From NCBI GenBank assembly GCA_025360015.1, contig JANYCZ010000036.1, positions 62,001 through 126,000 on the forward strand: a DNA stretch of 64,000 nucleotides, given 5' to 3'. The notes beneath the pieces were generated by a model. It saw only the letters and a program-made list of their open reading frames with translations. It was not told the origin of the DNA and did no database searches. Below, one piece after another: positions 1 through 64,000 of the stretch (positions within the stretch are counted from its first letter, which is position 1; the number at the start of each line of letters is the position of its first letter). The translations under genes and the position numbers were made by a program. This DNA is from Verrucomicrobiota bacterium (GTDB lineage: Bacteria > Verrucomicrobiota > Verrucomicrobiia > Verrucomicrobiales > Verrucomicrobiaceae).

Positions 1-356
1 CCACGTAGAAATGGGTTGTGCATCAATGAAGCCTTCAAAATACAGCGCAGGCCGTGGATTTTGGAGAGGATGAAAACGGCATCCCACAGCGCTGGATGAT
101 TTGGCGCAATGATCAATCCTCCTTTGACCCCCTTAAGCGCATCGAAGCCGATGTATTCACACTCAAACACGCCGCATGCGCGGAGGAAGGTGAGGAAGAC
201 GCGGAACGCCACGCTCAGCAGCCACTGGCCCAGAGCACGGGATTTTTCCACAGGCAGGACCGGCACCAGTGCAGCACCTGCCAGTACAAACAACAAACCG
301 CCGAGTGCCCAATAAAACATGCTCAGCAGCAGCACTATAGCATGCCACATCTGCAT
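1..356 (-). CDS. PlsC-like lysophospholipid acyltransferase, C-terminus off the left edge
   Basis: The minus-strand frame is open to the window edge. After an N-terminal hydrophobic segment (about residues 5-30) it reads a stretch ending in APNHPALWDAVFIL. This holds the NHxxxxD catalytic box of glycerolphosphate acyltransferases (His as base), which acylate lysophospholipids at the inner membrane. Only about 118 residues are present, so block II-IV motifs cannot be checked. The frame also has an in-frame ATG at 440 with GGAGG just upstream, but that start would overlap the divergent FabZ-like gene at 434; the ATG at 356 leaves room for a shared promoter and precedes the membrane segment. Pairing with a beta-hydroxyacyl dehydratase suggests lipid synthesis. 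Confidence 0.75.
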   Translation of the reverse strand, partial: MQMWHAIVLLLSMFYWALGGLLFVLAGAALVPVLPVEKSRALGQWLLSVAFRVFLTFLRACGVFECEYIGFDALKGVKGGLIIAPNHPALWDAVFILSKIHGLRCILKASLMHNPFLR

Positions 357-433
357 GAGAACACGGCAAACCAGAGGCGCAGGCGCGCATCTTGGAGTTT
401 GCTCTGGTGAGGAATCTTGAATAAGACCATAGC

Positions 434-874
434 ATGTCATCTTCCTCCGACCTAGTTCAAGCGCTTTCCTCCTTGCCGCACGGTTCTGAGTTTCGCTTTA
501 TCGACGAGCTTGTGGAGCTTAATCCCGGTGCCTCCGCCAAAGCGGTGTGGAAGCTCAAAGGAGACGAGGAGTTTTTACGCGGTCATTTCCCCGGCGCCCC
601 TCTCATGCCCGGCGTGCTGATGATCGAGGCGCTGGCGCAGCTCGGCGGCATCCTCATTCAAACCCGCCCCGGCGAAGCCGCACTGAAAAACCTCCGTCTC
701 ACCGCAGTGCGCCAGATCAAAATTCTCGGCAGCATCACGCCCGGCCAGTCGATCCACCTCAGCGGTGCATTGCAAGGCATGCTCGGCAATCTTGGACAGG
801 TGAGTGGCGAAATTCGGGATGATGCGGGCAATGTCATCCTCACGGGGGCGGTCACTCTCGCGGGAGAGAGCTGA
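434..874 (+). CDS. FabZ/FabA-like (3R)-hydroxyacyl-ACP dehydratase, hotdog fold
   Basis: The 146-residue protein carries the FabZ active-site signature: GHFPGAPLMPGVL with His51, followed by the catalytic acid Glu65 in MIEALAQ. Length matches single-domain FabZ (about 145-155 residues). FabZ dehydrates 3-hydroxyacyl-ACP to trans-2-enoyl-ACP in the cytoplasmic FAS II cycle. The gene is divergent from an acyltransferase and meets the histidine kinase gene tail to tail with no gap (stop ends 874, next stop begins 875). It is not beside lpx genes here, so a specialised hydroxyacyl-ACP or polyketide role is possible; I therefore withhold a gene symbol. Confidence 0.85.
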   Translation: MSSSSDLVQALSSLPHGSEFRFIDELVELNPGASAKAVWKLKGDEEFLRGHFPGAPLMPGVLMIEALAQLGGILIQTRPGEAALKNLRLTAVRQIKILGSITPGQSIHLSGALQGMLGNLGQVSGEIRDDAGNVILTGAVTLAGES

Positions 875-3103
875 TTATTTGGGCAGGCGCAGCATGAAGC
901 ACGCCCCGTCCTTGTGCGTGGCATCCAGCGTGATGGCACCGCCCAGCGCCGTGGCCAGTCTGCGGCAGAGGGCCAAGCCCAGGCCGACACCCGGTGCCGA
1001 ATGTGCCGCCTGATCCGCGCTCTTGTGAAATGGGTGGAAAATCCGCCGCCGCTCACTGCGGGAGATGCCGCCGCCGTGATCGCGCACGCGCAGCATGGTA
1101 AATTTGCCGCTGGTGTCCGCTTCTAGATGAATCACCGGCTGCGCTGCACGCGGAGCGGCGTATTTGCAGGCGTTGTCCACCAGGTTGAAAAGAATCTGCT
1201 CTACCGCTGCTGCATCGACATGCAGCTGGGTGTTGCGATCTGCGTCCGTGGCCTGCACACGCACCGTCATGCCGCAATCATCTGCACGCTGCTGCAACCG
1301 AGGCAGGATGCGGTCCAGCAGCTCTCCGACGGTGATGTTCTTGGCCCTCGCCTTCGCGCTGCCGCGTTCGAGCTGGGCATAGGCGAGCACGTTTTCGACG
1401 AGATGGCTCAAGCGGCCCGCTTCACCACTCAGTGTGTCCAGATAGGTCTGCCGCTGCGCCTCATCGGTGACCATGCCATCCGCCAGCATTTCCGAGTAAA
1501 GGCGGAAGGTGGTCAGCGGCGTGCGGAGCTCATGCGTCACGGCAGAAACGAAGTCCGCGCGGCGCTCGCTCAGCGCCACGGTGCCGAACAGCACCAGCGC
1601 CACCGCAACGGCAGCGAGCAGGACGCATGCGAGTGCGATGCCGAGAGATCTGCGCAGGGGCGTCCAAAACGGCAGCGACGGGAGCTGGATAGACCCTGGC
1701 ACCAATCGTACCGGCAGTGCAGCGAAACGCAGCGGATCATCATCCGGGCGTGTGCCTGCGGTGGCATTCGCCGCGGGCTCCAGCTTCGCATCTGGAAACA
1801 GATCCGTGATTTCACGCAGCAGGGATGTGCGCAGCTCGGGCCAGTCCAGCCACACGCCCTGCACCATGCGCACACCGTCGACGAAGGCCTCGCGGGTGAG
1901 CATGAGATTTCCCCCGAGCCACACGCCCTGAAAGGGCCGCGAGCTGTTTGGTGCTGCGGTGTTTCTGGCTGTTGGCGGCGGCGGTGCGCTGGAAGGACCG
2001 GCTGGTGAGAGAGCCGCAGCGGACACATTGCCTAAAGTGCGGGAGGCATCCTCCAGCGGTTCCGCCACCGCCGCTGGTGCGTGAGCAGGTGTTGGAGTTA
2101 AAGTCTGCTGCCGGGACGACATGGACTTGTCCTCCATCGGTTTGGCAGCCGGCGCGGCTGAAGCGATGGAGGCGGATGGTTTGCTGCTGTCTGTCGGTTT
2201 CGCCGCATCTTCTCTCAAAGCTTTCGCCGGCACCGGCTTGGTCTCTGCCATCGCTTCCTTGGAAAGCACCAAGGTGCCGGAACCTTCCTTCAGTTTGATC
2301 GTCTGCTGCTGCTTCATCGCCTCCTCCGCCTGGAGGTTGACGGCACGATTGCGAGAAAGGTTTTCAGTGTTGCTCAGCATCATCTGCTGGGTGCCCACCT
2401 GACCCTGCTGGAAATTCCAGGCCGAATTGCGTGGCAGCTTCGCGTCATTATTGGTTTCGACGGGTTTTGAATCGTCAAAGTCAAAGCGCGCCACGCAGGC
2501 CATCTCCGCAAGCACTTGGCGATTGAGCTGGGTGGCGGCCGCAGCCGGAGCCGCACGCGCGCTGCGGCTGGGCCGGGATTCGTGCGTCTGCTGCGGCGGG
2601 ATGACATTCATCGGCTTGGCGAGCAGTTCGCGCAGGCCGCTCAGACGCTGCTCGCTGCGCGTGAGGTCATCCGCATTGATGAACTGCGCCAGCGCCAGGG
2701 TGCGCTCGTCGTTTTGCGGCACCTGAGGGGACAAAACCTGGCCGCGTGAATCCATCTGAAAATGCAGGAGCACATGCTCGGGCATTTCCGCGAGCAGTGG
2801 CGACGGCACCAGCACCTCCCCCTTAGCCACATTGCCATACGCTTTATTGACCAGCCCCTCCGGCGAATGGAATGGACGAAAATCATAGGGCGGCCGCGCA
2901 TTCTCGCGGATCATGAGCGCACTCGCCTGGAAATCCAGCCGCCACAGCGCCAGCCGTACGCGCTCCTGCTGGTCCGCCTCACGTGCCGCCGTTTCACGTT
3001 CCCGCTCCAGAGCCAGCGTGTGCCAGCTCACCCACGCCATCGCCGCGAGCAGCAGCCCGAGGCAGGCGATGAAGGTGATCCAGATATGGAGCGGTTTGCG
3101 CAT
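875..3103 (-). CDS. Sensor histidine kinase with very long extracytoplasmic region
   Basis: The protein has 742 residues. TM1 is at about 7-27 and TM2 at about 486-510, so roughly 460 residues lie outside the membrane. The cytoplasmic part has HisKA with phospho-acceptor His524 (VTHELRTPL), an N-box near 640-644 (FNLVDNACKYA), G1 near 675 (DHGGG) and G2 near 705 (GVGLGLAL). The extracytoplasmic region is rich in Ala, Pro and Ser with low-complexity linkers around 290-390; no known sensor fold is evident. It is the last gene of a five-gene operon and its partner is the OmpR-type regulator at 3375. The orphan sensor region next to two secreted VWA proteins suggests it may read their state (inference). 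Confidence 0.93.
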   Translation of the reverse strand: MRKPLHIWITFIACLGLLLAAMAWVSWHTLALERERETAAREADQQERVRLALWRLDFQASALMIRENARPPYDFRPFHSPEGLVNKAYGNVAKGEVLVPSPLLAEMPEHVLLHFQMDSRGQVLSPQVPQNDERTLALAQFINADDLTRSEQRLSGLRELLAKPMNVIPPQQTHESRPSRSARAAPAAAATQLNRQVLAEMACVARFDFDDSKPVETNNDAKLPRNSAWNFQQGQVGTQQMMLSNTENLSRNRAVNLQAEEAMKQQQTIKLKEGSGTLVLSKEAMAETKPVPAKALREDAAKPTDSSKPSASIASAAPAAKPMEDKSMSSRQQTLTPTPAHAPAAVAEPLEDASRTLGNVSAAALSPAGPSSAPPPPTARNTAAPNSSRPFQGVWLGGNLMLTREAFVDGVRMVQGVWLDWPELRTSLLREITDLFPDAKLEPAANATAGTRPDDDPLRFAALPVRLVPGSIQLPSLPFWTPLRRSLGIALACVLLAAVAVALVLFGTVALSERRADFVSAVTHELRTPLTTFRLYSEMLADGMVTDEAQRQTYLDTLSGEAGRLSHLVENVLAYAQLERGSAKARAKNITVGELLDRILPRLQQRADDCGMTVRVQATDADRNTQLHVDAAAVEQILFNLVDNACKYAAPRAAQPVIHLEADTSGKFTMLRVRDHGGGISRSERRRIFHPFHKSADQAAHSAPGVGLGLALCRRLATALGGAITLDATHKDGACFMLRLPK

Positions 3104-3110
3104 AATTTTC

Positions 3111-3362
3111 TCAGGATGCGGAATTCATTATGCCCCAAACAAGCCATGAAGCCAGCGTGAGCACGGAGCACAGGGTGGCAATGCCTCCAAGCGGACAACA
3201 TGAACTCATGCCCAGCACGAACGCAGTGAACTGACTGGCCAGCCATGCTCCAAACCATCCAAATGCGAAGAAGACCCAGCCACCCAGCAGGATCGCTATG
3301 GCAGCTGCTGCGAAGACCCTCAGAGTGGCGGAGCTGCCGTAGAAGTTGGATTTCAAGTTCAC
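3111..3362 (-). CDS. Small membrane protein between response regulator and kinase
   Basis: An 83-residue frame starts at GTG 3362 and ends 7 bp before the kinase start. It has two or three hydrophobic segments (about residues 13-34, 38-52 and 57-77) and a Cys-Cys-Pro motif near residue 55. No family is recognised. Tight spacing on both sides (12 bp to the regulator, 7 bp to the kinase) supports a real gene co-transcribed with the two-component system. It could be an accessory membrane protein of the kinase, but nothing in the sequence proves this. No clear Shine-Dalgarno sequence precedes the GTG. Confidence 0.6.
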   Translation of the reverse strand: MNLKSNFYGSSATLRVFAAAAIAILLGGWVFFAFGWFGAWLASQFTAFVLGMSSCCPLGGIATLCSVLTLASWLVWGIMNSAS

Positions 3363-3374
3363 GGTTGGATAGAA

Positions 3375-4061
3375 TCAGGCAAGCTGGTAGCCCTTCCCCC
3401 GCACGGTGACAATCACACGCGGCGACTCGGCGTCATCTCGCAGCTTGTGGCGCAGATTTGCGATGTGCATGTCCACGGTGCGGGTTTCTGTTTGCTTGTT
3501 TTCGATGTGCCAGACGCGTTGGAGCAGCTCCTCGCGGGACACCGGCCTGCCGCGATTCAATGCAAGATAGCGCAGCACATCGCGCTCTCGCTCAGAAAGC
3601 TCCGTGCTTTCACCATTGTCGAAGCGGGCCACGCTTTGGCCGAAATCAATCGTGGCCGCAGTCAGCGTGAGCGTCTCACTCACCGGCTGGCGTTCGGGTG
3701 CACGGCGCAGCACCGCCTCCACGCGGGCCAGCAGCTCGCGCACGCTGAATGGCTTCACCACATAGTCATCCGCACCCAGCCGCAGGCCGCGCACCCGGTC
3801 ATTCTCCTCACCACGGGCGGAGAGGATGATCACCGGCGTGCCGGGCCGCTCACGGCGCAGAGCCTTCAAGATGTCAAAGCCGCTCGCATGGGGCAGCACA
3901 AGATCGAGCAGCATGAGATCAAAGGTGGAACTCAAGGCCAGTTTCAGGCCCTTCTCGCCATCCGCCGCCTCCAGCGTCGTGTGGCCGGCGAACTTGAGCG
4001 CATCCAAAACTCCGCGGCGAATCGCGGCGTCGTCTTCAACAACAAGGATGGTGGCAGGCAT
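3375..4061 (-). CDS. OmpR/PhoB-type response regulator
   Basis: The protein has 228 residues. The receiver domain shows the acidic pair Asp10/Asp11, phospho-acceptor Asp53 (LMLLDLVLP), Ser81 and Lys103 (VVKP). The C-terminal winged helix contains the usual TVDMHIANLRHKLR recognition-helix region and ends in VRGKGYQL. A GTG 78 bp upstream would extend the frame but would overlap the upstream VWA gene, so ATG 4061 directly before the receiver domain is preferred. It should act as a DNA-binding transcription factor phosphorylated by the kinase at 875-3103. Target genes are not visible; autoregulation of the operon is a reasonable guess only. Confidence 0.95.
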   Translation of the reverse strand: MPATILVVEDDAAIRRGVLDALKFAGHTTLEAADGEKGLKLALSSTFDLMLLDLVLPHASGFDILKALRRERPGTPVIILSARGEENDRVRGLRLGADDYVVKPFSVRELLARVEAVLRRAPERQPVSETLTLTAATIDFGQSVARFDNGESTELSERERDVLRYLALNRGRPVSREELLQRVWHIENKQTETRTVDMHIANLRHKLRDDAESPRVIVTVRGKGYQLA

Positions 4062-4126
4062 GGCAGGAGGATAAGTGACGAATGACGAATGGGGAACGAC
4101 GAATTCGGCAGAGCTGGCAGCAGGGT

Positions 4127-5287
4127 TCACTTGTCCCACGCGATACCCTTTTTCTCCGCCTGAGACCTCAGCGCCTTGGTCATGGCGGTATCGAGCGTGT
4201 CGGTCTTGGAGGATTCCTTGCGCTTCGTTGCAACGTAGGACTCGCGTTCCTTGTTCAATGCCAGCACCTGCTTCTGGATCTCCGCACGTTCGGCGATTTT
4301 CCTTTCGAGATAGGCTTTGCGCTCTTCGACACTCATCTTCTTCATCTCTTCCGGCAGGTCGGTCTCCTTGACCTTGGTGATGTCGAAATCCTTCTGCTTG
4401 CTGGCATCGACGAGGTCCCAGCCGATGTTGCAGTAATTTGCGCTGGCCTTGCTGATGATGCGCTGCACCTGCGCGCCGGATTCGACTTCGGCGGCGGCGT
4501 TGCCATCCTGGGCCAGCTGCCGCGCCTTGGCGGCGGGTGCGGCGCTGCCGTAGTTGATGTAGGTGCTGTTTAGCTGCTCATTGAGCTTTACGATCTCCTT
4601 GTCCTGCGGTGCTTCGATGTGAACGATGGCCTGGTTTTGGTCGATCACGAGGTATTTGCCGTCCGCGAGCAGTGCTCCCTGGTTCCAGTGTTCTGCTATG
4701 CCCTGCGCTTCGCTGCCACAATGAATCGTGTTGACGATGATGCCTTTGGCGATGGCGTTCTGGCAGCTCTTCTCGGAATCAATGGGCCCTTGGGTGAAAG
4801 GCTCATTGCCGGCGATGAAGATGGCCTTGTATACTTTTGGATTCGCATCCCAGGCGAGGTCTTTCGTTGCACGCTGAAGCACCGCGCCGCAGTATTCGTC
4901 GCCGCCATTTGTTGTCAGGGCGAAGAGTTCTTCGGACACTTTGTCGAGATCGCGGGTGAGCGGCTGGATCTGGCGAATCCAGTTTTCTTCGGCAGGGAGG
5001 GAAGACTTGCCGTATTCATACAGTGCCACCTGCACGACCGGGGTTTTGCCATCCTGTTTGGCGGTGATGAATTCATTGACCAGCTTCCAGAGCTGGGTCT
5101 TCGCCTGCTCGATGAGACCGCTCATGCTGCTGCTGGTATCGAGCAGCACGGCGATCTGCACCAGCGGGGTGTCGGTGACGGTTTCGATTTTGGCGACTTC
5201 TGCCACGGGTGCGGGCGGCTGAGCTTCTTTGGCGAAGGCGAGGCAGGTGGTGAGTGCCGTGGCGATGAGGATGGATTGCGTTTTCAT
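4127..5287 (-). CDS. Secreted von Willebrand factor type A domain protein
   Basis: The 386-residue protein has a signal peptide (residues 1-19) and a VWA domain beginning near residue 43 with a complete MIDAS: Asp50, Ser52 and Ser54 in LLDTSSSMSG. The C-terminal third (from about 290) is charged and helical, probably coiled coil. VWA domains bind divalent metal and mediate protein-protein contacts. It lies 21 bp downstream of the VIT/VWA gene and 65 bp upstream of the regulator start, so it is probably in one transcript with the two-component genes. The role is unknown; a periplasmic ligand-binding or sensing partner is inferred from context. Confidence 0.88.
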   Translation of the reverse strand: MKTQSILIATALTTCLAFAKEAQPPAPVAEVAKIETVTDTPLVQIAVLLDTSSSMSGLIEQAKTQLWKLVNEFITAKQDGKTPVVQVALYEYGKSSLPAEENWIRQIQPLTRDLDKVSEELFALTTNGGDEYCGAVLQRATKDLAWDANPKVYKAIFIAGNEPFTQGPIDSEKSCQNAIAKGIIVNTIHCGSEAQGIAEHWNQGALLADGKYLVIDQNQAIVHIEAPQDKEIVKLNEQLNSTYINYGSAAPAAKARQLAQDGNAAAEVESGAQVQRIISKASANYCNIGWDLVDASKQKDFDITKVKETDLPEEMKKMSVEERKAYLERKIAERAEIQKQVLALNKERESYVATKRKESSKTDTLDTAMTKALRSQAEKKGIAWDK

Positions 5288-5308
5288 GGGTGTGGTTATG
5301 GGGAAATT

Positions 5309-7453
5309 TCAGCGGATGAGGACTAGCTGGCCGCGATGCTGCAGAAGAAGTTCGCCACGCAGGGCGAGCAGGCTCTGGCGGTTGTCGGCGGCGAGCTCAT
5401 CGACAAGGGTGCCAAACTCTGCGCTGCCGATCTCGATGGTGCGTTCTGGTGCGCGTTCGGACTTCGCCGTGCTGGCATCGGTCCAGCGATTGCCTTTGTT
5501 AAAGAGGGCTCCGGCCTGACACTGTTGCACGCTGGTGATTTCGATGGCCTGCATTTTGTCATCGAGGAAGCGATTGCGGACATTGAGCTGCTTGGATTCG
5601 GCGCCCTTTTTCAAATTGCCTTCCTGAGAGACGGACGCGGGCCCACTGCGCACCTTCATGGCCTTGTCGCTGTAGTTATCTGCGGCTCTGCTGGCATTGG
5701 CTGGCGCGGCGGCGAGTGAGGTGCCTTGTTCAGCGAGGAAGGCGGTGTATTCGGTGAGAATGCCGAACTGCGTGGAGAGGCGGACGATTTCATTGACCAG
5801 CTCTGTCGTGCTTCCCGTTGCACCATCTGCACCCAGATCACGAATGGCTTCGCTCAAAATGGCGATCTTGTTGCTGGCCCAGAGACGGGCCACGAAGGCG
5901 TTGGCGGTGCTGGCTTTGTCGAGGTTGAAGGTGAAATCGAATGTTCGCTCGCCTGCCGATGTGGCGCCTGTGAGCTGGAAATGCAGCGGCGCTTCACCGC
6001 GATAGGTGCCGGACAAAAGAATCTGCTCGCCTTCAAACACATCGGGCAGGGGAGAGGGGATGAGGTCGCTTACGCGATTTGGATCTTCAACCCGCACGGC
6101 CGGTCTGGTGAGCAGCGGACCACGCAGGCGGTCAAACACACGGCCGACTTTGACCTCCACATCCTCTTTGGGCAGCACAAACTCAGCGCTGGCGCGGGTT
6201 TCACGGGCGATGCGGGTGAGCAGTGGTGTGTTTACATCCACGCCGACGCCAAAGGTGAAGACGCGGCGCTGGTGGGGATTGCCCTTGGCGACGGCCTCGC
6301 GGATCGCTTTTTCCGAGGTCTGGCCGATGGTGGGCAGGCCGTCGGTGAGGAAGAGCACGAGGGGCAGCATGCCTTCCAGTGCCTTCTGGCGCAGCGCTTC
6401 GACGACGGAGTCGTGGATGTTGGTGCCGCCGCTGACGCGCAGAGCGCTGATGTAGTCGCGGGCCCGCTTGGTGGTTTCAGCGTTTTTGAGCACCGGCTGT
6501 GCGGCGAACATTTCGACCCCTTCGTTATAAACGATGAGGTTGAAGCCTTCGCCGTCGTTCAGACCTTCGATGACCTGCAATGCCGCTGCTTTCACCTGAT
6601 CGAGCTTTGGCCCGGCCATGCTGCCGCTGCGGTCGATGACGAGGGTGACCTCGCGGAGGATCGGTTTTGCGTCTGCTTTCGGCTTTGGGGGCGCGATCAT
6701 CGCCAGGAAATAGCCGCCACCGATCTTGGGGTCGGGGTAGGCCAGCAGCGAGGCGGTCATTTCGTCGTTTGTTTCGCGCAGCAGAGAGACACGGAAGGCA
6801 CCAGGGTCCTTGGTGGTGCAGGAGAGGGTGGCGGTGTTGCCGTCGAGCTGTTTGGCTGCGACCTCGTGGCTCGGGGAATAGAGCGAGGCTATGCGGGAGG
6901 TGGATTTGACGCGCATGGAGAGGCTCCAGGGCACCGCATATTCCACCGCTTCTGAGCGGGGCAGGACGTAATCAAGGCGCGCGCCGTCGGCTTCGAGGAG
7001 TTGCTCATAGGTCACGCGTACTTTCTGGGTGCCATTGGCGGGGACGGGGAACACGCTGGATTTCACGACGGCATTGCCGACGAATTCCAGCAGCGCGGGG
7101 TCGCGCGTCTGTGCCACGATGTGGTCGTAGATGCGTCGTGCTTCCTCACGCGGCAGCAGCTTTGCGGTGGCCTCGGAATTTCCGCCTTCAAAGGCGAAGG
7201 CTTTCAGGACTGCTCCGCTGGGCACCGGGACGAGGAGTTCGGACTCCTGCGGGCGGGCTGTCGGATTGCGCAGGGCGATGTCGAGGGTGGTGGTGGCGAT
7301 TTGATCCGCGATGTCGATGTGGGCATCGACCTGGGTCACCTGCACAGGCTGTGAATGAATGATGCGCGAGCTGGGGGAAATCCAGGCCCGGGGGCGGGAA
7401 TCCTGTGCGATCAGGGGCGTGGCGAGAAAAAGGGCACAAAGAAGCGTCTTCAT
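5309..7453 (-). CDS. Secreted VIT + VWA domain protein (inter-alpha-trypsin inhibitor heavy-chain-like)
   Basis: The 714-residue protein opens with a short signal peptide (to about residue 16). A VIT domain follows (about 35-160), recognisable by the stretch around LLPREEARRIYDHIV. A VWA domain starts near residue 265 with MIDAS residues in VIDRSGSMAG, and a C-terminal extension follows. VIT-VWA proteins are exported, and in animals they bind hyaluronan or proteases. It is the first gene of the five-gene operon ending in the histidine kinase. No LPXTG-like or sortase signal is visible near the C-terminus. A surface or periplasmic adhesion/sensing role is inferred, not shown. Confidence 0.9.
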   Translation of the reverse strand: MKTLLCALFLATPLIAQDSRPRAWISPSSRIIHSQPVQVTQVDAHIDIADQIATTTLDIALRNPTARPQESELLVPVPSGAVLKAFAFEGGNSEATAKLLPREEARRIYDHIVAQTRDPALLEFVGNAVVKSSVFPVPANGTQKVRVTYEQLLEADGARLDYVLPRSEAVEYAVPWSLSMRVKSTSRIASLYSPSHEVAAKQLDGNTATLSCTTKDPGAFRVSLLRETNDEMTASLLAYPDPKIGGGYFLAMIAPPKPKADAKPILREVTLVIDRSGSMAGPKLDQVKAAALQVIEGLNDGEGFNLIVYNEGVEMFAAQPVLKNAETTKRARDYISALRVSGGTNIHDSVVEALRQKALEGMLPLVLFLTDGLPTIGQTSEKAIREAVAKGNPHQRRVFTFGVGVDVNTPLLTRIARETRASAEFVLPKEDVEVKVGRVFDRLRGPLLTRPAVRVEDPNRVSDLIPSPLPDVFEGEQILLSGTYRGEAPLHFQLTGATSAGERTFDFTFNLDKASTANAFVARLWASNKIAILSEAIRDLGADGATGSTTELVNEIVRLSTQFGILTEYTAFLAEQGTSLAAAPANASRAADNYSDKAMKVRSGPASVSQEGNLKKGAESKQLNVRNRFLDDKMQAIEITSVQQCQAGALFNKGNRWTDASTAKSERAPERTIEIGSAEFGTLVDELAADNRQSLLALRGELLLQHRGQLVLIR

Positions 7454-7622
7454 GCATTAGGGTGATTCAGGAGGCAGGCGGCGTCTGTAAACGCCCTGTA
7501 AAGAGCCGAAAAATGCCCGGACGGGTCATAGATACTGTACAGGAAGAGGCGTGAATCCGGCTGGCCAAACTGGAACTCCCCCTTGCCAAGCCGGGAAGTC
7601 CCCGCATATTCGCGCCCCTTTT

Positions 7623-8192
7623 ATGGACATCTTCATTGGAATCCTCACCGCAGTCGAAGTCATCGTCTGCCTTCTCCTCATTCTCGTCGTGCTCATGCAG
7701 CGTCCCCGTCAGGAAGGCCTCGGTGCCTCCTTCGGTGATGCCGCCGCCAGCCAGGTCTGGGGTGCGCAAACCACGAACGTGCTGCAGAAGTTCACGGTTT
7801 ATCTGGCCATCATTCTTTTTGGCCTGACCATTCTCCTGGCGGTGCTGGTGAGCCGTCACCAGACGGGTGGCAAGAGCCAGAAGATCTTTGGGGATGCCAA
7901 GCCCGAGGCCGTAGTCCCGGCCGCTGCTGCTGGCGCCCCTTCGGCTGAAGAGCAGGCCAAGGCGAAGATCATGGAGGAAATCCAGAAGGCTGTGAAGAAG
8001 GATGACGCAAAACCGGGTGAACCAGCGAAGGCAGAGGCACCGAAGCCCGCTCCCGCTCCCGCACCGGCGGCGGCGGCAACTCCTGCTCCAGCACCTGCTG
8101 CTGCTCCCGCCCCGGCTGCTGCTCCAGCACCTGCTGCGACGACGGCTCCTGTTACAGCTCCTGCGCCGGCCCCGGCTGATCAGCCGAAGTAA
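7623..8192 (+). CDS. secG: SecG preprotein translocase subunit with Ala/Pro-rich tail
   Basis: The 189-residue protein begins with the SecG core: two membrane helices (about residues 5-25 and 57-77) joined by a loop with LMQRPRQEGLGASFG, the typical SecG signature. A GTG at 7551 would add 24 residues with no SecG similarity, so ATG 7623 is chosen. After the second helix come about 110 residues, first charged and then dominated by alternating Ala and Pro. Ordinary SecG is 75-110 residues, so the tail is an extra feature, presumably in the cytoplasm or periplasm depending on topology. SecG assists SecYEG-mediated export. A perfect-stem terminator follows at 8221. Confidence 0.93.
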   Translation: MDIFIGILTAVEVIVCLLLILVVLMQRPRQEGLGASFGDAAASQVWGAQTTNVLQKFTVYLAIILFGLTILLAVLVSRHQTGGKSQKIFGDAKPEAVVPAAAAGAPSAEEQAKAKIMEEIQKAVKKDDAKPGEPAKAEAPKPAPAPAPAAAATPAPAPAAAPAPAAAPAPAATTAPVTAPAPAPADQPK

Positions 8193-8220
8193 GCTGCGGC
8201 AGCGAACTGCATTTCATGGC

Positions 8221-8255
8221 AAAAGGCACGACGTGAGTCGTGCCTTTTGTTTTTG
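8221..8255 (+). terminator. Rho-independent terminator after secG
   Basis: A perfect 12-bp stem (AAAAGGCACGAC pairing with GTCGTGCCTTTT) with loop GTGA is followed by GTTTTTG. It lies 28 bp after the secG stop and before the next plus-strand gene. Confidence 0.92.
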
Positions 8256-8348
8256 TGGCGAGGAAGTGCCCATGTGCATTTCTGATAGTGGGGCGTGCGA
8301 AAACGGGCTTCACATCCTGCGTTGGTTCTGCCTACCATTGTTCCAACC

Positions 8349-11300
8349 ATGAAACGCTTCCTCCTCTGTCTCGCGCTGGCATCGTCATGCGCTTTTGTGC
8401 CTTCGTCATTCGCGGCGGAGCCGCTGCGCGTCTTTATTCGGTCTGGGCCGAAGTCGCATGGGCCCGGGGCGCATGATCATCCTTCTTTCTTGCGGGACTG
8501 GGTGCCGCTGCTGAATGAACGGGGCGCTAAGGCGACGGGGGGGGATGCTTTTCCCACCAAGGTGCAACTGGATGCCACGGATGTGCTCATCCTGCATCTG
8601 GACAGCGGGGGTGACGTCAAAATTGGGCAGGAACGGAAGGACCTGCTGGAGTATTTGCAGCGCGGGGGTGGCATCGTGACGATCCACGCGGCCTCGGTGT
8701 CCAAGGACCATGACTGGTTTAAGGGCATCATTGGGGGCTCCTGGCACCATGGGCAGACGAAATGGCGGGAGGGGCCGATGCACTTGTACTTCACCGATCA
8801 TGAGAATCCGATCACGAAAGATGTGTCGAATTTCGCAATGGATGATGAAATTTACTACGACATGGATGTGCTGCCGGAGTGCCGCATTTTGGCCGGGGCT
8901 TACACGCCGAAGCCGGCTGGGGCGCGCAATGACAAGGCGGCCAAACGAGCCGAGGAAATCACCAAGGGTGGCAAGGAGGTCAGCATCTATGACATTCAGC
9001 CGCAGGTCTGGACTTATGAGAAGGAGAGCTATCGGTCCTTTGTTTGTATTCCCGGCCACTATTATGCGAACTTCAGCCGGCCGAATTTTCGGGCGCTGCT
9101 GCTGCGGGGTATTGCCTGGGCGGGGAAGCGGGGGAACGTGGATGAGCTGTGCAAGGCTGAGGAGCTGGGGGACAATCTAAGGTATGTGGAGGGTGGACCG
9201 ACGCGACCGGAGAACTCGGCGGAGAAGCTGGAGGTGCATCCGGAGTTTGACATTTCGCTGGTGGCCAGCGAGCCGCTGATCAACAAGGTCATGAATGTGG
9301 ACTGGGATGAGAAGGGGCGGCTGTGGGTGTGTGAGACGCCGGAGTATCCGAATGGTCGTCGGGAATTGAATGTGGAGAAATGGAAGGACAGCGGATCGTG
9401 GACGAAAAAGTATGATCGTGATCCTATTGATCGCATTTCCATTTTGACGGATACGAATGGGGATGGGGTGATGGACAAGAAGCAGGTGTTTGCGGACAAG
9501 CTGGAATTGGTCACGAGCTTCTGTTTTTATAAGAATGGGGTCATTGCGTGTGCGGCGCCGGACATCTGGTTCCTTGAGGACACGGATGGTGATGACAAGG
9601 CTGACAAGCGGACGAAGCTTTACACGGGACTTGGTACTGGGGACACGCATGCGGTGATTAACAATCTGCGCTGGGGTCAAGATGGCTGGGTATATGCCAC
9701 GCATGGTTATAGTTCCGGGCATGTGACCTCGGCGGATGGGAAACAGGATTTTGGGACGGATGGCAGCGGGGTGGTGAGGTTCAAGCCGGATGGGAGTGCG
9801 TTTGAGCAGTATGCTTCGCGCGGTGGGAATACGTGGGGGCTGGACATTACGTGGGATGGACAGGTGTTTTTCACGCAGCCGACGAGCGGGAATCATTTTC
9901 TGCATGTGGTGCTGCCGGAGTATGTGCTGGCGAAGGGCAAGCTGCCTGGGGTGATGGGCACGAATGGGATGCTGCCGAAGGAGCCGACGTATCCGCTCAT
10001 GTCATGGCCGGAGCAGGCGTATGTGCAGATCGATCAGGTGGGGAGCTATACGGCTGCGGCCGGGTGCGCCATTTATGAAGGTGGCGCGTGGCCGGCGAAG
10101 TGGAACTACAGCTACTTTTGCACGGAGCCGACGCTGAACATCGTCAGTCACTTCTTTGTGGAGAAGGATGGGGTGACTTACAAGGCGCACCGTGAGGCGG
10201 GGCGTGAGAAGACGGAGTTTATTCGCAGCAAGGATTTGTGGTTCCGGCCGATTGAGAACCGTGTGGGGCCGGATGGCGCGTTGTATGTGGTCGATTTTTA
10301 CAATCAGGCGGTGATTCACAATGACACGCGTGGCCCGATTCATGGTCCGGCCAATGCGGCGGTGAGGCCTGACCGTGATCACTACTTTGGGCGCATCTGG
10401 AAGGTGCAGCACAAGCAGGCGACGAAGGTGGAGGTGCCGGTGCTGGACAAGACCAATGTCAATCAACTCGCCGACGTCATCTCCACGAGCCCCAATTCCC
10501 ATGTGAAACAAAACGCCTTCCGCCTCCTGGCTGAGAGCAATGCGTTACGTCAGGGCGGCGACTTCATGCATAAACTGCGCGGAATGACGGGACAGCTCTT
10601 CATGGCCTATGGGGCGATGCATGGCGAGCCCGAGCCGGGCTATGAGAGTGGCAAGCGCATTTGGGAGGGCAATCCACCTGAAGTGCGTGCACGAATGGTC
10701 GAAGTCATTGCCAAGATGATTCGCTCCCCGCGGACATCCTATCTTGCTGGACTGCTTGGATGGGCACCGCAGACTTCGGAATCAGAAATACGGGCGGCAT
10801 TTTTGGACTTGTTTGCTGCTTCGCAAGACCCTTGGACTCAGTCTGCCGTAGTCGCCACCGCCAGCTACCATGCGGCTGACTTTTTGAGCGATCTGCTGAA
10901 TCGTTCGCCTGACGAAAAGCTCAACACTCTCGCTGCCGCTTTGCTTCCGGGCGTCGTGACGAGCCAGGAAAATTCCATCAAGCTCATCTCTGTCTGCGCC
11001 AGTGCCGACTCAAAATCCGATGCGCTGAAAATCATCATCCTTCAAGGCATCGCGCAGCAGTTGAATGAAGTGCCTGCTCTCACGCCGGAGTTGACGGCTT
11101 CGTTGAAGAAGTTGCTGGCGCAGCCTGCGCTTGCGGCGGCTGCTTTGCCGCTGGTGGTGAAGTGGGACAAGGCGGGGGTGCTTGCGACTGAGGTGAAGGC
11201 GCAGATCGCGAGTCTTACGGCGAAGCTGGAGGACAAGGGTGCTGCTGTTGGTGATCGCATTGGTGCTGCCAAGGCTTTGGTCGGCATTGGGGGTGAGGCG

Positions 11301-13460
11301 AGTGCATTGGTGGTGGGGGCTTTGGCGCGGGCGGATGCGCCGGTGGCGCTGCAGGCGGCGATTATTTCGGCGATGGATGAGAAGGGGAGTGTTACGGAGT
11401 TGGTGGGGAACCTGAACGGGCTGAAGCCTGAGCTGCGGACGCAGGCCTTTGATGCGATTTTGAAGAGGCCGGAGGCTGCGCTGGCGCTGCTGGGGGCGAT
11501 TCAGGAGGGGAAGATTGATCCGAAGGAAATCGGGCCGGGGAACATTGCGCGGCTGCGGACGCATCCGAACAAGGAGGTGGCGAAGCGGGCGAATGGGATG
11601 ATCGACAAGCTGAATCCGAATGCGAAGGCGAAGAACGAGCTGATCGCGCAGTTGGTGCCTGAGGTGGAGAAGCCGGGGGATGGGGTGAAGGGGAAGGCGA
11701 TGTTTACCGCTCTGTGCGCGATCTGCCACAAGCTCGGGGATGTGGGACTGCGCGATGTGGGGCCGCAACTTACGGGCATGGGGGCGCATGGTCCGGCGGA
11801 GTTGCTGGTGCATATTGTTGATCCGAACCGCGAGGTGGATCCGAGCTTCTGGGCGTGGAACATCACGACGAAGAAGGGGGAGACGCTGGCGGGTGTGATC
11901 ATCACGGAGAATCAGGCGAGCCTGACGCTGCGCAATCAAGCGGGGGATTTTGAGATCAAGAAGGATGACATCGCCACGCGGGAGAACACGCGGCGCAGTT
12001 TGATGCCGGAGGGGCTGGAGGCGCTGGGGGCGGAGACGTTGCGGGATATTCTGGCCTTCATCTGCGGCGGGGAGCAGAAGTTCCGCGTGGTGGATTTGCG
12101 TGAGGCTTATACGGCGGACTCGCGGCGTGGGTTGTTTGCCAAAGAGGATGCCACGGGGGACACTGTGCATTTCGCGAAGTTTGGTAATGTGACGGCGGAC
12201 AGCGTGCCGTGGTTCCTCATGGATCCGGCGAAATCGGCCACGGGTGACAATCTCATCGTGCTCAAGGGGGGCGGTAAAGACAATGTGGCGAGTCAGAATC
12301 CGCAGCGGGTGGAGATCGCGATGCACACGGCGGCGAAGCAGCTTCATTTGCTGAGCGGCATCGCGGGCTGGGGGTATCCGGCGATCAAAGATGATCGTGT
12401 GGCTTTGAAGGTCACGGTGAACCACAGCGAGGGTGCGCCGGAGGTGTTTGAGCTGAAGAACGGGGAGGCTTTTGCTGACTACAACCGGGAGATTGAGGTG
12501 CCGGGCAGTGCGTTTGTGGAAGGGGTGGTGAACCGGGGGCAGCTTCGTCGGATCACGCTGCCGGTGAAGAATGCGGCGCCGATCACGAAGCTTGTTTTGG
12601 AGAGTCTCGACAATGGGGTGACGGCGGTGGTGGCGGCCATCACGGCGGATATTTCGGGTGAGGGGCCGAAGCCGGTTAAAGGTGCGTCGGTTTCGCGTGA
12701 AGAGAAGAAGCCGGGCGTGGGTGCTGCTGAAGCGGGGCCCAAGGAAGGTGGCAAGGGGGATGGGCCGTTGGTGCCTGTGACGCCGGTGCAGTGGGAGGCG
12801 GGGAAGACGAAGGTGCTTGTGATTGGCGGTGGGTCATCGCACAACTTCGCGAAGTTCTTTGGCGAGACGGATGTGGCGACGCTGAAGGCTGCGGGGTTTA
12901 CGGTGCATTACACGGAAGATCGTGATCAAGCTGCGGCTGAGCTGGCGAATGCGGATGTGGCGGTGATCAGCGTGAACCGGAAATTCTTTGATACGGCGGT
13001 GTATCGCAAGGCGCTGATGGATTTCGCGGCTGCGGGCAAGGGCATCATCATGCTGCATCCTGGTACGTGGTATGGGTTTGGTGGATGGCCTGAGTTGAAT
13101 GCGCAGATCGTGGGTGGGGGTGCGCGTGGGCATGACCGGATTCATCCGTTTGAGGTGAAGGCGGTGAAGGGGGATCATCCGATCATGGCGGGGGTGCCGG
13201 CGAGCTTCACGGTTGAGGATGAGTTGTATTATGTGAATGCGGAGGCGGATAAAATTCCGGAGGGGACGGCGAAGATCACGGTGCTGGCGGAGACGAGCCC
13301 GAGTGACAAGTACAAGGCGGGGCACCCGAGTGTGTGGGTGACGGAGCATGCGAAGGCGAAGGTCGTTGGGATCGCGCTGGGGCATGATGCGCGGGTGCAT
13401 GATCTGAAGGCGTACCAGCAGATCCTGACGAATGCGGTGAAGTGGGCGAGCGGGAAATGA
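8349..13460 (+). CDS. Giant secreted ThuA / PVC-type dehydrogenase / HEAT-like / cytochrome c / ThuA fusion
   Basis: The protein has 1703 residues with a signal peptide in the first 22. The domain order I read is: ThuA-like (about 25-270); a beta-propeller of the PVC-type membrane-bound dehydrogenase family with Asp-rich DTNGDGVMDK-type loops (about 290-680); an alpha-helical HEAT-like region (about 700-1100); a c-type haem motif CAICH at about 1122-1126; a family-typical C-terminal segment; then a second ThuA-like domain (about 1488-1702). Such proteins are exported and are thought to oxidise or process sugars in PVC bacteria; the substrate is unknown. ATG 8349 is chosen because it opens the signal peptide. 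Base use changes inside the gene near 10440-11080. A G8 homopolymer occurs at 8537. Confidence 0.9.
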   Translation: MKRFLLCLALASSCAFVPSSFAAEPLRVFIRSGPKSHGPGAHDHPSFLRDWVPLLNERGAKATGGDAFPTKVQLDATDVLILHLDSGGDVKIGQERKDLLEYLQRGGGIVTIHAASVSKDHDWFKGIIGGSWHHGQTKWREGPMHLYFTDHENPITKDVSNFAMDDEIYYDMDVLPECRILAGAYTPKPAGARNDKAAKRAEEITKGGKEVSIYDIQPQVWTYEKESYRSFVCIPGHYYANFSRPNFRALLLRGIAWAGKRGNVDELCKAEELGDNLRYVEGGPTRPENSAEKLEVHPEFDISLVASEPLINKVMNVDWDEKGRLWVCETPEYPNGRRELNVEKWKDSGSWTKKYDRDPIDRISILTDTNGDGVMDKKQVFADKLELVTSFCFYKNGVIACAAPDIWFLEDTDGDDKADKRTKLYTGLGTGDTHAVINNLRWGQDGWVYATHGYSSGHVTSADGKQDFGTDGSGVVRFKPDGSAFEQYASRGGNTWGLDITWDGQVFFTQPTSGNHFLHVVLPEYVLAKGKLPGVMGTNGMLPKEPTYPLMSWPEQAYVQIDQVGSYTAAAGCAIYEGGAWPAKWNYSYFCTEPTLNIVSHFFVEKDGVTYKAHREAGREKTEFIRSKDLWFRPIENRVGPDGALYVVDFYNQAVIHNDTRGPIHGPANAAVRPDRDHYFGRIWKVQHKQATKVEVPVLDKTNVNQLADVISTSPNSHVKQNAFRLLAESNALRQGGDFMHKLRGMTGQLFMAYGAMHGEPEPGYESGKRIWEGNPPEVRARMVEVIAKMIRSPRTSYLAGLLGWAPQTSESEIRAAFLDLFAASQDPWTQSAVVATASYHAADFLSDLLNRSPDEKLNTLAAALLPGVVTSQENSIKLISVCASADSKSDALKIIILQGIAQQLNEVPALTPELTASLKKLLAQPALAAAALPLVVKWDKAGVLATEVKAQIASLTAKLEDKGAAVGDRIGAAKALVGIGGEASALVVGALARADAPVALQAAIISAMDEKGSVTELVGNLNGLKPELRTQAFDAILKRPEAALALLGAIQEGKIDPKEIGPGNIARLRTHPNKEVAKRANGMIDKLNPNAKAKNELIAQLVPEVEKPGDGVKGKAMFTALCAICHKLGDVGLRDVGPQLTGMGAHGPAELLVHIVDPNREVDPSFWAWNITTKKGETLAGVIITENQASLTLRNQAGDFEIKKDDIATRENTRRSLMPEGLEALGAETLRDILAFICGGEQKFRVVDLREAYTADSRRGLFAKEDATGDTVHFAKFGNVTADSVPWFLMDPAKSATGDNLIVLKGGGKDNVASQNPQRVEIAMHTAAKQLHLLSGIAGWGYPAIKDDRVALKVTVNHSEGAPEVFELKNGEAFADYNREIEVPGSAFVEGVVNRGQLRRITLPVKNAAPITKLVLESLDNGVTAVVAAITADISGEGPKPVKGASVSREEKKPGVGAAEAGPKEGGKGDGPLVPVTPVQWEAGKTKVLVIGGGSSHNFAKFFGETDVATLKAAGFTVHYTEDRDQAAAELANADVAVISVNRKFFDTAVYRKALMDFAAAGKGIIMLHPGTWYGFGGWPELNAQIVGGGARGHDRIHPFEVKAVKGDHPIMAGVPASFTVEDELYYVNAEADKIPEGTAKITVLAETSPSDKYKAGHPSVWVTEHAKAKVVGIALGHDARVHDLKAYQQILTNAVKWASGK

Positions 13461-13490
13461 CGGGCGAATGCGATGGGCCGAACGGCGGTT

Positions 13491-13690
13491 TGTGTCACCG
13501 CTACGCGGTTCAACCGGATTCCACAGGTATGGGCGGCGTGGTTCCGTGGGTTGGCACCCACGGCTACGGTTGTGCCAGCGCTACGCGCTTCCGAGCCGGA
13601 CGGGCCATGGCGACTTGGTGCTGAAGCTGCGCGCTTACGTGGGTTGGTATTCACGGCTACGGCGGTGCCAGCGCTATGGGCTTCCGAGCC
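13491..13690. repeat. Degenerate repeats (family C), 53-bp unit
   Basis: 13545-13597 and 13638-13690 are 53-bp near-copies sharing CGTGGGTTGG, CACGGCTACGG, TGCCAGCGCTA and GCTTCCGAGCC, offset by 93 bp. A weaker partial copy lies around 13491-13515. There is no coding potential; this fills the first part of the gap after the ThuA gene. Confidence 0.8.
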
Positions 13691-13779
13691 TATCATGCCA
13701 TCCGTCATGCGATGGCGATTTGAGAGGGGAAGCAGCGCGATTCCTGGTCGTTGGTTCGGGATGATTGGAAAGCGGTGAT

Positions 13780-13801
13780 CGACAGACAGGAGTGTCTGTC
13801 G
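13780..13801. repeat. Family-A palindrome, copy 1
   Basis: A 9-bp perfect stem CGACAGACA/TGTCTGTCG with loop GGAG is followed by TACTTCAA. A second copy is at 13973. Confidence 0.85.
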
Positions 13802-13816
13802 TACTTCAAGCAACGC

Positions 13817-13880
13817 TCAGGAGATCTTGCGGCGATGGAGGTATTGGGCGGTGGCGAGCATGAGGGCGAAGGTCGTGGGT
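13817..13880 (-). pseudogene. Remnant of the C-terminus of the HGSNAT-like acyltransferase
   Basis: In the minus strand this stretch encodes TPTTFALMLATAQYLHRRKIS and then a stop. It matches the tail of the adjacent intact protein (PTAMTFAVMLATAQWLHRRQIFLKV) nearly residue for residue. No start or upstream domain is present. It is the coding part of the duplicated 3' end described at 13777-14073. Divergence between copies shows that the duplication is not recent. Confidence 0.8.
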
Positions 13881-13881
13881 G

Positions 13882-13935
13882 TTTGCCACGCGCTCATGGA
13901 CGGGCGGGCTGTCGCCACGCCCATCCTACGATGAC
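13882..13935. repeat. Family-B palindromic element, copy 1
   Basis: About 54 bp are shared with 17723-17776. The core reads ATGGACGGGCGGGCTGTCGC followed by CACGCCCATCCTACGA. It can fold as a hairpin with GGCGG pairing TCGCC around GCTG. It lies between two copies of a duplicated gene end. Confidence 0.85.
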
Positions 13936-13972
13936 TGCTGCTGCGGTTGAGGGGTGGTATGAGAGCGCTGAT

Positions 13973-13994
13973 CGACAGACAGGAGAGTCTGTCG
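13973..13994. repeat. Family-A palindrome, copy 2
   Basis: An 8-bp stem CGACAGAC/GTCTGTCG with loop AGGAGA is followed by TACTTCAA. It lies 9 bp past the stop of the acyltransferase gene and may serve as its 3' hairpin. Confidence 0.85.
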
Positions 13995-14002
13995 TACTTC
14001 AA

Positions 14003-15097
14003 TCAGACCTTCAGGAAGATCTGACGACGATGGAGCCACTGGGCGGTGGCGAGCATGACGGCGAAGGTCATGGCGGTGGGGAGCCAGTCGTAGGGCGGGG
14101 GTGGGGTGGTGGCGAGGCGTTCGCTGATGATCTGGAAGAAGCCGAAGCCTGAGGCGAGATAGAGGGCGATGGGGTTGGCGCCGACCCAGAGGAAGGGGGA
14201 GAGGCCGCGACGCCAGTGGAGGACATCGACGATCCAGTAGAAGAGGGCGAGGAGGAGGGCGCTCCAGCCTGCGGCGACGAGGACGAAGCTGGAGGTCCAG
14301 AGTTTTTTGATGACGGGGAAGTAGGGATGCCAGGCCCAGCCGAGGGCGAGCATGAGGAGGCCGGTGGCGATGAGGACGATGACTTTGCGAAGAGGGGCTG
14401 CGGCACCTGTAAGATATTTGCCGGAGAGGAGGCCTAGCAGGGCGGTGGCGATGGCGGGCAGGGTGCTGAGCAGGCCTTCGGGGTCGTGGTTGCCGTCGTA
14501 TTTGCGGCCGGGGAGCCAGATGCTGTCGAGGTAGTTGGTGAGGTTCATGCCTTCGGCGGAGTTTCCGGGGCCGATGCCGGGGACTGGGACGAAGCGGAGG
14601 AGGAGATAGTAGCCGATGAGCAGGAGGGCTGCGGCGATGATGAGGCCGCGTGCGCGGAGCCCGAGGGAAAGGAGGCCTGCGGCGGCTGAGGCGAGACCGA
14701 TGCGCTGGAGGACGCCGAGCCAGCGGATGTGATCCCAGCCTTCCTGCACGCCGCCGGAGTAGAGGATGCCGAGTGCGAGGAGGGTGGCTGCGCGTGCGAG
14801 CAGGTGAAGTATGGCGGCGCGGCGGCCATCCCGCGCGACACGGCGGGGCAGGGCGATGGCGAGGGAGACGCCGGCGAGAAAGAGGAAGAGGGGAAAGATG
14901 AGATCGAAGAAGCGAAAGCCGGCCCAGTCCACGTGATCGAACTGCGCGGCGAGGGTGGTGGCGAGAGGGGAGGAGGGGAAGGTGCGTTTTAGGAGCTGCT
15001 CGAGCAGGGTCGCGAGGCCGAGGATCCAGCACATGTCGAAACCGCGGAGTGCGTCGAGAGAGAGCAGGCGTGCGGGGGGTGGGGAGGACTCAGGCAT
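14003..15097 (-). CDS. HGSNAT/DUF5009-like membrane acyltransferase
   Basis: The 364-residue polytopic membrane protein has about ten hydrophobic segments. N-terminal LSLDALRGFDM and FDLIFPLFLFLAGVS are the signatures of the heparan-alpha-glucosaminide N-acetyltransferase/DUF5009 (YeiB-related) family, followed by GVLQRIGL. These proteins are thought to transfer acetyl groups across the inner membrane to sugars; bacterial substrates are mostly unknown. Length is normal (about 360-390). The gene stands alone; its tail is duplicated downstream (13817-13880). GGCGG-rich codon use matches the surrounding genes. Confidence 0.85.
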   Translation of the reverse strand: MPESSPPPARLLSLDALRGFDMCWILGLATLLEQLLKRTFPSSPLATTLAAQFDHVDWAGFRFFDLIFPLFLFLAGVSLAIALPRRVARDGRRAAILHLLARAATLLALGILYSGGVQEGWDHIRWLGVLQRIGLASAAAGLLSLGLRARGLIIAAALLLIGYYLLLRFVPVPGIGPGNSAEGMNLTNYLDSIWLPGRKYDGNHDPEGLLSTLPAIATALLGLLSGKYLTGAAAPLRKVIVLIATGLLMLALGWAWHPYFPVIKKLWTSSFVLVAAGWSALLLALFYWIVDVLHWRRGLSPFLWVGANPIALYLASGFGFFQIISERLATTPPPPYDWLPTAMTFAVMLATAQWLHRRQIFLKV

Positions 15098-15546
15098 GGG
15101 ATGAGGAATATCAGGGATCGCTTCGGGTGACCGTGGTCAATTCATGGTACGGGCATCCGGTGGGTGTTTAGAGAACGCAGAAAAAATCGGAATTGAACCA
15201 ACGGAAACCACAGAATACACGGAAGCCGGATCTGATGTGACGTATGCGCGAAAGGGGGCGCTGTTTTTTGGCAAAGGAATGGTGGGCAAAGGAATGGGGA
15301 AGGGGGCAGGCTGGGGAGGTTTTTGTGTTGCGAGAGATTTGGAGGAGGCTGGATTTTTGAACCACTAATCGACCACTCATAAGGTACTAATATCAGAGGG
15401 TGGGGTGGGTTTTGGTTTGGGTGTCAGGGTTGATGGAGTGTGATGCACCGGAGAGCCGGGTTGTGCCGCAGATGAGCGGAAAAATGGGCATGAAAAAGGG
15501 CAGGTCTGGTGACCTGCCCTTGATGATTTGAGGCTGATGAAAGCGA
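15098..15546. other. 449-bp gap: short tandem repeats and a terminator, no gene seen
   Basis: Open frames here lack family similarity and codon structure. 15270-15302 holds a short tandem repeat of GGCAAAGGAATGGTG type (period about 15). 15186-15225 is a run rich in ACCACAGAATACACGG-type words of the kind scattered in many PVC genomes. The minus-strand terminator of the FKBP gene is at 15491-15524. Confidence 0.6.
15491..15524 (-). terminator. Rho-independent terminator of the FKBP gene
   Basis: An 11-bp perfect stem (AAGGGCAGGTC with GACCTGCCCTT) has a 4-nt loop and, on the minus strand, a T run. It starts 23 bp after the FKBP stop codon. Confidence 0.92.
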
Positions 15547-16425
15547 TTACTTCACGATGCCGAGGAGTTCGACTTCGAAGATGAGAGGGACGCCGGGGGC
15601 AATGCCGCCATCCGGGCTGCCGCGCTCGCCGTAGGCGAGGTCTGCGGGGATGACGAGACGCCACTTGGAGCCGACGGGCATGAGCTGAAGGGCTTCGGTC
15701 CAGCCTTTGATGACCTGCTGCAAACCGAAGGAGGCGGGCATGCCGCGCTCGACGGAGCTGTCGAAGACGGTGCCGTTGACGAGGGTGCCGTGGTAGTGAA
15801 CGCTGACGGTGTCGGTGATGGCGGGCTTGGGTCCGGTGCCGGCTTTGAGGATTTCATACTGAAGGCCGCTCTTGGTGGTGGTGACTTCTTTGCGCTTGGC
15901 GTTGGCGGCGAGAAATTTTTCACCGTCTTCTTTGGCGGCGGCCATTTGTTTCAGCGCGGCGGCTTCTTCAGCCTTCTGTTCCGGTGTCATATTGGCGGCA
16001 GCCTTGGCCTTCATGAAGACCTCGAAGGAGGACATGGCGGCATTGAGCTCTTCTTCGGTGTAGGCAGGCTTGTCAGCGCCTGGCTGGACGCTCTGGGTGA
16101 TGCCTGCGACGAGCTTGTCGATGTCAATCGGGATGCCTTCGCTGGCGAACTGCTGGCCGAGGCCGGTGCCCATGGTGTAGCTGGGGCTTTTCTTCGAGCT
16201 GAGGGCTTCCTTGACGCCTGCGGTGAAATCCTTGAGGTCAATCTTCTCCTGCTGTTTCAGGATGGAAGCACCGACATTTTTGCCGATGTAGTAGCTGACC
16301 TTGTCCATGGGGGGGGCAGCGGCGGAGGCAGGTGCATTGGCCGGCTGTGCCGGCTTGACTTCCTGGGCTTGAACGAATGGGGCAGCCGCAAGTGCGGCGC
16401 AAAGCAGGGCGGTGGTGGGTTTCAT
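15547..16425 (-). CDS. Secreted FKBP-type peptidyl-prolyl cis-trans isomerase (FkpA/Mip-like)
   Basis: The 292-residue protein has a signal peptide (MKPTTALLCAALAAAPFVQA), a helical FKBP-N dimerisation region with Lys/Glu-rich helix (about 45-185) and a C-terminal FKBP domain of about 105 residues. The FKBP core is recognisable by VHYHGTLVNGTVFDSS, the QVIKGW segment and a GGIAPGVPLIFEVELL end. It should catalyse prolyl isomerisation in periplasmic protein folding. The open frame continues upstream antisense to ilvC, but the signal peptide fixes the start at ATG 16425; an ATG at 16449 is the only close alternative. It is divergent from ilvC, 126 bp apart, and has its own terminator. Confidence 0.93.
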   Translation of the reverse strand: MKPTTALLCAALAAAPFVQAQEVKPAQPANAPASAAAPPMDKVSYYIGKNVGASILKQQEKIDLKDFTAGVKEALSSKKSPSYTMGTGLGQQFASEGIPIDIDKLVAGITQSVQPGADKPAYTEEELNAAMSSFEVFMKAKAAANMTPEQKAEEAAALKQMAAAKEDGEKFLAANAKRKEVTTTKSGLQYEILKAGTGPKPAITDTVSVHYHGTLVNGTVFDSSVERGMPASFGLQQVIKGWTEALQLMPVGSKWRLVIPADLAYGERGSPDGGIAPGVPLIFEVELLGIVK

Positions 16426-16551
16426 ATTTGGAGCGCGGAGACTACCCATTGCCCGGAGGTGGTCAATGACAGCCTTGGCGGGCCGGGAAAAAGCCGTTTG
16501 ACCCCGCCCCCCCCTTGAAGCACTGTCGCCGCCCTTCAAACCAGAACCTAT

Positions 16552-17580
16552 ATGCCCGCGAAAATCTATACTGAAAAAGACGCCAGCCTTGCACCGCTCA
16601 AAGGCAAGACCTGCGCAGTGATCGGCTTCGGCTCCCAAGGCCACGCCCACGCCCTGAACCTCAAAGAGAGCGGCGTCAATGTGATCATCGGCCTCTACCC
16701 CGGCAGCAAGAGCCGCGCGGTGGCTGAAGAAAAGGGCCTCAAGGTCTATGACACTGCGGAAGCCGTGAAGAAAGCCGACGTGATCTTCGTCGCTGTGCCA
16801 GACACGAAAATCGCCGGTGTGTTCGACAAGGACATCAAGCCATTCCTGACGAAGGGCAAGACCCTGCTGTTCAGCCATGGCTTCGCCATTCACTTCAAGA
16901 CGATCACAGTTCCAACGGACGTGAACGTGATCATGGTCGCGCCGAAGGGCCCGGGCCACATCGTGCGCCGTCAATACACGGAAGGCAAAGGCGTCCCGGC
17001 GCTGATCGCCATCTACCAGAACGCTGACAAGCAGGCGAAGAAGATCGCTCTTGCCTGGGCGCACGGCATCGGCGGCACCCGAGGCGGCGTGCTGGAAACG
17101 ACCTTCAAGGAAGAAACCGAAACCGATCTCTTCGGCGAGCAGACCGTGCTTTGCGGTGGCGCAAGCGCGCTGGTGCAGGCTGGCTTTGAAGTGCTGGTGG
17201 AAGCCGGCTACGCTCCTGAAATGGCCTACTTCGAGTGCTTGCACGAACTGAAGCTCATTGTCGATCTGATGAACGAGTCCGGCATTGCTGGCATGCGTTT
17301 CTCGATCTCCGAAACCGCCAAGTGGGGCGACGTCAAGGTCGGCCCGCAGATCATCGACAAGTCGGTGAAGAAGCGCATGAAGGAAGCCCTCAAGGACATC
17401 CAGTCCGGCAAGTTTGCCAAGGAGTGGATCCGCGAGACGAAGACGGGCTACAAGAAATTCAACAAGCTGCTCAAGGACGGCGAGAAGCACCCGATCGAGA
17501 AGACCGGTGCACGCCTCCGCAGCCTGATGCCGTGGATCAAGAAGCGCGACATCAAGGGCCAGCAGGCGAGCTACTCGTAA
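16552..17580 (+). CDS. ilvC: Ketol-acid reductoisomerase (class I)
   Basis: The 342-residue protein matches class I IlvC in length. It has the NAD(P)-binding [17 protein letters not shown] segment near 25-45, KGPGH, and the metal-binding [17 protein letters not shown] stretch. It converts acetolactate or acetohydroxybutyrate to the dihydroxy acid in branched-chain amino acid synthesis. Codon use is strongly C-ending compared with neighbours, consistent with high expression. No other ilv gene is adjacent. A terminator hairpin follows at 17636 and a near copy of it at 17831. No leader peptide or T-box was recognised in the 126-bp upstream region. Confidence 0.97.
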
Positions 17581-17627
17581 GAGTAGGGAGCGGTCAGGGC
17601 GGCGTCGCCGTCAAGATCGTCAAAGAG

Positions 17628-17666
17628 TCAAGAAGGGCGCGGACTGGAAACGGTCCGCGCTTTTTT
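17628..17666 (+). terminator. Terminator after ilvC, copy 1 of a 39-bp direct repeat
   Basis: GCGCGGAC pairs with GTCCGCGC around TGGAAACG, followed by TTTTTT. The whole 39-bp block recurs at 17823 with two mismatches. Confidence 0.9.
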
Positions 17667-17722
17667 GTGGGTGTGTGTGCTGAGGCAAACCACCTGGCGC
17701 TGGGAGGCTGCGTGGTATGGAC

Positions 17723-17776
17723 GTTGCCATGCGTTGATGGACGGGCGAGCTGTCGCCACGCCCATCCTACGACCAC
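17723..17776. repeat. Family-B palindromic element, copy 2
   Basis: It is highly similar to 13882-13935. GATGG and CCATC form an outer stem, GGCGA and TCGCC an inner stem around GCTG. It lies between the two terminator copies at 17628 and 17823. Confidence 0.88.
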
Positions 17777-17822
17777 GAATGCCGCGACCTATGCGGACTC
17801 GGTTATTCGAGGGCAAATTCAA

Positions 17823-17861
17823 TCAAGAAGGGCGCGGGCTGGAAACAGTCCGCGCTTTTTT
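17823..17861 (+). terminator. Duplicate terminator, copy 2 of the 39-bp direct repeat
   Basis: This near-identical copy of 17628-17666 has the hairpin plus TTTTTT. Its last bases overlap the stop codon (17860-17862) of the convergent symporter gene. It can back up ilvC termination. Confidence 0.85.
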
Positions 17862-19485
17862 ATGCCTGCATGTCCCGCTGGGTTTGCTCGGGGGTGCGGA
17901 AGAGCACGGCGATGCTGAAGGTCACTACGGTGCCGAACATGATGCGCCAGGGGAACTCGATGACGGGCACCCAGTCGGCGTGCTTCCAGGTGCTGTTGGC
18001 GTTGACGAGTTTTAGCATGTCGATGTCAAGGCCGCTGAGGTAGGCGACGACGATGAAGCCAGCGAGCATGGCGATGGCATTGCCAAAATCGTTGCCACGC
18101 GAGCGGGTGAAAAGGCCCACCATGAAGACGCCCAGCAGAGAGCCGTAGGTGTAGCCGAAGATGCCGAGGATGATGGGAAGGATGCGCAAGGTGGGATTGT
18201 GCGAAGTGACCCAGGCAGTGCCCAGTGCCACGGAGATGAGCAGGGCGGCGAAGAGGACGGTGCCGAAGCGCAGGACGCGCACGCGTCCGGCGTCGGTGGC
18301 GGGTTCGCCGAACCAGCGGAAATGGAAATCGCGCACATAGCTGGTGGCGAGGGCATTGAGCGCTGTGCTCAGGGAGCCCATGGCGGTGGCGAGGACGCCT
18401 GCCAGCACGAGACCGCGGATGCCAGCGGGCATGACGGTGAGGATGAAATGGGGGAAGACTTTGTTGGCAGAGACGATGCCGGAGGCACTGCGTGGGAGTG
18501 TACCGTCCGGGTTCTGCTGGTAATAAACCCAGAGGAGGATGCCGATGGCGAGAACGACGAGAGTGATTGGAACGTCGGCGAGGCCGGAGAGAATGGTGGC
18601 CATGGCGCTCTGCTTTTTATTTTTGGCGGTGAGCATGCGCTGAACCATGTCCTGGTCTGTGCCGTGGGTGGCGAGGGTGACGAAGGTGGAGCCGAGAAAG
18701 GCGGCCCAGACGGTGTACTCCTGCTCGAGGATGCCTTTGATGTTGCCCCAGACGCCTGCGCCTTCTTTGAAGCCCCAGTCCCAGAAGAGGAGGTCTTTGT
18801 CGCCAGTGAGCAGCTTGGTGGCACCCGACCAGCCGCCGGGGATGTGGCCGAGCAGATAGAACAAGGAAAAGCCGAGGGCGCAGATGAGGACGATGATCTG
18901 GATGACGTCCGTCCAAATCACCGCGCGAATGCCGCCGATGGAGGTGTAGAGCGCGGTGGCGAGTGTGACGAACACCAGTGCGCCGCCGGTGAGGAAGAAC
19001 TCCTTGGTGGGAGACAAGAACTCGTTCGGATATTGCAGATGCCACAGCAGGACCAGCAGCATGCTGGGCACCCAGAGGCGTGTGCCGCTGGCGAGCGTGC
19101 GGGTAACGAGAAATATCGCCGAAGTCAGGCGGCGGGTGCGCGGGCCGAACCGCTGGCCGAGGAACTCATAGATGCTGACGACATTGTGCCGGTAATAGGC
19201 GGGAATGAAGACGGCGCTGACGACTACGCGGGCGAGCAGGTAGCCGACGATGAGCTGGATGTAAGTGAAATTGCGCAGGGCATAACCTTCACCGGGTGCG
19301 CCGAAGAAGGTGCCCGCACTGATCTCTGCGGCGAGGATGGATGCGAGCACGGCCCACCAGGCAATCTGGCGGTCGCCAAGGGTGAAGCCTTCCACGCTGT
19401 CGCTTTTGCTGCGCTGCGAGAGACCGATGCCAATGATCAGGGCGAAGTAACCGAGGATGACGATCGCGTCGAGAAGGTAAGGCAT
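17860..19485 (-). CDS. Sodium:solute symporter family transporter
   Basis: The protein has 541 residues and about 13 hydrophobic segments. The N-terminal half contains the SSS-family features FTLGDRQIAWWAVLASILAAEISAGTF and LATALYTSIGGIRAVIWTDVIQ, with ATHGTDQDMVQRMLTAKNKKQS following. SSS proteins import sugars, organic acids or other solutes with sodium. The substrate cannot be read from sequence. ATG 19485 gives a normal N-terminus; 13 further residues upstream look unlike the family. It stands alone on the minus strand and converges on ilvC. Confidence 0.92.
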   Translation of the reverse strand: MPYLLDAIVILGYFALIIGIGLSQRSKSDSVEGFTLGDRQIAWWAVLASILAAEISAGTFFGAPGEGYALRNFTYIQLIVGYLLARVVVSAVFIPAYYRHNVVSIYEFLGQRFGPRTRRLTSAIFLVTRTLASGTRLWVPSMLLVLLWHLQYPNEFLSPTKEFFLTGGALVFVTLATALYTSIGGIRAVIWTDVIQIIVLICALGFSLFYLLGHIPGGWSGATKLLTGDKDLLFWDWGFKEGAGVWGNIKGILEQEYTVWAAFLGSTFVTLATHGTDQDMVQRMLTAKNKKQSAMATILSGLADVPITLVVLAIGILLWVYYQQNPDGTLPRSASGIVSANKVFPHFILTVMPAGIRGLVLAGVLATAMGSLSTALNALATSYVRDFHFRWFGEPATDAGRVRVLRFGTVLFAALLISVALGTAWVTSHNPTLRILPIILGIFGYTYGSLLGVFMVGLFTRSRGNDFGNAIAMLAGFIVVAYLSGLDIDMLKLVNANSTWKHADWVPVIEFPWRIMFGTVVTFSIAVLFRTPEQTQRDMQA

Positions 19486-19593
19486 GGCGTGTGTGGCGCG
19501 AAGTCTCGCTGCAAAGCACCACACACGTCAAGCGCGCAGCCTTAAGGGCTGTCAAAACTGGCAGAGGTAGCGGGCATGGCCGCCCGCCGCCTG

Positions 19594-19923
19594 TTATTTG
19601 GAGACGACGTTGGTCTCGAGCTTGGGGTAAGCGCGGACGATGACGCGCTCTTCGACGGAGGTGCCGCGTGGTGAGACCATGGTGATCTCTTCGTAGACTT
19701 TGCCGATGTCCTTGTTGGTGAGAGGATGGTGGATGAGCCTGCGGGTGGCGACGGTCATATCGCCGTAGGCTTTGACCGTGACGGCTCCAGTGGCCGTGGG
19801 CTGGGCAGCGCGGACTGTTTCGCCGGTGGCGGTGCTGGCTCTGGGGCTGGCGCACTGGGTGAGGAGCAGTACGGAGGAAACTTGGAGGGCGGAGCAGCAG
19901 AGGGTTTTAAGACAGTTTTTCAT
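19594..19923 (-). CDS. Small lipoprotein of unknown function
   Basis: The 109-residue protein has a signal sequence ending in a lipobox-like LLTQC at about residues 20-24, so it is probably lipidated and envelope-anchored. The mature part is polar with a conserved-looking tail (VYEEITMVSPRG and ERVIVRAYPK) but no family is recognised. ATG 19923 is chosen because it opens the signal peptide. It stands 108 bp upstream of the symporter start on the same strand, so co-transcription is possible. Confidence 0.65.
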   Translation of the reverse strand: MKNCLKTLCCSALQVSSVLLLTQCASPRASTATGETVRAAQPTATGAVTVKAYGDMTVATRRLIHHPLTNKDIGKVYEEITMVSPRGTSVEERVIVRAYPKLETNVVSK

Positions 19924-20097
19924 GGTTGGTATGATTTTTGAATTCAATGAACAGGCGGAGGTCTTGGATGCGGGCACTTGAATGTCGTTCAAACTTTATG
20001 AGGTTTTTCACTCGTAATGACGACCGGACGGGAGAGCTGTACGAAGTATTTTAGTCTTGCTTCACTGCTGCCCCATCCGCATTATCCCTCCAAGTTT

Positions 20098-21021
20098 ATG
20101 CCTAAAATGCGCCGATGCTTGCTGGTGCTGTCCGCAGTCCTGCTGGGGTCTGGTGGCGTGGCAGCGCGGGCCCAGAAAGCGGTGACGGCACCTGAGACGG
20201 GGCGGCTGCTGGCGCTGCACCGGCATTACCAAAGCGCGGCTGCGATGTCTGCGCAGGGCAGGCTGGCTGAGGCGGAGGCCGAGCTGCGGGTGATCGTCTC
20301 CACCTGCCGTGAGGTGTTTGGCAAGGAGCACCCGGATACGCTGGTGAGCCGGAGTGATCTGGCGGCGACGCTGGCTGAGGAGGGCAAGTATGCGGAGGCG
20401 GAGAAAGAGAACCGAGCGGTGCTGGCCATTCGCGAGGAGGTGCTGGGCAGGGAGCACCCGGACACGCTGCTGAGCCGGAACAACCTGGCGGCGACGCTGC
20501 AGGAACAGGGGAGGCACGCGGAGGCGGTGCGGGAGTATCGGGCGGTGCTGGCGGTGAGGCAGCGGCTGCTGGGGCCTGAGAGTCTGGATACGCTGGACAG
20601 CCGCAACAACCTGGCCACGGCGCTGAATGATCAAGGCCGGCATGCGGAGGCAGAAAAGGAGCACCGGGCGGTGCTGGCGCTGCGCGAGAAACTGCTGGGG
20701 GCGCACCACCCCAAGGCGCTGGCGAGCCGCAACAATCTGGCGGCGGTGCTGCAGGAGCAGGAACGGCATGGGGAGGCGGAGCGGGAGCACCGCACGGTGC
20801 TGGCGCTGCGTGAGAAGGTGCTGGGCGCGAAACATGCGGATGTCTTCCTGAGCTGCTTCAATCTGGCTTTGTGTCTGGAAGCGCAGGCGAAGTATGGGGA
20901 GGCGCTGGTTTTGATGCAGCGCGCGCAGGTGGGATTTAAAAAGAGCCTGGGGGCGGGGCATCCCTACACGCAGTCGGCGGAGGAAAGCCGGGTGCGGATC
21001 GCGGCGGAGATCAAAAAATAA
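20098..21021 (+). CDS. Secreted kinesin-light-chain-type TPR protein
   Basis: The 307-residue protein has a signal peptide (about 1-27) and then five to six consecutive 42-residue TPR_10/12 (kinesin-light-chain-like) repeats. These share the pattern AEAEKEHRAVLALREKLLG..HP.TL.SRNNLA. The repeats are nearly identical at the DNA level, which suggests recent internal expansion. TPRs mediate protein contacts; the partner is unknown. ATG 20098 or 20107 are both possible starts. Neighbours give no functional clue. Confidence 0.85.
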   Translation: MPKMRRCLLVLSAVLLGSGGVAARAQKAVTAPETGRLLALHRHYQSAAAMSAQGRLAEAEAELRVIVSTCREVFGKEHPDTLVSRSDLAATLAEEGKYAEAEKENRAVLAIREEVLGREHPDTLLSRNNLAATLQEQGRHAEAVREYRAVLAVRQRLLGPESLDTLDSRNNLATALNDQGRHAEAEKEHRAVLALREKLLGAHHPKALASRNNLAAVLQEQERHGEAEREHRTVLALREKVLGAKHADVFLSCFNLALCLEAQAKYGEALVLMQRAQVGFKKSLGAGHPYTQSAEESRVRIAAEIKK

Positions 21022-21069
21022 ACTGATGCCAGGCGGGTTAGACCGGTCCTCAAAACCTTGTCCTATTGC

Positions 21070-21172
21070 CCGGCGGCGGAGCAGCCCCATTGGCGGCGTC
21101 GAGCGCTTGCCTGTTATTTCCTAATAGCAGGCGGCGCACTCTTCTTGCCACTGGGGCTGCTGCGCTCGCCGG
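21070..21172. repeat. 103-bp nested inverted repeat (structured element)
   Basis: Three nested perfect stems are present: CCGGCG (21070) with CGCCGG (21167), GCAGCCCCA (21081) with TGGGGCTGC (21152), and GCCTG (21109) with CAGGC (21128). It lies between the TPR gene and the methyltransferase gene. No U-run follows, so it is not a simple terminator. Confidence 0.7.
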
Positions 21173-21259
21173 ATCAACATGACAATCTTCTTGAGAACCG
21201 GTCTATTCCCCTGCAAAAGCACTCGCCACGGGGCTGGTACTCGTTAACATCCGCGCCCA

Positions 21260-21838
21260 ATGTCCGCCGTCACCTTCGTCAAAGAACTGCGCCATAACTG
21301 GAAGACCATCGGAGCGGTGGCACCGTCCAGTACGGCGCTGGCGGAGCGCATGATGGAGGCTGCCGGTGTGTGGCGGTCCAAGCGCATTCTTGAGCTTGGC
21401 CCAGGGACGGGTGCTTTTACTGCGGCCATCGCGGATACGATGCCGCATGATTCGGACTATGTGGGGATCGAGCTCATCGAGACCTTTGTGCAGCAGCTGA
21501 GGCCAAGGTTTCCCAAGATGCGCTTTGAGTGTGCTGGAGCGCAGGAGTTTGATTTCAACCAGGTGCTGTCTCCCGGGGACAAATTTGACACCATCGTGAG
21601 CGGCCTGCCGTGGACGGCGTTTCCGCGGTGCCTGCAGGAGTCGATTTTGAAGAATGTGCTGCCGCATCTCGCGCCAGGGGGCTGCTTCGCCACGTTTGCC
21701 TACTGGGGTTTTCACAAGCTGCCGGGCGGCAGGCAGTTTCGTGCGCTGCTGCATGAAATGACGCATGGCGTGGAGACCAGCCGAGTCGTCTGGGGCAATG
21801 TGCCGCCGGCGTTTGTGTATCTGGCGCGGAAGGGCTGA
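21260..21838 (+). CDS. Phospholipid N-methyltransferase-like SAM-dependent methyltransferase
   Basis: The 192-residue class I methyltransferase has the N-terminal PmtA-like segment TIGAVAPSSTALAERM, SAM-binding motif I LELGPGTGAFT (about 44-54), the acidic GIELIE motif II, and SGLPWTAFP in the motif IV position. Lengths of bacterial PmtA enzymes are near 190-210. PmtA methylates phosphatidylethanolamine to phosphatidylcholine at the membrane. The same fold includes rRNA adenine methylases, but the motif IV NLPY of those is absent. It converges on the sulfatase gene with a 6-bp gap. Confidence 0.82.
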   Translation: MSAVTFVKELRHNWKTIGAVAPSSTALAERMMEAAGVWRSKRILELGPGTGAFTAAIADTMPHDSDYVGIELIETFVQQLRPRFPKMRFECAGAQEFDFNQVLSPGDKFDTIVSGLPWTAFPRCLQESILKNVLPHLAPGGCFATFAYWGFHKLPGGRQFRALLHEMTHGVETSRVVWGNVPPAFVYLARKG

Positions 21839-21844
21839 GGGGGG

Positions 21845-23275
21845 TTACTCCGCCTGCTTCTTTTTGCCTTTGCCGTTGCCCTTTTTCCTGGGTGCGGCGG
21901 TGGTCTGCTCCGTGTTTTTCGTGGGCATGGGGGCTTGGATGGCTTCGCGCCAGGCGAGCATTTTTGCGTGCAGTTCGCGGGTCTTGTCGGGCATCTCGGT
22001 GGCGAGGTTCTTCTGCTCGCCGATGTCGTCTTTGAGGTTGTACAATTCGAGGCGGTGGTCTTCGAAGAACTCCATGAGCTTCCAGTCGCCGACTTCGATG
22101 AGGCCGACGGGGGTGGTGCGCCAGGTGCCTTCGCTCGCGCCGAGGTAGCCGGGGAAGTGCTGGTAGATGGCTTCGCGCTTCAGGCTGACGGAGGCATCGC
22201 GAAAGAGGGGGACGAGGCTTTCGCCGTCGAGGGGTTGATTGGCGGGGGGCGCAGCCTTGCCGATCTCTGCGAAGGTGGGGTAGAGATCGACATGGATGGT
22301 GGGTGTGTCGCTGCTGGAGCCGGGCTTGGTCACGCCCGGCCAGCGGACGATGAAGGGGACGCGGGTGCCGCCTTCATAGAGGCTGCCTTTGCCGCTGCGC
22401 AGGGGGGCGTTGTCGGTGATGTCGCCGCCTCCTTTGAGGCCTTCGCGGGCGTAGCCGCCCACGCCGCCGTTGTCGCTGGCGAAGATGAGGACGGTGTTGT
22501 CGGCGAGCTTGAGTCCGTCCAGCGTGGTCATCACGCGGCCGACGCTTTCGTCCACGCTGGCGATCATGGCGGCGTAAACGGGGCTGTGATGACCGCCGAC
22601 GGGCGGCTTGTCTTTGAAGCGGGCGATGAGTTCCGCCTTTGCTTCATGGGGCGAATGGACGCCGAAATGCGGGAGGTAGAGGAAGAAGGGGGCGTCTTTG
22701 TGGCGCTGGATGAAATCGACGGCTTTGTCGGTGAGGAAGTCGGCGAGGTATTCTTCTTTGGGATGTTTTATTTTCGGATTGGTTTTGAAATCGAAGTGCC
22801 TGCCCATGGAGACGATGGCTTCGTCGAAGCCGCGCTGTGCGGGGTGATGAGCGCTGTCTTCGCCGAGGTGCCATTTGCCGAACATGCCGGTGGCGTAGCC
22901 TGCCTGCTTCATTGTTTGGGCGATGGTGATCTTTTCCAAGGGCAGCTCCTGCACGTTGTCCACCGGACGCAGGGGGCGTGAGGTCCACTCAAAGCGGTCG
23001 ATGCCGCCCACGGTGTAGATGCCGGTGCGCGGGGCATACTGCCCGCTCATGAGCGCGGCTCGGGTGGGCTGGCAGTTTTGACAATGATGGTGCCGTGTCA
23101 GCTTCATGCCCTGCGCGGCGAGTTTGTCGATGTTGGGTGTCTCGTAGTACTTGGAGCCGAAGCAGGCGACGTCGGTGTAGCCGAGGTCATCCGCGAGAAT
23201 GAAGACGATGTTTGGCGGGCGGTCGGCGGCGTGGAGGGGAGCAATGAGGAGGAGCAGGCAGAGCAGGTGCTTCAT
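21845..23275 (-). CDS. Secreted arylsulfatase-family sulfatase
   Basis: The 476-residue protein has a signal peptide (about 1-17), metal-binding Asp29/Asp30 (FILADDLGY), the formylglycine site Cys68-Gln-Pro-Thr-Arg (CxPxR, Cys type) with downstream SGQYAPRTG, and GKWHLG. A Lys-rich tail ends the protein. Activation would need a formylglycine-generating enzyme, not seen in this window. Sulfatases hydrolyse sulfate esters of polysaccharides or small molecules. ATG 23275 opens the signal peptide. It is divergent from the esterase gene 83 bp away. Confidence 0.95.
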   Translation of the reverse strand: MKHLLCLLLLIAPLHAADRPPNIVFILADDLGYTDVACFGSKYYETPNIDKLAAQGMKLTRHHHCQNCQPTRAALMSGQYAPRTGIYTVGGIDRFEWTSRPLRPVDNVQELPLEKITIAQTMKQAGYATGMFGKWHLGEDSAHHPAQRGFDEAIVSMGRHFDFKTNPKIKHPKEEYLADFLTDKAVDFIQRHKDAPFFLYLPHFGVHSPHEAKAELIARFKDKPPVGGHHSPVYAAMIASVDESVGRVMTTLDGLKLADNTVLIFASDNGGVGGYAREGLKGGGDITDNAPLRSGKGSLYEGGTRVPFIVRWPGVTKPGSSSDTPTIHVDLYPTFAEIGKAAPPANQPLDGESLVPLFRDASVSLKREAIYQHFPGYLGASEGTWRTTPVGLIEVGDWKLMEFFEDHRLELYNLKDDIGEQKNLATEMPDKTRELHAKMLAWREAIQAPMPTKNTEQTTAAPRKKGNGKGKKKQAE

Positions 23276-23357
23276 GCGCCTCTGAACGCGGGGTGAGGGG
23301 GCCAGATTGCATGATTTCAGGATCGACAGCCGCAGGTGCAGCCGCTTTGATCGGCCC

Positions 23358-24182
23358 ATGCTCCGCACTTTCCTGATTCTCCCATTTCTGGCCGTGGCCG
23401 GCTTCGCCGCTGATGACGTCATCAAGCCGGGCGTGCGTTCGCCGATCTCCTTCAAAGTGTCGCCGCAGGTGTCTGACAATGAGCAGATCAAGATGCGCAT
23501 GCATGCGGCGGAAACGCCGCCGCCTTATGACGTGAGCCTGGAGAAGTTCGACATCATCGTGCCGAAGAAGTACAAGAAGGGCGATCCGCATGGCCTCTTC
23601 ATCTGGGTCAGCCCCAGCGATGCGCCTTCACTCTCGCCGGAATGGGAGGCGGTGCTGGCGGAGAAGAAGCTGATTTTTGTGGGGGCGCATAATTCGGGGA
23701 ACAAGCGCGAAGTCTTCGCCCGCATGCGCATGGCGGTGGATGCGAACGACAACATTCGCGAGCTCTATGAGATCGACGACAAGCGAGTCTATGTCTCCGG
23801 CTTCTCGGGTGGCGCGCGTGTGGCGAGCATGCTGGGCGTGACGTATGCGGACATGTTTACGGGTGCCATCGCTTTCATGGGGGTGAATTTTTACACGGAC
23901 ATCGTCAGCCTCGACAAGACGGAGGTGTTTGAGGCGCGGTATGTTCCGCATGATGAGATTGCAGCGCTGGCCAAGGCGCAGGGGCGCTATGTGCTTGTGA
24001 CCGGGGAGAAGGATTTTAATCTGAAGAACACGAGCGCGGTGTATGAGAACGGGTTTAAGAAAGAGGGGTTCAAAGCGGTGGAGCTCATGAATGTGCCGGG
24101 GCAGGGGCATCAGCCGCCGAAGGCTGAGTGGCTGAAGAAGGCGATTGAGTTTCTGGATGTGGGGAAGGGGAAGAAACCTTGA
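23358..24182 (+). CDS. Secreted alpha/beta-hydrolase (esterase / PHB-depolymerase-like)
   Basis: The 274-residue protein has a signal peptide (about 1-18). It carries a nucleophile elbow GFSGG with Ser150 after DDKRVYVS, typical of feruloyl-esterase or polyhydroxybutyrate-depolymerase-like hydrolases. A late GQGHQPP provides a likely catalytic His. An acid in the DFN region near 230 may complete the triad. Substrate is unknown. It may share a bidirectional promoter with the sulfatase; both are exported, so they might act on the same polysaccharide (inference). Confidence 0.82.
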   Translation: MLRTFLILPFLAVAGFAADDVIKPGVRSPISFKVSPQVSDNEQIKMRMHAAETPPPYDVSLEKFDIIVPKKYKKGDPHGLFIWVSPSDAPSLSPEWEAVLAEKKLIFVGAHNSGNKREVFARMRMAVDANDNIRELYEIDDKRVYVSGFSGGARVASMLGVTYADMFTGAIAFMGVNFYTDIVSLDKTEVFEARYVPHDEIAALAKAQGRYVLVTGEKDFNLKNTSAVYENGFKKEGFKAVELMNVPGQGHQPPKAEWLKKAIEFLDVGKGKKP

Positions 24183-24359
24183 ACTGATGGATCGCGGCGG
24201 CATGGGCTAACATGAACGACGTTCGATCAAGGGCATGGATCTTGGGTTTCGGAAGCGTTAGGGCGCACAGGAAGCGGCGGTGGGACGCTGAAGACGCTGC
24301 TGGTGAGTGCGGTGTGTGAAGGAGGCGCTGGGTTTGCTTCCCAGTCAGGCGATCATGGA

Positions 24360-24436
24360 CCCAGGGGAGCACTCGCTAAAGCTCGGCACCCCTGGGCTGA
24401 AATACGGAAGGCCGTTGGCCTTCAAGAGCGGGGCTC
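24360..24436. repeat. Three-hairpin intergenic element (family E)
   Basis: In series: CCCAGGGG/CCCCTGGG (24360 and 24389) enclosing GAGC/GCTC, then GAAGGCC-GTT-GGCCTTC (24407-24423), then GAGC-GGG-GCTC (24426-24436). It sits just beyond the 3' end of the serpin gene, in the 266-bp gap after the esterase. The layout resembles the element at 48316-48405. Confidence 0.75.
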
Positions 24437-24448
24437 CGCACGACACGA

Positions 24449-25710
24449 TCACCGTGGATCGTTCACGCGGCCCAGGAAGAGGCAGGAACCGCTTTCTGCG
24501 TGCTGGATGGCGAAGATGAAGGGGCGGTCGGCTTTGAGGACGATGGGTTTTGGAAGGTCTTGCTCTGGTGCAGCTGATATGGGCGGGAGCATCACGACCG
24601 CTGTCGCGGCGGCGGCTTCGGTGCCTTTTTCGTCAAGCTCGATGAAGGTCTTGTGAAACACCTTGGAGATGTAGAGGTAGTCCTCCGGGCGCTTGGGTGC
24701 CATGACGTCAAAATCGGCACTGCGGTGTGGTTCGTCGAAGGCAGTGGTCATGCCGAGCTTTTGCAGCAGAGCGCCGAGCTGAAGCGTGGGTGGAGCGATT
24801 TTGAATTTTGGCAGATCCAAGATGATCTCGCGGTATTCCGCTTTTGCACAGGTGAGAAGCAACTGGGGCGTCAGCTTCGCTTCAACGCTGGAGATGCCAG
24901 CAATGCTGTCAGGAACAATGAGCAGGAAGTGGAGCTGGTTTCCCACATAGGGCAACGTTACGGTTTGGAATCCACGGCCATTGTAATAACGCATGTTTTT
25001 ATATGTGCTCATCGTCGGCACATCCACGGTTTGCTTTGTGCCACGTACATGGAATGGCTGCGGGGAAGTGGCTGTCTGCACGAAATCGTCTGCCCAGGCG
25101 GCTTTGAAGTAGAGTGCATTCACCAGCACGAGTCGTGTGTCTTCAGACAAGGGATCATTGATCAAATCACGGATTTTATTTTGTGTCTGCGTCGCCACCC
25201 AGTCGTTGATCTCTCGTGTAGATCCGGATGGGTTTTTGCGAAAATTCATGGGTTGCAGTGGAGCGCCAAAATAGGTTTTCACTTCCGAGAGGAAGGGTTG
25301 GCGAAACTCATAGGTCTTTTGGCCGAAGAGGCGGTTGGCTACACGCAGAGTGAGAGCCTCGCTGGGGCCACCGTATTTTTTGGAGTCAGCGACAGTCTTT
25401 ACAGAGGCCTGCTGGGCTGCTTCCAGTGCCTGCTTTAGCGCAGCGAAGGATTCGCCGAGAGCCTGCTTGTCCGCTGGGAGGTGCAGGACGCGGGCCATTT
25501 CTTCCTGGGTGACACCGCTGGCACCTAGATAGGTCATGGCCAGCGCGGTTTGGATGGAGTAGGGAGAGAGAGGCAGAGATTGCCTTCTTTGGGCATCTGC
25601 TTGTGCAGATCAAGGCCGAGGGCGTTTATCGCCTGAGCGGCGGATTCTGGGGTGGCTGACCAGAGCGATGGGGCTGTTACAAGAAGTAGAGAGAGGGCGA
25701 GGTTCCGCAT
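24449..25710 (-). pseudogene. Secreted serpin, frameshifted by a CT-dinucleotide tract
   Basis: The reading frame is split. The first part (start ATG 25710) encodes a signal peptide and the serpin N-terminus down to KEGNLCLS. The second part (from about 25570 to 24449) encodes the rest of a normal serpin: NALYFKAAWADDF, the reactive-loop hinge EKGTEAAAATAV and the C-terminal PFIFAIQH..S..CLFLGRV. Removing one CT from the GA/CT run at 25564-25572 joins them as CLSPYSIQTALAMTYLG, giving a 419-residue serpin. The small-residue hinge predicts an inhibitory serpin of proteases. The frameshift may be real, phase-variable or a sequencing error. A shortened protein could start at ATG 25537 but would lack the first helices. 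Confidence 0.85.
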
Positions 25711-25821
25711 GCACGATACTTTGAGGGTGCATGGGGGCGGAGGCGAGATGATTTTATTGAGGTGTCGTCGGGAGTGGATTTGGAGTGGGGTGGGGAGGTG
25801 GCTTTTGGAAAGGTTGTTGGC

Positions 25822-25877
25822 GGTGGGTGCGGCGAGAGCGGCGCTGAAGCGCCGCACTCCGGGGACGCTGTCGCGAG
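25822..25877. repeat. Family-D (REP-like) palindrome, copy 1
   Basis: GCGGCGCT-GA-AGCGCCGC (25838-25855) is followed by ACTCCGGGGACGCTGTCGCG. Related to 31705, 38756 and 42400. It lies between the serpin and lysS. Confidence 0.85.
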
Positions 25878-25930
25878 GATTGCTCCGCTGTGGTGTGGCG
25901 GGCTTTGCGGCAGGTTGTGGCCAGGCGAAA

Positions 25931-27406
25931 TCAGTCTTTCCGCTTCAACTGCGGGAAGAGGATGACGTCGCGGATGCTTTCGGCGCCGGTGAGCATCATG
26001 ATGAGGCGGTCGATGCCGATGCCGATGCCGCCAGCGGGGGGCATGCCGTGTTCGAGGGCGAGGATGAACTCTTCGTCGATCTTTTGCGTTTCTTCGCCGG
26101 CCTGATGCTCGAGGCGCTGGCGCTGGACGATGGGGTCGTTCAGTTCGGAGTAACCGGGGCTGATTTCCTGGCCGTTGATGATGAGTTCATAGACATCGAC
26201 GACGGAGCTGTCTTCAGCGTTCTGCTTGGCGAGGGGCACGAGTTCCTTTGGGCAATGGGTGACGTAGAGGGGATCGAACTGCTTGGCTTCGATGAGGCGC
26301 TCGAAGACGTGCTGGGTGACTTCGTAGTCTTCGAAGTTGGCTCCGATCTCGACGCCGAGTTCCTTGGCGCGGGCTTTGCGCTCTTCAGGAGTGTAGTCAT
26401 ACCACTTGGGATCGACGCCTTTGAGGAGATCGGTGTAGCGAGTGCGCTTCCATGGACGTGAGAGGTCGATGGACTTGGTGACGGTGCCTTCTTCGTCTTT
26501 GTGCTCGATCTTGAGGCCGCCGCAGAAGTTTTCGGCGAGGTGGCAGATCATGCCTTCGACGAGGTCGGCCATCTTCTCGAAATCGGCATAGGCCCAGTAG
26601 GCCTCGAGCATGGTGAACTCGGGATTGTGACGACGGCTGAGGCCTTCGTTGCGGAAGTTGCGGTTGAGTTCAAAGATCTGCGTGAAGCCGGCGACGAGAA
26701 GGCGCTTCAAGTACAGTTCGGGCGCGATGCGCAGGGACATCGGCTGATTGAGTGCGTGGAAGAAGGTTTCGAAGGGCTTGGCTGCAGCACCGCCGGGGAC
26801 GTCCTGCATCATCGGCGTTTCGACTTCGAGGAAGCCGCGCTCCTGCATGTAGCTGCGGATGGCGGCGACCATCTTGCTGCGCGTCACGAAGATTTCGCGG
26901 CTGCGCTCATTGGAAATAAGGTCGAGGTAGCGCTGGCGGTACTTGATCTCCTTGTCCGTGACGCCGTGCCACTTGTCGGGCAGGGGACGCAGGGCCTTTG
27001 AGAGGGGAGTGAGTTTTTTGACGTGGATGGATTTTTCGCCGCGCTTGGTGATGAAGCTGAAACCTTCGACGCCGACGAAGTCGCCGATGTCGATGAGTTG
27101 ATTGAACTGGACGTAGGCTTCGTCGCCGACGTCGCCTTTGCTGAGGTAGCACTGCATGCGGCCGCTGATGTCGCCGAGGTCAAAGAAGGTGGCTTTGCCC
27201 ATTTCACGACGGGAGAGAATGCGGCCTGCGACGCGCACATCGAGTGCTTCGGTGAAGTCGGCTTTCAGAGCGCCGGGCTGATGCGTGGTGTCAAAGCGGC
27301 CGCCGAAGGGATCGATGCCGGTCTTCACCAGTCCGTCGAGCTTTTCGCGGCGGAATTGGAGGAGTTCGGACTCGGAATGTTCTGGGGCTGCGGGCGCTGG
27401 TTGCAT
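25931..27406 (-). CDS. lysS: Lysyl-tRNA synthetase (class II)
   Basis: The 491-residue protein has an N-terminal OB-fold anticodon-binding domain (about 55-160), then the class II catalytic core. Motif 1 lies around RGFLEVETPMM, motif 2 is FRNEGLSRRHNPEFTMLE and motif 3 is GIGIGIDRLIMML near the end; EISPGYSELNDP is the LysRS adenylate-site segment. It charges tRNA-Lys in the cytoplasm. ATG 27406 gives a 491-residue enzyme, close to the usual 490-505. Neighbours are unrelated, so it is probably transcribed alone. Confidence 0.97.
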   Translation of the reverse strand: MQPAPAAPEHSESELLQFRREKLDGLVKTGIDPFGGRFDTTHQPGALKADFTEALDVRVAGRILSRREMGKATFFDLGDISGRMQCYLSKGDVGDEAYVQFNQLIDIGDFVGVEGFSFITKRGEKSIHVKKLTPLSKALRPLPDKWHGVTDKEIKYRQRYLDLISNERSREIFVTRSKMVAAIRSYMQERGFLEVETPMMQDVPGGAAAKPFETFFHALNQPMSLRIAPELYLKRLLVAGFTQIFELNRNFRNEGLSRRHNPEFTMLEAYWAYADFEKMADLVEGMICHLAENFCGGLKIEHKDEEGTVTKSIDLSRPWKRTRYTDLLKGVDPKWYDYTPEERKARAKELGVEIGANFEDYEVTQHVFERLIEAKQFDPLYVTHCPKELVPLAKQNAEDSSVVDVYELIINGQEISPGYSELNDPIVQRQRLEHQAGEETQKIDEEFILALEHGMPPAGGIGIGIDRLIMMLTGAESIRDVILFPQLKRKD

Positions 27407-27550
27407 GGTCGTACGGATGAGTGGGCCGTGTTCATAGCCGCTTCCGGGCACATTGCCACTGCAAACGTCATGCCTGTGAGGGTCACACTTGACGGGGTGG
27501 AATGGAAAGAGCTGTTTAAAACAGCCTGATATGAAACCAAACCCGCAGGG

Positions 27551-27787
27551 TCAGTTCCAGGAACGAAAGCAGCGCCAGATAGGAATATACTGACAGGCAG
27601 CATTTTCCCCAAACCGGGGCATGCATGAAAAAGTAAACTGCGGGTGTCGCATGGAGCGCCGCAAAGGGCAGGACACCCCAAACAACATCTTATAATTTGG
27701 CGATGATGCGCGTGACGCAAACAGCACCCAAAACCCGCTGAAGAGCAGGATGCCAAAGGCCAGGCTTTTGAGCAAGGCCCGGAGCAT
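27551..27787 (-). CDS. Possible small membrane protein, perhaps frameshifted
   Basis: A 78-residue frame starts at ATG 27787, 3 bp after the MFS stop, and begins with a hydrophobic helix (LAFGILLFSGFWVLF). Its second half (from about residue 38) is Arg/Cys-rich and unconvincing. In another frame over the same DNA, from about 27689 to a stop near 27520, the sequence reads as a membrane protein (VYFFMHAPVWGK..YLALLSFLELTLRVWF). A single-base deletion near 27689 would join the two into a two-helix protein of about 90 residues. No family is recognised. Whether any product is made is uncertain. Confidence 0.4.
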   Translation of the reverse strand: MLRALLKSLAFGILLFSGFWVLFASRASSPNYKMLFGVSCPLRRSMRHPQFTFSCMPRFGENAACQYIPIWRCFRSWN

Positions 27788-27790
27788 TTC

Positions 27791-29278
27791 TCAAGCTTCT
27801 TCCGCCTTCGGTTCCGGCAGCAGGAAGCCGATGAAGAAGCCTAGCACGACGATGGCGGTGGCGACGATGCCGGCGGCTTTGGCGACGTGCATGGGCAGCA
27901 TCGGGCCGGTGCCGGCGAGCATGGGGGCGACGAGATTTGTTGTCACGAAAGCCATGCTGGTGCCGATCATGCGACCGCCGACGTTGGTGGCGAAGCTGCC
28001 GCCGGTGCCGCGCAGATGCATGGGGAACACCTTGGGCAGGTATTCACCGAAGTAGCTGAACTGAGCGACGGTGAGGAGTCCGCAGACACCGTACGCCCAG
28101 AGGAAGGCGCTACCGCCCTGCTCGAAGAAATAGAAGTAAGTCAGCGGCAGGATGATGAGTGCGGGAACTTGGAAGACCTTTAACAAGGCGATGCGGCTGA
28201 TGCCGACGATGAGCAGGATGGCCAGGGTGATTCGTCCGACGAGGCCGCCCATTTCCTGATAGAACTGCACGGTGTCGGCCATCTTCTTCACCTCATCATT
28301 GATGGGCTTTTGCTGGACGAAGTTGGCCTTGATCTGCGCGACGAGTTCCTTGCGGGCGGGGTCTGTGGCAGGGAGTGCATTGAGCTGCTTGTTGAGGTCT
28401 TCGCCCGCTTTGCGCAGAGGAGCCAGCGCCTTGGACTGCGCTCTTAGTTCCGGCAATCCGGGAGTGACACGTGACACGGTGACCTGCAATGCGCCGAAGG
28501 CGATGCCGTAGGCACAGGCGGACAAAGCGGCGGTCACCAGTGTGACGCGGCGCAGCTCGGGTGCAAAGAGGGCGGCAAAGCTGGGGCGCTTGAGGGTGCC
28601 TGCGGCTTTCTTGTCTTTCCAAACCTTCGATTCTGGCACGAATGGAAGCAGCAGTGCGATGGGGATGGCAGGGAGGATGCCGGTCATGAGCAGGTAACGC
28701 CAGGTGGAGGGATCGTTTGACCCGAGACCAGCGGGCAGGCCGATGTGAGGAAGGTCCACGCCATGTTTGTTGATCCAGACACTGACGAGTGTGACAAACA
28801 CACCGCCAAGCGAGGCAAACGCCTGCGTGATGCCCATCCACTTTTCCTTCTGCTTTTTATCAGAGAAGACTTCCGCCAGCCAGGTGATGGCGGCTACGAA
28901 CTCGACACATACGCCGATGAAGGTGGTGCTGCGGAAAAACACGAACATCTCCAGCGAGGTGGCATAGGCCGCGCAGAACGGCGAGAACGAGTAGAGAAAG
29001 ATGCTCAAGGCCATGATTTTTTTGCGGCCGAACTGATCGACCAGCCTGCCACCGAGAAGGCCAAACACGCCGCCGCAGAGGGCGGAGATCCAGAGCAGAT
29101 TGCCAACCCAGCTGGTCACGATGGGGTTGTTCATCGGCAGCTTGAGCAGTTCCGCAATGGCTGGAGCGGCCACGAGGGGTGTCATCAGCAGCTCGTAGGT
29201 ATCGAACAAGAAGCCAATGCTGGCGATGATGATGATGAGCCAGTGGGTGGTGGTGAATTTGGGTGCGGGAGAGGACAT
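27791..29278 (-). CDS. MFS transporter (sugar-porter type) with inserted coiled-coil loop
   Basis: The 495-residue protein has about 12 membrane segments. N-terminal FDTYELLMTPL and the loop GGRLVDQFGRKKIM (the MFS motif between TM2 and TM3) identify the family. Between the seventh and eighth helices there is a hydrophilic stretch of about 70 residues with heptad-like helices (LRAQSKALAPLRKAGEDLNKQL and on); ordinary MFS proteins lack it. The substrate is unknown. It is divergent from the methyltransferase gene and 3 bp upstream of the small open frame at 27551. Confidence 0.9.
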   Translation of the reverse strand: MSSPAPKFTTTHWLIIIIASIGFLFDTYELLMTPLVAAPAIAELLKLPMNNPIVTSWVGNLLWISALCGGVFGLLGGRLVDQFGRKKIMALSIFLYSFSPFCAAYATSLEMFVFFRSTTFIGVCVEFVAAITWLAEVFSDKKQKEKWMGITQAFASLGGVFVTLVSVWINKHGVDLPHIGLPAGLGSNDPSTWRYLLMTGILPAIPIALLLPFVPESKVWKDKKAAGTLKRPSFAALFAPELRRVTLVTAALSACAYGIAFGALQVTVSRVTPGLPELRAQSKALAPLRKAGEDLNKQLNALPATDPARKELVAQIKANFVQQKPINDEVKKMADTVQFYQEMGGLVGRITLAILLIVGISRIALLKVFQVPALIILPLTYFYFFEQGGSAFLWAYGVCGLLTVAQFSYFGEYLPKVFPMHLRGTGGSFATNVGGRMIGTSMAFVTTNLVAPMLAGTGPMLPMHVAKAAGIVATAIVVLGFFIGFLLPEPKAEEA

Positions 29279-29389
29279 GGCGGGGCGATGCTGTCAGGAG
29301 ATGGGAGGCAAGTCAACGGGCGGCGTGACAGAAGTCTTTTTTCATTTCTTCGTTTCTTTCGGCCAACTGCTGGGAAACTTTGGCGCACC

Positions 29390-30415
29390 ATGAAGCACGA
29401 CCTTACCTCCGCCCCTGCTACTGATCCTCTCAGCATTTACCGCTACCGCGACTGTCTCTACGCTGCCGACATGGTGACGGCGGCGCTGAGTGTGGATTTT
29501 TTTACGTGGTTGTCCAAGAACCCATCTTCGCTGGCGGGCATCTGCGCGCATTTTGGTTTCACGGAGAGACCGGCCGATACGATGATGACGCTGTTTGCGG
29601 CGAATGGCTGGGTGGAAAATGTGGGTGGTGTGTTTCACACGACGGAGATGGCCCGGGAATTTTTGCGCGCGGGACCGGTGTGGGATGTGAGGCCCTATTT
29701 TGCCTCGCTGCATGACCGGCCGATAGCGCGCGATTTTCTGCAGGTGCTCAAGACGGACAAGCCGGCGGGCTGGAGCGGAGACAAGGCGGCGTTTGACTGG
29801 CACAAGGCGATGGAGCAGGAGGATTTCGCGAGGAAATTTACGGCGGCAATGGACTGCCGCGGCGTGCTGCTTTCGCAGGCGCTGGCGAAGAAGCTGGATC
29901 TTACGGGACGCTCCTGCTTGCTCGATATTGGGGCGGGGTCGGGCATCTATGCGTGTGGGATTGCCGCACAGCATACGCACATGAAGGCGGTCGTTTTTGA
30001 TCAAGCGCCGGTGGACCGCATCGCGGGCAAATTGATTGAGGAGCGTGGCTGCGCGGAGCGTGTGAGTGTGGAGACGGGCAACATGTTTGATGGGCTGCCT
30101 GCGGATTGTGATGTGCATCTTTTCTCCAACGTGCTGCATGACTGGGGCGTGGCGGAAGTGAAGAAGCTGCTGGCAGCTTCGCATGCGGCGCTGCCTGCGG
30201 GCGGGCTGCTCATCATTCATGATGCGATCATCAATGCGGACAAGACAGGGCCACTGCATGTGGCGGAGTATTCATGCCTGCTGATGCATTCCACGCAGGG
30301 GAAATGCTACAGCACGAGCGAGTATGCGGCGCTGCTGGATGAAGCGGGATTCACGCCTGGTGAGTATCATGACACGATCGTTGCGCGCGGATTCATGACT
30401 GCGATTCGACGTTAA
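29390..30415 (+). CDS. Family-2 SAM-dependent O-methyltransferase
   Basis: The 341-residue protein has an N-terminal dimerisation winged helix (about 15-110) and a C-terminal class I methyltransferase. SAM-binding motif I is LLDIGAGSGIYACG, and HLFSNVLHDWG is the catalytic-region signature of caffeate / hydroxyneurosporene O-methyltransferase-like enzymes (His as base). The open frame runs further upstream, antisense to the MFS gene, but family similarity begins at ATG 29390. The acceptor is unknown; no biosynthetic cluster surrounds it. Confidence 0.9.
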   Translation: MKHDLTSAPATDPLSIYRYRDCLYAADMVTAALSVDFFTWLSKNPSSLAGICAHFGFTERPADTMMTLFAANGWVENVGGVFHTTEMAREFLRAGPVWDVRPYFASLHDRPIARDFLQVLKTDKPAGWSGDKAAFDWHKAMEQEDFARKFTAAMDCRGVLLSQALAKKLDLTGRSCLLDIGAGSGIYACGIAAQHTHMKAVVFDQAPVDRIAGKLIEERGCAERVSVETGNMFDGLPADCDVHLFSNVLHDWGVAEVKKLLAASHAALPAGGLLIIHDAIINADKTGPLHVAEYSCLLMHSTQGKCYSTSEYAALLDEAGFTPGEYHDTIVARGFMTAIRR

Positions 30416-30467
30416 AAATTAAATTGTGCAAAGAAACCGACTTGTCGTATCGTCTCAGTGTTCGCTT

Positions 30468-30989
30468 ATGAAATTAATCACGCTGTTTTCCATTCTCGCC
30501 CTCACTGCATCTGTTCGCGCTGAGACCACACTCACCATGACCGGCGTACACAACTGCTGCGGCAGTTGCGCGAAGGGCATCACCAAGGCTGGCAGCATCG
30601 GCGAAGGTGTGACCATTGACGTGCCGGAAAAGAGCAGCACGGTGACGATCACCTCGAAGAAGAAGGGTGATGCCATGAAGGCCGCAGAGGCGATCATCGC
30701 TGCAGGATACTTCGGCAAGATCGCAGGTGGCGAACCGTCCAAAACCGCCAGCAAGCCAGCGGTGAGCATCAAGCCCGAAGTCAAGATGACCAAGGCCACT
30801 GTTTCCGGTGTGCACCTCTGCTGCAAGAAGTGCGAAGTCGCTGCTGCTGACGCAGTGAAGACTGTTCCAGGCATCACGAAGAGCGACATCGTCGCGAAGG
30901 CCACTTCATTCACTGTCGAAGGCGAGTTCACCAAGTCCGAGCTGGCGACCGCCCTCAATGACGCTGGCTTTGCCGGCGACATCAAATAA
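30468..30989 (+). CDS. Secreted protein with two CCxxC heavy-metal-associated-like domains
   Basis: The 173-residue protein has a signal peptide (about 1-18) followed by two domains of about 65 residues. Each starts with GVH-x-CC-xx-C: Cys30/31/34 and Cys118/119/122. The fold pattern (beta-alpha-beta, beta-alpha-beta, with GITKSDI-type second strand) resembles HMA/CopZ domains, where the motif is normally GMTCxxC. Double cysteines suggest binding of Cu, Zn or Hg, or redox activity. It lies 52 bp downstream of the O-methyltransferase and ends in a terminator at 31012. No metal transporter is adjacent. Confidence 0.82.
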   Translation: MKLITLFSILALTASVRAETTLTMTGVHNCCGSCAKGITKAGSIGEGVTIDVPEKSSTVTITSKKKGDAMKAAEAIIAAGYFGKIAGGEPSKTASKPAVSIKPEVKMTKATVSGVHLCCKKCEVAAADAVKTVPGITKSDIVAKATSFTVEGEFTKSELATALNDAGFAGDIK

Positions 30990-31011
30990 CTACCGCAACC
31001 AACAACGCGGG

Positions 31012-31044
31012 GCCGGGGCTTGCGAAAGCGACCCCGGCTTTCTT
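31012..31044 (+). terminator. Rho-independent terminator after the CCxxC-domain gene
   Basis: A stem GCCGGGG/CCCCGGC plus TTGC/GCGA carries a GAAA tetraloop and one bulged C, followed by TTTCTT. Confidence 0.88.
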
Positions 31045-31075
31045 ATGCCTGGGTGCGAGCGGGGCGGAGATCGGA

Positions 31076-31092
31076 GCAACCGGGATGGTTGC
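31076..31092. repeat. Palindrome at the 3' end of the RAYT gene
   Basis: GCAACC-GGGAT-GGTTGC is followed by GCTACTTC. It abuts the RAYT stop (31099-31101). The hairpin-plus-TACTTC layout resembles family A. Confidence 0.7.
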
Positions 31093-31098
31093 GCTACT

Positions 31099-31668
31099 TC
31101 ACTCTGGCTGGAAATCGTCCTCCACTTTTACACGGTCCGTTTTGAATCGTGAGATGGCCTTCAGCATCGCGGGTGAGGTTACGGTTTGGAACCATGCGGC
31201 TGAGCACCATGGGTAATCTCGTGCGACTTCGACCAGACCATGCTTCACCGGATTGTTGTGCGTGTAATTTAATCTCGCGAAATAAGACGTCTGCTGCGTG
31301 AGCAGTGTCTCCCAGTAGTTGTGCCAGACTTTGCGATCTGGGGTGTTGTCGAGCTTGTTTACCCAGACGGACAGGGGGCCGTGCAGGGCGCGAATTAGCT
31401 TTGGGAGTGATGCGGCGTCCTTTGCATCTGGGGGCGTTTTTGCGATGAAGTGGTAGTGATTTGAGAAGATGGCCCACGCTTCGAGCCGCCAGCCGAATTG
31501 GTGAGTGATGGAGAGAAGGCCGCGCTGAAGGACATCGAGGCGGGCGGGGTCGCGGAAGTGGTGCTGCTTGAGATGTGTTGCGGCGGTGATGAAGTAGATG
31601 CCGCTGGCGTCTAGGAGATGCGTGGGAGCGTGGGGCCAGGGTGGGGGCTGGTCTGCGCGGCGAGGCAT
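31099..31668 (-). CDS. REP-associated tyrosine transposase (RAYT, IS200/IS605-like TnpA)
   Basis: The 189-residue protein has the HUH-type His71-Tyr72-His73 (SNHYHFIAK) and a candidate catalytic Tyr135 in RLNYTHNNPVKHGLV, the diagnostic RAYT segment. Length is typical (about 150-220). RAYTs are single-copy housekeeping relatives of Y1 transposases that cut REP hairpins in single-stranded DNA. Hairpins flank it on both sides: family-D at 31705-31762 just upstream of its start and a palindrome at 31076-31092 at its stop. It is not itself bounded by IS ends that I can see. Product is cytoplasmic. Confidence 0.9.
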   Translation of the reverse strand: MPRRADQPPPWPHAPTHLLDASGIYFITAATHLKQHHFRDPARLDVLQRGLLSITHQFGWRLEAWAIFSNHYHFIAKTPPDAKDAASLPKLIRALHGPLSVWVNKLDNTPDRKVWHNYWETLLTQQTSYFARLNYTHNNPVKHGLVEVARDYPWCSAAWFQTVTSPAMLKAISRFKTDRVKVEDDFQPE

Positions 31669-31704
31669 GGGGAGACGGGTACGGAAGACAACCGTGACTT
31701 GTTG

Positions 31705-31762
31705 CCGGTGGGTGTGGCGAAAGCGGTGCTGAAGCACCGCACTCCGAGGACGCTGGCGCGCG
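31705..31762. repeat. Family-D palindrome, copy 2, upstream of the RAYT gene
   Basis: GCGGTGCT-GA-AGCACCGC is followed by ACTCCGAGGACGCTGGCGCG. Compared with copy 1 the stem has compensating base changes (GTGC/GCAC for GCGC/GCGC). Confidence 0.88.
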
Positions 31763-31763
31763 C

Positions 31764-31809
31764 TTGGGTGCTGCGCTGGCGTGCGATTGGGTGCTGCGCT
31801 GGCGCGCGC
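31764..31809. repeat. Two tandem 23-bp units next to a family-D repeat
   Basis: TTGGGTGCTGCGCTGGCGTG (plus CGA) is repeated twice with one change, directly after the family-D tail. The tail's ACGCTGGCGCGCG may be a third partial unit. Confidence 0.75.
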
Positions 31810-31816
31810 GTGGGGG

Positions 31817-32911
31817 CTATAGGGAGGCGCGTAAAATGTTTAGCAGCTCGTCGTGGGTGAGGGAGACGGGGTTGGCTTTCATGCTGCTGGCGGCGGCGGA
31901 TTTTCGGGCGATCTCGTTGAGGTCGGAGTCTGTGATGCCCCAGTGGTGGAGCTTGGGGATTTGGAGGCGCTGGGTGAGGGCGTGGAGGTATGAGATGGCA
32001 TCGCCGCCGAGGAGGGAGTCGACTTGATTGAACTTGGTGCGGTCTGGTACTCGTTTGGAGTTGGCTTCCCAGACGGGGGCGAGGAGGGCGGCGCAGACGG
32101 CACCGTGGGGGGCGTGAAACATGCCGCCGATGGGGGCGGCGAAGCCGTGGACGGCACCAAGGCCGGCGTTGGCGAGGGCGATGCCGCTGTTGAGCGCGCA
32201 GAGGGCCATGTCTTCGCGGGCGTCGAGGTCTTGGCCGTTTTGAAAGGCGCGCTCAAGGGAGCGAACGGCGCGCTGGATGCCATCGAGGCAGAGGGCGTCG
32301 GTCATGGGCTGGGCGCGGGAGCAGACGAAGGCTTCGAGGCATTGAGTGAGGGCATCCATGCCGCTGGCGGCGGTGACGGAGGGGGGGACATCGGCGGCGA
32401 GTTCGGGATCGATCAAGGCGATGCGAGGCAGCATGGAGATGTGGCGCAGGCTGGCTTTGACGCGGTGCGCGGTGCTGGCGATGACGGCATTGCGCGTGGC
32501 TTCAGCGCCCGTGCCTGCGGTGGTGGGCACGGCGATGTAGGGCAGGGGAGCAGCGTCCAGCGGTTTGCCTTCACCGATGACCTCGATGTAGCGCATCAAA
32601 TCGCCGGGCTGGGTGGTCATGGCGGCGATGGCTTTGCCGGCATCGACCACGCTGCCGCCGCCGATGGCGACGACTGCATCTGCGCCGACTTGTTTGCCGA
32701 GGGCGACGCCGTTTTGAATGTCCTCCACGGTGGGTTCGCCGCGAATGGAGTGGATGGCGACATGTGGCAGGAGGTCTGCGTACTGCTGCGGGCGGCTGCC
32801 GGTGATGAGGAGGGTGCGCAGGCCGAAGCTGTGGCAGAGAGCGGGCAGCTCGCGGATGACGCCACGACCAAAGATGATGCGCTGGGCGGTGGCGAATTCG
32901 AAACGGTTCAT
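31817..32911 (-). CDS. Iron-type (group III) alcohol dehydrogenase
   Basis: The 364-residue protein has the cofactor-binding GGGSVVD (85-91) and TTAGTGAEAT (130-139), and the metal site region DALTQCLEAF with Asp186, then His255 and PHG-type His269. In FucO-like enzymes the metal is held by Asp, His, His and His; here the second position (residue 190) is Gln, as in some uncharacterised relatives, so the metal and substrate are uncertain. It is cytoplasmic and NAD(P)H-dependent. It is a stand-alone gene downstream of the RNA methyltransferase gene, 150 bp away. Confidence 0.88.
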   Translation of the reverse strand: MNRFEFATAQRIIFGRGVIRELPALCHSFGLRTLLITGSRPQQYADLLPHVAIHSIRGEPTVEDIQNGVALGKQVGADAVVAIGGGSVVDAGKAIAAMTTQPGDLMRYIEVIGEGKPLDAAPLPYIAVPTTAGTGAEATRNAVIASTAHRVKASLRHISMLPRIALIDPELAADVPPSVTAASGMDALTQCLEAFVCSRAQPMTDALCLDGIQRAVRSLERAFQNGQDLDAREDMALCALNSGIALANAGLGAVHGFAAPIGGMFHAPHGAVCAALLAPVWEANSKRVPDRTKFNQVDSLLGGDAISYLHALTQRLQIPKLHHWGITDSDLNEIARKSAAASSMKANPVSLTHDELLNILRASL

Positions 32912-32978
32912 GGGCCAGGGCTTACGGAGGGGAGGTCGCTCGTGTTTTGGGGAAGAGATACTGATGCCAGACCGGATT

Positions 32979-32992
32979 CCGGCTAAAGCCGG
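32979..32992. repeat. Small palindrome (family G)
   Basis: CCGGCT-AA-AGCCGG is followed by TACTACAG. It resembles other hairpin-plus-TACT elements here and lies in the 150-bp gap between two minus-strand genes. Confidence 0.55.
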
Positions 32993-33061
32993 TACTACAG
33001 AACAGCCGTGGATTGATCGACGACTTGCATGGCTTGAGAGAGCTTGTGCGAATTGCGTTTT

Positions 33062-34318
33062 CTATGCGGCAGCGCTGCTCATCGGATTGGCCATGCCATC
33101 ATTGGAGTCGCGGCTCAACGTCATGACGCATTCGAGATGCTTGGTCTGCGGGAAGAGATCGAAGGGCTGGACGGTGCCGAGTTTGAATCCGGCCTCGGTG
33201 AAGAGCATGAGGTCGCGCATCTGGGTGGCGGGATTGCAGGAGATGTAAACGACGCCTTTGGGATTGAAGGCGAAGAGCTGCTGCAAAAATTCGGGGCTGC
33301 TGCCGGCGCGCGGTGGGTCAATGATTACGACGGTGTCCTCGCCGGGATGCGGCACGTCTTTGAAAACGTGCTGGGCATCGGCGGCGATGAAGCGGCAGTT
33401 GGTGAGGGAATTGATCGCGGCGTTATGCGCGGCTTTTTTGACGGCGCTTTCGGAAATCTCGACACCGATGACACTTTCGAAGTCGCGTGCGGCGCTGATG
33501 GCGAAGAGGCCGCTGCCACAGTAGGCATCGACGAGATGCTTGGCGCCGGTGGCCTTGGCTTCGTCGATGGCATGGCGGACGAACTTGGGGAGGATGAAGG
33601 GGTTGTTTTGGAAGAAGTCCCCGGCCTGGAACTCGAAGCGGACACCGTCCACGTCTTCGATGGCGATTTCATCGGGCCGGGTGAGGACGCCGTTGCCGGC
33701 GGCACGCATGAGCAGGGTGGCACCGTTTTTAAAATCGGCGGAGTGCGCGCGGGCCTGCTCGCGTACGGTGGCGAGCTGCGCATTGAGCTCGGGCATGGCG
33801 ATGGGGCACTGCTCGACATCGACCATGGCATTGCGGGTGCGGGCGCGGAGGAAGCCGATGGCGCCGATGCCGCCCTCCTTGGGGCGCTGAAAGTGCGGCG
33901 TGATCTTGGAGCGGTAGCCGTATTGCACGGGCGAGGGGATCACCGGAGCCACGGGGTGCTCGATCCTGGCCATGTGCTTGAGCAGGTCGGCGACTTGGCG
34001 CTGCTTTGAGATGAGCTGCTCCTCATACGCGAGGTGCTGGTACTGGCAGCCACCGCACTGGCCGAACAAGGGGCACTGCGGGGTGACGCGGTTGGGGGCG
34101 GGCTCGATGACTTCGACGAAGTCGGCTTCGCTGTAGTTCTTGTGATTGCGGAAGACGCGGCACTTTACGAGCTCTCCGGCGAGCGTGAAGGGAACGAAGA
34201 CGACCCAGCCATCGACGCGGGCGACGCCCGCGCCTTCGTTGGTGAGGCTTTCGATGCGGACGTCCAGCTCCTGATGATAGGCGAAGGGATGGGGCTTGAA
34301 TTTGCGCGGTGGTTGCAT
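33062..34318 (-). CDS. TrmA/RlmD-family 23S rRNA or tRNA (uracil-5-)-methyltransferase
   Basis: The 418-residue protein has an N-terminal TRAM domain (about 15-70), an iron-sulfur site with Cys82, Cys88, Cys91 and a later Cys near 168, SAM-binding motif around VDAYCGSGLFAI, and a catalytic Cys in YISCNPATQMRDL near residue 360. Motif order and length fit RumA/RlmD/RlmCD, which methylate U1939 or U747 of 23S rRNA. The exact target cannot be told from sequence, so I give no symbol. It overlaps no neighbour and is 8 bp downstream of the LolA-like gene stop on the same strand. Confidence 0.92.
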   Translation of the reverse strand: MQPPRKFKPHPFAYHQELDVRIESLTNEGAGVARVDGWVVFVPFTLAGELVKCRVFRNHKNYSEADFVEVIEPAPNRVTPQCPLFGQCGGCQYQHLAYEEQLISKQRQVADLLKHMARIEHPVAPVIPSPVQYGYRSKITPHFQRPKEGGIGAIGFLRARTRNAMVDVEQCPIAMPELNAQLATVREQARAHSADFKNGATLLMRAAGNGVLTRPDEIAIEDVDGVRFEFQAGDFFQNNPFILPKFVRHAIDEAKATGAKHLVDAYCGSGLFAISAARDFESVIGVEISESAVKKAAHNAAINSLTNCRFIAADAQHVFKDVPHPGEDTVVIIDPPRAGSSPEFLQQLFAFNPKGVVYISCNPATQMRDLMLFTEAGFKLGTVQPFDLFPQTKHLECVMTLSRDSNDGMANPMSSAAA

Positions 34319-34326
34319 GCGTCGCG

Positions 34327-35019
34327 TTATTTCTTCACCGGATCTTCGAGCGTCATGTAGGTGCGGCCTTTGACTTCGCCATTGGCGGGATTGATGGATT
34401 CGATGCGCATCTCCTTCAAAGTGGTCGCGCCATCGACTTTTTGCACCTTGGTGACCTGATAGCGTTTCACGATTTTGCTGTTGAAATCAAAGGCTGCCAT
34501 CTTGGCCGCGCCGCCGCTGCCCTGATGCACCCAGAGATCGACGACGTAGTAGGGGCCTTCGCTTCTGGGATTGGTGACACGTACGACCCAGCATTTCTGG
34601 CCGCTGACGCGGTCTTCTTTCATGAGCTGGGGGTGCGGCCAGTAGAGAAAGCCGAGGGAAAGGTCTTCGTAGTTGAACTCCATGCCGCGCACTTTGTCGC
34701 CATGCTGGCTGGCGGGCACCACGGATGAACCGCCCTGACGCACCTGATAGAGTGTGGCGGGCTCGGTGTTCAGATCGAGATGGACGATCTCCGGCGGCTG
34801 ATTTTTGAACAGGAAGCGCATGACCCGGTTTTCCATGGTCAGTGTCATTGGTTCGACGCGGCCGCTGGTATCGTCACGGAGCTGGCCGTTCATTTTGTGA
34901 TTCTGGAGCGCGTAGCTCAGGCGGACGATGCGCAGGATTTCCTCGGCGGTTTTTGGCTGGGCATCTTCGGCACGCAGGAGGGATGCGAGCAGCAGCGGGA
35001 GCAGGAAGAGACGTTTCAT
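34327..35019 (-). CDS. Outer-membrane lipoprotein-sorting (LolA-like) periplasmic protein
   Basis: The 230-residue protein has a signal peptide (about 1-18) and the mixed beta-sheet pattern of the LolA/LolB-like superfamily: short strands such as FLFKNQPPEIVHLDL and CWVVRVTNPRSE, then a C-terminal strand set GATTLKEMRIE...YMTLE. Length is usual for PVC members of this family. The likely role is binding or ferrying lipid or lipoprotein in the periplasm; the sequence is distant from classical LolA. It is 8 bp upstream of the RNA methyltransferase and probably co-transcribed. Confidence 0.8.
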   Translation of the reverse strand: MKRLFLLPLLLASLLRAEDAQPKTAEEILRIVRLSYALQNHKMNGQLRDDTSGRVEPMTLTMENRVMRFLFKNQPPEIVHLDLNTEPATLYQVRQGGSSVVPASQHGDKVRGMEFNYEDLSLGFLYWPHPQLMKEDRVSGQKCWVVRVTNPRSEGPYYVVDLWVHQGSGGAAKMAAFDFNSKIVKRYQVTKVQKVDGATTLKEMRIESINPANGEVKGRTYMTLEDPVKK

Positions 35020-35074
35020 AAGAAGGGGTGAATGGTTGACGACACTTTGACATACGGGCGGCGTCCTCTATTCA

Positions 35075-36541
35075 ATGCGCTCAACCACCATGCAGCGCCA
35101 GCGCTTTCTCTTTGCCGCCCTCGGCCTGCTCACGCTCTGGCGCTGGGCGCTGCTGCCGACGCTGGAACTCGCGCCGGACGAGGCGCTGGCGGTTTTTTGT
35201 ACCAAACATGGGGGGTGGGGTGGTTTTTTTGAACTGGGGCCGCTGGTGACGCTGTTTGCCAGGCTGGGGATGCTGATCGGCGGAGCGAATGAGGTGGGCG
35301 TGCGGCTCTTTGCGCCGCTGCTGGCGCTGGCGGGAACGCTGCTGATGTGGCGGCTGGCGCGTGATTTGTATGATGAGCAGATCGCGGGCTGGACGGCGGT
35401 GATCGTGAATGTGCTGCCCGCATTCAATCTGGCGGCAGTCACGCTGACTCCGGCATCGGTGGCCTGCGTGCTGGTGCCTGCTGCAGCGCTGTGTCTGAGA
35501 AGGGTGCTGCGGCAGGAGGATGCTCCCATGAGGGACTGGTGGGCGGTGGCGGCGTGCGTGGTGCTGGCGCAACCGCCCGCCTTTGCCCTGATGGCGGGGG
35601 TGGTGCTGGTCTTCGCGCTGCCCGGGCGGCTGCGGCATCACGTGCAGGGGGCGGGTTTCAGGATCATCGCAGCGGCATGGTCCGTGGTCGTGTTAAGCTG
35701 GCTGCTCTGGCAGGGAAGACATGGCTGGCCAGGCTTTGCGGTGCCTGAGTGGCGGGTGCTGCCGAATGTGCTGCGCTGGAGCGTGCTGGCCTCACCGCTG
35801 CTGCTGGGTTTTTTTGTGCTGGCGGTGCGCGCGGGATGTCGTGGCGGCCTGCTGAGGTCTGCACGTGGGATGCCGCTGGCCATGGTGCTACCGCTGGCGG
35901 TGGGCGATTTTTTCTATGGAAGGCATGAATGCTGGCCGAATGCGAGTGGCATGGCGTGGATGCTCCTGGCGGCGATGCTCCTCGCCTATCACGGCGTGAT
36001 TGCGCGCGTGGCGGTGATCGAGCAGAAGATCAGCCTGCGCACCATCGCGCTGGTGCTGGCGGCGCTGCAAAGCGCCTTTCTGCTGCAAACGGACCTGCCG
36101 CGCACGCTGGGGTTGCCGTGGCGCTTCTCACCCGAAGCCAGCGCTGCGACGGACTATGGGCATGTATTGACTGCGGATCCTTCTCAAATGATGCGTGGGT
36201 GGCGGGAGAGCGCGAAGGTCGTCTCTGCGGTGCTGGAGCAGGCGGGAGCAGAGGGGAAGTGGTTCGTCCTTGCCAGTGATTGGGCGCTTGCCGTGGAACT
36301 CGATCATTACATGGGCAGGGCCGAGGCGATGCAGTCTGCGGGGGATGACCTGCGCGCTTTTGCGGGGCGTAGCGCGCTGTTTGTCACGGAGGACCGGGGA
36401 GCGAGTGAGCTGCCTGAAGTGCTCAAAGAACGGTTTCAGCGGATCGAAGTGCTCTCCGTGGCGCGGGTGATGCATGCGGGGAATGAGGTGCGGTGGTTGA
36501 AAATCTTCGCTTGCCACGATTATCGAGCGCCCGACCTTTGA
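35075..36541 (+). CDS. GT39-like membrane glycosyltransferase (PMT/ArnT type)
   Basis: The 488-residue polytopic protein has about ten helices in the first two-thirds and a soluble C-terminal domain. The N-terminal LELAPDEALAVF region holds the acidic pair seen in the first extracytoplasmic loop of PMT/GT39 and GT83 enzymes, which transfer sugars from polyprenyl-phosphate donors. The start is either ATG 35075 or 35090. It lies 19 bp from a dolichyl-phosphate-mannose-synthase-like GT2 gene, which would supply the lipid-linked donor, so a cell-surface mannosylation pair is the best reading (inference). Confidence 0.8.
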   Translation: MRSTTMQRQRFLFAALGLLTLWRWALLPTLELAPDEALAVFCTKHGGWGGFFELGPLVTLFARLGMLIGGANEVGVRLFAPLLALAGTLLMWRLARDLYDEQIAGWTAVIVNVLPAFNLAAVTLTPASVACVLVPAAALCLRRVLRQEDAPMRDWWAVAACVVLAQPPAFALMAGVVLVFALPGRLRHHVQGAGFRIIAAAWSVVVLSWLLWQGRHGWPGFAVPEWRVLPNVLRWSVLASPLLLGFFVLAVRAGCRGGLLRSARGMPLAMVLPLAVGDFFYGRHECWPNASGMAWMLLAAMLLAYHGVIARVAVIEQKISLRTIALVLAALQSAFLLQTDLPRTLGLPWRFSPEASAATDYGHVLTADPSQMMRGWRESAKVVSAVLEQAGAEGKWFVLASDWALAVELDHYMGRAEAMQSAGDDLRAFAGRSALFVTEDRGASELPEVLKERFQRIEVLSVARVMHAGNEVRWLKIFACHDYRAPDL

Positions 36542-36560
36542 CGTCTTTTTCTGCCTGCCC

Positions 36561-37277
36561 ATGCCATCGTCTCCTGCCATTTCCGTCGTCGTGCCGCTTT
36601 ATAATGAGGAGGACAATGTCGTGGAGATGCAGCAGCAGATCGACCAAGTGCTGGGCGGACGGGATTACGAACTGGTGCTGGTGGATGATGGATCGAAGGA
36701 TCAGACCCTCGCGCGGGTGCAGCGTGGAGACCGCGTGCGCGTGATCGTCTTTGAAAAGAACAGCGGGCAGAGCGCGGCCATGCATGCGGGCATTTATGCC
36801 GCGCTGGGGGATGTCATTGTCACCCTGGATGGTGATTTGCAAAATGACCCTGCGGACATTCCAGCGATGATCGCGAAGCTGGATGAGGGCGGCGGCTATG
36901 ACCTGGTGTGCGGCTACCGGGCCAAGCGCAAGGACACGACTTTCAAGCGGCTGCAGAGCCGCATTGCCAACTTTGTACGCTCCCGTTTTGTGGGGGATCA
37001 TGTGCGCGACACGGGCTGCACGCTGAAGGTCATGCGGCGTGACTGCCGTGAGGCGCTGCTGCTCTTCAACGGGATGCACCGGTTCATTCCCGCGCTGATC
37101 CGCAACATGGGATGGCGCGTGACTGAAATGCCGGTGAACCACCGCCCGCGCATCCATGGCGTGAGCAAGTATGGCTTTGGCAACCGGGCGCTGCGCGCGA
37201 CGATGGACATGTTTGGTGTGCGCTGGTTGAACAGCCGGCGGACTCGCTATGTCATTCGTGAGGAGCGTCGTGGTTGA
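36561..37277 (+). CDS. Family-2 glycosyltransferase, polyprenyl-phosphate mannosyltransferase-like
   Basis: The 238-residue GT-A protein has an N-terminal ISVVVPLYNEE, DDGSKD, and the metal-binding TLDGDLQNDP (about residues 90-100), and the DPM-type segment around RDTGCTLKVMRRD. There is no C-terminal membrane helix pair, so it is a soluble or peripheral DPM1-type enzyme. It would make polyprenyl-phosphate-hexose for the GT39-like partner immediately upstream. It ends 62 bp before the next gene start. Confidence 0.92.
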   Translation: MPSSPAISVVVPLYNEEDNVVEMQQQIDQVLGGRDYELVLVDDGSKDQTLARVQRGDRVRVIVFEKNSGQSAAMHAGIYAALGDVIVTLDGDLQNDPADIPAMIAKLDEGGGYDLVCGYRAKRKDTTFKRLQSRIANFVRSRFVGDHVRDTGCTLKVMRRDCREALLLFNGMHRFIPALIRNMGWRVTEMPVNHRPRIHGVSKYGFGNRALRATMDMFGVRWLNSRRTRYVIREERRG

Positions 37278-37338
37278 AGCATTTTCTGTTGTTGACGAGA
37301 CAACCGCTTCGCAGCCATGCTGTGACCCAGCACCCAGG

Positions 37339-38316
37339 ATGAACCTACGCGAACAACTGCGACAACTGCTGCCCGAAATCCTGCCGCATGATCCTGCGGA
37401 CTCGATCAAGGGCACCGAACTCATCCGCCTGGTGCGGCTGCGTCTGGGTGATGGCTACAGCGATGCCACGCTACGGTATCATTTTTCCATCCTCAGCTAC
37501 GATCCGACGTCGCCGATCGCGAAGGTGGACCAAGGACAGGGTTACTATCAGCGGCAGAAAAAGTCGCTGAGCAGCGGCAGCAATGGCGTGACCCGCCAGG
37601 GGCTGTTCGACAGCGAGCTGGGCGAGAGTGACCAGTGCTGGTCGCGCTATCTGAGGATGGTGGCGATCTATGAGCGGCTCTGCCTGCAGCGCTCGCGCTA
37701 TCCTTTTTTGCTCAACCGCAACAGCAGCGGTGCCCCGAGCATGGAGGGAGAATGGGACATTCCCGATCTTGTCGTGGCCGACTGGGATCTGGACACGGGC
37801 AGTGATGATGCGCCGCGCTTTGATGCGGCGATGCTGGACCTGCGCCGTCACCTTGGCGGGCCTGAGGTCGGGCTGGCGGGTGTGCAGCTCAAGCTCAGCG
37901 TGGCTCCGGATACTTTCAGCGCTGATTTTTTCCAGGCGCTGAGTGCGACACGCTGGACGTTGCAGAGTGAGATCGTGATTGCCGAAGGTCTGAATGATGA
38001 GGCGCTGGTGGATGCGCTGCGGAGCCTGGGGCATCAGTTTGGCGTGGGCATCAGCAGCCTGGGCATTCCGCTGACGGTGCTGGATGATCTGCCTTCCGCG
38101 AAGGAACTGCGCGCCATGAGTGCGGCGGAGTTTGAGGCGGTGCATAATTTGCTGCGGATTCAGAAGATCACGCTGCCGACGCTGCGCCCGACGCTTGACT
38201 GGCCGGCGCTGAATGCGCTGCGGAAGAAGCATGATTCGGTGGCGGATCTAGTGCGGTGGCTGTCGGAGTGTTTGGCGAAGCGGCAGCCGGAGTGGGTGGG
38301 TGGAGTGGTGAGGTAG
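37339..38316 (+). CDS. Winged-helix-like protein of unknown function (possible nuclease-like domain)
   Basis: The 325-residue protein begins with a region of about 90 residues resembling a winged helix (LIRLVRLRLGD, TLRYHFSILSYDPTSPIAKV, GQGYYQR). After a linker comes a domain containing EWDIPDLVVADWDLD, which is reminiscent of the E...PD motif in HrgA/COG2958-type restriction-associated proteins. The ending is helix-rich. I cannot confirm the nuclease resemblance. A longer frame from 37249 overlaps the GT2 gene and lacks similarity; ATG 37339 opens the first helix. No restriction or modification genes are adjacent. Confidence 0.6.
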   Translation: MNLREQLRQLLPEILPHDPADSIKGTELIRLVRLRLGDGYSDATLRYHFSILSYDPTSPIAKVDQGQGYYQRQKKSLSSGSNGVTRQGLFDSELGESDQCWSRYLRMVAIYERLCLQRSRYPFLLNRNSSGAPSMEGEWDIPDLVVADWDLDTGSDDAPRFDAAMLDLRRHLGGPEVGLAGVQLKLSVAPDTFSADFFQALSATRWTLQSEIVIAEGLNDEALVDALRSLGHQFGVGISSLGIPLTVLDDLPSAKELRAMSAAEFEAVHNLLRIQKITLPTLRPTLDWPALNALRKKHDSVADLVRWLSECLAKRQPEWVGGVVR

Positions 38317-38338
38317 TTATTTGCAACCTCCCAACCGA

Positions 38339-38614
38339 ATGAAGGCCAAAATCATCCTTGGACCGGAATACGATGAAGCGGTTTTTCTTCGTCTTCGTCA
38401 GATTGTAGAGGCCCTTGATGGTTCCATTCATAGTCCGTCGTGGGCCTTGGCAGGCAGTCAGGAAATATCCATGTGGAGTATCACACTCCCGGACGGAAAA
38501 TTGACCGCAATAGCAGAGGCCTACGATGGGCTATCCATTGAAGGTCCGACGAATCTTGTTCAGCGAGTGGCCGATGTATTCAATTCGATTGTGAAGAAGG
38601 GCAGTCATCTTTAA
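38339..38614 (+). CDS. Hypothetical protein, small, partly conserved pattern
   Basis: The 91-residue protein has alternating hydrophobic pattern (FLRLRQIVEAL, ISMWSITLPDGKLTAIAEAYDGLSI, LVQRVADVFNSIVKK). It starts at ATG 38339, 22 bp after the previous stop. No signal peptide, membrane helix or known motif is present. Base composition is less GC-rich than its neighbours, hinting at a different origin. It could be immunity-like or regulatory; nothing supports either. Confidence 0.55.
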   Translation: MKAKIILGPEYDEAVFLRLRQIVEALDGSIHSPSWALAGSQEISMWSITLPDGKLTAIAEAYDGLSIEGPTNLVQRVADVFNSIVKKGSHL

Positions 38615-38995
38615 GAAAACACTGATTTAACACCGCGAGAGATTAGAAAACCGCAGAGAATACCTTCTGAATCAGATCTCTACGGGCAAGCCTGGGAGTG
38701 ACGTGGCTTTCACAGGCCGGGCGGCGAGTTTTGGGCGAAGAGGATTCTTTACCCCGCGAAAGCGGTGCCGCCGATGCAGGCTTGCGCCGTGCATCTCTGT
38801 CACCGCACTCCACGACGCTGTCGCGTTTGCGTGAGTGCCCTCCGGCCTGTAAAACTTACGATTCATGCGCTTAACGGTGTGCCATGCGCGCTGAGATATT
38901 TCCAGATCTGAATGTTCGAGGGGTTGTCTCGGCAGGAAGATTGCTGTTGAAGTGGGGGAAATGATTTTATCTTCACGCCCGTTGTCTGAAGCCGC
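38615..38995. other. 381-bp gap holding a family-D repeat and no recognisable gene
   Basis: Between the small gene and the TIM-barrel gene I see no open frame with family similarity, no RNA gene and no hairpin terminator. The repeat unit at 38756-38831 is the main feature; the rest is mixed sequence including an A/G-rich start. Confidence 0.6.
38756..38831. repeat. Family-D repeat, copy 3, with a larger loop
   Basis: GCGGTG (38762) pairs with CACCGC (38801), enclosing GATGCA (38773) and TGCATC (38790), followed by ACTCCACGACGCTGTCGCG. The arm ends match copies 1 and 2 but the loop is replaced by an extra nested palindrome. Confidence 0.75.
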
Positions 38996-40081
38996 ATGAA
39001 TCGACGTACCTTTCTCACATCCACTGCTGCTTTCGCGGCCGCTTTGCCGGCGGCGGGAGCGTTGCGGGGGAAGAAGATGGGGATTGTCATTCATTCGTAC
39101 TGGAAGCGCTGGCAGGGGAAGTATTCGAACCTGAAGTATCCGCCGTTTGAGCATGCGCTGGATGTGCTGGATCATGTGCGGGACCTGGGGGTGGGCGCGC
39201 TGCAGACGCTGGTGGGTGGGTGGACGAGTGAGTTTGCGGGGAAGGTGCGGGGCACTTGTGAATCTTACAGCATCCAACTGGAGGGGAGCATCACGCTGCC
39301 GAAGAATGAGCATGATGTGGGGCGCTTTGAGCAGGAGGTGCGGATTGCGAAGGAGGCGGGGGCGGTGATTTTTCGCTCGGCTACCGGGGGACGGCGCTAT
39401 GAACTGTTTTCAAGCGTGGAGGATTTCAAGCACTGGAAGGATGGTGCGTTAAGGTCCATGCAACTTGCGGAGCCGGTGGCGCGGCGGCAGCGCGTGAGGA
39501 TTGGCATCGAGAACCACAAGGACTTTCATGCGGTCGAGCTGGCGGAGATGCTGGGACGTCTGAGCAGTGCGCACATGGGGGCGTGTGTGGACACGGGCAA
39601 CAGCATCGCTTTGCTGGAGGATCCGATGGCGGTGGTGGAGACGCTGGCGCCGTATGCGGTGACCACGCACATCAAGGACATGGCGGTGCAGGAGACGCCG
39701 ACGGGTTTTCTGCTGGCTGAAGTGCCGCTGGGCGAGGGCATCCTGGATCTGCCGCGCATGTTTGCTTTGTTTGAGAAGTACAATCCGCAGGTCAATTATT
39801 TGCTGGAGATGATCACGCGCGATCCGCTGGACATTCCCTGCCTCAAGCCGGCCTACTGGGCCACTTTTCCTGACTGGCCCGGCACGGAGCTCGCACGGAC
39901 GCTGAGCCTGGTGCGGGAGCGCAAGGCGGACAAGCTGCCGAAGACGACGGGGCTGAAGCTGGAAGAAGCCCTTGAGTTTGAAGAGAGCAACATCGTGAAA
40001 TGCCTGCGGCAGGCGGGGGACAGGTATGGATTTACGCCTTCGCTGAAAACGAAAGCCCATGGAAAGAAGGACGAGCATTGA
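38996..40081 (+). CDS. Secreted sugar-phosphate isomerase/epimerase-like TIM barrel (Tat leader)
   Basis: The 361-residue protein starts with a twin-arginine-like leader (RRTFLTSTAAFAAALPAAG), then a xylose-isomerase-like (AP endonuclease family 2) TIM barrel. Barrel landmarks include GIENHKDF, GACVDTGNS, VTTHIKDM and the late EMITRDP. Metal ligands Glu/Asp/His are probably at these strand ends. Homologous PVC proteins are exported and act on sugars of unknown structure. It is followed by a long inverted repeat (40083-40169) before recQ. Confidence 0.88.
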   Translation: MNRRTFLTSTAAFAAALPAAGALRGKKMGIVIHSYWKRWQGKYSNLKYPPFEHALDVLDHVRDLGVGALQTLVGGWTSEFAGKVRGTCESYSIQLEGSITLPKNEHDVGRFEQEVRIAKEAGAVIFRSATGGRRYELFSSVEDFKHWKDGALRSMQLAEPVARRQRVRIGIENHKDFHAVELAEMLGRLSSAHMGACVDTGNSIALLEDPMAVVETLAPYAVTTHIKDMAVQETPTGFLLAEVPLGEGILDLPRMFALFEKYNPQVNYLLEMITRDPLDIPCLKPAYWATFPDWPGTELARTLSLVRERKADKLPKTTGLKLEEALEFEESNIVKCLRQAGDRYGFTPSLKTKAHGKKDEH

Positions 40082-40082
40082 G

Positions 40083-40169
40083 TGGCCGCAAGGAGGCGCA
40101 AAAAAGAGCAAAAATAAGAGGGGAGTCTGAATCTGGCTTTTTGTTAATTTTTGTGGGTTCTTGCGGCCA
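40083..40169. repeat. 87-bp imperfect inverted repeat upstream of recQ
   Basis: Outer arms TGGCCGCAAG (40083-40092) and CTTGCGGCCA (40160-40169) are perfectly complementary. Inner A-rich CGCAAAAA pairs with TTTTTGTG, and a further CAAAAA with TTTTTG. The T-rich right arm could act as a terminator for the TIM-barrel gene. Confidence 0.7.
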
Positions 40170-40198
40170 TTCCTCCCTGCGTGCATGATGCGGGGTCC

Positions 40199-42352
40199 GT
40201 GTCCGACCTTCTTCCCACCGCAGCCTCCACACCCATCCACGACGCCAAGATGGCGTTGCAGAAGTATTTTGGCTTTCGCGAGTTTTTGGACGGACAGGAA
40301 ACGGTGATGGCGAGCATCCTGAGCGGGCGTGACACGATGGTGATCATGCCCACTGGTGGTGGGAAATCACTCTGCTATCAGCTTCCGGCGATGGTGATGG
40401 ACGGCGTGACGGTGGTGGTGAGCCCGCTGATTGCGCTGATGAAGGATCAGGTGGATGCGCTGGAGCGCCGCGGCATTCCTGCGACGCTGATCAACAGCTC
40501 GATCTCGCTGAGCGAGCAGCAGGCGCGCATCGAGGCCCTGCGGCGTGGTGACTACAAGCTGGTGTATGTGGCGCCGGAGCGTTTTCGAAGTCGTGCGTTT
40601 ACGAATGCGCTGCGGCAGGTGCAGATTGCGCTGGTGGCCGTGGATGAAGCGCACTGCCTCTCGCAGTGGGGGCATGATTTTCGCCCGGACTACATGCGGC
40701 TGGGTGATGCGCTGGCGCAACTGGACCGGCCGCAGGTGGTGGCCCTGACCGCGACTGCGACGCCGGAGGTGAGGGAAGATATTTTGAAGACGCTCGCTTT
40801 GCGCGATCCGTTTGTAACGATTCAGGGCTTTGAGCGGCCAAACCTGAGCCTGAACATCGCGCAGACGAAATCGAATTCGGACAAGTATGAGAGGCTGAAG
40901 AAGATCGTGGCGCAGTTCAAGACGGGCATCATCTACTGCTCCACGCGCAAACGTGTCGAGGAAGTGGGTGAAGAGCTGCGGGCGTGGAAGCTCAAGGTGA
41001 TCGAGTACCATGGCGGGCTAGATGACAAGGAGCGTGAGTCGCGGCAGACGAAGTTCATCTCGAAGAAAGCTGACGTGGCTGTGGCGACGAATGCTTTTGG
41101 CATGGGCATTGACCGCTCAGACGTGCGGTTTGTGGTGCACTTTGATGTGCCGGGCAGCGTGGAGGCCTACTACCAGGAAGCGGGACGTGCGGGACGTGAT
41201 GGCGAGCCTTCGCAGTGCGATCTGTTTTTCAATTTTGCCGACACGAAGACGCAGGAGTTTTTTATTGATGGGAACAATCCGAGCGTGGAGATCATCCGGA
41301 ATGTGTATCAGACGCTGCTGAATGCGGCGGACTCCAGTCATGAGGTGCAGGCTTCGATTGATGACATCACGCAACGGGCGGGCGCGAAAAACAGCATGGC
41401 GATTGGTTCGGCGCTCAGCTATCTCTCCCGCAACGACTACATCGAGCGTTTTGACATTCCCGGCAAACGCATCCGTGGCACGCGGCTGCTGCAGCCGAAT
41501 GTGCTGACGCGTGATCTGAAATTCGACATGGAGGCACTGCGCGAAAAGGACCGCCGCGACCGCTCGAAGCTCAAGGCGATGATCGAGCTCTGCTACGACG
41601 ACAAAGCCTGCCGGCAGGAGCAGATTTTGCGCTACTTTGGCGAGAGTGAAAGCACACCCTGCGGGACCTGTGATGTGTGCCGGGCTGAAGGTGTGGAAGC
41701 ACCGCGCGAGGGAACGCCGGAGGAGGTGACGCTGCTGCGGCAAACGCTCAGCGGCATCGCCCGCATGTCCACAAAGCTGGCGGATGGCACCTGGGAGGGG
41801 CGCTTTGGCAAGGGGCGCATCATCCAGATGCTGGTGGGCAGCAAGTCGAAGGAGATCGTGGATGCGGGGCATGACCAGCTCACGACTTACGGGTTGCTCA
41901 GGCACATCGGCACGCAGGCGCTGCATCCGCTGTTTGCCGAACTTGAAAAGCTCGGGCTGATTGAAACCAGTGGTGGGGAGTTTCCCAAGGTCACGCTGAC
42001 TTCACGGGGTGCGGAGGTGATGAAGAGGGGTGAGAATGTGAGGATGCGCTGGCCTTCCATGCAAGCGCCGATGACGAAGCCGAAGGGCAAAACGGCGATG
42101 AACGAAGAACTCGCCGCGCGGGAGCTGGGTTTTGATGACGGTCTGTTCGAGAAACTCAAGCGTCACCGCACCGCTGTGGCGGAGGCTGAGGGCGTGCCGC
42201 CCTACCTTATCTTCAGCAATCAAACGCTGGAGTTCATGACACGGCTGAAGCCGAAGACGATCGAGGCGGGGCTTAAGATTCGCGGTGTGGGCGAGAAGAA
42301 GGCGAAGGAGTATCTGCCGGACTTCATTCAGATCATCAAGAAGCACGGGTGA
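40199..42352 (+). CDS. recQ: ATP-dependent DNA helicase RecQ
   Basis: The 717-residue protein has Walker A PTGGGKS with Lys56, a DEAH box near residue 151 ([17 protein letters not shown]), motif VI around [10 protein letters not shown], an RQC zinc site with CGTCDVC near 490 and a C-terminal HRDC domain (about 640-715). It unwinds 3'-5' during recombination and fork repair. GTG 40199 is used; ATG 40250 is a plausible shorter start (M-ALQKYFGF). Length fits RecQ (about 600-720). The gene appears to stand alone. Confidence 0.95.
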
Positions 42353-42399
42353 AAGCGCGTGGTTGAAAACACGCCAGCAGGCAGTGGCGGCGTTTTGTG

Positions 42400-42437
42400 T
42401 GATTGCGGAGTGCTGCGGAATCAATTCCGCGCTCCAA
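42400..42437. repeat. Diverged family-D-like palindrome
   Basis: GCGGAAT-CA-ATTCCGC (42415-42430) is followed by GCTCCA, matching the stem-loop-plus-CTCC layout of family D but with different arms. It sits between convergent genes. Confidence 0.5.
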
Positions 42438-42445
42438 TTACCCAC

Positions 42446-42895
42446 TCAGTAGCGCATCAAGGGCCGTTTCACGATGCGTGCTTTTTGGATGATGTCCGAC
42501 GGGTGCTCGGGGGTGCCGCGATCCATGAAGTTTTCGATGCTGCGAGAGGCATCGAGGATGGAGCGCACCTGGCCGCCGATGGTGGGGGCGGGATTGAGGT
42601 AATCGTCGATTCCCGTTACCGCTTTGTAAACGACGGACATTTCGACGACGAAGACATCGTCCAGCCGATAGAATTCGCTGCCGGTGAGCAGGCCGGAGCC
42701 GGTTTGGCCGGTGGGAGATGCTGATGAGGCGGGGCGCAGTGTTTTGTAGAGGCGGGCGCGGCTGACGGGAAATTCGAGGCTGTGCAGACGGCGCTCGTAA
42801 ACTTGACGGCGGCCGTATTCATCACGCGGCAGGGTGCTGCAGCCTGCGGTGGTGAGGATGAGCAGCAGAAGCAGGAAGGACTGAATGGATTTCAT
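42446..42895 (-). CDS. Lipoprotein of unknown function
   Basis: The 149-residue protein has a signal sequence with lipobox-like LTTAGC near residue 20, so it is probably lipidated. The mature part has a few beta-like segments (FYRLDDVFVVEMSVVYK) and ends RPLMRY. No family is recognised. It is on the same strand as hicA, 33 bp away, but a functional link is not suggested. Confidence 0.65.
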   Translation of the reverse strand: MKSIQSFLLLLLILTTAGCSTLPRDEYGRRQVYERRLHSLEFPVSRARLYKTLRPASSASPTGQTGSGLLTGSEFYRLDDVFVVEMSVVYKAVTGIDDYLNPAPTIGGQVRSILDASRSIENFMDRGTPEHPSDIIQKARIVKRPLMRY

Positions 42896-42927
42896 GGCGA
42901 GTGAGTCTGAAATGAGCTTTCTCCTGC

Positions 42928-43143
42928 TCAAAGAGAGGCGATGAATTCTTCGGCAGTGACACCGGCCTGACGGAGCACTCCCGCGAGTGTGCCGGTTTTG
43001 ATCTCTGGGTGATTTGGGACCACGCAGCCATCAGAGCCACGTTTCATGACGATATGGCTGCCCTTTTGACGGGACACTTCAAAACCCAGTTTTTGCAAAG
43101 CACGGACGGCTTCCCTGCCCGAAACATGAGGGAGCTTAGGCAT
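42928..43143 (-). CDS. hicA: HicA-type mRNA interferase toxin
   Basis: The 71-residue protein matches HicA/YcfA: SGREAVRALQKLGF, then catalytic His30 in QKGSHIVM, and a C-terminal Leu-rich helix (GTLAGVLRQAGVTAEEF). HicA is a dsRBD-like RNase that cleaves mRNA. It overlaps hicB by 8 bp. Antitoxin comes first, toxin second (hicB then hicA), which is one of the two known gene orders. Confidence 0.92.
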   Translation of the reverse strand: MPKLPHVSGREAVRALQKLGFEVSRQKGSHIVMKRGSDGCVVPNHPEIKTGTLAGVLRQAGVTAEEFIASL

Positions 43144-43342
43144 GCGACAGTTCGAAAGTTGTCATGAGCGCATGACCCAGGATGCGGCGCTGCGGAAACT
43201 CTTCGAGAAACAGTTCTGTGGCCTCACGCAGATTTTCAACTGCTTCGGCAACGGATTCGCCCTGGGTCGTGGTTCCAGTTTCGGGGTTGAAGGCCACATA
43301 GCCACCTTCTTCCGCCGGTGTGAGCACAGCTGTCAGTTGCAT
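43136..43342 (-). CDS. hicB: HicB-type antitoxin
   Basis: The 68-residue protein has the partial RNase H-like HicB fold: LTPAEEGGYVAFNPETGTTTQGES and a helix AVENLREATELFLEEF. The DNA-binding C-terminal domain of larger HicB proteins is missing, so it is the short type. ATG 43342 is chosen; the longer start lacks similarity. It neutralises HicA and probably represses the operon through another region or protein. Confidence 0.9.
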   Translation of the reverse strand: MQLTAVLTPAEEGGYVAFNPETGTTTQGESVAEAVENLREATELFLEEFPQRRILGHALMTTFELSHA

Positions 43343-43392
43343 GGATTGAATGTGACGGACAGACCGCATTAATCAAGCCTGCATTATGATGC

Positions 43393-45063
43393 TCATTTGG
43401 CCTGAGCCGCCGTGCTGAACTGTGAGGCTTCGCCTTCCCCGGGCGTGGTGAGAGTTTTGTAAAAGAGGGTTCCTGCTGGGAGTTTGGCGAAGGCTTCGTT
43501 TCGTGAAGCTTCGGCGGTGACTGAATCGGGATGCTGCTGGCTGATGCGGGTGAGGGCGAGGAGATCGCTTACTGCGGGATGCTGCGAAGATTCGACGAGG
43601 AGCTGCTGTGCGCGATGGGCGGCTGGGATGTCGTCTAGTTGGGTGGCGAGGGCGGCGATGCGGCGGAGTGTGGGCTCATCAAGCTGCGTGCTGGGAATGG
43701 ACTGCAGGGTGCGCAGGGCCTGGGGATACTGCGAGGCGGCGAGCTGCAACTGGGCGAGGTTTTGCAGAGCGGGGACATCGCTGGGGAAGCGTTTCAGGAA
43801 GGTTTCCCACAGCATGGCGGCGGCGGATTCTCCGCGCAGGGTGATGTCGATTTGTGTGAGGAGCAGCCAGCCTGCGCGGTCGTCCGGTGAGGATTGGAGA
43901 TGGGAGGTGAGGCAGGTGCGAGCGGCCGCTGGGGCATCGCCGTCTGCCAGTGCGTGCGCAAGCTGGATGGGGGTGAAGCGGGTTTGCAGGGTGGCGAGTT
44001 CTTTACCACGACCCATTTGAGTGGCAAGCGCATGCAAGCGGGCCAGCACGCGGGTATCACCGATGGCGGCGAGGCGGAAGAAGAGATCGCAGGCGATGCT
44101 GGTCTGATGATTGAGATCGGCGATGGAGGAGCCTTCCTTTAACCAGCGGCGGTACTCGGGGTCGATGCTTTTTGCTGAAGTGAGCTGCGGCCAGGTACGC
44201 TGATGGTCGGCGAAGGTGCGAAGCTGGCGCTCGATCCAAGGCAGGAGTTCGGCGGATTCTCCAGAGGCGCGGGTGGCGAGCAGGGCGCGCTGCATGAGGT
44301 GCGGTGGAAGGGTGTCTGCTGGTTTCAACGCACGCAATGAATCGAGGGCGATACGGCTGGCTTCAGCATAGCGGGTGCCTTCGAGCAGGAGAGTGATCTG
44401 GAGGTCGAGCGCGGCTTCGCGTTGAGCTGCGTCGAGGCGGGGAGGCGCTGTACCGAGCCAGTCATTCACGACACGCAAGGCTGCGGCGGGACGCCGGGCG
44501 AGGCGGGCTGCGGCGGTGAGGCGCAGGACATTCTGCCAGGTGGCGGCGGGGGATTCGCAGGCACGCTCATGGATTTCGACGGCGAGATTGAGTTCGTGAG
44601 TGGCAATGGCCTGTGAGGCGAGGAGTTCGAGGGCTTCGATCTTGTGCGGTTCTTCCAGCCGGTCGCCGGAGGCGGCGATGAGGAGGCGGCTGTCATCGAT
44701 GAGCGGAGCGTGGGCGCGTGTGAGCTCCACAAACAGCAGTGCGGTGTTCAGCGGGCAGGGGGTGTGGAGTGGGCCCTGCTGCACGGTGAGCTGACGCAGG
44801 CGCTGCTCGGGCACTGTTTTTTGCCAGGTGCTCAAGGCCTGAAGCTCGGGATCTGGGAGCAGCGCGAGCTGAAACACGGCAGCCTGCTGCAGGTGTTTGG
44901 GGGCGTGGGCGAGGGTGGATGCGATGGCGGTGCGGGTGGCGTCGAGCGGTGAGGTTTCCTTGCGGAGAACGCCATCATTCGCATGCAGGCGCCAGCCCCA
45001 GGCAATGGCGAGCATGGCATAGGAAAAGATGAGCAGGAAGGCCTGGCGAGAACTGCGTGACAT
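43393..45063 (-). CDS. Membrane-anchored TPR-like protein, partner of the PelA-like gene
   Basis: The 556-residue protein has one N-terminal hydrophobic segment (about 8-25), probably a signal anchor, and then helical repeats with TPR-like Ala/Leu patterns throughout (such as AVEIHERACESPAATWQNVLRLTAAARLARRPAAAL). It lies 26 bp downstream of the PelA-like gene on the same strand. In Pel loci PelB and PelE are TPR proteins, so a similar scaffold role is inferred. There is no beta-barrel part, so it is not a full PelB. Confidence 0.75.
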   Translation of the reverse strand: MSRSSRQAFLLIFSYAMLAIAWGWRLHANDGVLRKETSPLDATRTAIASTLAHAPKHLQQAAVFQLALLPDPELQALSTWQKTVPEQRLRQLTVQQGPLHTPCPLNTALLFVELTRAHAPLIDDSRLLIAASGDRLEEPHKIEALELLASQAIATHELNLAVEIHERACESPAATWQNVLRLTAAARLARRPAAALRVVNDWLGTAPPRLDAAQREAALDLQITLLLEGTRYAEASRIALDSLRALKPADTLPPHLMQRALLATRASGESAELLPWIERQLRTFADHQRTWPQLTSAKSIDPEYRRWLKEGSSIADLNHQTSIACDLFFRLAAIGDTRVLARLHALATQMGRGKELATLQTRFTPIQLAHALADGDAPAAARTCLTSHLQSSPDDRAGWLLLTQIDITLRGESAAAMLWETFLKRFPSDVPALQNLAQLQLAASQYPQALRTLQSIPSTQLDEPTLRRIAALATQLDDIPAAHRAQQLLVESSQHPAVSDLLALTRISQQHPDSVTAEASRNEAFAKLPAGTLFYKTLTTPGEGEASQFSTAAQAK

Positions 45064-45089
45064 TGAGGGCTCGGAAAAGGTGTGGGGGA

Positions 45090-47783
45090 TCAGCGCATGG
45101 CGGCGTGCGTCGCGGGCGGCAGGGATTGGAGGGAGACGGTGGAGCGGCAGGCGATCTCAAAATGAACGACGCCCTGCACGTCCGCATTCACGGTGTAAGG
45201 GCGGCCATTTTCGAGATAGGCGCATTGTCCGCGCGGCTCGAAACCGCCGAGCACGATCTCCACGGGGCGCAGATCGCGAACCTGGAAGGTGGCGCGGCGA
45301 GAGGTCAGCTCCATGAATTCAACGCTGGTGCTGCATTCCACCAGATGGAGGTGCTGCGCGGGCTTGTCCCGGGTGAGAACGAGTTCTGTGCGCGCTGCAC
45401 CCAGAGTGTGGATGTAAAGCTGGCCCTGATGCACGCTGTAGCCTGAAACTCCCTGGCAGCGTGCCATGTCAGGCAGGCCAGCTGTCGCGGGCATCCGCAG
45501 GGTGCGGCAGGCACCGGCATTCAGGATGAGCCAATGATCCGCTGCGGCACGCAGGATGCGGGTGCGGCGGGCATCACGCACGCTCGCGGCATAAGCAGCG
45601 GCGGTCGTGGCGTGGAGCGGTTCAGCAGCGCAGGCGGCGAAGCTTTTTTCGAGAGAAGCGATGCCTGCTTCGGTGCGCACATCGGCGAAGCTGCAGCGAA
45701 GGGCGAGGGGTTCCAGGCGCATGGTGCTGGCGGAGGTGGTCGTGGCTGCTGCGGAGGGAAGGTCTTCGACGTGCATGGCGCGGCAGTAGCGCAGGGCCTC
45801 GGGGGTGGGGGCGGCATTGGCAGGCCAGAGCATGAGGCTGACTTCTTTGCCCAGTGGCAGCAGGCTGCGATGGATGTAGCTCATGGAGCCGCCGATCTCG
45901 CGCTCCATGTCGTGGCGGGTGGTTTGGGCCCGGTCATTGAGGGTGCTGGTGATGTCGATTCCAGCGGTCCATTGGGAGGGACGTGAGAAGGAGTGCGAGG
46001 CAGCCTGAACCTGCGGCATTTCAAAAAGGCTGCGGGCCACGTGTTCCAGCCGTGCAGCTTCATCTGCCTGCTGCCCGGGAAGCCAGGCGCGCATGTCTGC
46101 CTCACAAACGGAAACGGTCACCGGGAGGAGCGCGCGGCTCAGGATGCGGTCACGCATGACCTCGGAGCAGAGGGGGAAGCCGGGAAGGGTGGAAGCCACG
46201 GAGAAGCCAGTGCTGTCGATGAGGCTGTAAAACACGCGGCGGCCTTCGCGGGTGGTGGTGTCGGGGACGGGGAGGGCGTGGTCGGTGCCGAGCCATTGAG
46301 CGAGGAAGGCTGGCAGATTGAGCTGGGTGGCGGAGGCCTCGGTGGCTGGCTCCATCCATGCGCCGCCCCAGGTGGTGAGGAAGGCCTGGTCAAAGTGATG
46401 CTGTGAACCCATGGCATCCTGACCATGCAAGGCCAGCACGATATGGGTGCCCGCCGGGGCTTCGAGATCGAGAAAGCCGAGGGAGCGGGGGGTGATCTTG
46501 GTATTCACGCGCAGCAGGGTGGAGTCCATGGCGACCACGTTCGTTTTGACGAGGCGCGGGGCGGGCTGGGCACGCCCGCCGAGCCCGAGGTGCTGCATGG
46601 CGAGATAGCGAGCGGAGCTGTCCGTCCATGGCATGCCGGTGAGGAGCAGCGGGATTTTGCGGGCACGAAGCGAAGGCAGCCAGGCGGCGAGCGTGCGCTG
46701 CTGCTCGGCACTGAGGACGAGGCTGGAGTCGAGAATGACGGCGGCGAAATCGTGGTCTGCTGGCAGGAAGTCCGCGCCAGTGGCAGCGCGAAAGTCGAGC
46801 TCACAGCCAAGCCATTCGAGCGACTGACGCAGGACGCGTGAGGTGGGGGTCGTGGCAGCGGGAGCAGATTTTTCGCCGACGTGTTTTTCATCCCAGCCAT
46901 GCAGCACCAGCACGCGGCGGGAGGCCTCTTCCAGTGGGCCGAGATTGGTGCCGTCCAGTGATGGAGTGGTGATGAAGTGGAGAGTGCCCATGCTGGTGAG
47001 GCGCTGCGCGGCCTCGCGGCAGGCGGAGCGGTCATCGGCAGAGGCGTAGTCCACGGCAAAGACGCGCATGCCCTGCATCTGCACGGTGCGGATGAGACGT
47101 GTGAGGCGCTGAGTTTCCGCGATGGACGTCCAGTCCACGGTGCCGTTTCTGCCTTCACGGGTGTAAACGCCGAGAGCGAGGAAACCATTGGCGACGTGAA
47201 CGGCTTCGATGCCGAGGCCCAGACGGAGATCGAGCAGTAGGGGCTTGTCGGGGTAACGCTGACGCAGGCCGGCGGCGAGCGAGAGCACGGCGGTGCGTGA
47301 GGCAGGAGTGGATGGCTCCGCGCCGAGGGTGAGGACGAAACCGTCGAAACCTTTCTTTGCCGCCGGATCGGCGAGGGCTTCGACCGCCCAGGCGGACCAT
47401 TGCGGATGGGTGGGATCGACGACGCGGAGATGCAGATCCGATGCGGAAGGCTTGGAAGACACCTGACGGTCTACGCTCAGCATGGCGGCCTGTGATCCGG
47501 TGCGGAAGTGGGCGACGTCGAGGAGCGCGAAGTAATGACTTCCCAGCGCATGACCGGGCTCCATGTCGAGCTCCGCCTGAGGGTTCAAAATGGACAGGTC
47601 AAAGGCGGCGAGAGAGCGTGCATCCGGGCGCAGAGATTGATCGACAAACAGGCTGCGGTAGGCGGGCAACTCCGATGCCATTCCGGTGACTCCCATCACA
47701 CCCAAGAGGCCAGCGATCCGGAGTTTCGACAGCAGGCCAGATGAGGAGCGCGGGGACCGGGAGGTGAGTGATGCGGAGAGCAT
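45090..47783 (-). CDS. PelA-like secreted protein: glycoside hydrolase (GH114/166-like) plus polysaccharide-deacetylase-like domain
   Basis: The 897-residue protein has an N-terminal export segment (about 20-36) and a TIM-barrel region (about 45-290) with MRVFAVDYASADD and TLHFITTPSLDG resembling the GH114/166 domain of PelA. A central region follows, then a domain around EIGGSMSYIHRSLLPLGKEVSLMLWP that resembles the PelA deacetylase end. PelA trims and deacetylates Pel polysaccharide. The rest of the pel genes (pelB-G) are not in the window, so an orphan pair or a different exopolysaccharide system is possible. The TTG at 47876 would give a longer N-terminus without merit. Confidence 0.7.
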   Translation of the reverse strand: MLSASLTSRSPRSSSGLLSKLRIAGLLGVMGVTGMASELPAYRSLFVDQSLRPDARSLAAFDLSILNPQAELDMEPGHALGSHYFALLDVAHFRTGSQAAMLSVDRQVSSKPSASDLHLRVVDPTHPQWSAWAVEALADPAAKKGFDGFVLTLGAEPSTPASRTAVLSLAAGLRQRYPDKPLLLDLRLGLGIEAVHVANGFLALGVYTREGRNGTVDWTSIAETQRLTRLIRTVQMQGMRVFAVDYASADDRSACREAAQRLTSMGTLHFITTPSLDGTNLGPLEEASRRVLVLHGWDEKHVGEKSAPAATTPTSRVLRQSLEWLGCELDFRAATGADFLPADHDFAAVILDSSLVLSAEQQRTLAAWLPSLRARKIPLLLTGMPWTDSSARYLAMQHLGLGGRAQPAPRLVKTNVVAMDSTLLRVNTKITPRSLGFLDLEAPAGTHIVLALHGQDAMGSQHHFDQAFLTTWGGAWMEPATEASATQLNLPAFLAQWLGTDHALPVPDTTTREGRRVFYSLIDSTGFSVASTLPGFPLCSEVMRDRILSRALLPVTVSVCEADMRAWLPGQQADEAARLEHVARSLFEMPQVQAASHSFSRPSQWTAGIDITSTLNDRAQTTRHDMEREIGGSMSYIHRSLLPLGKEVSLMLWPANAAPTPEALRYCRAMHVEDLPSAAATTTSASTMRLEPLALRCSFADVRTEAGIASLEKSFAACAAEPLHATTAAAYAASVRDARRTRILRAAADHWLILNAGACRTLRMPATAGLPDMARCQGVSGYSVHQGQLYIHTLGAARTELVLTRDKPAQHLHLVECSTSVEFMELTSRRATFQVRDLRPVEIVLGGFEPRGQCAYLENGRPYTVNADVQGVVHFEIACRSTVSLQSLPPATHAAMR

Positions 47784-47944
47784 GACAGGGTGCGTTTGGC
47801 TTTCAAAACTGCGAACACTGTCACGATAGAGTTTCAATAACTGGAAGCAATGCGCGAGGCGTTGCTTTACAAACAACTTACCTCCCTGACAGAACGCAAA
47901 AATCAGTCGCCAAACTCATCGGCAGGGGAATCGTGGAAGGCATC

Positions 47945-48304
47945 ATGGCCAGCTCACCCGTACGCACGTTCGCCGAAGGCATTTTGATTGATCAGCCGTG
48001 GGGAAAACTGACCTGGCTGGCCTCGCGTGAGATGGGGAACTCCACCGCCATGACCTTCGGGCATGTGATCATCCCGGCGGGCCAGACGAATCCGAGGCAT
48101 CGGCACCCGAACTGTGATGAGATTCTGCACCTTTTCTCGGGCAGGTTGCAGCACAGTCTGGGGGAGGAGAAGTTTTTGCTCAATCCCGGTGATACGATCT
48201 CCATTCCTGCCGGTCAGTGGCACAATGCGCGTGCGCTGGATGGCAGGGATGCGGAGATGGTGATCTGCTTTTCTTCGGCGGATCGTGAGACGGAGTGTGA
48301 GTAA
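47945..48304 (+). CDS. Small cupin-domain protein
   Basis: The 119-residue single cupin has the beta-barrel metal motif around HRHPNCDEILHLFSGRLQHSLG (His, His, Glu) and later PAGQWHNARALDG. It starts at ATG 47945, with GGAAGG four bases before. A cupin of this size could bind sugars or act as an isomerase or dioxygenase; substrate is unknown. It is divergent from the PelA-like gene, 161 bp apart. Confidence 0.85.
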   Translation: MASSPVRTFAEGILIDQPWGKLTWLASREMGNSTAMTFGHVIIPAGQTNPRHRHPNCDEILHLFSGRLQHSLGEEKFLLNPGDTISIPAGQWHNARALDGRDAEMVICFSSADRETECE

Positions 48305-48315
48305 AGTATTAGGCC

Positions 48316-48405
48316 GCCCTTTCAGGGCTCCAGAATGTGATACGGCGGAGCGATGCGATAACCCAGGGCGTTGCCCTGGGCTGCGATAGGTCGCACCTTT
48401 GGTGC
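48316..48405. repeat. Three-hairpin intergenic element (family F)
   Basis: In series: GCCCT-TTC-AGGGC (48316-48328), CCCAGGGC-GTT-GCCCTGGG (48362-48380) and GCACC-TTT-GGTGC (48393-48405). It fills the gap between the cupin and the convergent PSD1 gene. The stems with 3-nt GTT/TTT loops resemble 24360-24436. Confidence 0.8.
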
Positions 48406-48417
48406 TGGGGAATCAAC

Positions 48418-51400
48418 TCAGCCTTTAGTCACCACTTCGTCTAGATTCAGGACGAGGTTGGCGACCATGGTCCAGGCGGCGAGTTCGGCAGGGCTGAGTT
48501 TTTCGTCGGGCTTGGATTCGCCGTAGGTGATGGCTTTTTTCGCTTCTTCCGGCTTCGCGGTGTAGGCGGCGAATTGTTTGTCGAAGTCCTGACGGATGAT
48601 CTCGGCTTCCTGGGCGCTGGGGAAGCGGCCGGTGGCGGTGCGGAAGAGGGCGGTGATGCGGGCGTCGGTGCTGGCCTGGGTTTGCATGATGTGCTGGGCA
48701 AACTGGCGCGAGGCTTCGAAGAACTGGATGTCGTTCATGAGGGTGAGGGCCTGCAGCGGGGTGTTGCTGCGTTCCCGGCGCAGGCAATAGCTCTCGCGGT
48801 TTGGCGCATCGAAGGAGGTCATGTTTGGCGGCGGGGCGGTGCGCTTCCAGAAGGTGTAGAGGCTGCGACGGTAGAGGGATTCGCCGTGGTCCTGGATGTA
48901 GTTGCGGGTGTTGCTGCCGCCGAAGCCGACGGGTTCCCAGATGTTCTCGGGCTGATAGGGCTTCACGCCTTTGCCGCCGATCTTCGGGCTGAGCAAACCG
49001 GAGACGAACAGGGCCTGATCGCGCACGGCTTCGGCATCGAGACGGAAGCGCGGGCCACGCGCCAGCAGGCGATTCTCCGGGTCTTTTTGCATCGCGAGAT
49101 CAGAGCACAGCGCATTCTGCCGGTAGGTGTGGGAGGTGACGAGCAGGCGCACGAAGGCCTTCATGTCCCAGCCGCTTTCGCGGAAGGTCACAGCCAGCCA
49201 GTCGAGAAGTTCAGGGTGGCTGGGGGGCTCGCCTTGGGAGCCGAAGTCGTTGCTCGTTTTCACCAGGCCGATGCCGAAAAACTGCTGCCACAGACGGTTC
49301 ACCTGCACGCGGGCGGTGAGGGGGTGCCGTGGGTTGACGAGCCATTGGGCGAGGTCGAGGCGGGTGTAGTCAGCCTGGGCTGGCAGCGGCGGGAAAATGG
49401 CCGGGGTGCCGCGCGTGACCTTGTCCTTCGGCTTGTCGTACTGCCCGCGCTCCATCACGAAGCTGTCGCGTTTTTCGGGCAGGTCGGCCATGATGAAGGT
49501 GGCGGGGATGAGATCGTCCAGCGTCTTCTTTTGGGATTCGAGTGCGAGCTTCTCACCACGCACGCCTTCGACCAGGCTGCGCGCGCCTTGGTACTCGTTT
49601 TCAAACCACCACTCCTTGAGCCGGGTGACTTCTTTCTCGGACCATTCGGCGGCTTTTTTGCCACGCACGAGCGTTTGCAGATCGTTGGGCAGCTCGGCAA
49701 CGCGCTTGCCCTGGTTCTTTTCGATCCATTTGCTCCAGGACCACTGGGCATCTTTCGCCGGATCCACACGGGAGTTCATGGCCAGCCGGTCCCAATAAAC
49801 CGTGCCACCGAATTGTGTGAAGGCATAGCCGCTGACTTTGATGCCGGGCTTGAGTCCCAGGCGTTCTGCGGGCACTTCGAGCTTCACCCATTCGCCTGCC
49901 TTGGGCAGATCGCCCATTTGTACTTTTTCAGGCGTGCGCACCTGGCCAAAGGGAATCGCGCCTTCCTGGCCCCAGACCGCGCGGTGATTCCAGCCGGCGG
50001 TGTGGAACTGCAGCATGATCGCCTTGGGTGGGTTCGCGGGGTCGATGTAGCATTGCACGCTGATCTTGCCGTTGGGCGGGATCTCATACTTGGCGCCGTT
50101 GGCGAAGAAGTCCTGTGCCACGCCGGTGGCGGTGCGTTTGAGTGCTGCATTGCCGCTGAAGACTGGCCCCTTGTCCTTGGTGATGATTTGCGTCGGCTCG
50201 CCTGAGAAGTCCGCCTTCACGGGAAAGGCATCCTCAAACCAGACGAGTTCGTTGGTCTGAACAGGTGGTGGCGGGGTTTGCGTGGCGGGGTCGGTGTAGT
50301 CCAGCGTCTGGATGGCTGCGCGGATCTTGGTCTGGGTGGCGGCCATGTTTTGATCCAGCTCCGCGAGCTGCTTTTTCTGGTCGGCGGTGCTCAGCCGGAG
50401 GATCGGCGGAGTGAGCAGGATGTTGCCATCCATGGCGGGATCGGCGGTGCTGTTGAAGAAGGCGTAGAGCGAATAAAACTCCTTCTGAGAGATGGGGTCG
50501 AACTTGTGATCGTGGCACACGGCACAGCCGGCAGTGAGTCCCATCCACACCGCCACGGTCGAGTCCGCCCGATCCACGGCGTAGCGGAAGATGAACTCCT
50601 CATTGATACTGCCGCCTTCGCTGGTGGTGACGTTGCAGCGGTTGAAACCGGAGGCGATCTGCTGCTCCACCGTGGCATTGGGAAGCAGATCACCGGCGAG
50701 CTGCCAGATGGTGAACTGGTCGTAAGGCAGGTTGGCATTGAACGCACGCACCACCCAGTCGCGGTAGGGCCACATGCTGCGTTCATTGTCGAGGTGCAGG
50801 CCATGGGTGTCTGCATAGCGCGCCGCGTCCAGCCAGAAGCGGCCCATGTGCTCGCCATAGCGTTCGGACTTCAGCAGGCGGGCGACGACTTTTTCATACG
50901 CATCCGGACTTGGGTCCGCGAGGTACGCGTCAATCTCAGCCAGTGTCGGCGGCAGACCGGTCAGATCGAGCGTGACCCGGCGGATGAGGGTTTCCTTCGA
51001 GGCTTCTGGCTGAGGCGACAGCTTTTCCTCGGCCAGCCGCGTTTGAATGAATGCATCAATCGGATTTTTGATCATGCCACCTTTGACCGGGGGCGGAGTC
51101 GTTTTGACGGGTGGTTCGAAGGCCCAGTGCTTTTTGTACTCCGCGCCTTCCTTGATCCAGCGCTGCAGGATTTCCACCTGGGCAGGGGTGATGTGCTTGT
51201 TGGAGTCCGGTGGCGGCATCAACTCGTCCTCGTCTTTGGTGAGGATGCGCTGGATGATGGAGCTGGCTTCGGGGTTGCCGGGCTTGATGGGAAACACGCC
51301 TTCGATGGCCTTGTATGCCACCTCAGGCACATCGAGGCGCAGATCGGCCTTCCGTTTCTTCGCGTCAAAGCCATGACAGGCGAAGCAGTTGTCACTGAGA

Positions 51401-51492
51401 ATCGGCCGGATGTCGCGGTTGAAGTCGAGCCTCGTCGCCGCAGATGCGGTGGCGGTCAGAGCAGCAGAAGCGAAGAGGGCACGGATAAGCAT
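48418..51492 (-). CDS. PSCyt1/PSCyt2/PSD1 planctomycete cytochrome C domain protein
   Basis: The 1024-residue protein has a signal peptide, a PSCyt1 haem motif at Cys36-xx-Cys39-His40 (NCFACHG), a PSCyt2 (DUF1549) domain around RFWLDAARYADTHG with a second CxxCH near 325 (CAVCHDHKF), a concanavalin-like insert (about 430-600) and the PSD1 (DUF1553) domain with NRLWQQFFG near 735. Such proteins occur in most PVC genomes, exported, with unproven redox/sugar roles. A DUF1501 gene normally follows them; here the next gene on the same strand is far away. Confidence 0.93.
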   Translation of the reverse strand: MLIRALFASAALTATASAATRLDFNRDIRPILSDNCFACHGFDAKKRKADLRLDVPEVAYKAIEGVFPIKPGNPEASSIIQRILTKDEDELMPPPDSNKHITPAQVEILQRWIKEGAEYKKHWAFEPPVKTTPPPVKGGMIKNPIDAFIQTRLAEEKLSPQPEASKETLIRRVTLDLTGLPPTLAEIDAYLADPSPDAYEKVVARLLKSERYGEHMGRFWLDAARYADTHGLHLDNERSMWPYRDWVVRAFNANLPYDQFTIWQLAGDLLPNATVEQQIASGFNRCNVTTSEGGSINEEFIFRYAVDRADSTVAVWMGLTAGCAVCHDHKFDPISQKEFYSLYAFFNSTADPAMDGNILLTPPILRLSTADQKKQLAELDQNMAATQTKIRAAIQTLDYTDPATQTPPPPVQTNELVWFEDAFPVKADFSGEPTQIITKDKGPVFSGNAALKRTATGVAQDFFANGAKYEIPPNGKISVQCYIDPANPPKAIMLQFHTAGWNHRAVWGQEGAIPFGQVRTPEKVQMGDLPKAGEWVKLEVPAERLGLKPGIKVSGYAFTQFGGTVYWDRLAMNSRVDPAKDAQWSWSKWIEKNQGKRVAELPNDLQTLVRGKKAAEWSEKEVTRLKEWWFENEYQGARSLVEGVRGEKLALESQKKTLDDLIPATFIMADLPEKRDSFVMERGQYDKPKDKVTRGTPAIFPPLPAQADYTRLDLAQWLVNPRHPLTARVQVNRLWQQFFGIGLVKTSNDFGSQGEPPSHPELLDWLAVTFRESGWDMKAFVRLLVTSHTYRQNALCSDLAMQKDPENRLLARGPRFRLDAEAVRDQALFVSGLLSPKIGGKGVKPYQPENIWEPVGFGGSNTRNYIQDHGESLYRRSLYTFWKRTAPPPNMTSFDAPNRESYCLRRERSNTPLQALTLMNDIQFFEASRQFAQHIMQTQASTDARITALFRTATGRFPSAQEAEIIRQDFDKQFAAYTAKPEEAKKAITYGESKPDEKLSPAELAAWTMVANLVLNLDEVVTKG

Positions 51493-51534
51493 GGGGAGGA
51501 TGTACGTCCCTGCTCCCCCCGTGCTTTCCAAGCA

Positions 51535-52488
51535 TCACGCATCCAGCGCGTAACGCACCACATGGAAAAACACCGGAGCGGCGAAGCACAGGGAGTCCAT
51601 GCGATCCATGACGCCGCCGTGGCCACCGATGGCGGTGCCCCAGTCCTTCACGCCGCGGTCGCGTTTGATGGCCGACATGACCAGCCCACCCGCGAAGCCC
51701 ATGAGCACGATGATCGCGGCCATGCCTGCGGCCAGCAGCGGTGAAAATGGAGTGGCCCACCACAGCGCGGCACCGAGGACGACGGTGGTCGCGCCGCCAC
51801 CCAGAAAGCCTTCCCAAGTTTTACCGGGGCTGACAGCGGGAGCGATCTTGTGCTTGCCACAGGTTTTGCCCCACACGTACTGCATCACGTCGCTCATCTC
51901 CACGACGGTGACGAACCAGAACAGCAGCTTCGCATTCTGCCCTTCAAAGCCGGGAATGTTGAGCAGCAGCAGAATCGCCGGCGCGTGGCTGATGCAATAG
52001 ACGCAGATCATCAGGCCCCACTGGATTTTCGCCGTGCGCTCCAGAAAGCGTTCACAGTCACCCGCCATCGCTGTGCGCACAGGCACCAGCAGGAAGGCAT
52101 AGACCGGGATCATAATGACAAACATGCCGTACCACTGCGTCGCCAGAAAATAGTACTGCAAAGGTGTGATGATGAAGAAGACCCAGAACAGCGTGCGGTG
52201 GTCTCCCGGCTTGGTGGGTGTGAGGGTGATGAACTCCCGCAGGGCCATGAAGGAGGTGAGGCCAAACATGATCGTGGTACCCATGGGCCCCACCGCCAGC
52301 GCACCGGCGAAGACGGCCACCATGCCCCACCAAGCCTTGGTACGGGCATTGAGATTTGCCACGGTGAGCTTGGCCGCATCGGTGGCTGCACGTTTTGCGA
52401 GCACCCAGCCAACGATTGAAGCGAAGATGAGGAGACCCAGCGTGCCGCCGAGGAGCCAGAGAAGAGCCGGATCGGAAAGGAATTTCAT
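51535..52488 (-). CDS. cdsA: Phosphatidate cytidylyltransferase
   Basis: The 317-residue polytopic protein (about 8 helices) ends with the CdsA signature: SAIKRDRGVKDWG, then GGHGGVMDRMDS. It makes CDP-diacylglycerol from phosphatidic acid and CTP, feeding pgsA (found at 53952) and other phospholipid enzymes. A longer frame from 52530 adds 14 residues without family similarity, so ATG 52488 is used. It is 43 bp upstream of the PSD1 gene, same strand. Confidence 0.93.
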   Translation of the reverse strand: MKFLSDPALLWLLGGTLGLLIFASIVGWVLAKRAATDAAKLTVANLNARTKAWWGMVAVFAGALAVGPMGTTIMFGLTSFMALREFITLTPTKPGDHRTLFWVFFIITPLQYYFLATQWYGMFVIMIPVYAFLLVPVRTAMAGDCERFLERTAKIQWGLMICVYCISHAPAILLLLNIPGFEGQNAKLLFWFVTVVEMSDVMQYVWGKTCGKHKIAPAVSPGKTWEGFLGGGATTVVLGAALWWATPFSPLLAAGMAAIIVLMGFAGGLVMSAIKRDRGVKDWGTAIGGHGGVMDRMDSLCFAAPVFFHVVRYALDA

Positions 52489-52558
52489 GCCAGGTGAGAG
52501 AGATGGACAGCCGTTTCGTTTGATTTGCAAATCGCTTTAAGCAAGCCACCTGATTGCC

Positions 52559-53836
52559 ATGATGAAAATGCCCCGCCACATCTCCGTTCTACGCGCAAGT
52601 GTCATGATTCACCTGTGCATGGCCACGCTGCTCAGCGCCGCTGACCTGGGGCTCAAGAACGGTGACTTTACCACGGGCAAACAGTTCTGGCATGGTGACG
52701 GCACCGTGATCGCGCTGCCTGACGGCAACAAGGTTCTGGAGATGACCTCCACCACGCGCCAGCAGAGCGAGGCGAACCAAGAGATCAAAATGGGCACGCT
52801 GGTGGAAGTTGAGGTGAAATTCCGTGCACGATTCCTCGGTGGGAAAGGACAGATGCGGGCGAGACTGGTGCGGAAAAATGGCGCCAGCACCTTGTATGCT
52901 TTTGACCTGCCGCCCGATGGTGTGTGGCGTGACATCAGCTTTAAACACCAGCGTGAAAGCGTGGATGACGGGCGCATTCTCCTGATCGAAACACTGCCGT
53001 ATAAAGGGAAGCTGCAAATTGATGACGTATGGGCTGGAGAGCCGGGCACGCACCCCTCGGTGCGGCCCATGGTCGCCACTTCGGCACCTGAGAAACCGAC
53101 GACGCCTGTTCGGGTGCCTATGCCTGCTGTGGTGCCTGTCCCTGCGGCTGTGCCGAAACCGGCAGCGCCTGCCGCTGCGGCCGCGAGCCAAGAGATGAAC
53201 CCCGATGTGCCGCTGACGGCATTGCAGAGCTCCATTCCCATGAATGTGGCGGAAACCGCCGGCGCCGCCGGTTCATTTCAAGAGCAGCATGCACGGATCG
53301 CCAAGGAACTGACGAGTCAGGATTGGATGTGGTCGCCCACGCGGAATTATTCGTCACTCATACGCTTCAAAGACAACGGCGAGGTGATTCACAGCGGCAC
53401 GAATGATGTGAATGGCGACTGGCAGATAGCGCAGGACGGCACGGTCGTTTATCGACGTGGAGATAACCACTCCTTGATCTGGCTGCTGCGGGTGGCGGCT
53501 CCTGGAAGATTTGAGGGCATTGGCGCAGGAGGCGCTGCAGTCGGCAGGTCGGCCATCCTCTCACGTGCCACGGATGCACAGCCGATACTTGCGAAGTTTA
53601 CGGGGACGCAATGGACCTGGGGATCCGGAGGCATTTTTCGACTGGAGGCCAATGGGGTTGCCACCCATTCGGCCTGGAACAAAGAGGGAACCTGGGTGGC
53701 GATGAACGACACCACGATTTTCGTGAAGCGCCCCGCCAACGATCCCCCCATGATTGTGGAATTCGATGATGGACTCTCGCAGGGCAAGGTGACATCGCAT
53801 GTTCCGACCAGCACCACCCTCACGCGGCGCAAGTAG
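52559..53836 (+). CDS. Secreted carbohydrate-binding-like protein with Pro/Ala linker
   Basis: The 425-residue protein has a signal peptide (about 1-27), an N-terminal beta-sandwich like a CBM4/9/22 jelly roll (LKNGDFTTGKQFWHGDG...IDDVWAG), a Pro/Ala/Val-rich linker (about 175-215), and a C-terminal region with a repeated motif (WMWSPTRNYSSLIRFKDNGEV and TWGSGGIFRLEANG). No catalytic motif is visible. It is divergent from cdsA, 71 bp apart. A surface glycan-binding or regulatory role is inferred. Confidence 0.7.
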   Translation: MMKMPRHISVLRASVMIHLCMATLLSAADLGLKNGDFTTGKQFWHGDGTVIALPDGNKVLEMTSTTRQQSEANQEIKMGTLVEVEVKFRARFLGGKGQMRARLVRKNGASTLYAFDLPPDGVWRDISFKHQRESVDDGRILLIETLPYKGKLQIDDVWAGEPGTHPSVRPMVATSAPEKPTTPVRVPMPAVVPVPAAVPKPAAPAAAAASQEMNPDVPLTALQSSIPMNVAETAGAAGSFQEQHARIAKELTSQDWMWSPTRNYSSLIRFKDNGEVIHSGTNDVNGDWQIAQDGTVVYRRGDNHSLIWLLRVAAPGRFEGIGAGGAAVGRSAILSRATDAQPILAKFTGTQWTWGSGGIFRLEANGVATHSAWNKEGTWVAMNDTTIFVKRPANDPPMIVEFDDGLSQGKVTSHVPTSTTLTRRK

Positions 53837-53951
53837 CCCCCCCGGAATCGTGAGTTTGCGGCGGTCATGACAGGGGGCAAAGTTCTTTCGTTGCAGGACC
53901 GTCATTGACAGGGGGGGGATTCCATCGCTAGACAGAGAGACCACCGCCTGC

Positions 53952-54551
53952 ATGAACCTGCCCAACAAACTCACCCTCTCACGCCTGATCCTGACCGGCG
54001 TTTTTGTGGTGTGCTTTTACGTCCCGTGGTCAAACACGGTTTCGCTGGCGTTGATCGTCTTCGGCATCGCCTCCGCCACCGACTACTTTGACGGACAGAT
54101 CGCGCGGGCGCGCGGCATTGTGACGAACTTTGGGAAGCTGTTTGACCCGCTGGCGGACAAGATCCTGATCGCCGCAGCGTTCATCCTGCTGGCTTCGGAC
54201 CTGAACATTCCCGAAGCGGCACGGATGCCAGCGTGGATCGCGATTGTGATTTTATCGCGCGAGTTTTTTGTGACCGGAATCCGGCTGGTGGCGGCGGGAC
54301 AGGGTGCGGTGCTGGCGGCGGAAAAACTGGGGAAGCACAAGATGCTGTGGCAGATCCTGACGGTGATCTATTTCATGATGCGCCAGGCGTCGACCGAGCC
54401 GATCTTCGGCTTCATGCATGCAGCCTTCACCGCAAATCCGGAAACGGAACGGGTCGTGGCTTCGTGTGTCGTTTCTTTCACCACGATGCTGACCTTGGTG
54501 TCGGGCTTCAGCTACTTCTGGAAGAACCGGCATCTGTTTAACGATGCCTGA
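53952..54551 (+). CDS. pgsA: CDP-diacylglycerol-glycerol-3-phosphate 3-phosphatidyltransferase
   Basis: The 199-residue protein carries the complete CDP-alcohol phosphotransferase motif Asp44-xx-Asp47-Gly48-xx-Ala51-Arg52-(x8)-Gly61-xxx-Asp65-xxx-Asp69. It has about five membrane helices. It condenses CDP-diacylglycerol with glycerol-3-phosphate, the first step to phosphatidylglycerol. Length fits PgsA (about 180-200). The stop is 24 bp before the RidA gene and both are on the plus strand, so co-transcription is possible. Confidence 0.93.
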   Translation: MNLPNKLTLSRLILTGVFVVCFYVPWSNTVSLALIVFGIASATDYFDGQIARARGIVTNFGKLFDPLADKILIAAAFILLASDLNIPEAARMPAWIAIVILSREFFVTGIRLVAAGQGAVLAAEKLGKHKMLWQILTVIYFMMRQASTEPIFGFMHAAFTANPETERVVASCVVSFTTMLTLVSGFSYFWKNRHLFNDA

Positions 54552-54575
54552 GCGTATTTCGCCCAACGACCCGCC

Positions 54576-55037
54576 ATGACTGCCGAACAACAACTCGCCA
54601 CCCTCGGACTCACGCTGCCTGCCGCACCCCCGCGTGGAGGTGTTTACAAGCCGGTCGTGATCGTCGGAAACATCGCCTACGTCTCTGGCCATGGGCCGTA
54701 CCTGGGGGATGGGAAGTACCTCACTGGCAAGGTGGGCGCGGATCTTGATCTGGAAGCGGGGAAGGCCGCTGCGAAGCAGACCGGGCTGGCCCTGCTGGCG
54801 ACTTTGAAAAGCGAACTGGGCAGCCTGGACCGCGTGAAGCGGGTGGTGAAACTGCTCGGCATGGTCAACTGCCCGCCGGATTTTGGCGATCATCCGAAGG
54901 TCATCAACGGCTGCAGCGACTTGTTTGCGCAGATCTGGGGAGACGACTGCGGCATCGGGGCGCGCAGCGCCGTGGGCATGGGATCGCTGCCGGGAAACAT
55001 CGCCATCGAAATCGAAGGCATCTTTGAACTGCAATAA
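54576..55037 (+). CDS. RidA/YjgF-family protein
   Basis: The 153-residue protein has the Rid fold landmarks: NIAYVSGHGP, a helix with AAKQTGLALLATLKSELG, and the late ARSAVGMGSLPGNIAIEIEGIFEL. It belongs to the YjgF/Rid superfamily group close to the L-PSP endoribonuclease-like proteins. The arginine typical of canonical RidA (near residue 105 in E. coli) corresponds here to ARSAVG, so deaminase activity on imines is plausible. It is probably co-transcribed with pgsA. Confidence 0.88.
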   Translation: MTAEQQLATLGLTLPAAPPRGGVYKPVVIVGNIAYVSGHGPYLGDGKYLTGKVGADLDLEAGKAAAKQTGLALLATLKSELGSLDRVKRVVKLLGMVNCPPDFGDHPKVINGCSDLFAQIWGDDCGIGARSAVGMGSLPGNIAIEIEGIFELQ

Positions 55038-55064
55038 AAAACCTGCGCCGTTTGCCTGCGCAAG
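55036..55064 (-). terminator. Rho-independent terminator of the Tyr/Ser-rich lipoprotein gene
   Basis: On the minus strand CTTGCGC pairs with GCGCAGG (one G-T pair) around a 9-nt loop and is followed by six T. It starts right behind the stop codon of the gene at 55091. Confidence 0.8.
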
Positions 55065-55090
55065 CTTTGGAGGAATGGCGGACAGGTGGT

Positions 55091-55558
55091 TCAGAACCAG
55101 CGCGATCCGACCCCCAGGCCGGGGCCCCAGCCTGAGTAAGGCTGGCCAAAACCGTAGCTGCCGCCCCAAGGACGATGGGTGAAGCTGTGGGAGTATGAAG
55201 GGCTGCGGCTGTAAAACGGGCTGCTGTAACTGTTGTTCGAGTAGTAGGGATGGAGATTGTACGACACCGGGTAGATGGCAGGGCGGCTGGATGTGCCGGC
55301 ATAATAAGAACGGGCGGAGTAGCGGGAGCCGGCTTTGGTGCCGCTGATCACGTAGTAATAACGGTCGCGGTTGGAGCCAAGGGCGCTGCTGGTGAGGCTG
55401 CCCAGCGGACCGTAGCCCGTGCTGCCGTAGGGCGTGAAAGTGCGCGCGTAAGGCCCTGAGCTGTTGTAGCCGTAGCCATAAGGATACTGGCAGGCGGTGA
55501 GAGTCAGCGAGAGGCCGACGAGAAGGATCACGAGAGAGTGAAGAGACAGCGTTTTCAT
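55091..55558 (-). CDS. Tyr/Ser/Gly-rich small lipoprotein
   Basis: The 155-residue protein has a signal sequence ending in the lipobox LTLTAC (about residue 23), so it is probably lipidated. The mature part is extremely rich in Tyr, Ser and Gly (PYYSNNSYSSPFYSRSPSYS and similar), without predicted fold, as in some surface or spacer proteins. No family is recognised. It is on its own minus-strand unit with a terminator at 55036. Confidence 0.7.
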   Translation of the reverse strand: MKTLSLHSLVILLVGLSLTLTACQYPYGYGYNSSGPYARTFTPYGSTGYGPLGSLTSSALGSNRDRYYYVISGTKAGSRYSARSYYAGTSSRPAIYPVSYNLHPYYSNNSYSSPFYSRSPSYSHSFTHRPWGGSYGFGQPYSGWGPGLGVGSRWF

Positions 55559-55701
55559 GGGAGCGGGAGTTCCGGCAGGATTAGCGCACGAAATCCTCCC
55601 CAGTGGCAACGACTAAACCGGCAGGCAGCGAGGGTATAATTCCTCTCGAATAGAGTGGGTCTGAATTTTACAGGCGACTGGTCTGGAAAACTTTGGTTCT
55701 C

Positions 55702-56475
55702 TTAGAATCCAATGACCTGGAAGGGCAGACTGTCACGAATCTGCTTCTCGGGTGGGGTGCTCATGAGCTTTTCAAACTGGCGCGCCCATTCACGGATGGC
55801 GTATTTGGCCTGGCCGGTGGGGAACAGCTCCTGAGGAAAGAAGAAGAACAAGGACTTGGCTTCTTCCTTGTCGGCGAACTCAAAGTAAGACTTCCCGGTC
55901 CTGGGCTCGGTGAGGACGCCCTGAATGGCGATGGTGCCGCGTGAAGGTTTGCCAAGAACACTGCCGCCCACCATGGGCAGAGTCACGAGATCCACGGCTT
56001 CCCGCACCATCAGTCCCGAATAGGTGTTCGGCTCCCATTCGATGATGGACAGTTTCAAGGTCATGGCGTCCTTGGAAGGCGCGTCCACGACGGCAAAGCG
56101 TGACTTTTTGTCTGACTTGAAAGCGTGGACAAATTTATCGTGTGCGTAGGTGAGCAAACCCTTCATCTTGGTTTCGCGCCGTTTGTTGCTGAACTCCAGC
56201 AAGGAGAACTTCTGCGCCATGGGCCGCAGTTCATCGGAAACCACAGGGGCGATGTAGATCGACTTTACCTGCGCGGTGGCCGCCAAAACTCTCTTGTCGG
56301 ATGTCAACCAGTTGCCGATGAAGGGGGACCGACTCCGGTTTTCCTTTAGTTCGGTGGCATGGGGAAGAAAGCCGGTAGGTTTGACATCGACGGCGGCCAC
56401 GACGCTTTTGGCGGTGCGGCAGGACATCATCATCAAAGGCAGAAGCAGGAGGAAAGCGGGGCGGATCAACATCAT
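55702..56475 (-). CDS. Lipoprotein resembling DUF3313
   Basis: The 257-residue protein has a lipobox LMMMSC near residue 19, so it is probably lipidated. The mature sequence has VKSIYIAPVVSDEL, EWEPNTYSGLMVREAVDLVTLPMVGG and FAVVDAPSKDAMTLKLSI, which fit the DUF3313 fold as I remember it; I could not verify. Met 56475 or 56472 may start it. It is divergent from rseP. Confidence 0.65.
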   Translation of the reverse strand: MMLIRPAFLLLLPLMMMSCRTAKSVVAAVDVKPTGFLPHATELKENRSRSPFIGNWLTSDKRVLAATAQVKSIYIAPVVSDELRPMAQKFSLLEFSNKRRETKMKGLLTYAHDKFVHAFKSDKKSRFAVVDAPSKDAMTLKLSIIEWEPNTYSGLMVREAVDLVTLPMVGGSVLGKPSRGTIAIQGVLTEPRTGKSYFEFADKEEAKSLFFFFPQELFPTGQAKYAIREWARQFEKLMSTPPEKQIRDSLPFQVIGF

Positions 56476-56653
56476 GGAACAGTATTGTGATACGTCTGAG
56501 AAAGGCAGATGACAAATATTTCACATATTGGTCCCAACACAAACTTCCCCGCAACATTTGCGCCAACCATGGGGGGGTGTTAGCTTTCCCGTCTGGTCAC
56601 TCGGTGCTCCGGCAATTCCGCCGCGCTCCGCCTGATTTCTTTCTTCCTCTTTT

Positions 56654-58177
56654 ATGGCATGGCTTTCTACTCTCGGCACCTTCGGTGAAATCCTCCGTTT
56701 CATCATCCTCATCCTGGAGGTGGTTCTCGTGTTCAACCTTATGATTGTGGTCCATGAGGCGGGCCACTTCCTGGCAGCGCGCTGGCGTGGACTGAAGGTT
56801 GAAAAGTTCTACATCTGGTTTGGCAAGCCGCTGTGGAAGAAGACCATCAATGGCGTCGAATACGGCCTCGGCAGCATCCCTGCGGGCGGTTTTGTGGCAT
56901 TGCCGCAAATGGCCCCGATGGGCGGGCTCGAAGGTGAGACGAGCCAGGAAGCACTGCCGCCGATCACGCCGCTGGACAAGGCCATCGTGGCCGTGGCCGG
57001 GCCGCTGTTCAGTTTCATGCTGGCCTGCGTTTTTGCCGTGGCCGTGTATGCTGTGGGCAAACCGGAGAGCGAAGCGCATACCACCTCCATCGTTGGCAAT
57101 GTCGCCAAAAACAGTCCGGCTCAAAAAGCCGGCATTCTGCCCGGAGACAAAATCCTGAAGGTGGACGGGCAGCCGGTGAAGCGCTTTGAAGGACTGGTGG
57201 ACAGTGTGCGCTGGGGCGTGGTGGCCAGTGAAGGCGACACGATCGCGGTGGAACTGGAGCGTCCCGGTCAGGGTGTGATGAATTTTAACATTGATCCCAA
57301 GGCCTGGCCAAGCAGCGAGAAAAAGACGGAGCCTGTTTCGTGGTGGCACTCCATTTTCAAGCGGCCAGACCTGCGTACGGTGGGCTGGGAAGGCCAGATG
57401 ACGCCCATGGTCGGCGCTGTGGCCAAAAACAGTCCGGCAGACGACGCCGGTCTCCAGGTGGATGATCTGGTGCTGCGTGCTGACGGCAAACCCTTGCGCA
57501 GCGTCCTGGATCTGGGCGAGTACATCAAAGCCATGCCCGGCAAAGCGATCATGCTGGACATCGAACGCGCAGGAAAAGTCATTCCACTTTCCGTGCTGCC
57601 GCGCATCCCGGACAAGAACAATCTCAAGGAGGTCATGGAGGACCATCTGGAATACCCCATGATCGGAGTCGCCTGGGACATGGAAGGCAAGCGCACTCCC
57701 AGCAAGATCACACCCTGGGAGCAGATCAGCGATGCCGTGCGGCACATGGGCAATCTGGTGTCGAAGCTGGTCTCACCGAAGTCCGATCTCAGCCCTGCGC
57801 ACATGAGCGGTCCGGTTGGAGTGGGCCGTCTGTATTACAAGCTGTTCGAGCATCCGGACGGCTGGCGCCTTGTGCTTTGGTTCAGTGTCGTGTTTAACAT
57901 CAATCTGGCCATCCTGAACATGATGCCCTTTCCGGTGCTCGATGGCGGGCACATCACCATGGCCATTGCGGAGGCGATCCGCCGCAAGCCGGTGCAGGGC
58001 AGGATTCTCGAATTTGTTCAAACCGCCTGCGCGCTCATGCTGTTCGGCTTCCTTATTTTTGTCACCCTCAAGGACACCGGGGACTTTTTTGGCGGTGGCG
58101 GCAAGGCGGGCAAGGAATTGAAAATCGAGTGGCTCTCCAAAGACCAGCGTAGCGCCCCGGCGGCCCCGGGTGCTTAA
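56654..58177 (+). CDS. rseP: Site-2 RIP metalloprotease RseP
   Basis: The 507-residue protein has the active-site His34-Glu-xx-His38 (VHEAGHF) in the first helix, two PDZ domains (about 140-230 and 250-340) with repeated AKNSPA starts, and the third metal ligand motif NMMPFPVLDGGH near 430. RseP cleaves anti-sigma factors and other membrane proteins inside the membrane. It is usually near dxr, cdsA or bamA; here cdsA lies about 4 kb away on the other strand. It is followed 12 bp later by a glycosyltransferase gene. Confidence 0.95.
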   Translation: MAWLSTLGTFGEILRFIILILEVVLVFNLMIVVHEAGHFLAARWRGLKVEKFYIWFGKPLWKKTINGVEYGLGSIPAGGFVALPQMAPMGGLEGETSQEALPPITPLDKAIVAVAGPLFSFMLACVFAVAVYAVGKPESEAHTTSIVGNVAKNSPAQKAGILPGDKILKVDGQPVKRFEGLVDSVRWGVVASEGDTIAVELERPGQGVMNFNIDPKAWPSSEKKTEPVSWWHSIFKRPDLRTVGWEGQMTPMVGAVAKNSPADDAGLQVDDLVLRADGKPLRSVLDLGEYIKAMPGKAIMLDIERAGKVIPLSVLPRIPDKNNLKEVMEDHLEYPMIGVAWDMEGKRTPSKITPWEQISDAVRHMGNLVSKLVSPKSDLSPAHMSGPVGVGRLYYKLFEHPDGWRLVLWFSVVFNINLAILNMMPFPVLDGGHITMAIAEAIRRKPVQGRILEFVQTACALMLFGFLIFVTLKDTGDFFGGGGKAGKELKIEWLSKDQRSAPAAPGA

Positions 58178-58188
58178 CTTCACCGCCC

Positions 58189-59358
58189 ATGCGCGTCCTC
58201 ATCCTCGTCGAGAACCTTCCCGTTCCCTTCGACCGGCGCGTGTGGCAGGAAGCCTGCGCGCTGCGTGATGGCGGACACGAGGTCACGGTCATCTGTCCGC
58301 AGATGCGGGGCTACACGCAGCCGGAGGAGGTGCTGGAAGGCATCCAAATCTACCGCCACTGGATCAGTGGTGAGGCGGGCTCTCTGGGTGGATTCATCAA
58401 TGAATATGCCACCGCGCTCTGGGGTGAACTCGCCTGTGCGCTCAAAGCCTGGCGGCGTGGGGGCTTTGATGTCATCCACCTGTGTAATCCGCCCGATCTG
58501 CTCTTTCTTGTGGCACTGCCGTTCAAGCTGTTCGGCGGCGTGAAAGTCATCTTCGATGTGCATGACCTCTGGCCGGAAATGTTTGAGGCGAAGTTTGGCA
58601 AACGGGGGCTGATGTACTGGGCGGTGCGCCTCGCGGAGCGTTGCACGCTCGCGCTGGCGGATGTGGTGATCGCCACCAATCAGAGCGTGCTGAGCGCGGT
58701 GAAGCTGCGTGGCAAACTGCGCGCTGAGCGTGCCTTCGTCGTGCGCACGGCACCGAGCCGCATGAAAATCACGGCGGCTCCAGATGAATCCTTGCGCGCC
58801 GGGAAGCGGCATCTGGTGGGGTACATCGGCGTCATGGGCAGTGCGGATGGGGTGGACTACCTCGTTCGTGCGGCTGAATACATCGTCAAAGTCCGGCAGC
58901 GCACCGATGTGCAGTTCCTGCTCATGGGCTCCGGGCCGGAGCATGCGGACCTGATTGCTTTGCGTGACCGCCTTGGCCTGCAGAATTGCCTCAGCATGCC
59001 CGGACGTGTCAGTGATGAGTTTTTGTGCCGGGCGCTGCGCACCCTCGATCTCGGCGTGGCCTGTGATCCCATCAACGCGTACAACGACCACTGCACCATG
59101 AACAAGGTGCTTGAATACATGGCCTTCGCCAAGCCGGTGGTCATGTTTGGCACTGTGGAAGGCCGTTATTCCGCCGGAGAGGGTGCGGTATATGTCATGG
59201 AAAACTCCGCCGAGAAACTGGGCGATGCCATTCTCGCGCTCCTCGACGACGAACCTCGTCGTCAAATACTCGCTGCCGCCGGGCATGCGCGACTGACGCA
59301 GGAATTGAACTGGGAGCGCAGCGTGGAGGAGTTGCTGGCGGCCTATCAAGCGGCTTGA
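58189..59358 (+). CDS. GT4 glycosyltransferase (WbuB-like)
   Basis: The 389-residue GT-B protein has LVENLPVPFDRRVWQEACAL at its start, VHDLWPEMFEAKFG, and the GT4 C-terminal donor region around GVACDPINAYNDHCTMNKVLEYMAFAKPVVMF with a Glu-containing helix. Such enzymes build lipid-linked O-antigen or capsule sugars. It starts 12 bp after rseP. Its C-terminal end (ELNWERSVEEL) recurs as a fragment downstream of the pectate lyase (60599-60655). Confidence 0.92.
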   Translation: MRVLILVENLPVPFDRRVWQEACALRDGGHEVTVICPQMRGYTQPEEVLEGIQIYRHWISGEAGSLGGFINEYATALWGELACALKAWRRGGFDVIHLCNPPDLLFLVALPFKLFGGVKVIFDVHDLWPEMFEAKFGKRGLMYWAVRLAERCTLALADVVIATNQSVLSAVKLRGKLRAERAFVVRTAPSRMKITAAPDESLRAGKRHLVGYIGVMGSADGVDYLVRAAEYIVKVRQRTDVQFLLMGSGPEHADLIALRDRLGLQNCLSMPGRVSDEFLCRALRTLDLGVACDPINAYNDHCTMNKVLEYMAFAKPVVMFGTVEGRYSAGEGAVYVMENSAEKLGDAILALLDDEPRRQILAAAGHARLTQELNWERSVEELLAAYQAA

Positions 59359-59398
59359 AAAGCTTCCGTGTGACGCCATGCTTTTGAGGATGAACCCC

Positions 59399-60592
59399 AT
59401 GCGACTGGTGCTGATCACTCTGCTGTTGTCCCAGCTCTTGCACGCACAGACGCCGCCGTCGTTTCGGCCAGCGGGTTTCGCCACCGTGAGCGGCTATGGG
59501 GTGGAACAACTCACCGGAGGTGGCGGCGGCACCATCATCGAAGTGCGTGACGCAGCGGAATTTCTCGCCGCTGTCGAACGCAGCGACATCAAGTCAAAAG
59601 CGGATCGTGACAACGCGGCGCGAGTGGTCCGGGTGATGGCGGACATTGATCTCGGTACGCTTGCCAATGAGCAGGCGGGGACGGAAATCAAAGCGGTGGG
59701 CCGTGTCCAGGTGCGTTCCAACACCACGATCTATGCCCTCGGCAAGGGCGCGGTCATTCGTCATGGCATCCTTGAAATGCACGGCGCGCACAATGTCATC
59801 ATTCGCAATCTCGCCTTCCGCGATCTGTGGGAGGTGGACCCCACGGGGAAATACGACCGTTTTGGCTGGGACTACGTACGAATCACCAATGCCGGGAAAG
59901 TGCCGAGCCATCATGTCTGGGTGGATCACTGTGACTTTGGCAAATGTTATGACGGCCAGCTCGACATCACGCATGGTTCGGACCTGATCACCGTCTCGTG
60001 GTGTCATTTTGCCGGCGATGAACGTGGACCGCACAAGAAAAGCATGCTGATCGGCCATTCCTCCAGTGACAATGCTGCCGCGACTGACCGGGGCCGCCTC
60101 AACGTGACCCTGCACCACAACTGGTGGGAAAACATCGACGACCGCGCGCCGCGTGCACGCTTTGGCAACATCCACGCCTGCAACAACTTCGTGAAAGGTG
60201 CCGCCAATGCCACCATCTCCGTGAGCGGCGCGGTCACACTGGTGGAAAACTGTGTGTATCAGGACGCCCGCATCGCCACCAGTTTTTCGCACGCGGCCGA
60301 CAGCGTCGCCAAGCAGCGTGGGGGTACGATCTGCATCATCAACAGTGTGAATCTGCAGCCACGACCTCCGGCCCAGCCGGACAACGAGGCAGACCAGTTT
60401 GAGATCGCGCAAAACTTCCACAGCAATGTCGAACGCGCGCAGTTACGCTTCAATCCGTCCGCAGCCATCGCATGGGAGCAGCTCAACGAACTGCCCTACC
60501 GTCTGCCGCCAGATCCGGTGGATGCCCTTCAGGACCTGCTGGGAAAATATGCAGGCACCGGCAAAGTCGCCGACGCCGAGCTGAAGCGGTAG
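59399..60592 (+). CDS. Secreted pectate lyase (polysaccharide lyase family 1-like)
   Basis: The 397-residue protein has a signal peptide (RLVLITLLLSQLLHA) and a parallel beta-helix PL1 core. Landmarks are VWVDHCDF, a WCHF..D strand, and APRARFGNIHACNNF with the catalytic Arg region, plus a Ca-binding DGQLDITHGSD stretch. PL1 cleaves polygalacturonate by beta-elimination in a Ca-dependent way. It probably starts at ATG 59399 (GAGGA 9 bases before), though 59378 and 59390 are in frame. It lies between two glycosyltransferase genes. Confidence 0.9.
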   Translation: MRLVLITLLLSQLLHAQTPPSFRPAGFATVSGYGVEQLTGGGGGTIIEVRDAAEFLAAVERSDIKSKADRDNAARVVRVMADIDLGTLANEQAGTEIKAVGRVQVRSNTTIYALGKGAVIRHGILEMHGAHNVIIRNLAFRDLWEVDPTGKYDRFGWDYVRITNAGKVPSHHVWVDHCDFGKCYDGQLDITHGSDLITVSWCHFAGDERGPHKKSMLIGHSSSDNAAATDRGRLNVTLHHNWWENIDDRAPRARFGNIHACNNFVKGAANATISVSGAVTLVENCVYQDARIATSFSHAADSVAKQRGGTICIINSVNLQPRPPAQPDNEADQFEIAQNFHSNVERAQLRFNPSAAIAWEQLNELPYRLPPDPVDALQDLLGKYAGTGKVADAELKR

Positions 60593-60598
60593 CCGAAA

Positions 60599-60655
60599 GA
60601 ATTGAACTGGGAGCGCAATGTGGAGCAGTCGCGGGTGGCGTTAAGAGTTTTCTAG
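60599..60655 (+). pseudogene. Fragment of a GT4 glycosyltransferase C-terminus
   Basis: The frame here reads ELNWERNVEQSRVALRVF and then a stop. Its start matches the tail of the upstream GT4 protein (ELNWERSVEELLAAYQAA), with 20 of the first 22 bases identical. Nothing upstream of it belongs to such a gene, so it is a remnant of a lost or duplicated GT tail beyond the pectate lyase gene. Confidence 0.7.
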
Positions 60656-60712
60656 TGATTATTTTGCCCCAAGGAGCCTGGCGTCTTGCAAAAAGCAGTG
60701 TCATGTTCTTAA

Positions 60713-62323
60713 ATGAACGGCATGCAGCAGGCGATTGCCAGTGGGAGTGATGCCGTCCGTTTCGAGCCCTTTGTCCCGCCGTCGGCGGAGGAGCTGGATG
60801 GATTGATCACTGGCTACAAGTTCCTGCAGTTTATCGAGCGTGGGGGCATGGGCGCGGTTTACAAGGCGGTGCAGAAGAGCCTAAATCGTACGGTGGCGGT
60901 GAAACTGCTGCCCCAGGTGCATCGGAACAAGGAGAGCTTTGCCGAACGATTCAAGCGCGAAGCCCATGCGCTGGCGCAATTGAATCATCCGCACATCATC
61001 GCGGTACATGACTTCGGCGAAACACCGGATGGTCAGATGTACTACGTCATGGAGTTCGTCTCCGGCATGGATTTGCAGCAGCTGCTCAAGCGTGATCCAC
61101 CCGAGCCCAGGCAGATCCTCAGAATCATCACCCAGGTCTGCGACGCTCTGCAGTATGCCCACGAACACGGGATAGTGCATCGCGACATCAAGCCAGCGAA
61201 CATTCTCGTCGATGAGCGTGGCAATGTGAAGGTTGCTGACTTTGGCCTGGCGAAGGTTGTGGGGCCGCAATCGGTCGATTTCACCGTTACAGGCACGACG
61301 CTGGGCACGCCGGACTACATCGCGCCGGAGGCGCTCGATCAGAGCAAGAACATAGACCACCGTGCGGACATCTACTCGCTCGGGGTGATGATTTATGAAC
61401 TCTTCACCGGACATGTGCCCAAAGGAATGTGGGAGCCGCCTTCGATACGTTCCGGCGCGGACAAGGGCATCGACGCGGTCGTCAGCAAGGCGATGCAAAA
61501 CAACCCTGAGAAACGCTACCAGCACGTCCGTGACATGACGCAGGTGCTGGAAAAGCTCTTCAAAAACAGCGACAACTGGAAAAACTTCCGGCGGCCGCCC
61601 AGAAGCGAAGTGGTCAATGCCTCAGGAGAGGCGGAGGGAATCCCCACCAATGCCGACACGATTCTGATGAAATCATCTGGGCGTCCCAAACGCAGGCCGG
61701 TTTGGATGGCAGGCGGGGTGATGCTTCTGGCCGGGACTGCCGCAGTGGCATGGCAGGGGGGCTGGCTGACTGCTGGGATGGGGAGCGATGCGTCCTCTCC
61801 TCCAGCCGAACAGCCTGTGAGACCCGCTATCCTACCGGCTGCACCCGAACAGATGAAGCTGGCGGCGTGGGTCCTGGGGCATGAGGGCTTTTTGAATGTG
61901 AAGACCGCAGCAAACCCGGAAGAGCAGATGGGAGGAAGCGCTGACATTTGGTCCTTGGTGGACCTGCCTCCAGAACCGTTCATTATCTGGCGGGTGTCTT
62001 TTTCCCCTTTTCCCATCAAGGAGGAAGCGGATTTTAAGGAGCTCGCCAAGCTCGCCCATGAAGCGGGAACGGTTTCCAACCTTTGCCTCCGAGGAATGGA
62101 CGTGCCGGTGCCGGCGCTCGAAGATCTCGCGTCCATTTCCACGCTCAGAAGCCTCGACCTTTCCTCGACCTCGTTGCTTACGGATGACTCGATTGAGCAT
62201 CTGGCCGCCTGCAGATCTCTCCGCACGCTGCGCATCAGCAAAACACGCCTGCCAGCAGGAGAGTCGCTGACGAACAGACTGGGTCTCCTGCTGCCTGAGT
62301 GCCGAATCATGAGTTCTGATTAG
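60713..62323 (+). CDS. Hanks-type Ser/Thr protein kinase with membrane anchor and repeat tail
   Basis: The 536-residue protein has a glycine loop ERGGMGAVYK, Lys64 in VAVKLL, a catalytic loop HRDIKPANI with Asp158, and DFG at 176-178. A transmembrane helix lies at about 330-348 (VWMAGGVMLLAGTAAVAW). The outer part ends in leucine-rich-repeat-like strands (LRSLDLSSTSLLTDDSIEHL). It probably phosphorylates Ser/Thr of envelope or regulatory proteins. Either Met 60713 or 60722 may start it. It lies between the pectate lyase and a glycosyltransferase gene. Confidence 0.92.
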   Translation: MNGMQQAIASGSDAVRFEPFVPPSAEELDGLITGYKFLQFIERGGMGAVYKAVQKSLNRTVAVKLLPQVHRNKESFAERFKREAHALAQLNHPHIIAVHDFGETPDGQMYYVMEFVSGMDLQQLLKRDPPEPRQILRIITQVCDALQYAHEHGIVHRDIKPANILVDERGNVKVADFGLAKVVGPQSVDFTVTGTTLGTPDYIAPEALDQSKNIDHRADIYSLGVMIYELFTGHVPKGMWEPPSIRSGADKGIDAVVSKAMQNNPEKRYQHVRDMTQVLEKLFKNSDNWKNFRRPPRSEVVNASGEAEGIPTNADTILMKSSGRPKRRPVWMAGGVMLLAGTAAVAWQGGWLTAGMGSDASSPPAEQPVRPAILPAAPEQMKLAAWVLGHEGFLNVKTAANPEEQMGGSADIWSLVDLPPEPFIIWRVSFSPFPIKEEADFKELAKLAHEAGTVSNLCLRGMDVPVPALEDLASISTLRSLDLSSTSLLTDDSIEHLAACRSLRTLRISKTRLPAGESLTNRLGLLLPECRIMSSD

Positions 62324-62336
62324 ATCGCCCACAGAC

Positions 62337-63770
62337 ATGAACAAGCATTCCAAAACCCACAAGGAAGCCAGTGCTGCAAGAACCACAGGTCAGCAGGCCA
62401 GGACCGCTCCGGTGAATGGGCAGAAGCAAAGCGCGGTGAAGGCGAAAGCAAAGACTGCGGCTGCCACGCGTTCTCCGAGCATGGCCGTCATACCCAGTGG
62501 CGTGACCGCACTGGCAGCCCAGCCCGGCGTGCAGGCGCTGGCGGTGCAAACAAGGGGCAGGTGGATGAAGCAGGCCGGGTCACCCAAACCACGGCTGCTA
62601 TGGATTGGCGATGTGCTGGTGCCCACCGGTTTCGCGACCGTCACTCATGAGGTGCTGAATCATCTTCATCATGAGTGGGAGGTCGTCGTGTCAGGTGTCA
62701 ATTACGACGGTTCGCCGCATGAGCTGCCGTACCCTGTCATGCCTGCGTGGCAGGGCGGTGACATGTGGGGCATGAACCGCTTCCAGCATCTTTGCACTGA
62801 GTTTGATCCGGCGGCTGTCGTCATCAACAATGACTGGTGGAACGTCGCACCCTTCGCCAAGATTGCGCCCGCTGGTGTCCCGATCATCGGCTACATGCCG
62901 GTGGATGGTGGCAATCTCGACCCTGGAGCGATGGCGGAGCTCAGCAAACTGCATGCCGCTGTTTGGTACACCGGCTTCGGACATCGTGCAGCCTGTGCTG
63001 CAGGTTTTACCGGCGGACGTCACATCATTCCACATGGGATCGATGTGGAGGTGTTTCAGCCGACGGACCGCCATGCGGCACGGCGGCGGCTGGGTCTGAA
63101 GGTGCCGTCAAACGCGTTCATCGTGGGCAACATCAATCGCAATCAGCCGCGCAAACGGCTCGATCTCACCATCCAGATTTTCGCCGCCTGGATCAAGCAG
63201 CATGACATCACCAACGCGCATCTGCTGCTGCACTGTGCGGAAAAGGACACGGGCTGGGATCTGCGCCGAGTGGCCGCCTACTATGGAGTCGCCGACCGGC
63301 TGATCCTCACCGGCGCGGAGGATATTCGTGATTTGCAGGATGCCCGCAGGCTGAAGTTCATCTACAACTGTCTCGACGTGCAGATGACCACCACACTCGG
63401 CGAAGGCTGGGGACTCACCACGATGGAAGGCATGGCCTGTGGCATTCCCCAGATCGTGCCCGATTCCTCTGCGCTGGGTGAGTGGGCCACGCCTGCGGTG
63501 AAAATCCCCTGTTCACGTACGCTCATTCATCCCGAGATCAACACCACCGGGGCGCTCGTGGATGAGGCGCCGTTTGTGGACGCATTGCAGGTGCTTTATC
63601 ACAGCAAGGCCACGCGCAGCCGTCTCGCTGCACAAGGGCTGGAGCACGTGTTTAGTGACGCCTTCCGCTGGAAGAACGTGGCACGGCAGTTTCGGGCGCT
63701 GCTGACCGCCGCTCCGCGTCAGGCGAAGCGGCGGGAGGCCAAGTCCAAGCTGATCAGCAGCAGGGCTTGA
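62337..63770 (+). CDS. GT4 glycosyltransferase with Lys/Ala-rich N-terminal extension
   Basis: The 477-residue protein has a basic, Ala/Lys-rich leader of about 80 residues and then a GT-B catalytic domain: RLLWIGDVLVPTGFATVTHE, HIIPHGIDVEVFQP, RKRLDLTIQIF and the donor-site ECGEGWGLTTMEGMACGIP-type segment TLGEGWGLTTMEGMACG. It starts 14 bp after the kinase gene. The sugar is unknown. The N-terminal extension is not part of the family and could mediate membrane or nucleic acid contact. Confidence 0.88.
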   Translation: MNKHSKTHKEASAARTTGQQARTAPVNGQKQSAVKAKAKTAAATRSPSMAVIPSGVTALAAQPGVQALAVQTRGRWMKQAGSPKPRLLWIGDVLVPTGFATVTHEVLNHLHHEWEVVVSGVNYDGSPHELPYPVMPAWQGGDMWGMNRFQHLCTEFDPAAVVINNDWWNVAPFAKIAPAGVPIIGYMPVDGGNLDPGAMAELSKLHAAVWYTGFGHRAACAAGFTGGRHIIPHGIDVEVFQPTDRHAARRRLGLKVPSNAFIVGNINRNQPRKRLDLTIQIFAAWIKQHDITNAHLLLHCAEKDTGWDLRRVAAYYGVADRLILTGAEDIRDLQDARRLKFIYNCLDVQMTTTLGEGWGLTTMEGMACGIPQIVPDSSALGEWATPAVKIPCSRTLIHPEINTTGALVDEAPFVDALQVLYHSKATRSRLAAQGLEHVFSDAFRWKNVARQFRALLTAAPRQAKRREAKSKLISSRA

Positions 63771-64000
63771 AGGACGGCGCGGGGGCTCCGGCGAGCACTG
63801 CATCCAATTTGTCGAGGCAGCCGGTCCAGCCGTGGGTGTGCTTCTGGCGACTGTCGTCGCTGGGGAAGCCGGTCTGGGTGAGATGCAGTTCGGTTTCATC
63901 GCCGACGGCCTTGAACTCGAAGGTGACAAGCGATTCGCAGTCCGTCCAGTCCTCGTCTTCCTCCCATTTCCAGGTGTAAACGATTTTCGATGAGGGTGTG
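63754..64000 (-). CDS. SRPBCC/AHSA1-like protein, N-terminus off the right edge
   Basis: The minus-strand frame is open to the window edge and ends at a stop at 63754-63756, overlapping the glycosyltransferase 3' end by 17 bp. The visible 81 residues read WKWEEDEDWTDCESLVTFEF...LTQTGFPSDDSRQKHTHGWTGCLDKLDAVL, the C-terminal strand-plus-long-helix signature of Activator of Hsp90 ATPase (AHSA1)/SRPBCC proteins. It ends in PSFKPCC. Confidence 0.8.
   Translation of the reverse strand, partial: TPSSKIVYTWKWEEDEDWTDCESLVTFEFKAVGDETELHLTQTGFPSDDSRQKHTHGWTGCLDKLDAVLAGAPAPSFKPCC

Follow-up and report, generated by a model that had tools for sequence, protein, structure and literature searches.

The window analysed here, a stretch of 64,000 nucleotides, carries a gene for a REP-associated tyrosine transposase (RAYT), the clade of which is common in Verrucomicrobia and probably works with a REP class of its own, with units that pair into putative REPINs (REPIN and REPtron have here the meaning given them in the cited papers). 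Read on one strand, most units start with an outer mini-hairpin whose loop is C-GNA-G or C-GNNA-G; next come 3-4 spacer bases, the foot GGA[GC]TGC, then the main stem-loop and finally GCTTT. Two inverted units with their feet outward would make up a REPIN of ~166 bp. The units associate with this RAYT clade and not with other Y1 proteins, and their main stems differ between RAYT lineages on a near-constant foot.

The RAYT gene and the units of the window

Its motifs and predicted fold mark the gene product as a RAYT/TnpA-REP protein, one of the HUH enzymes, which cut and join single-stranded DNA. The NCBIfam model for the family (NF047646, REP_Tyr_transpos) gives it 86.9 bits against a cut-off of 80; Pfam Y1_Tnp gives 20.5 bits, under the 23-bit cut-off. 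The protein has the HUH motif NHYH and a single catalytic tyrosine within YTHNNP, and H71, H73 and Y135 are invariant among nine relatives. A profile made from these nine finds E. coli TnpA-REP (4er8) as its best solved match (1.6e-10), and 4er8 also ranks first in a fold search (E 4.6e-7, TM 0.50) run with an AlphaFold model whose quality is moderate (mean pLDDT 64.3). The original prediction of a RAYT gene, made from an HYH motif and a tyrosine in YTHNNP, is thus borne out by the open reading frame, the motifs, NF047646 and 4er8. Among the best 80 of 221 relatives the closest are 88, 84 and 82% identical and the next 81%. Prosthecobacter assemblies (L115, L116, L117) are among these closest relatives, along with a Verrucomicrobiaceae assembly (L118), and the host is probably a Prosthecobacter or close to that genus.

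Read from a GTG, the frame extends over 31099-31737 on the minus strand, and the alignments of relatives begin at about residue 1-33 of this reading. Translation probably starts at the Met at 31668, which places the unit at 31719-31760 upstream of the gene (Table 1).

Table 1. Coordinates of the RAYT gene, its unit and related features within the window
Feature	Position	Strand	Basis
Coding sequence of the RAYT (REP-associated tyrosine transposase), read from its first Met (31668)	31099..31668	-	family model, profile, fold
REP unit belonging to the window RAYT, in the order mini-hairpin, spacer, foot, main hairpin, TTTC	31719..31760	-	sequence, folding
Outer mini-hairpin CGC-GCCA-GCG	31751..31760	-	sequence, folding
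Foot GGAGTGC; its final GC doubles as base of the main stem	31739..31745	-	
Main hairpin GCGGTGC-TTCA-GCACCGC	31723..31740	-	sequence, folding
Dispersed short-type unit, stem GCGGCGC/GCGCCGC	25834..25875	-	sequence, folding
Dispersed REP-A unit, type flanking the second RAYT (contig 39)	38758..38825	-	
Degenerate terminal-inverted-repeat-like sequence, 6/23 mismatches, 44 nt past the REP-A tail	38870..38892	+	

This unit, GCGGTGCTGAAGCACCGCACTCC, occurs with 0 mismatches against a chance expectation of 0.00, and corresponds to the repeat that had been placed ahead of the gene at 31705-31762 and called family D. The copy reported at 25822 is also real, as the short-type unit of Table 1, with T-A replaced by C-G on both sides of the stem. 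A repeat likewise exists near 38756, but it is a longer, different hairpin, here termed REP-A, and not a compensated version of the same stem. The supposed diverged copy at 42400 looks like a member of a different hairpin family, GCGGAGTGCTGCGGA..TCCGC, and the stretch around it is ~86 nt longer than in genome G023. As for the palindrome on which the gene was said to end, GCAACC-gggat-GGTTGC at 31076-31092, it exists but has neither foot nor mini-hairpin and is not a REP unit, so that the window RAYT has a unit only on its 5' side; orthologues L064, L065, L067 and L068 show a unit where the window has the palindrome, the foot in L064 being GGATTGC. Family D is not a single repeat: it holds at least two repeat types, which go with two RAYTs, and the sequences at 42400 and 31076 are excluded. 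The hairpin without its tail is unremarkable, the initial pattern giving 2 matches against a shuffle mean of 0.80; that pattern missed the true units because it specified too long a loop.

Two RAYTs and dispersed units in the host genome

The host genome searched comprises 6.61 Mb in 79 contigs and gives 23 Y1_Tnp matches. The search for RAYT paralogues and flanking hairpins that had been proposed at the outset uncovered one close paralogue, on contig 39 (C39:108515-109069), 61% identical to the window RAYT and bracketed by REPINs: an inverted pair stands on each side, the two pairs being identical at 164/166 positions. The genome-wide copy count, proposed along with it, returned 57 matches to the tail pattern in 6.6 Mb, the control 0. 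The window gene thus has the surroundings by which a RAYT/TnpA-REP is recognized, namely REPs that flank the gene and are dispersed elsewhere, since to the 5' unit and the tail matches are added 5 matches of its short perfect hairpin in the host genome. The window RAYT has few units of its own; it is the contig-39 paralogue that accompanies the larger family.

At up to 4 mismatches, 60 tail matches divide into 31 of type A (long), 22 of type B and 7 that were set aside. The type-A core has 31 matches in the host, and such cores are present in 8 genomes. When 46 own-genome sources were scanned (<=4 mismatches), 18 inverted pairs and 24 singles were seen, and 15 of the 18 pairs measure 164-168 bp with tags outward, a REPIN-like arrangement. 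Across 37 genomes the short core gives 28 matches in 8 genomes (reversed control, 1), 22 of them in the six genomes that have an orthologue of at least 72% identity (G000 5, G002 6, G011 1, G012 6, G016 0, G023 4) and the remaining 6 in three genomes without one. Genome G012 holds 34 REP-A cores, yet other stems stand beside both of its full-length clade genes (L065, L090). Covariation in REP-A was considered as proof of structure and set aside, as the copies vary too little: it is weak, with 1 of 18 pairs changed on both sides, which was equalled in 60 of 500 shuffles.

Several other arrangements were seen along the way. At 10 other Y1 loci inspected in the host, an inverted word of 12 nt or more is common to the two flanks, a count without a chance control; at L031 this word holds GTAG. 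Eight host loci (L011-L015, L017, L021, L022) form a multi-copy family with frames of 326-436 aa that have a partial Y1_Tnp match and a long further domain. At L061:1501-1726 and at L091 the unit tail is fused to another hairpin (GGAACCGGAGCG..GCGG, with CCGAAGGGTGAGC) that replaces the usual foot; this is another repeat type sharing the unit tail.

A RAYT clade across Verrucomicrobia and its probable repeat class

Scanning GTDB species genomes turned up 221 confirmed relatives, and the best 80 entered the analysis. Going by their titles, 71 of these 80 belong to Verrucomicrobia groups; the other nine are titled Hydrogenedentes, BRC1, Kiritimatiellae, Blastocatellia, Pyrinomonadaceae, Lentisphaerae, Proteobacteria, Planctomycetota and Thiosymbion, and some titles may mislead because most of the assemblies are metagenomic. 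The clade loci number 102 (22 plus the 80 of 221), 95 of them with a script-readable frame, and some genomes, being present in two collections, are counted twice (e.g. L065/L116, with the same flank strings).

A strict unit was defined as GGA[GC]TGC, at least 5 contiguous Watson-Crick pairs and GC-TT, within ~500 nt of a RAYT. It stands near 82 of the 95 readable clade RAYTs, on both sides in 65, and is missing at 13; reversed sequence gives 0/95, and the loci of other Y1 proteins 0/32 (31 distinct, L009 being the same as L033). GGA[GC]TGC alone lies near 94/95 clade loci, a motif so short that chance occurrences are expected. Over 742,675 bases of G023 there are 16 strict units, against 3 in the reversed sequence. 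Lineage independence is limited, since single linkage at 70% identity groups the 95 clade proteins into 8 clusters, two of which hold 88.

SNHYH is found in 77/77 clade loci with a frame matching the search expression, out of the 102 in all. These proteins differ from E. coli TnpA-REP in having Thr in place of H101 (76/77) and R104 (67/77), two residues said, in the sections of PMC6006769 consulted, to take part in GTAG contact. Altered guide contacts were accordingly tried as the cause of the changed foot. Arg occupies both equivalent positions in L031, a GTAG-type RAYT, and does so likewise in L080, yet the flanks of L080 read GGAGT[TC]CCGCC; with this counterexample the substitutions are suggestive at most.

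The window RAYT lies beside an iron-containing alcohol dehydrogenase gene, with a protein carrying a heavy-metal-associated domain on the other side. The dehydrogenase neighbour is common to 10 clade loci, the heavy-metal-domain neighbour to 8, and both are found at 6. By matching flank strings the 10 dehydrogenase-adjacent loci (L029, L064, L065/L116, L067/L119, L068/L120, L115 and L118) amount to about seven genomes, and in three of these (L065/L116, L067/L119, L118) the RAYT is reversed relative to the dehydrogenase gene. A simple explanation would be that the RAYT flips at its site through inversion between the flanking inverted units. A conserved site occupied in both orientations among congeners offers a handle on how a domesticated transposase persists.

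Copy number and RAYT presence across genomes

In 24 same-genus genomes a looser tail pattern gives 592 matches, against 21 when read backwards (0-3 per genome), with a range among congeners of 0 to 109. The median is 24.5 matches in the 14 congeners with a clade RAYT and 3.5 in the 10 without; copy number is higher with a clade RAYT (one-sided Mann-Whitney p = 3.3e-4 for the 24 congeners, kinship ignored), the limit for a clade RAYT (E <=1e-40) having been chosen after the search results were known. The test gives p = 6.6e-4 for genomes at least 90% complete (13 with, 6 without), p = 4.9e-4 when the host is left out, and p = 2.4e-3 when G005 is recounted as lacking a clade RAYT; G005 has 71 tail matches, but the units beside its clade RAYT (L079, 46% identity) have a different tail.

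The genome-wide copies and the higher copy number with a clade RAYT support the original prediction that the RAYT is accompanied by a dispersed cognate repeat. Units confined to the window, or to genomes without any RAYT, would have spoken against it; they are confined to neither, with the exceptions of three congeners that have tail matches and no clade RAYT (G015 20, G018 12, G020 15) and of G034 (same order, other genus, 82% complete), with 31 tail matches and no RAYT match. The comparison with other genera covers 13 genomes, among which G025, G028 and G030 have a clade RAYT and no tail matches; at L074, in G025, the units carry a differing tail.

The outer mini-hairpin

The mini-hairpin was defined as a stem of at least 2 bp directly outside the foot, C-G closed around GNA or GNNA. 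It is present in 174 of 240 distinct units, against a mean of 4.9 and a maximum of 11 in shuffles and 8 in the reverse complement; by locus, 66 of the 82 strict-unit loci (14/15 and 52/67) have at least one. With the loop and closing pair as the only anchor, 179/240 units fit, against 12.5 in shuffles. The loops include GAA (45), GCCA (43), GACA (23), GGCA (18), GGA (10) and GCA (8). Both d(C-GNA-G) and d(C-GNNA-G) are unusually stable loops in DNA, and GNRA is the tetraloop form that is stable in RNA.

The pair next to the closing pair covaries. Among 40 types, distinct per protein cluster, this second pair is Watson-Crick in 35 (G-C 26, C-G 9), against 22.4 when permuted, with 0/2000 permutations as high; the third pair is Watson-Crick in 24/40, against 15.7, with 1/2000 as high. 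Across 53 dispersed host units the last 12 tail positions hold 25 mismatches, and 18 of these affect the two inner loop bases. When five units were folded with DNA energies all beat the shuffle average (z -1.76 to -4.28), and a competing tail pairing was preferred in two.

Mechanism and competing explanations

In the mechanism that seems likeliest, a unit made single-stranded, for instance during replication, would fold, and the RAYT would read the foot and hairpins of the folded unit, nick near the foot by means of its tyrosine and transfer the REPIN to another single-stranded site. More tentatively, the units could represent a third REP super-family, GGASTGC-tagged, with a dedicated RAYT clade that reads a bipartite substrate, the DNA-type mini-hairpin being one part and the foot with the main hairpin the other; we hold this as a possibility somewhat short of an even chance. 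Such a substrate would be a mode of recognition undescribed for RAYTs in the sections of the literature consulted.

A rather unlikely alternative, though one with evidence of its own, is that the dispersed REP-A/B pairs of the host spread mainly inside a miniature element of ~320 bp, with terminal inverted repeats of ~23-30 bp and an unrelated transposase, the RAYT being mostly a bystander. It is favoured by the outward flanks of host units, 18/60 of which reach a CTTAACCGAGTGCCATTCATGCC-like sequence (<=8/23 mismatches) at 34-59 nt (reversed control, 1/60), by the 22 matches of CTTAACCGAGTGCCATTCATGCC in the host genome (control, 0), some of them beside other hairpins, and by C75:80231, where the G023 orthologue lacks roughly 300 bp that hold a REPIN and ends of this kind. 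The ends beside many A/B pairs make these pairs the core of a ~320-bp composite, and because many host copies lie inside it a RAYT-driven spread is something we infer; another transposase may have done as much as the RAYT to spread the host family. On the other hand, 42/60 flanks and the two REPINs beside the contig-39 RAYT have no such end, the search identified no transposase owning the ends, and a miniature element leaves the unit flanking of clade RAYTs across genomes unexplained. A relic beside L271:2902, with what we take to be IS4-like C-terminal motifs, was tried as owner of the outer repeats and rejected, there being no Pfam match above cut-off. In the empty-site comparison, which used ~743 kb of G023 and five aligned sites, presence or absence was clear only at C75:80231, and base-exact junctions were resolved at none of the five.

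The outer mini-hairpin might instead be a mere conserved stretch, such as a double-strand protein site or an ancestral flank, and not a structure used by the RAYT. The invariance of its stem in host REP-A copies (3/3 pairs), its absence from 66/240 units and the folding that is ambiguous in 2/5 all fit such a stretch, which we nevertheless consider improbable, since the G, the A and the closing pair persist across differing loop lengths (3 or 4) and inner bases, and since the second pair covaries. Far less probable is that the units act mainly as RNA elements, terminators or mRNA stabilisers, maintained in place by selection. Roles of this kind have been proposed for REPs generally (PMC3733652, in the sections consulted), but the wide range of copy number among congeners, the excess of GNYA over RNA-type GNRA tetraloops (96 vs 13) and a search of Rfam that gave no gathering-level match at the window units all argue the other way.

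Relation to known systems

The consulted sections of the 2013 survey (PMC3733652) place most REPs in a GTAG or a CGTC class, with no transposase tied to the CGTC repeats, and report RAYTs whose flanks are either GTAG repeats or long inverted repeats. They also describe Opitutus terrae, of the Verrucomicrobia, as rich in GTAG REPs, so that co-occurrence of RAYT and REP in a PVC genome, put forward earlier as a novelty, was already in print. RAYT/TnpA-Y1 subclasses, including 2.8, are defined in PMC6006769, the text of which does not contain 'verrucomicrobi'; the parts played by GTAG and the hairpin were studied in vitro in PMC8266576, and REPs are listed as starting with GTAG or GTGG in PMC2817692, again in the sections consulted. 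The consulted sections of these four papers describe neither a GGAG foot nor an outer hairpin, 'GGAG' occurs nowhere in the text of either PMC3733652 or PMC2817692, and literature searches for a GGAG-tagged REP or a RAYT mini-hairpin, with both words searched once only, found no paper. Three features look new: the foot, the outer mini-hairpin, and the tie to a single widespread clade.

With the RAYT/TnpA-REP proteins of GTAG REPs (those of E. coli, Pseudomonas, Stenotrophomonas and Opitutus terrae) the present system shares the HUH motif, the single tyrosine and the fold, as well as a gene flanked by units on either side, inverted pairing with outward tags and a repeat type tied to the RAYT lineage. 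The units nevertheless fall outside the GTAG super-family, as the hairpin foot is GGA[GC]TGC and not GT[AG]G, with GCTTT across the stem and a mini-hairpin in most units. By comparison of motifs, subclass 2.8 of Cyanobacteria comes closest among known RAYT subclasses: it has NHYH, W followed by Y or H, and long hairpins, but YIHYNP and canonical GT[AG]G REPs where the present clade has Y[TV]H.N[AP] (PMC6006769, sections consulted).

CGTC REPs, according to the consulted sections of PMC3733652, are likewise non-GTAG and mostly inverted dimers with tags outward, and many units here hold GCGTC in the tail. There, however, the CGTC tag is at an 8-9-bp stem, usually with A/T pairs first, and no transposase gene is involved, whereas here GCGTC lies beyond the foot, which is GGASTGC, the stem begins with GC and the units flank RAYT genes of one clade. 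TIRtrons and TIRYTs, in the same sections, also have a RAYT-like gene flanked by non-GTAG repeats found elsewhere in the genome, but these are long inverted repeats, some with GGGGWSAS, and not hairpin units with a common foot. From IS200/IS605, with which the fold and catalytic motifs are shared, the window RAYT is set apart by 12.6 bits in the NCBIfam IS200 model, the cut-off of which is 55, and by the single close paralogue in the genome.

A non-GTAG class with its own RAYT clade and many stems on a near-constant foot provides a natural series for the study of how RAYTs read their repeats. The mini-hairpin yields a simple prediction on single-stranded DNA structure that is testable with oligonucleotides.

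Other hairpins and RNA matches

At 48362-48406 the window has a short double hairpin that matches Rfam RF01687, Acido-Lenti-1 RNA, at 40.7 bits (gathering, 37). Similar CCCTGGGCTG hairpins adjoin CTTAACCGAGTGCC ends, so the sequence at 48362-48406 may be a repeat instead of an sRNA. Because of this match, and because some relatives are titled Acidobacteria or Lentisphaerae, the units themselves were considered as Acido-Lenti-1; this was rejected, as 20 hand-picked loci of the 102 in the clade gave just two tRNA matches at the gathering threshold and the printed consensus differs. The terminal-inverted-repeat-like CTTAACCGAGTGCCATTCATGCCNGGCAT, at 22 places in the host (e.g. L251, L253, L258, L259), borders several unlike hairpin elements. 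The hairpin at 42390-42440 of the window, GCGGAGTGCTGCGGAAT..ATTCCGCGCTCC, has a foot-like GGAGTGC at 42407, and its family is also seen at L249, L253, L256, L260 and L265. A similar stem, carrying GTAG (GTTGTAGCGCGGAATTCC), flanks the Y1 locus L020 on contig 48.
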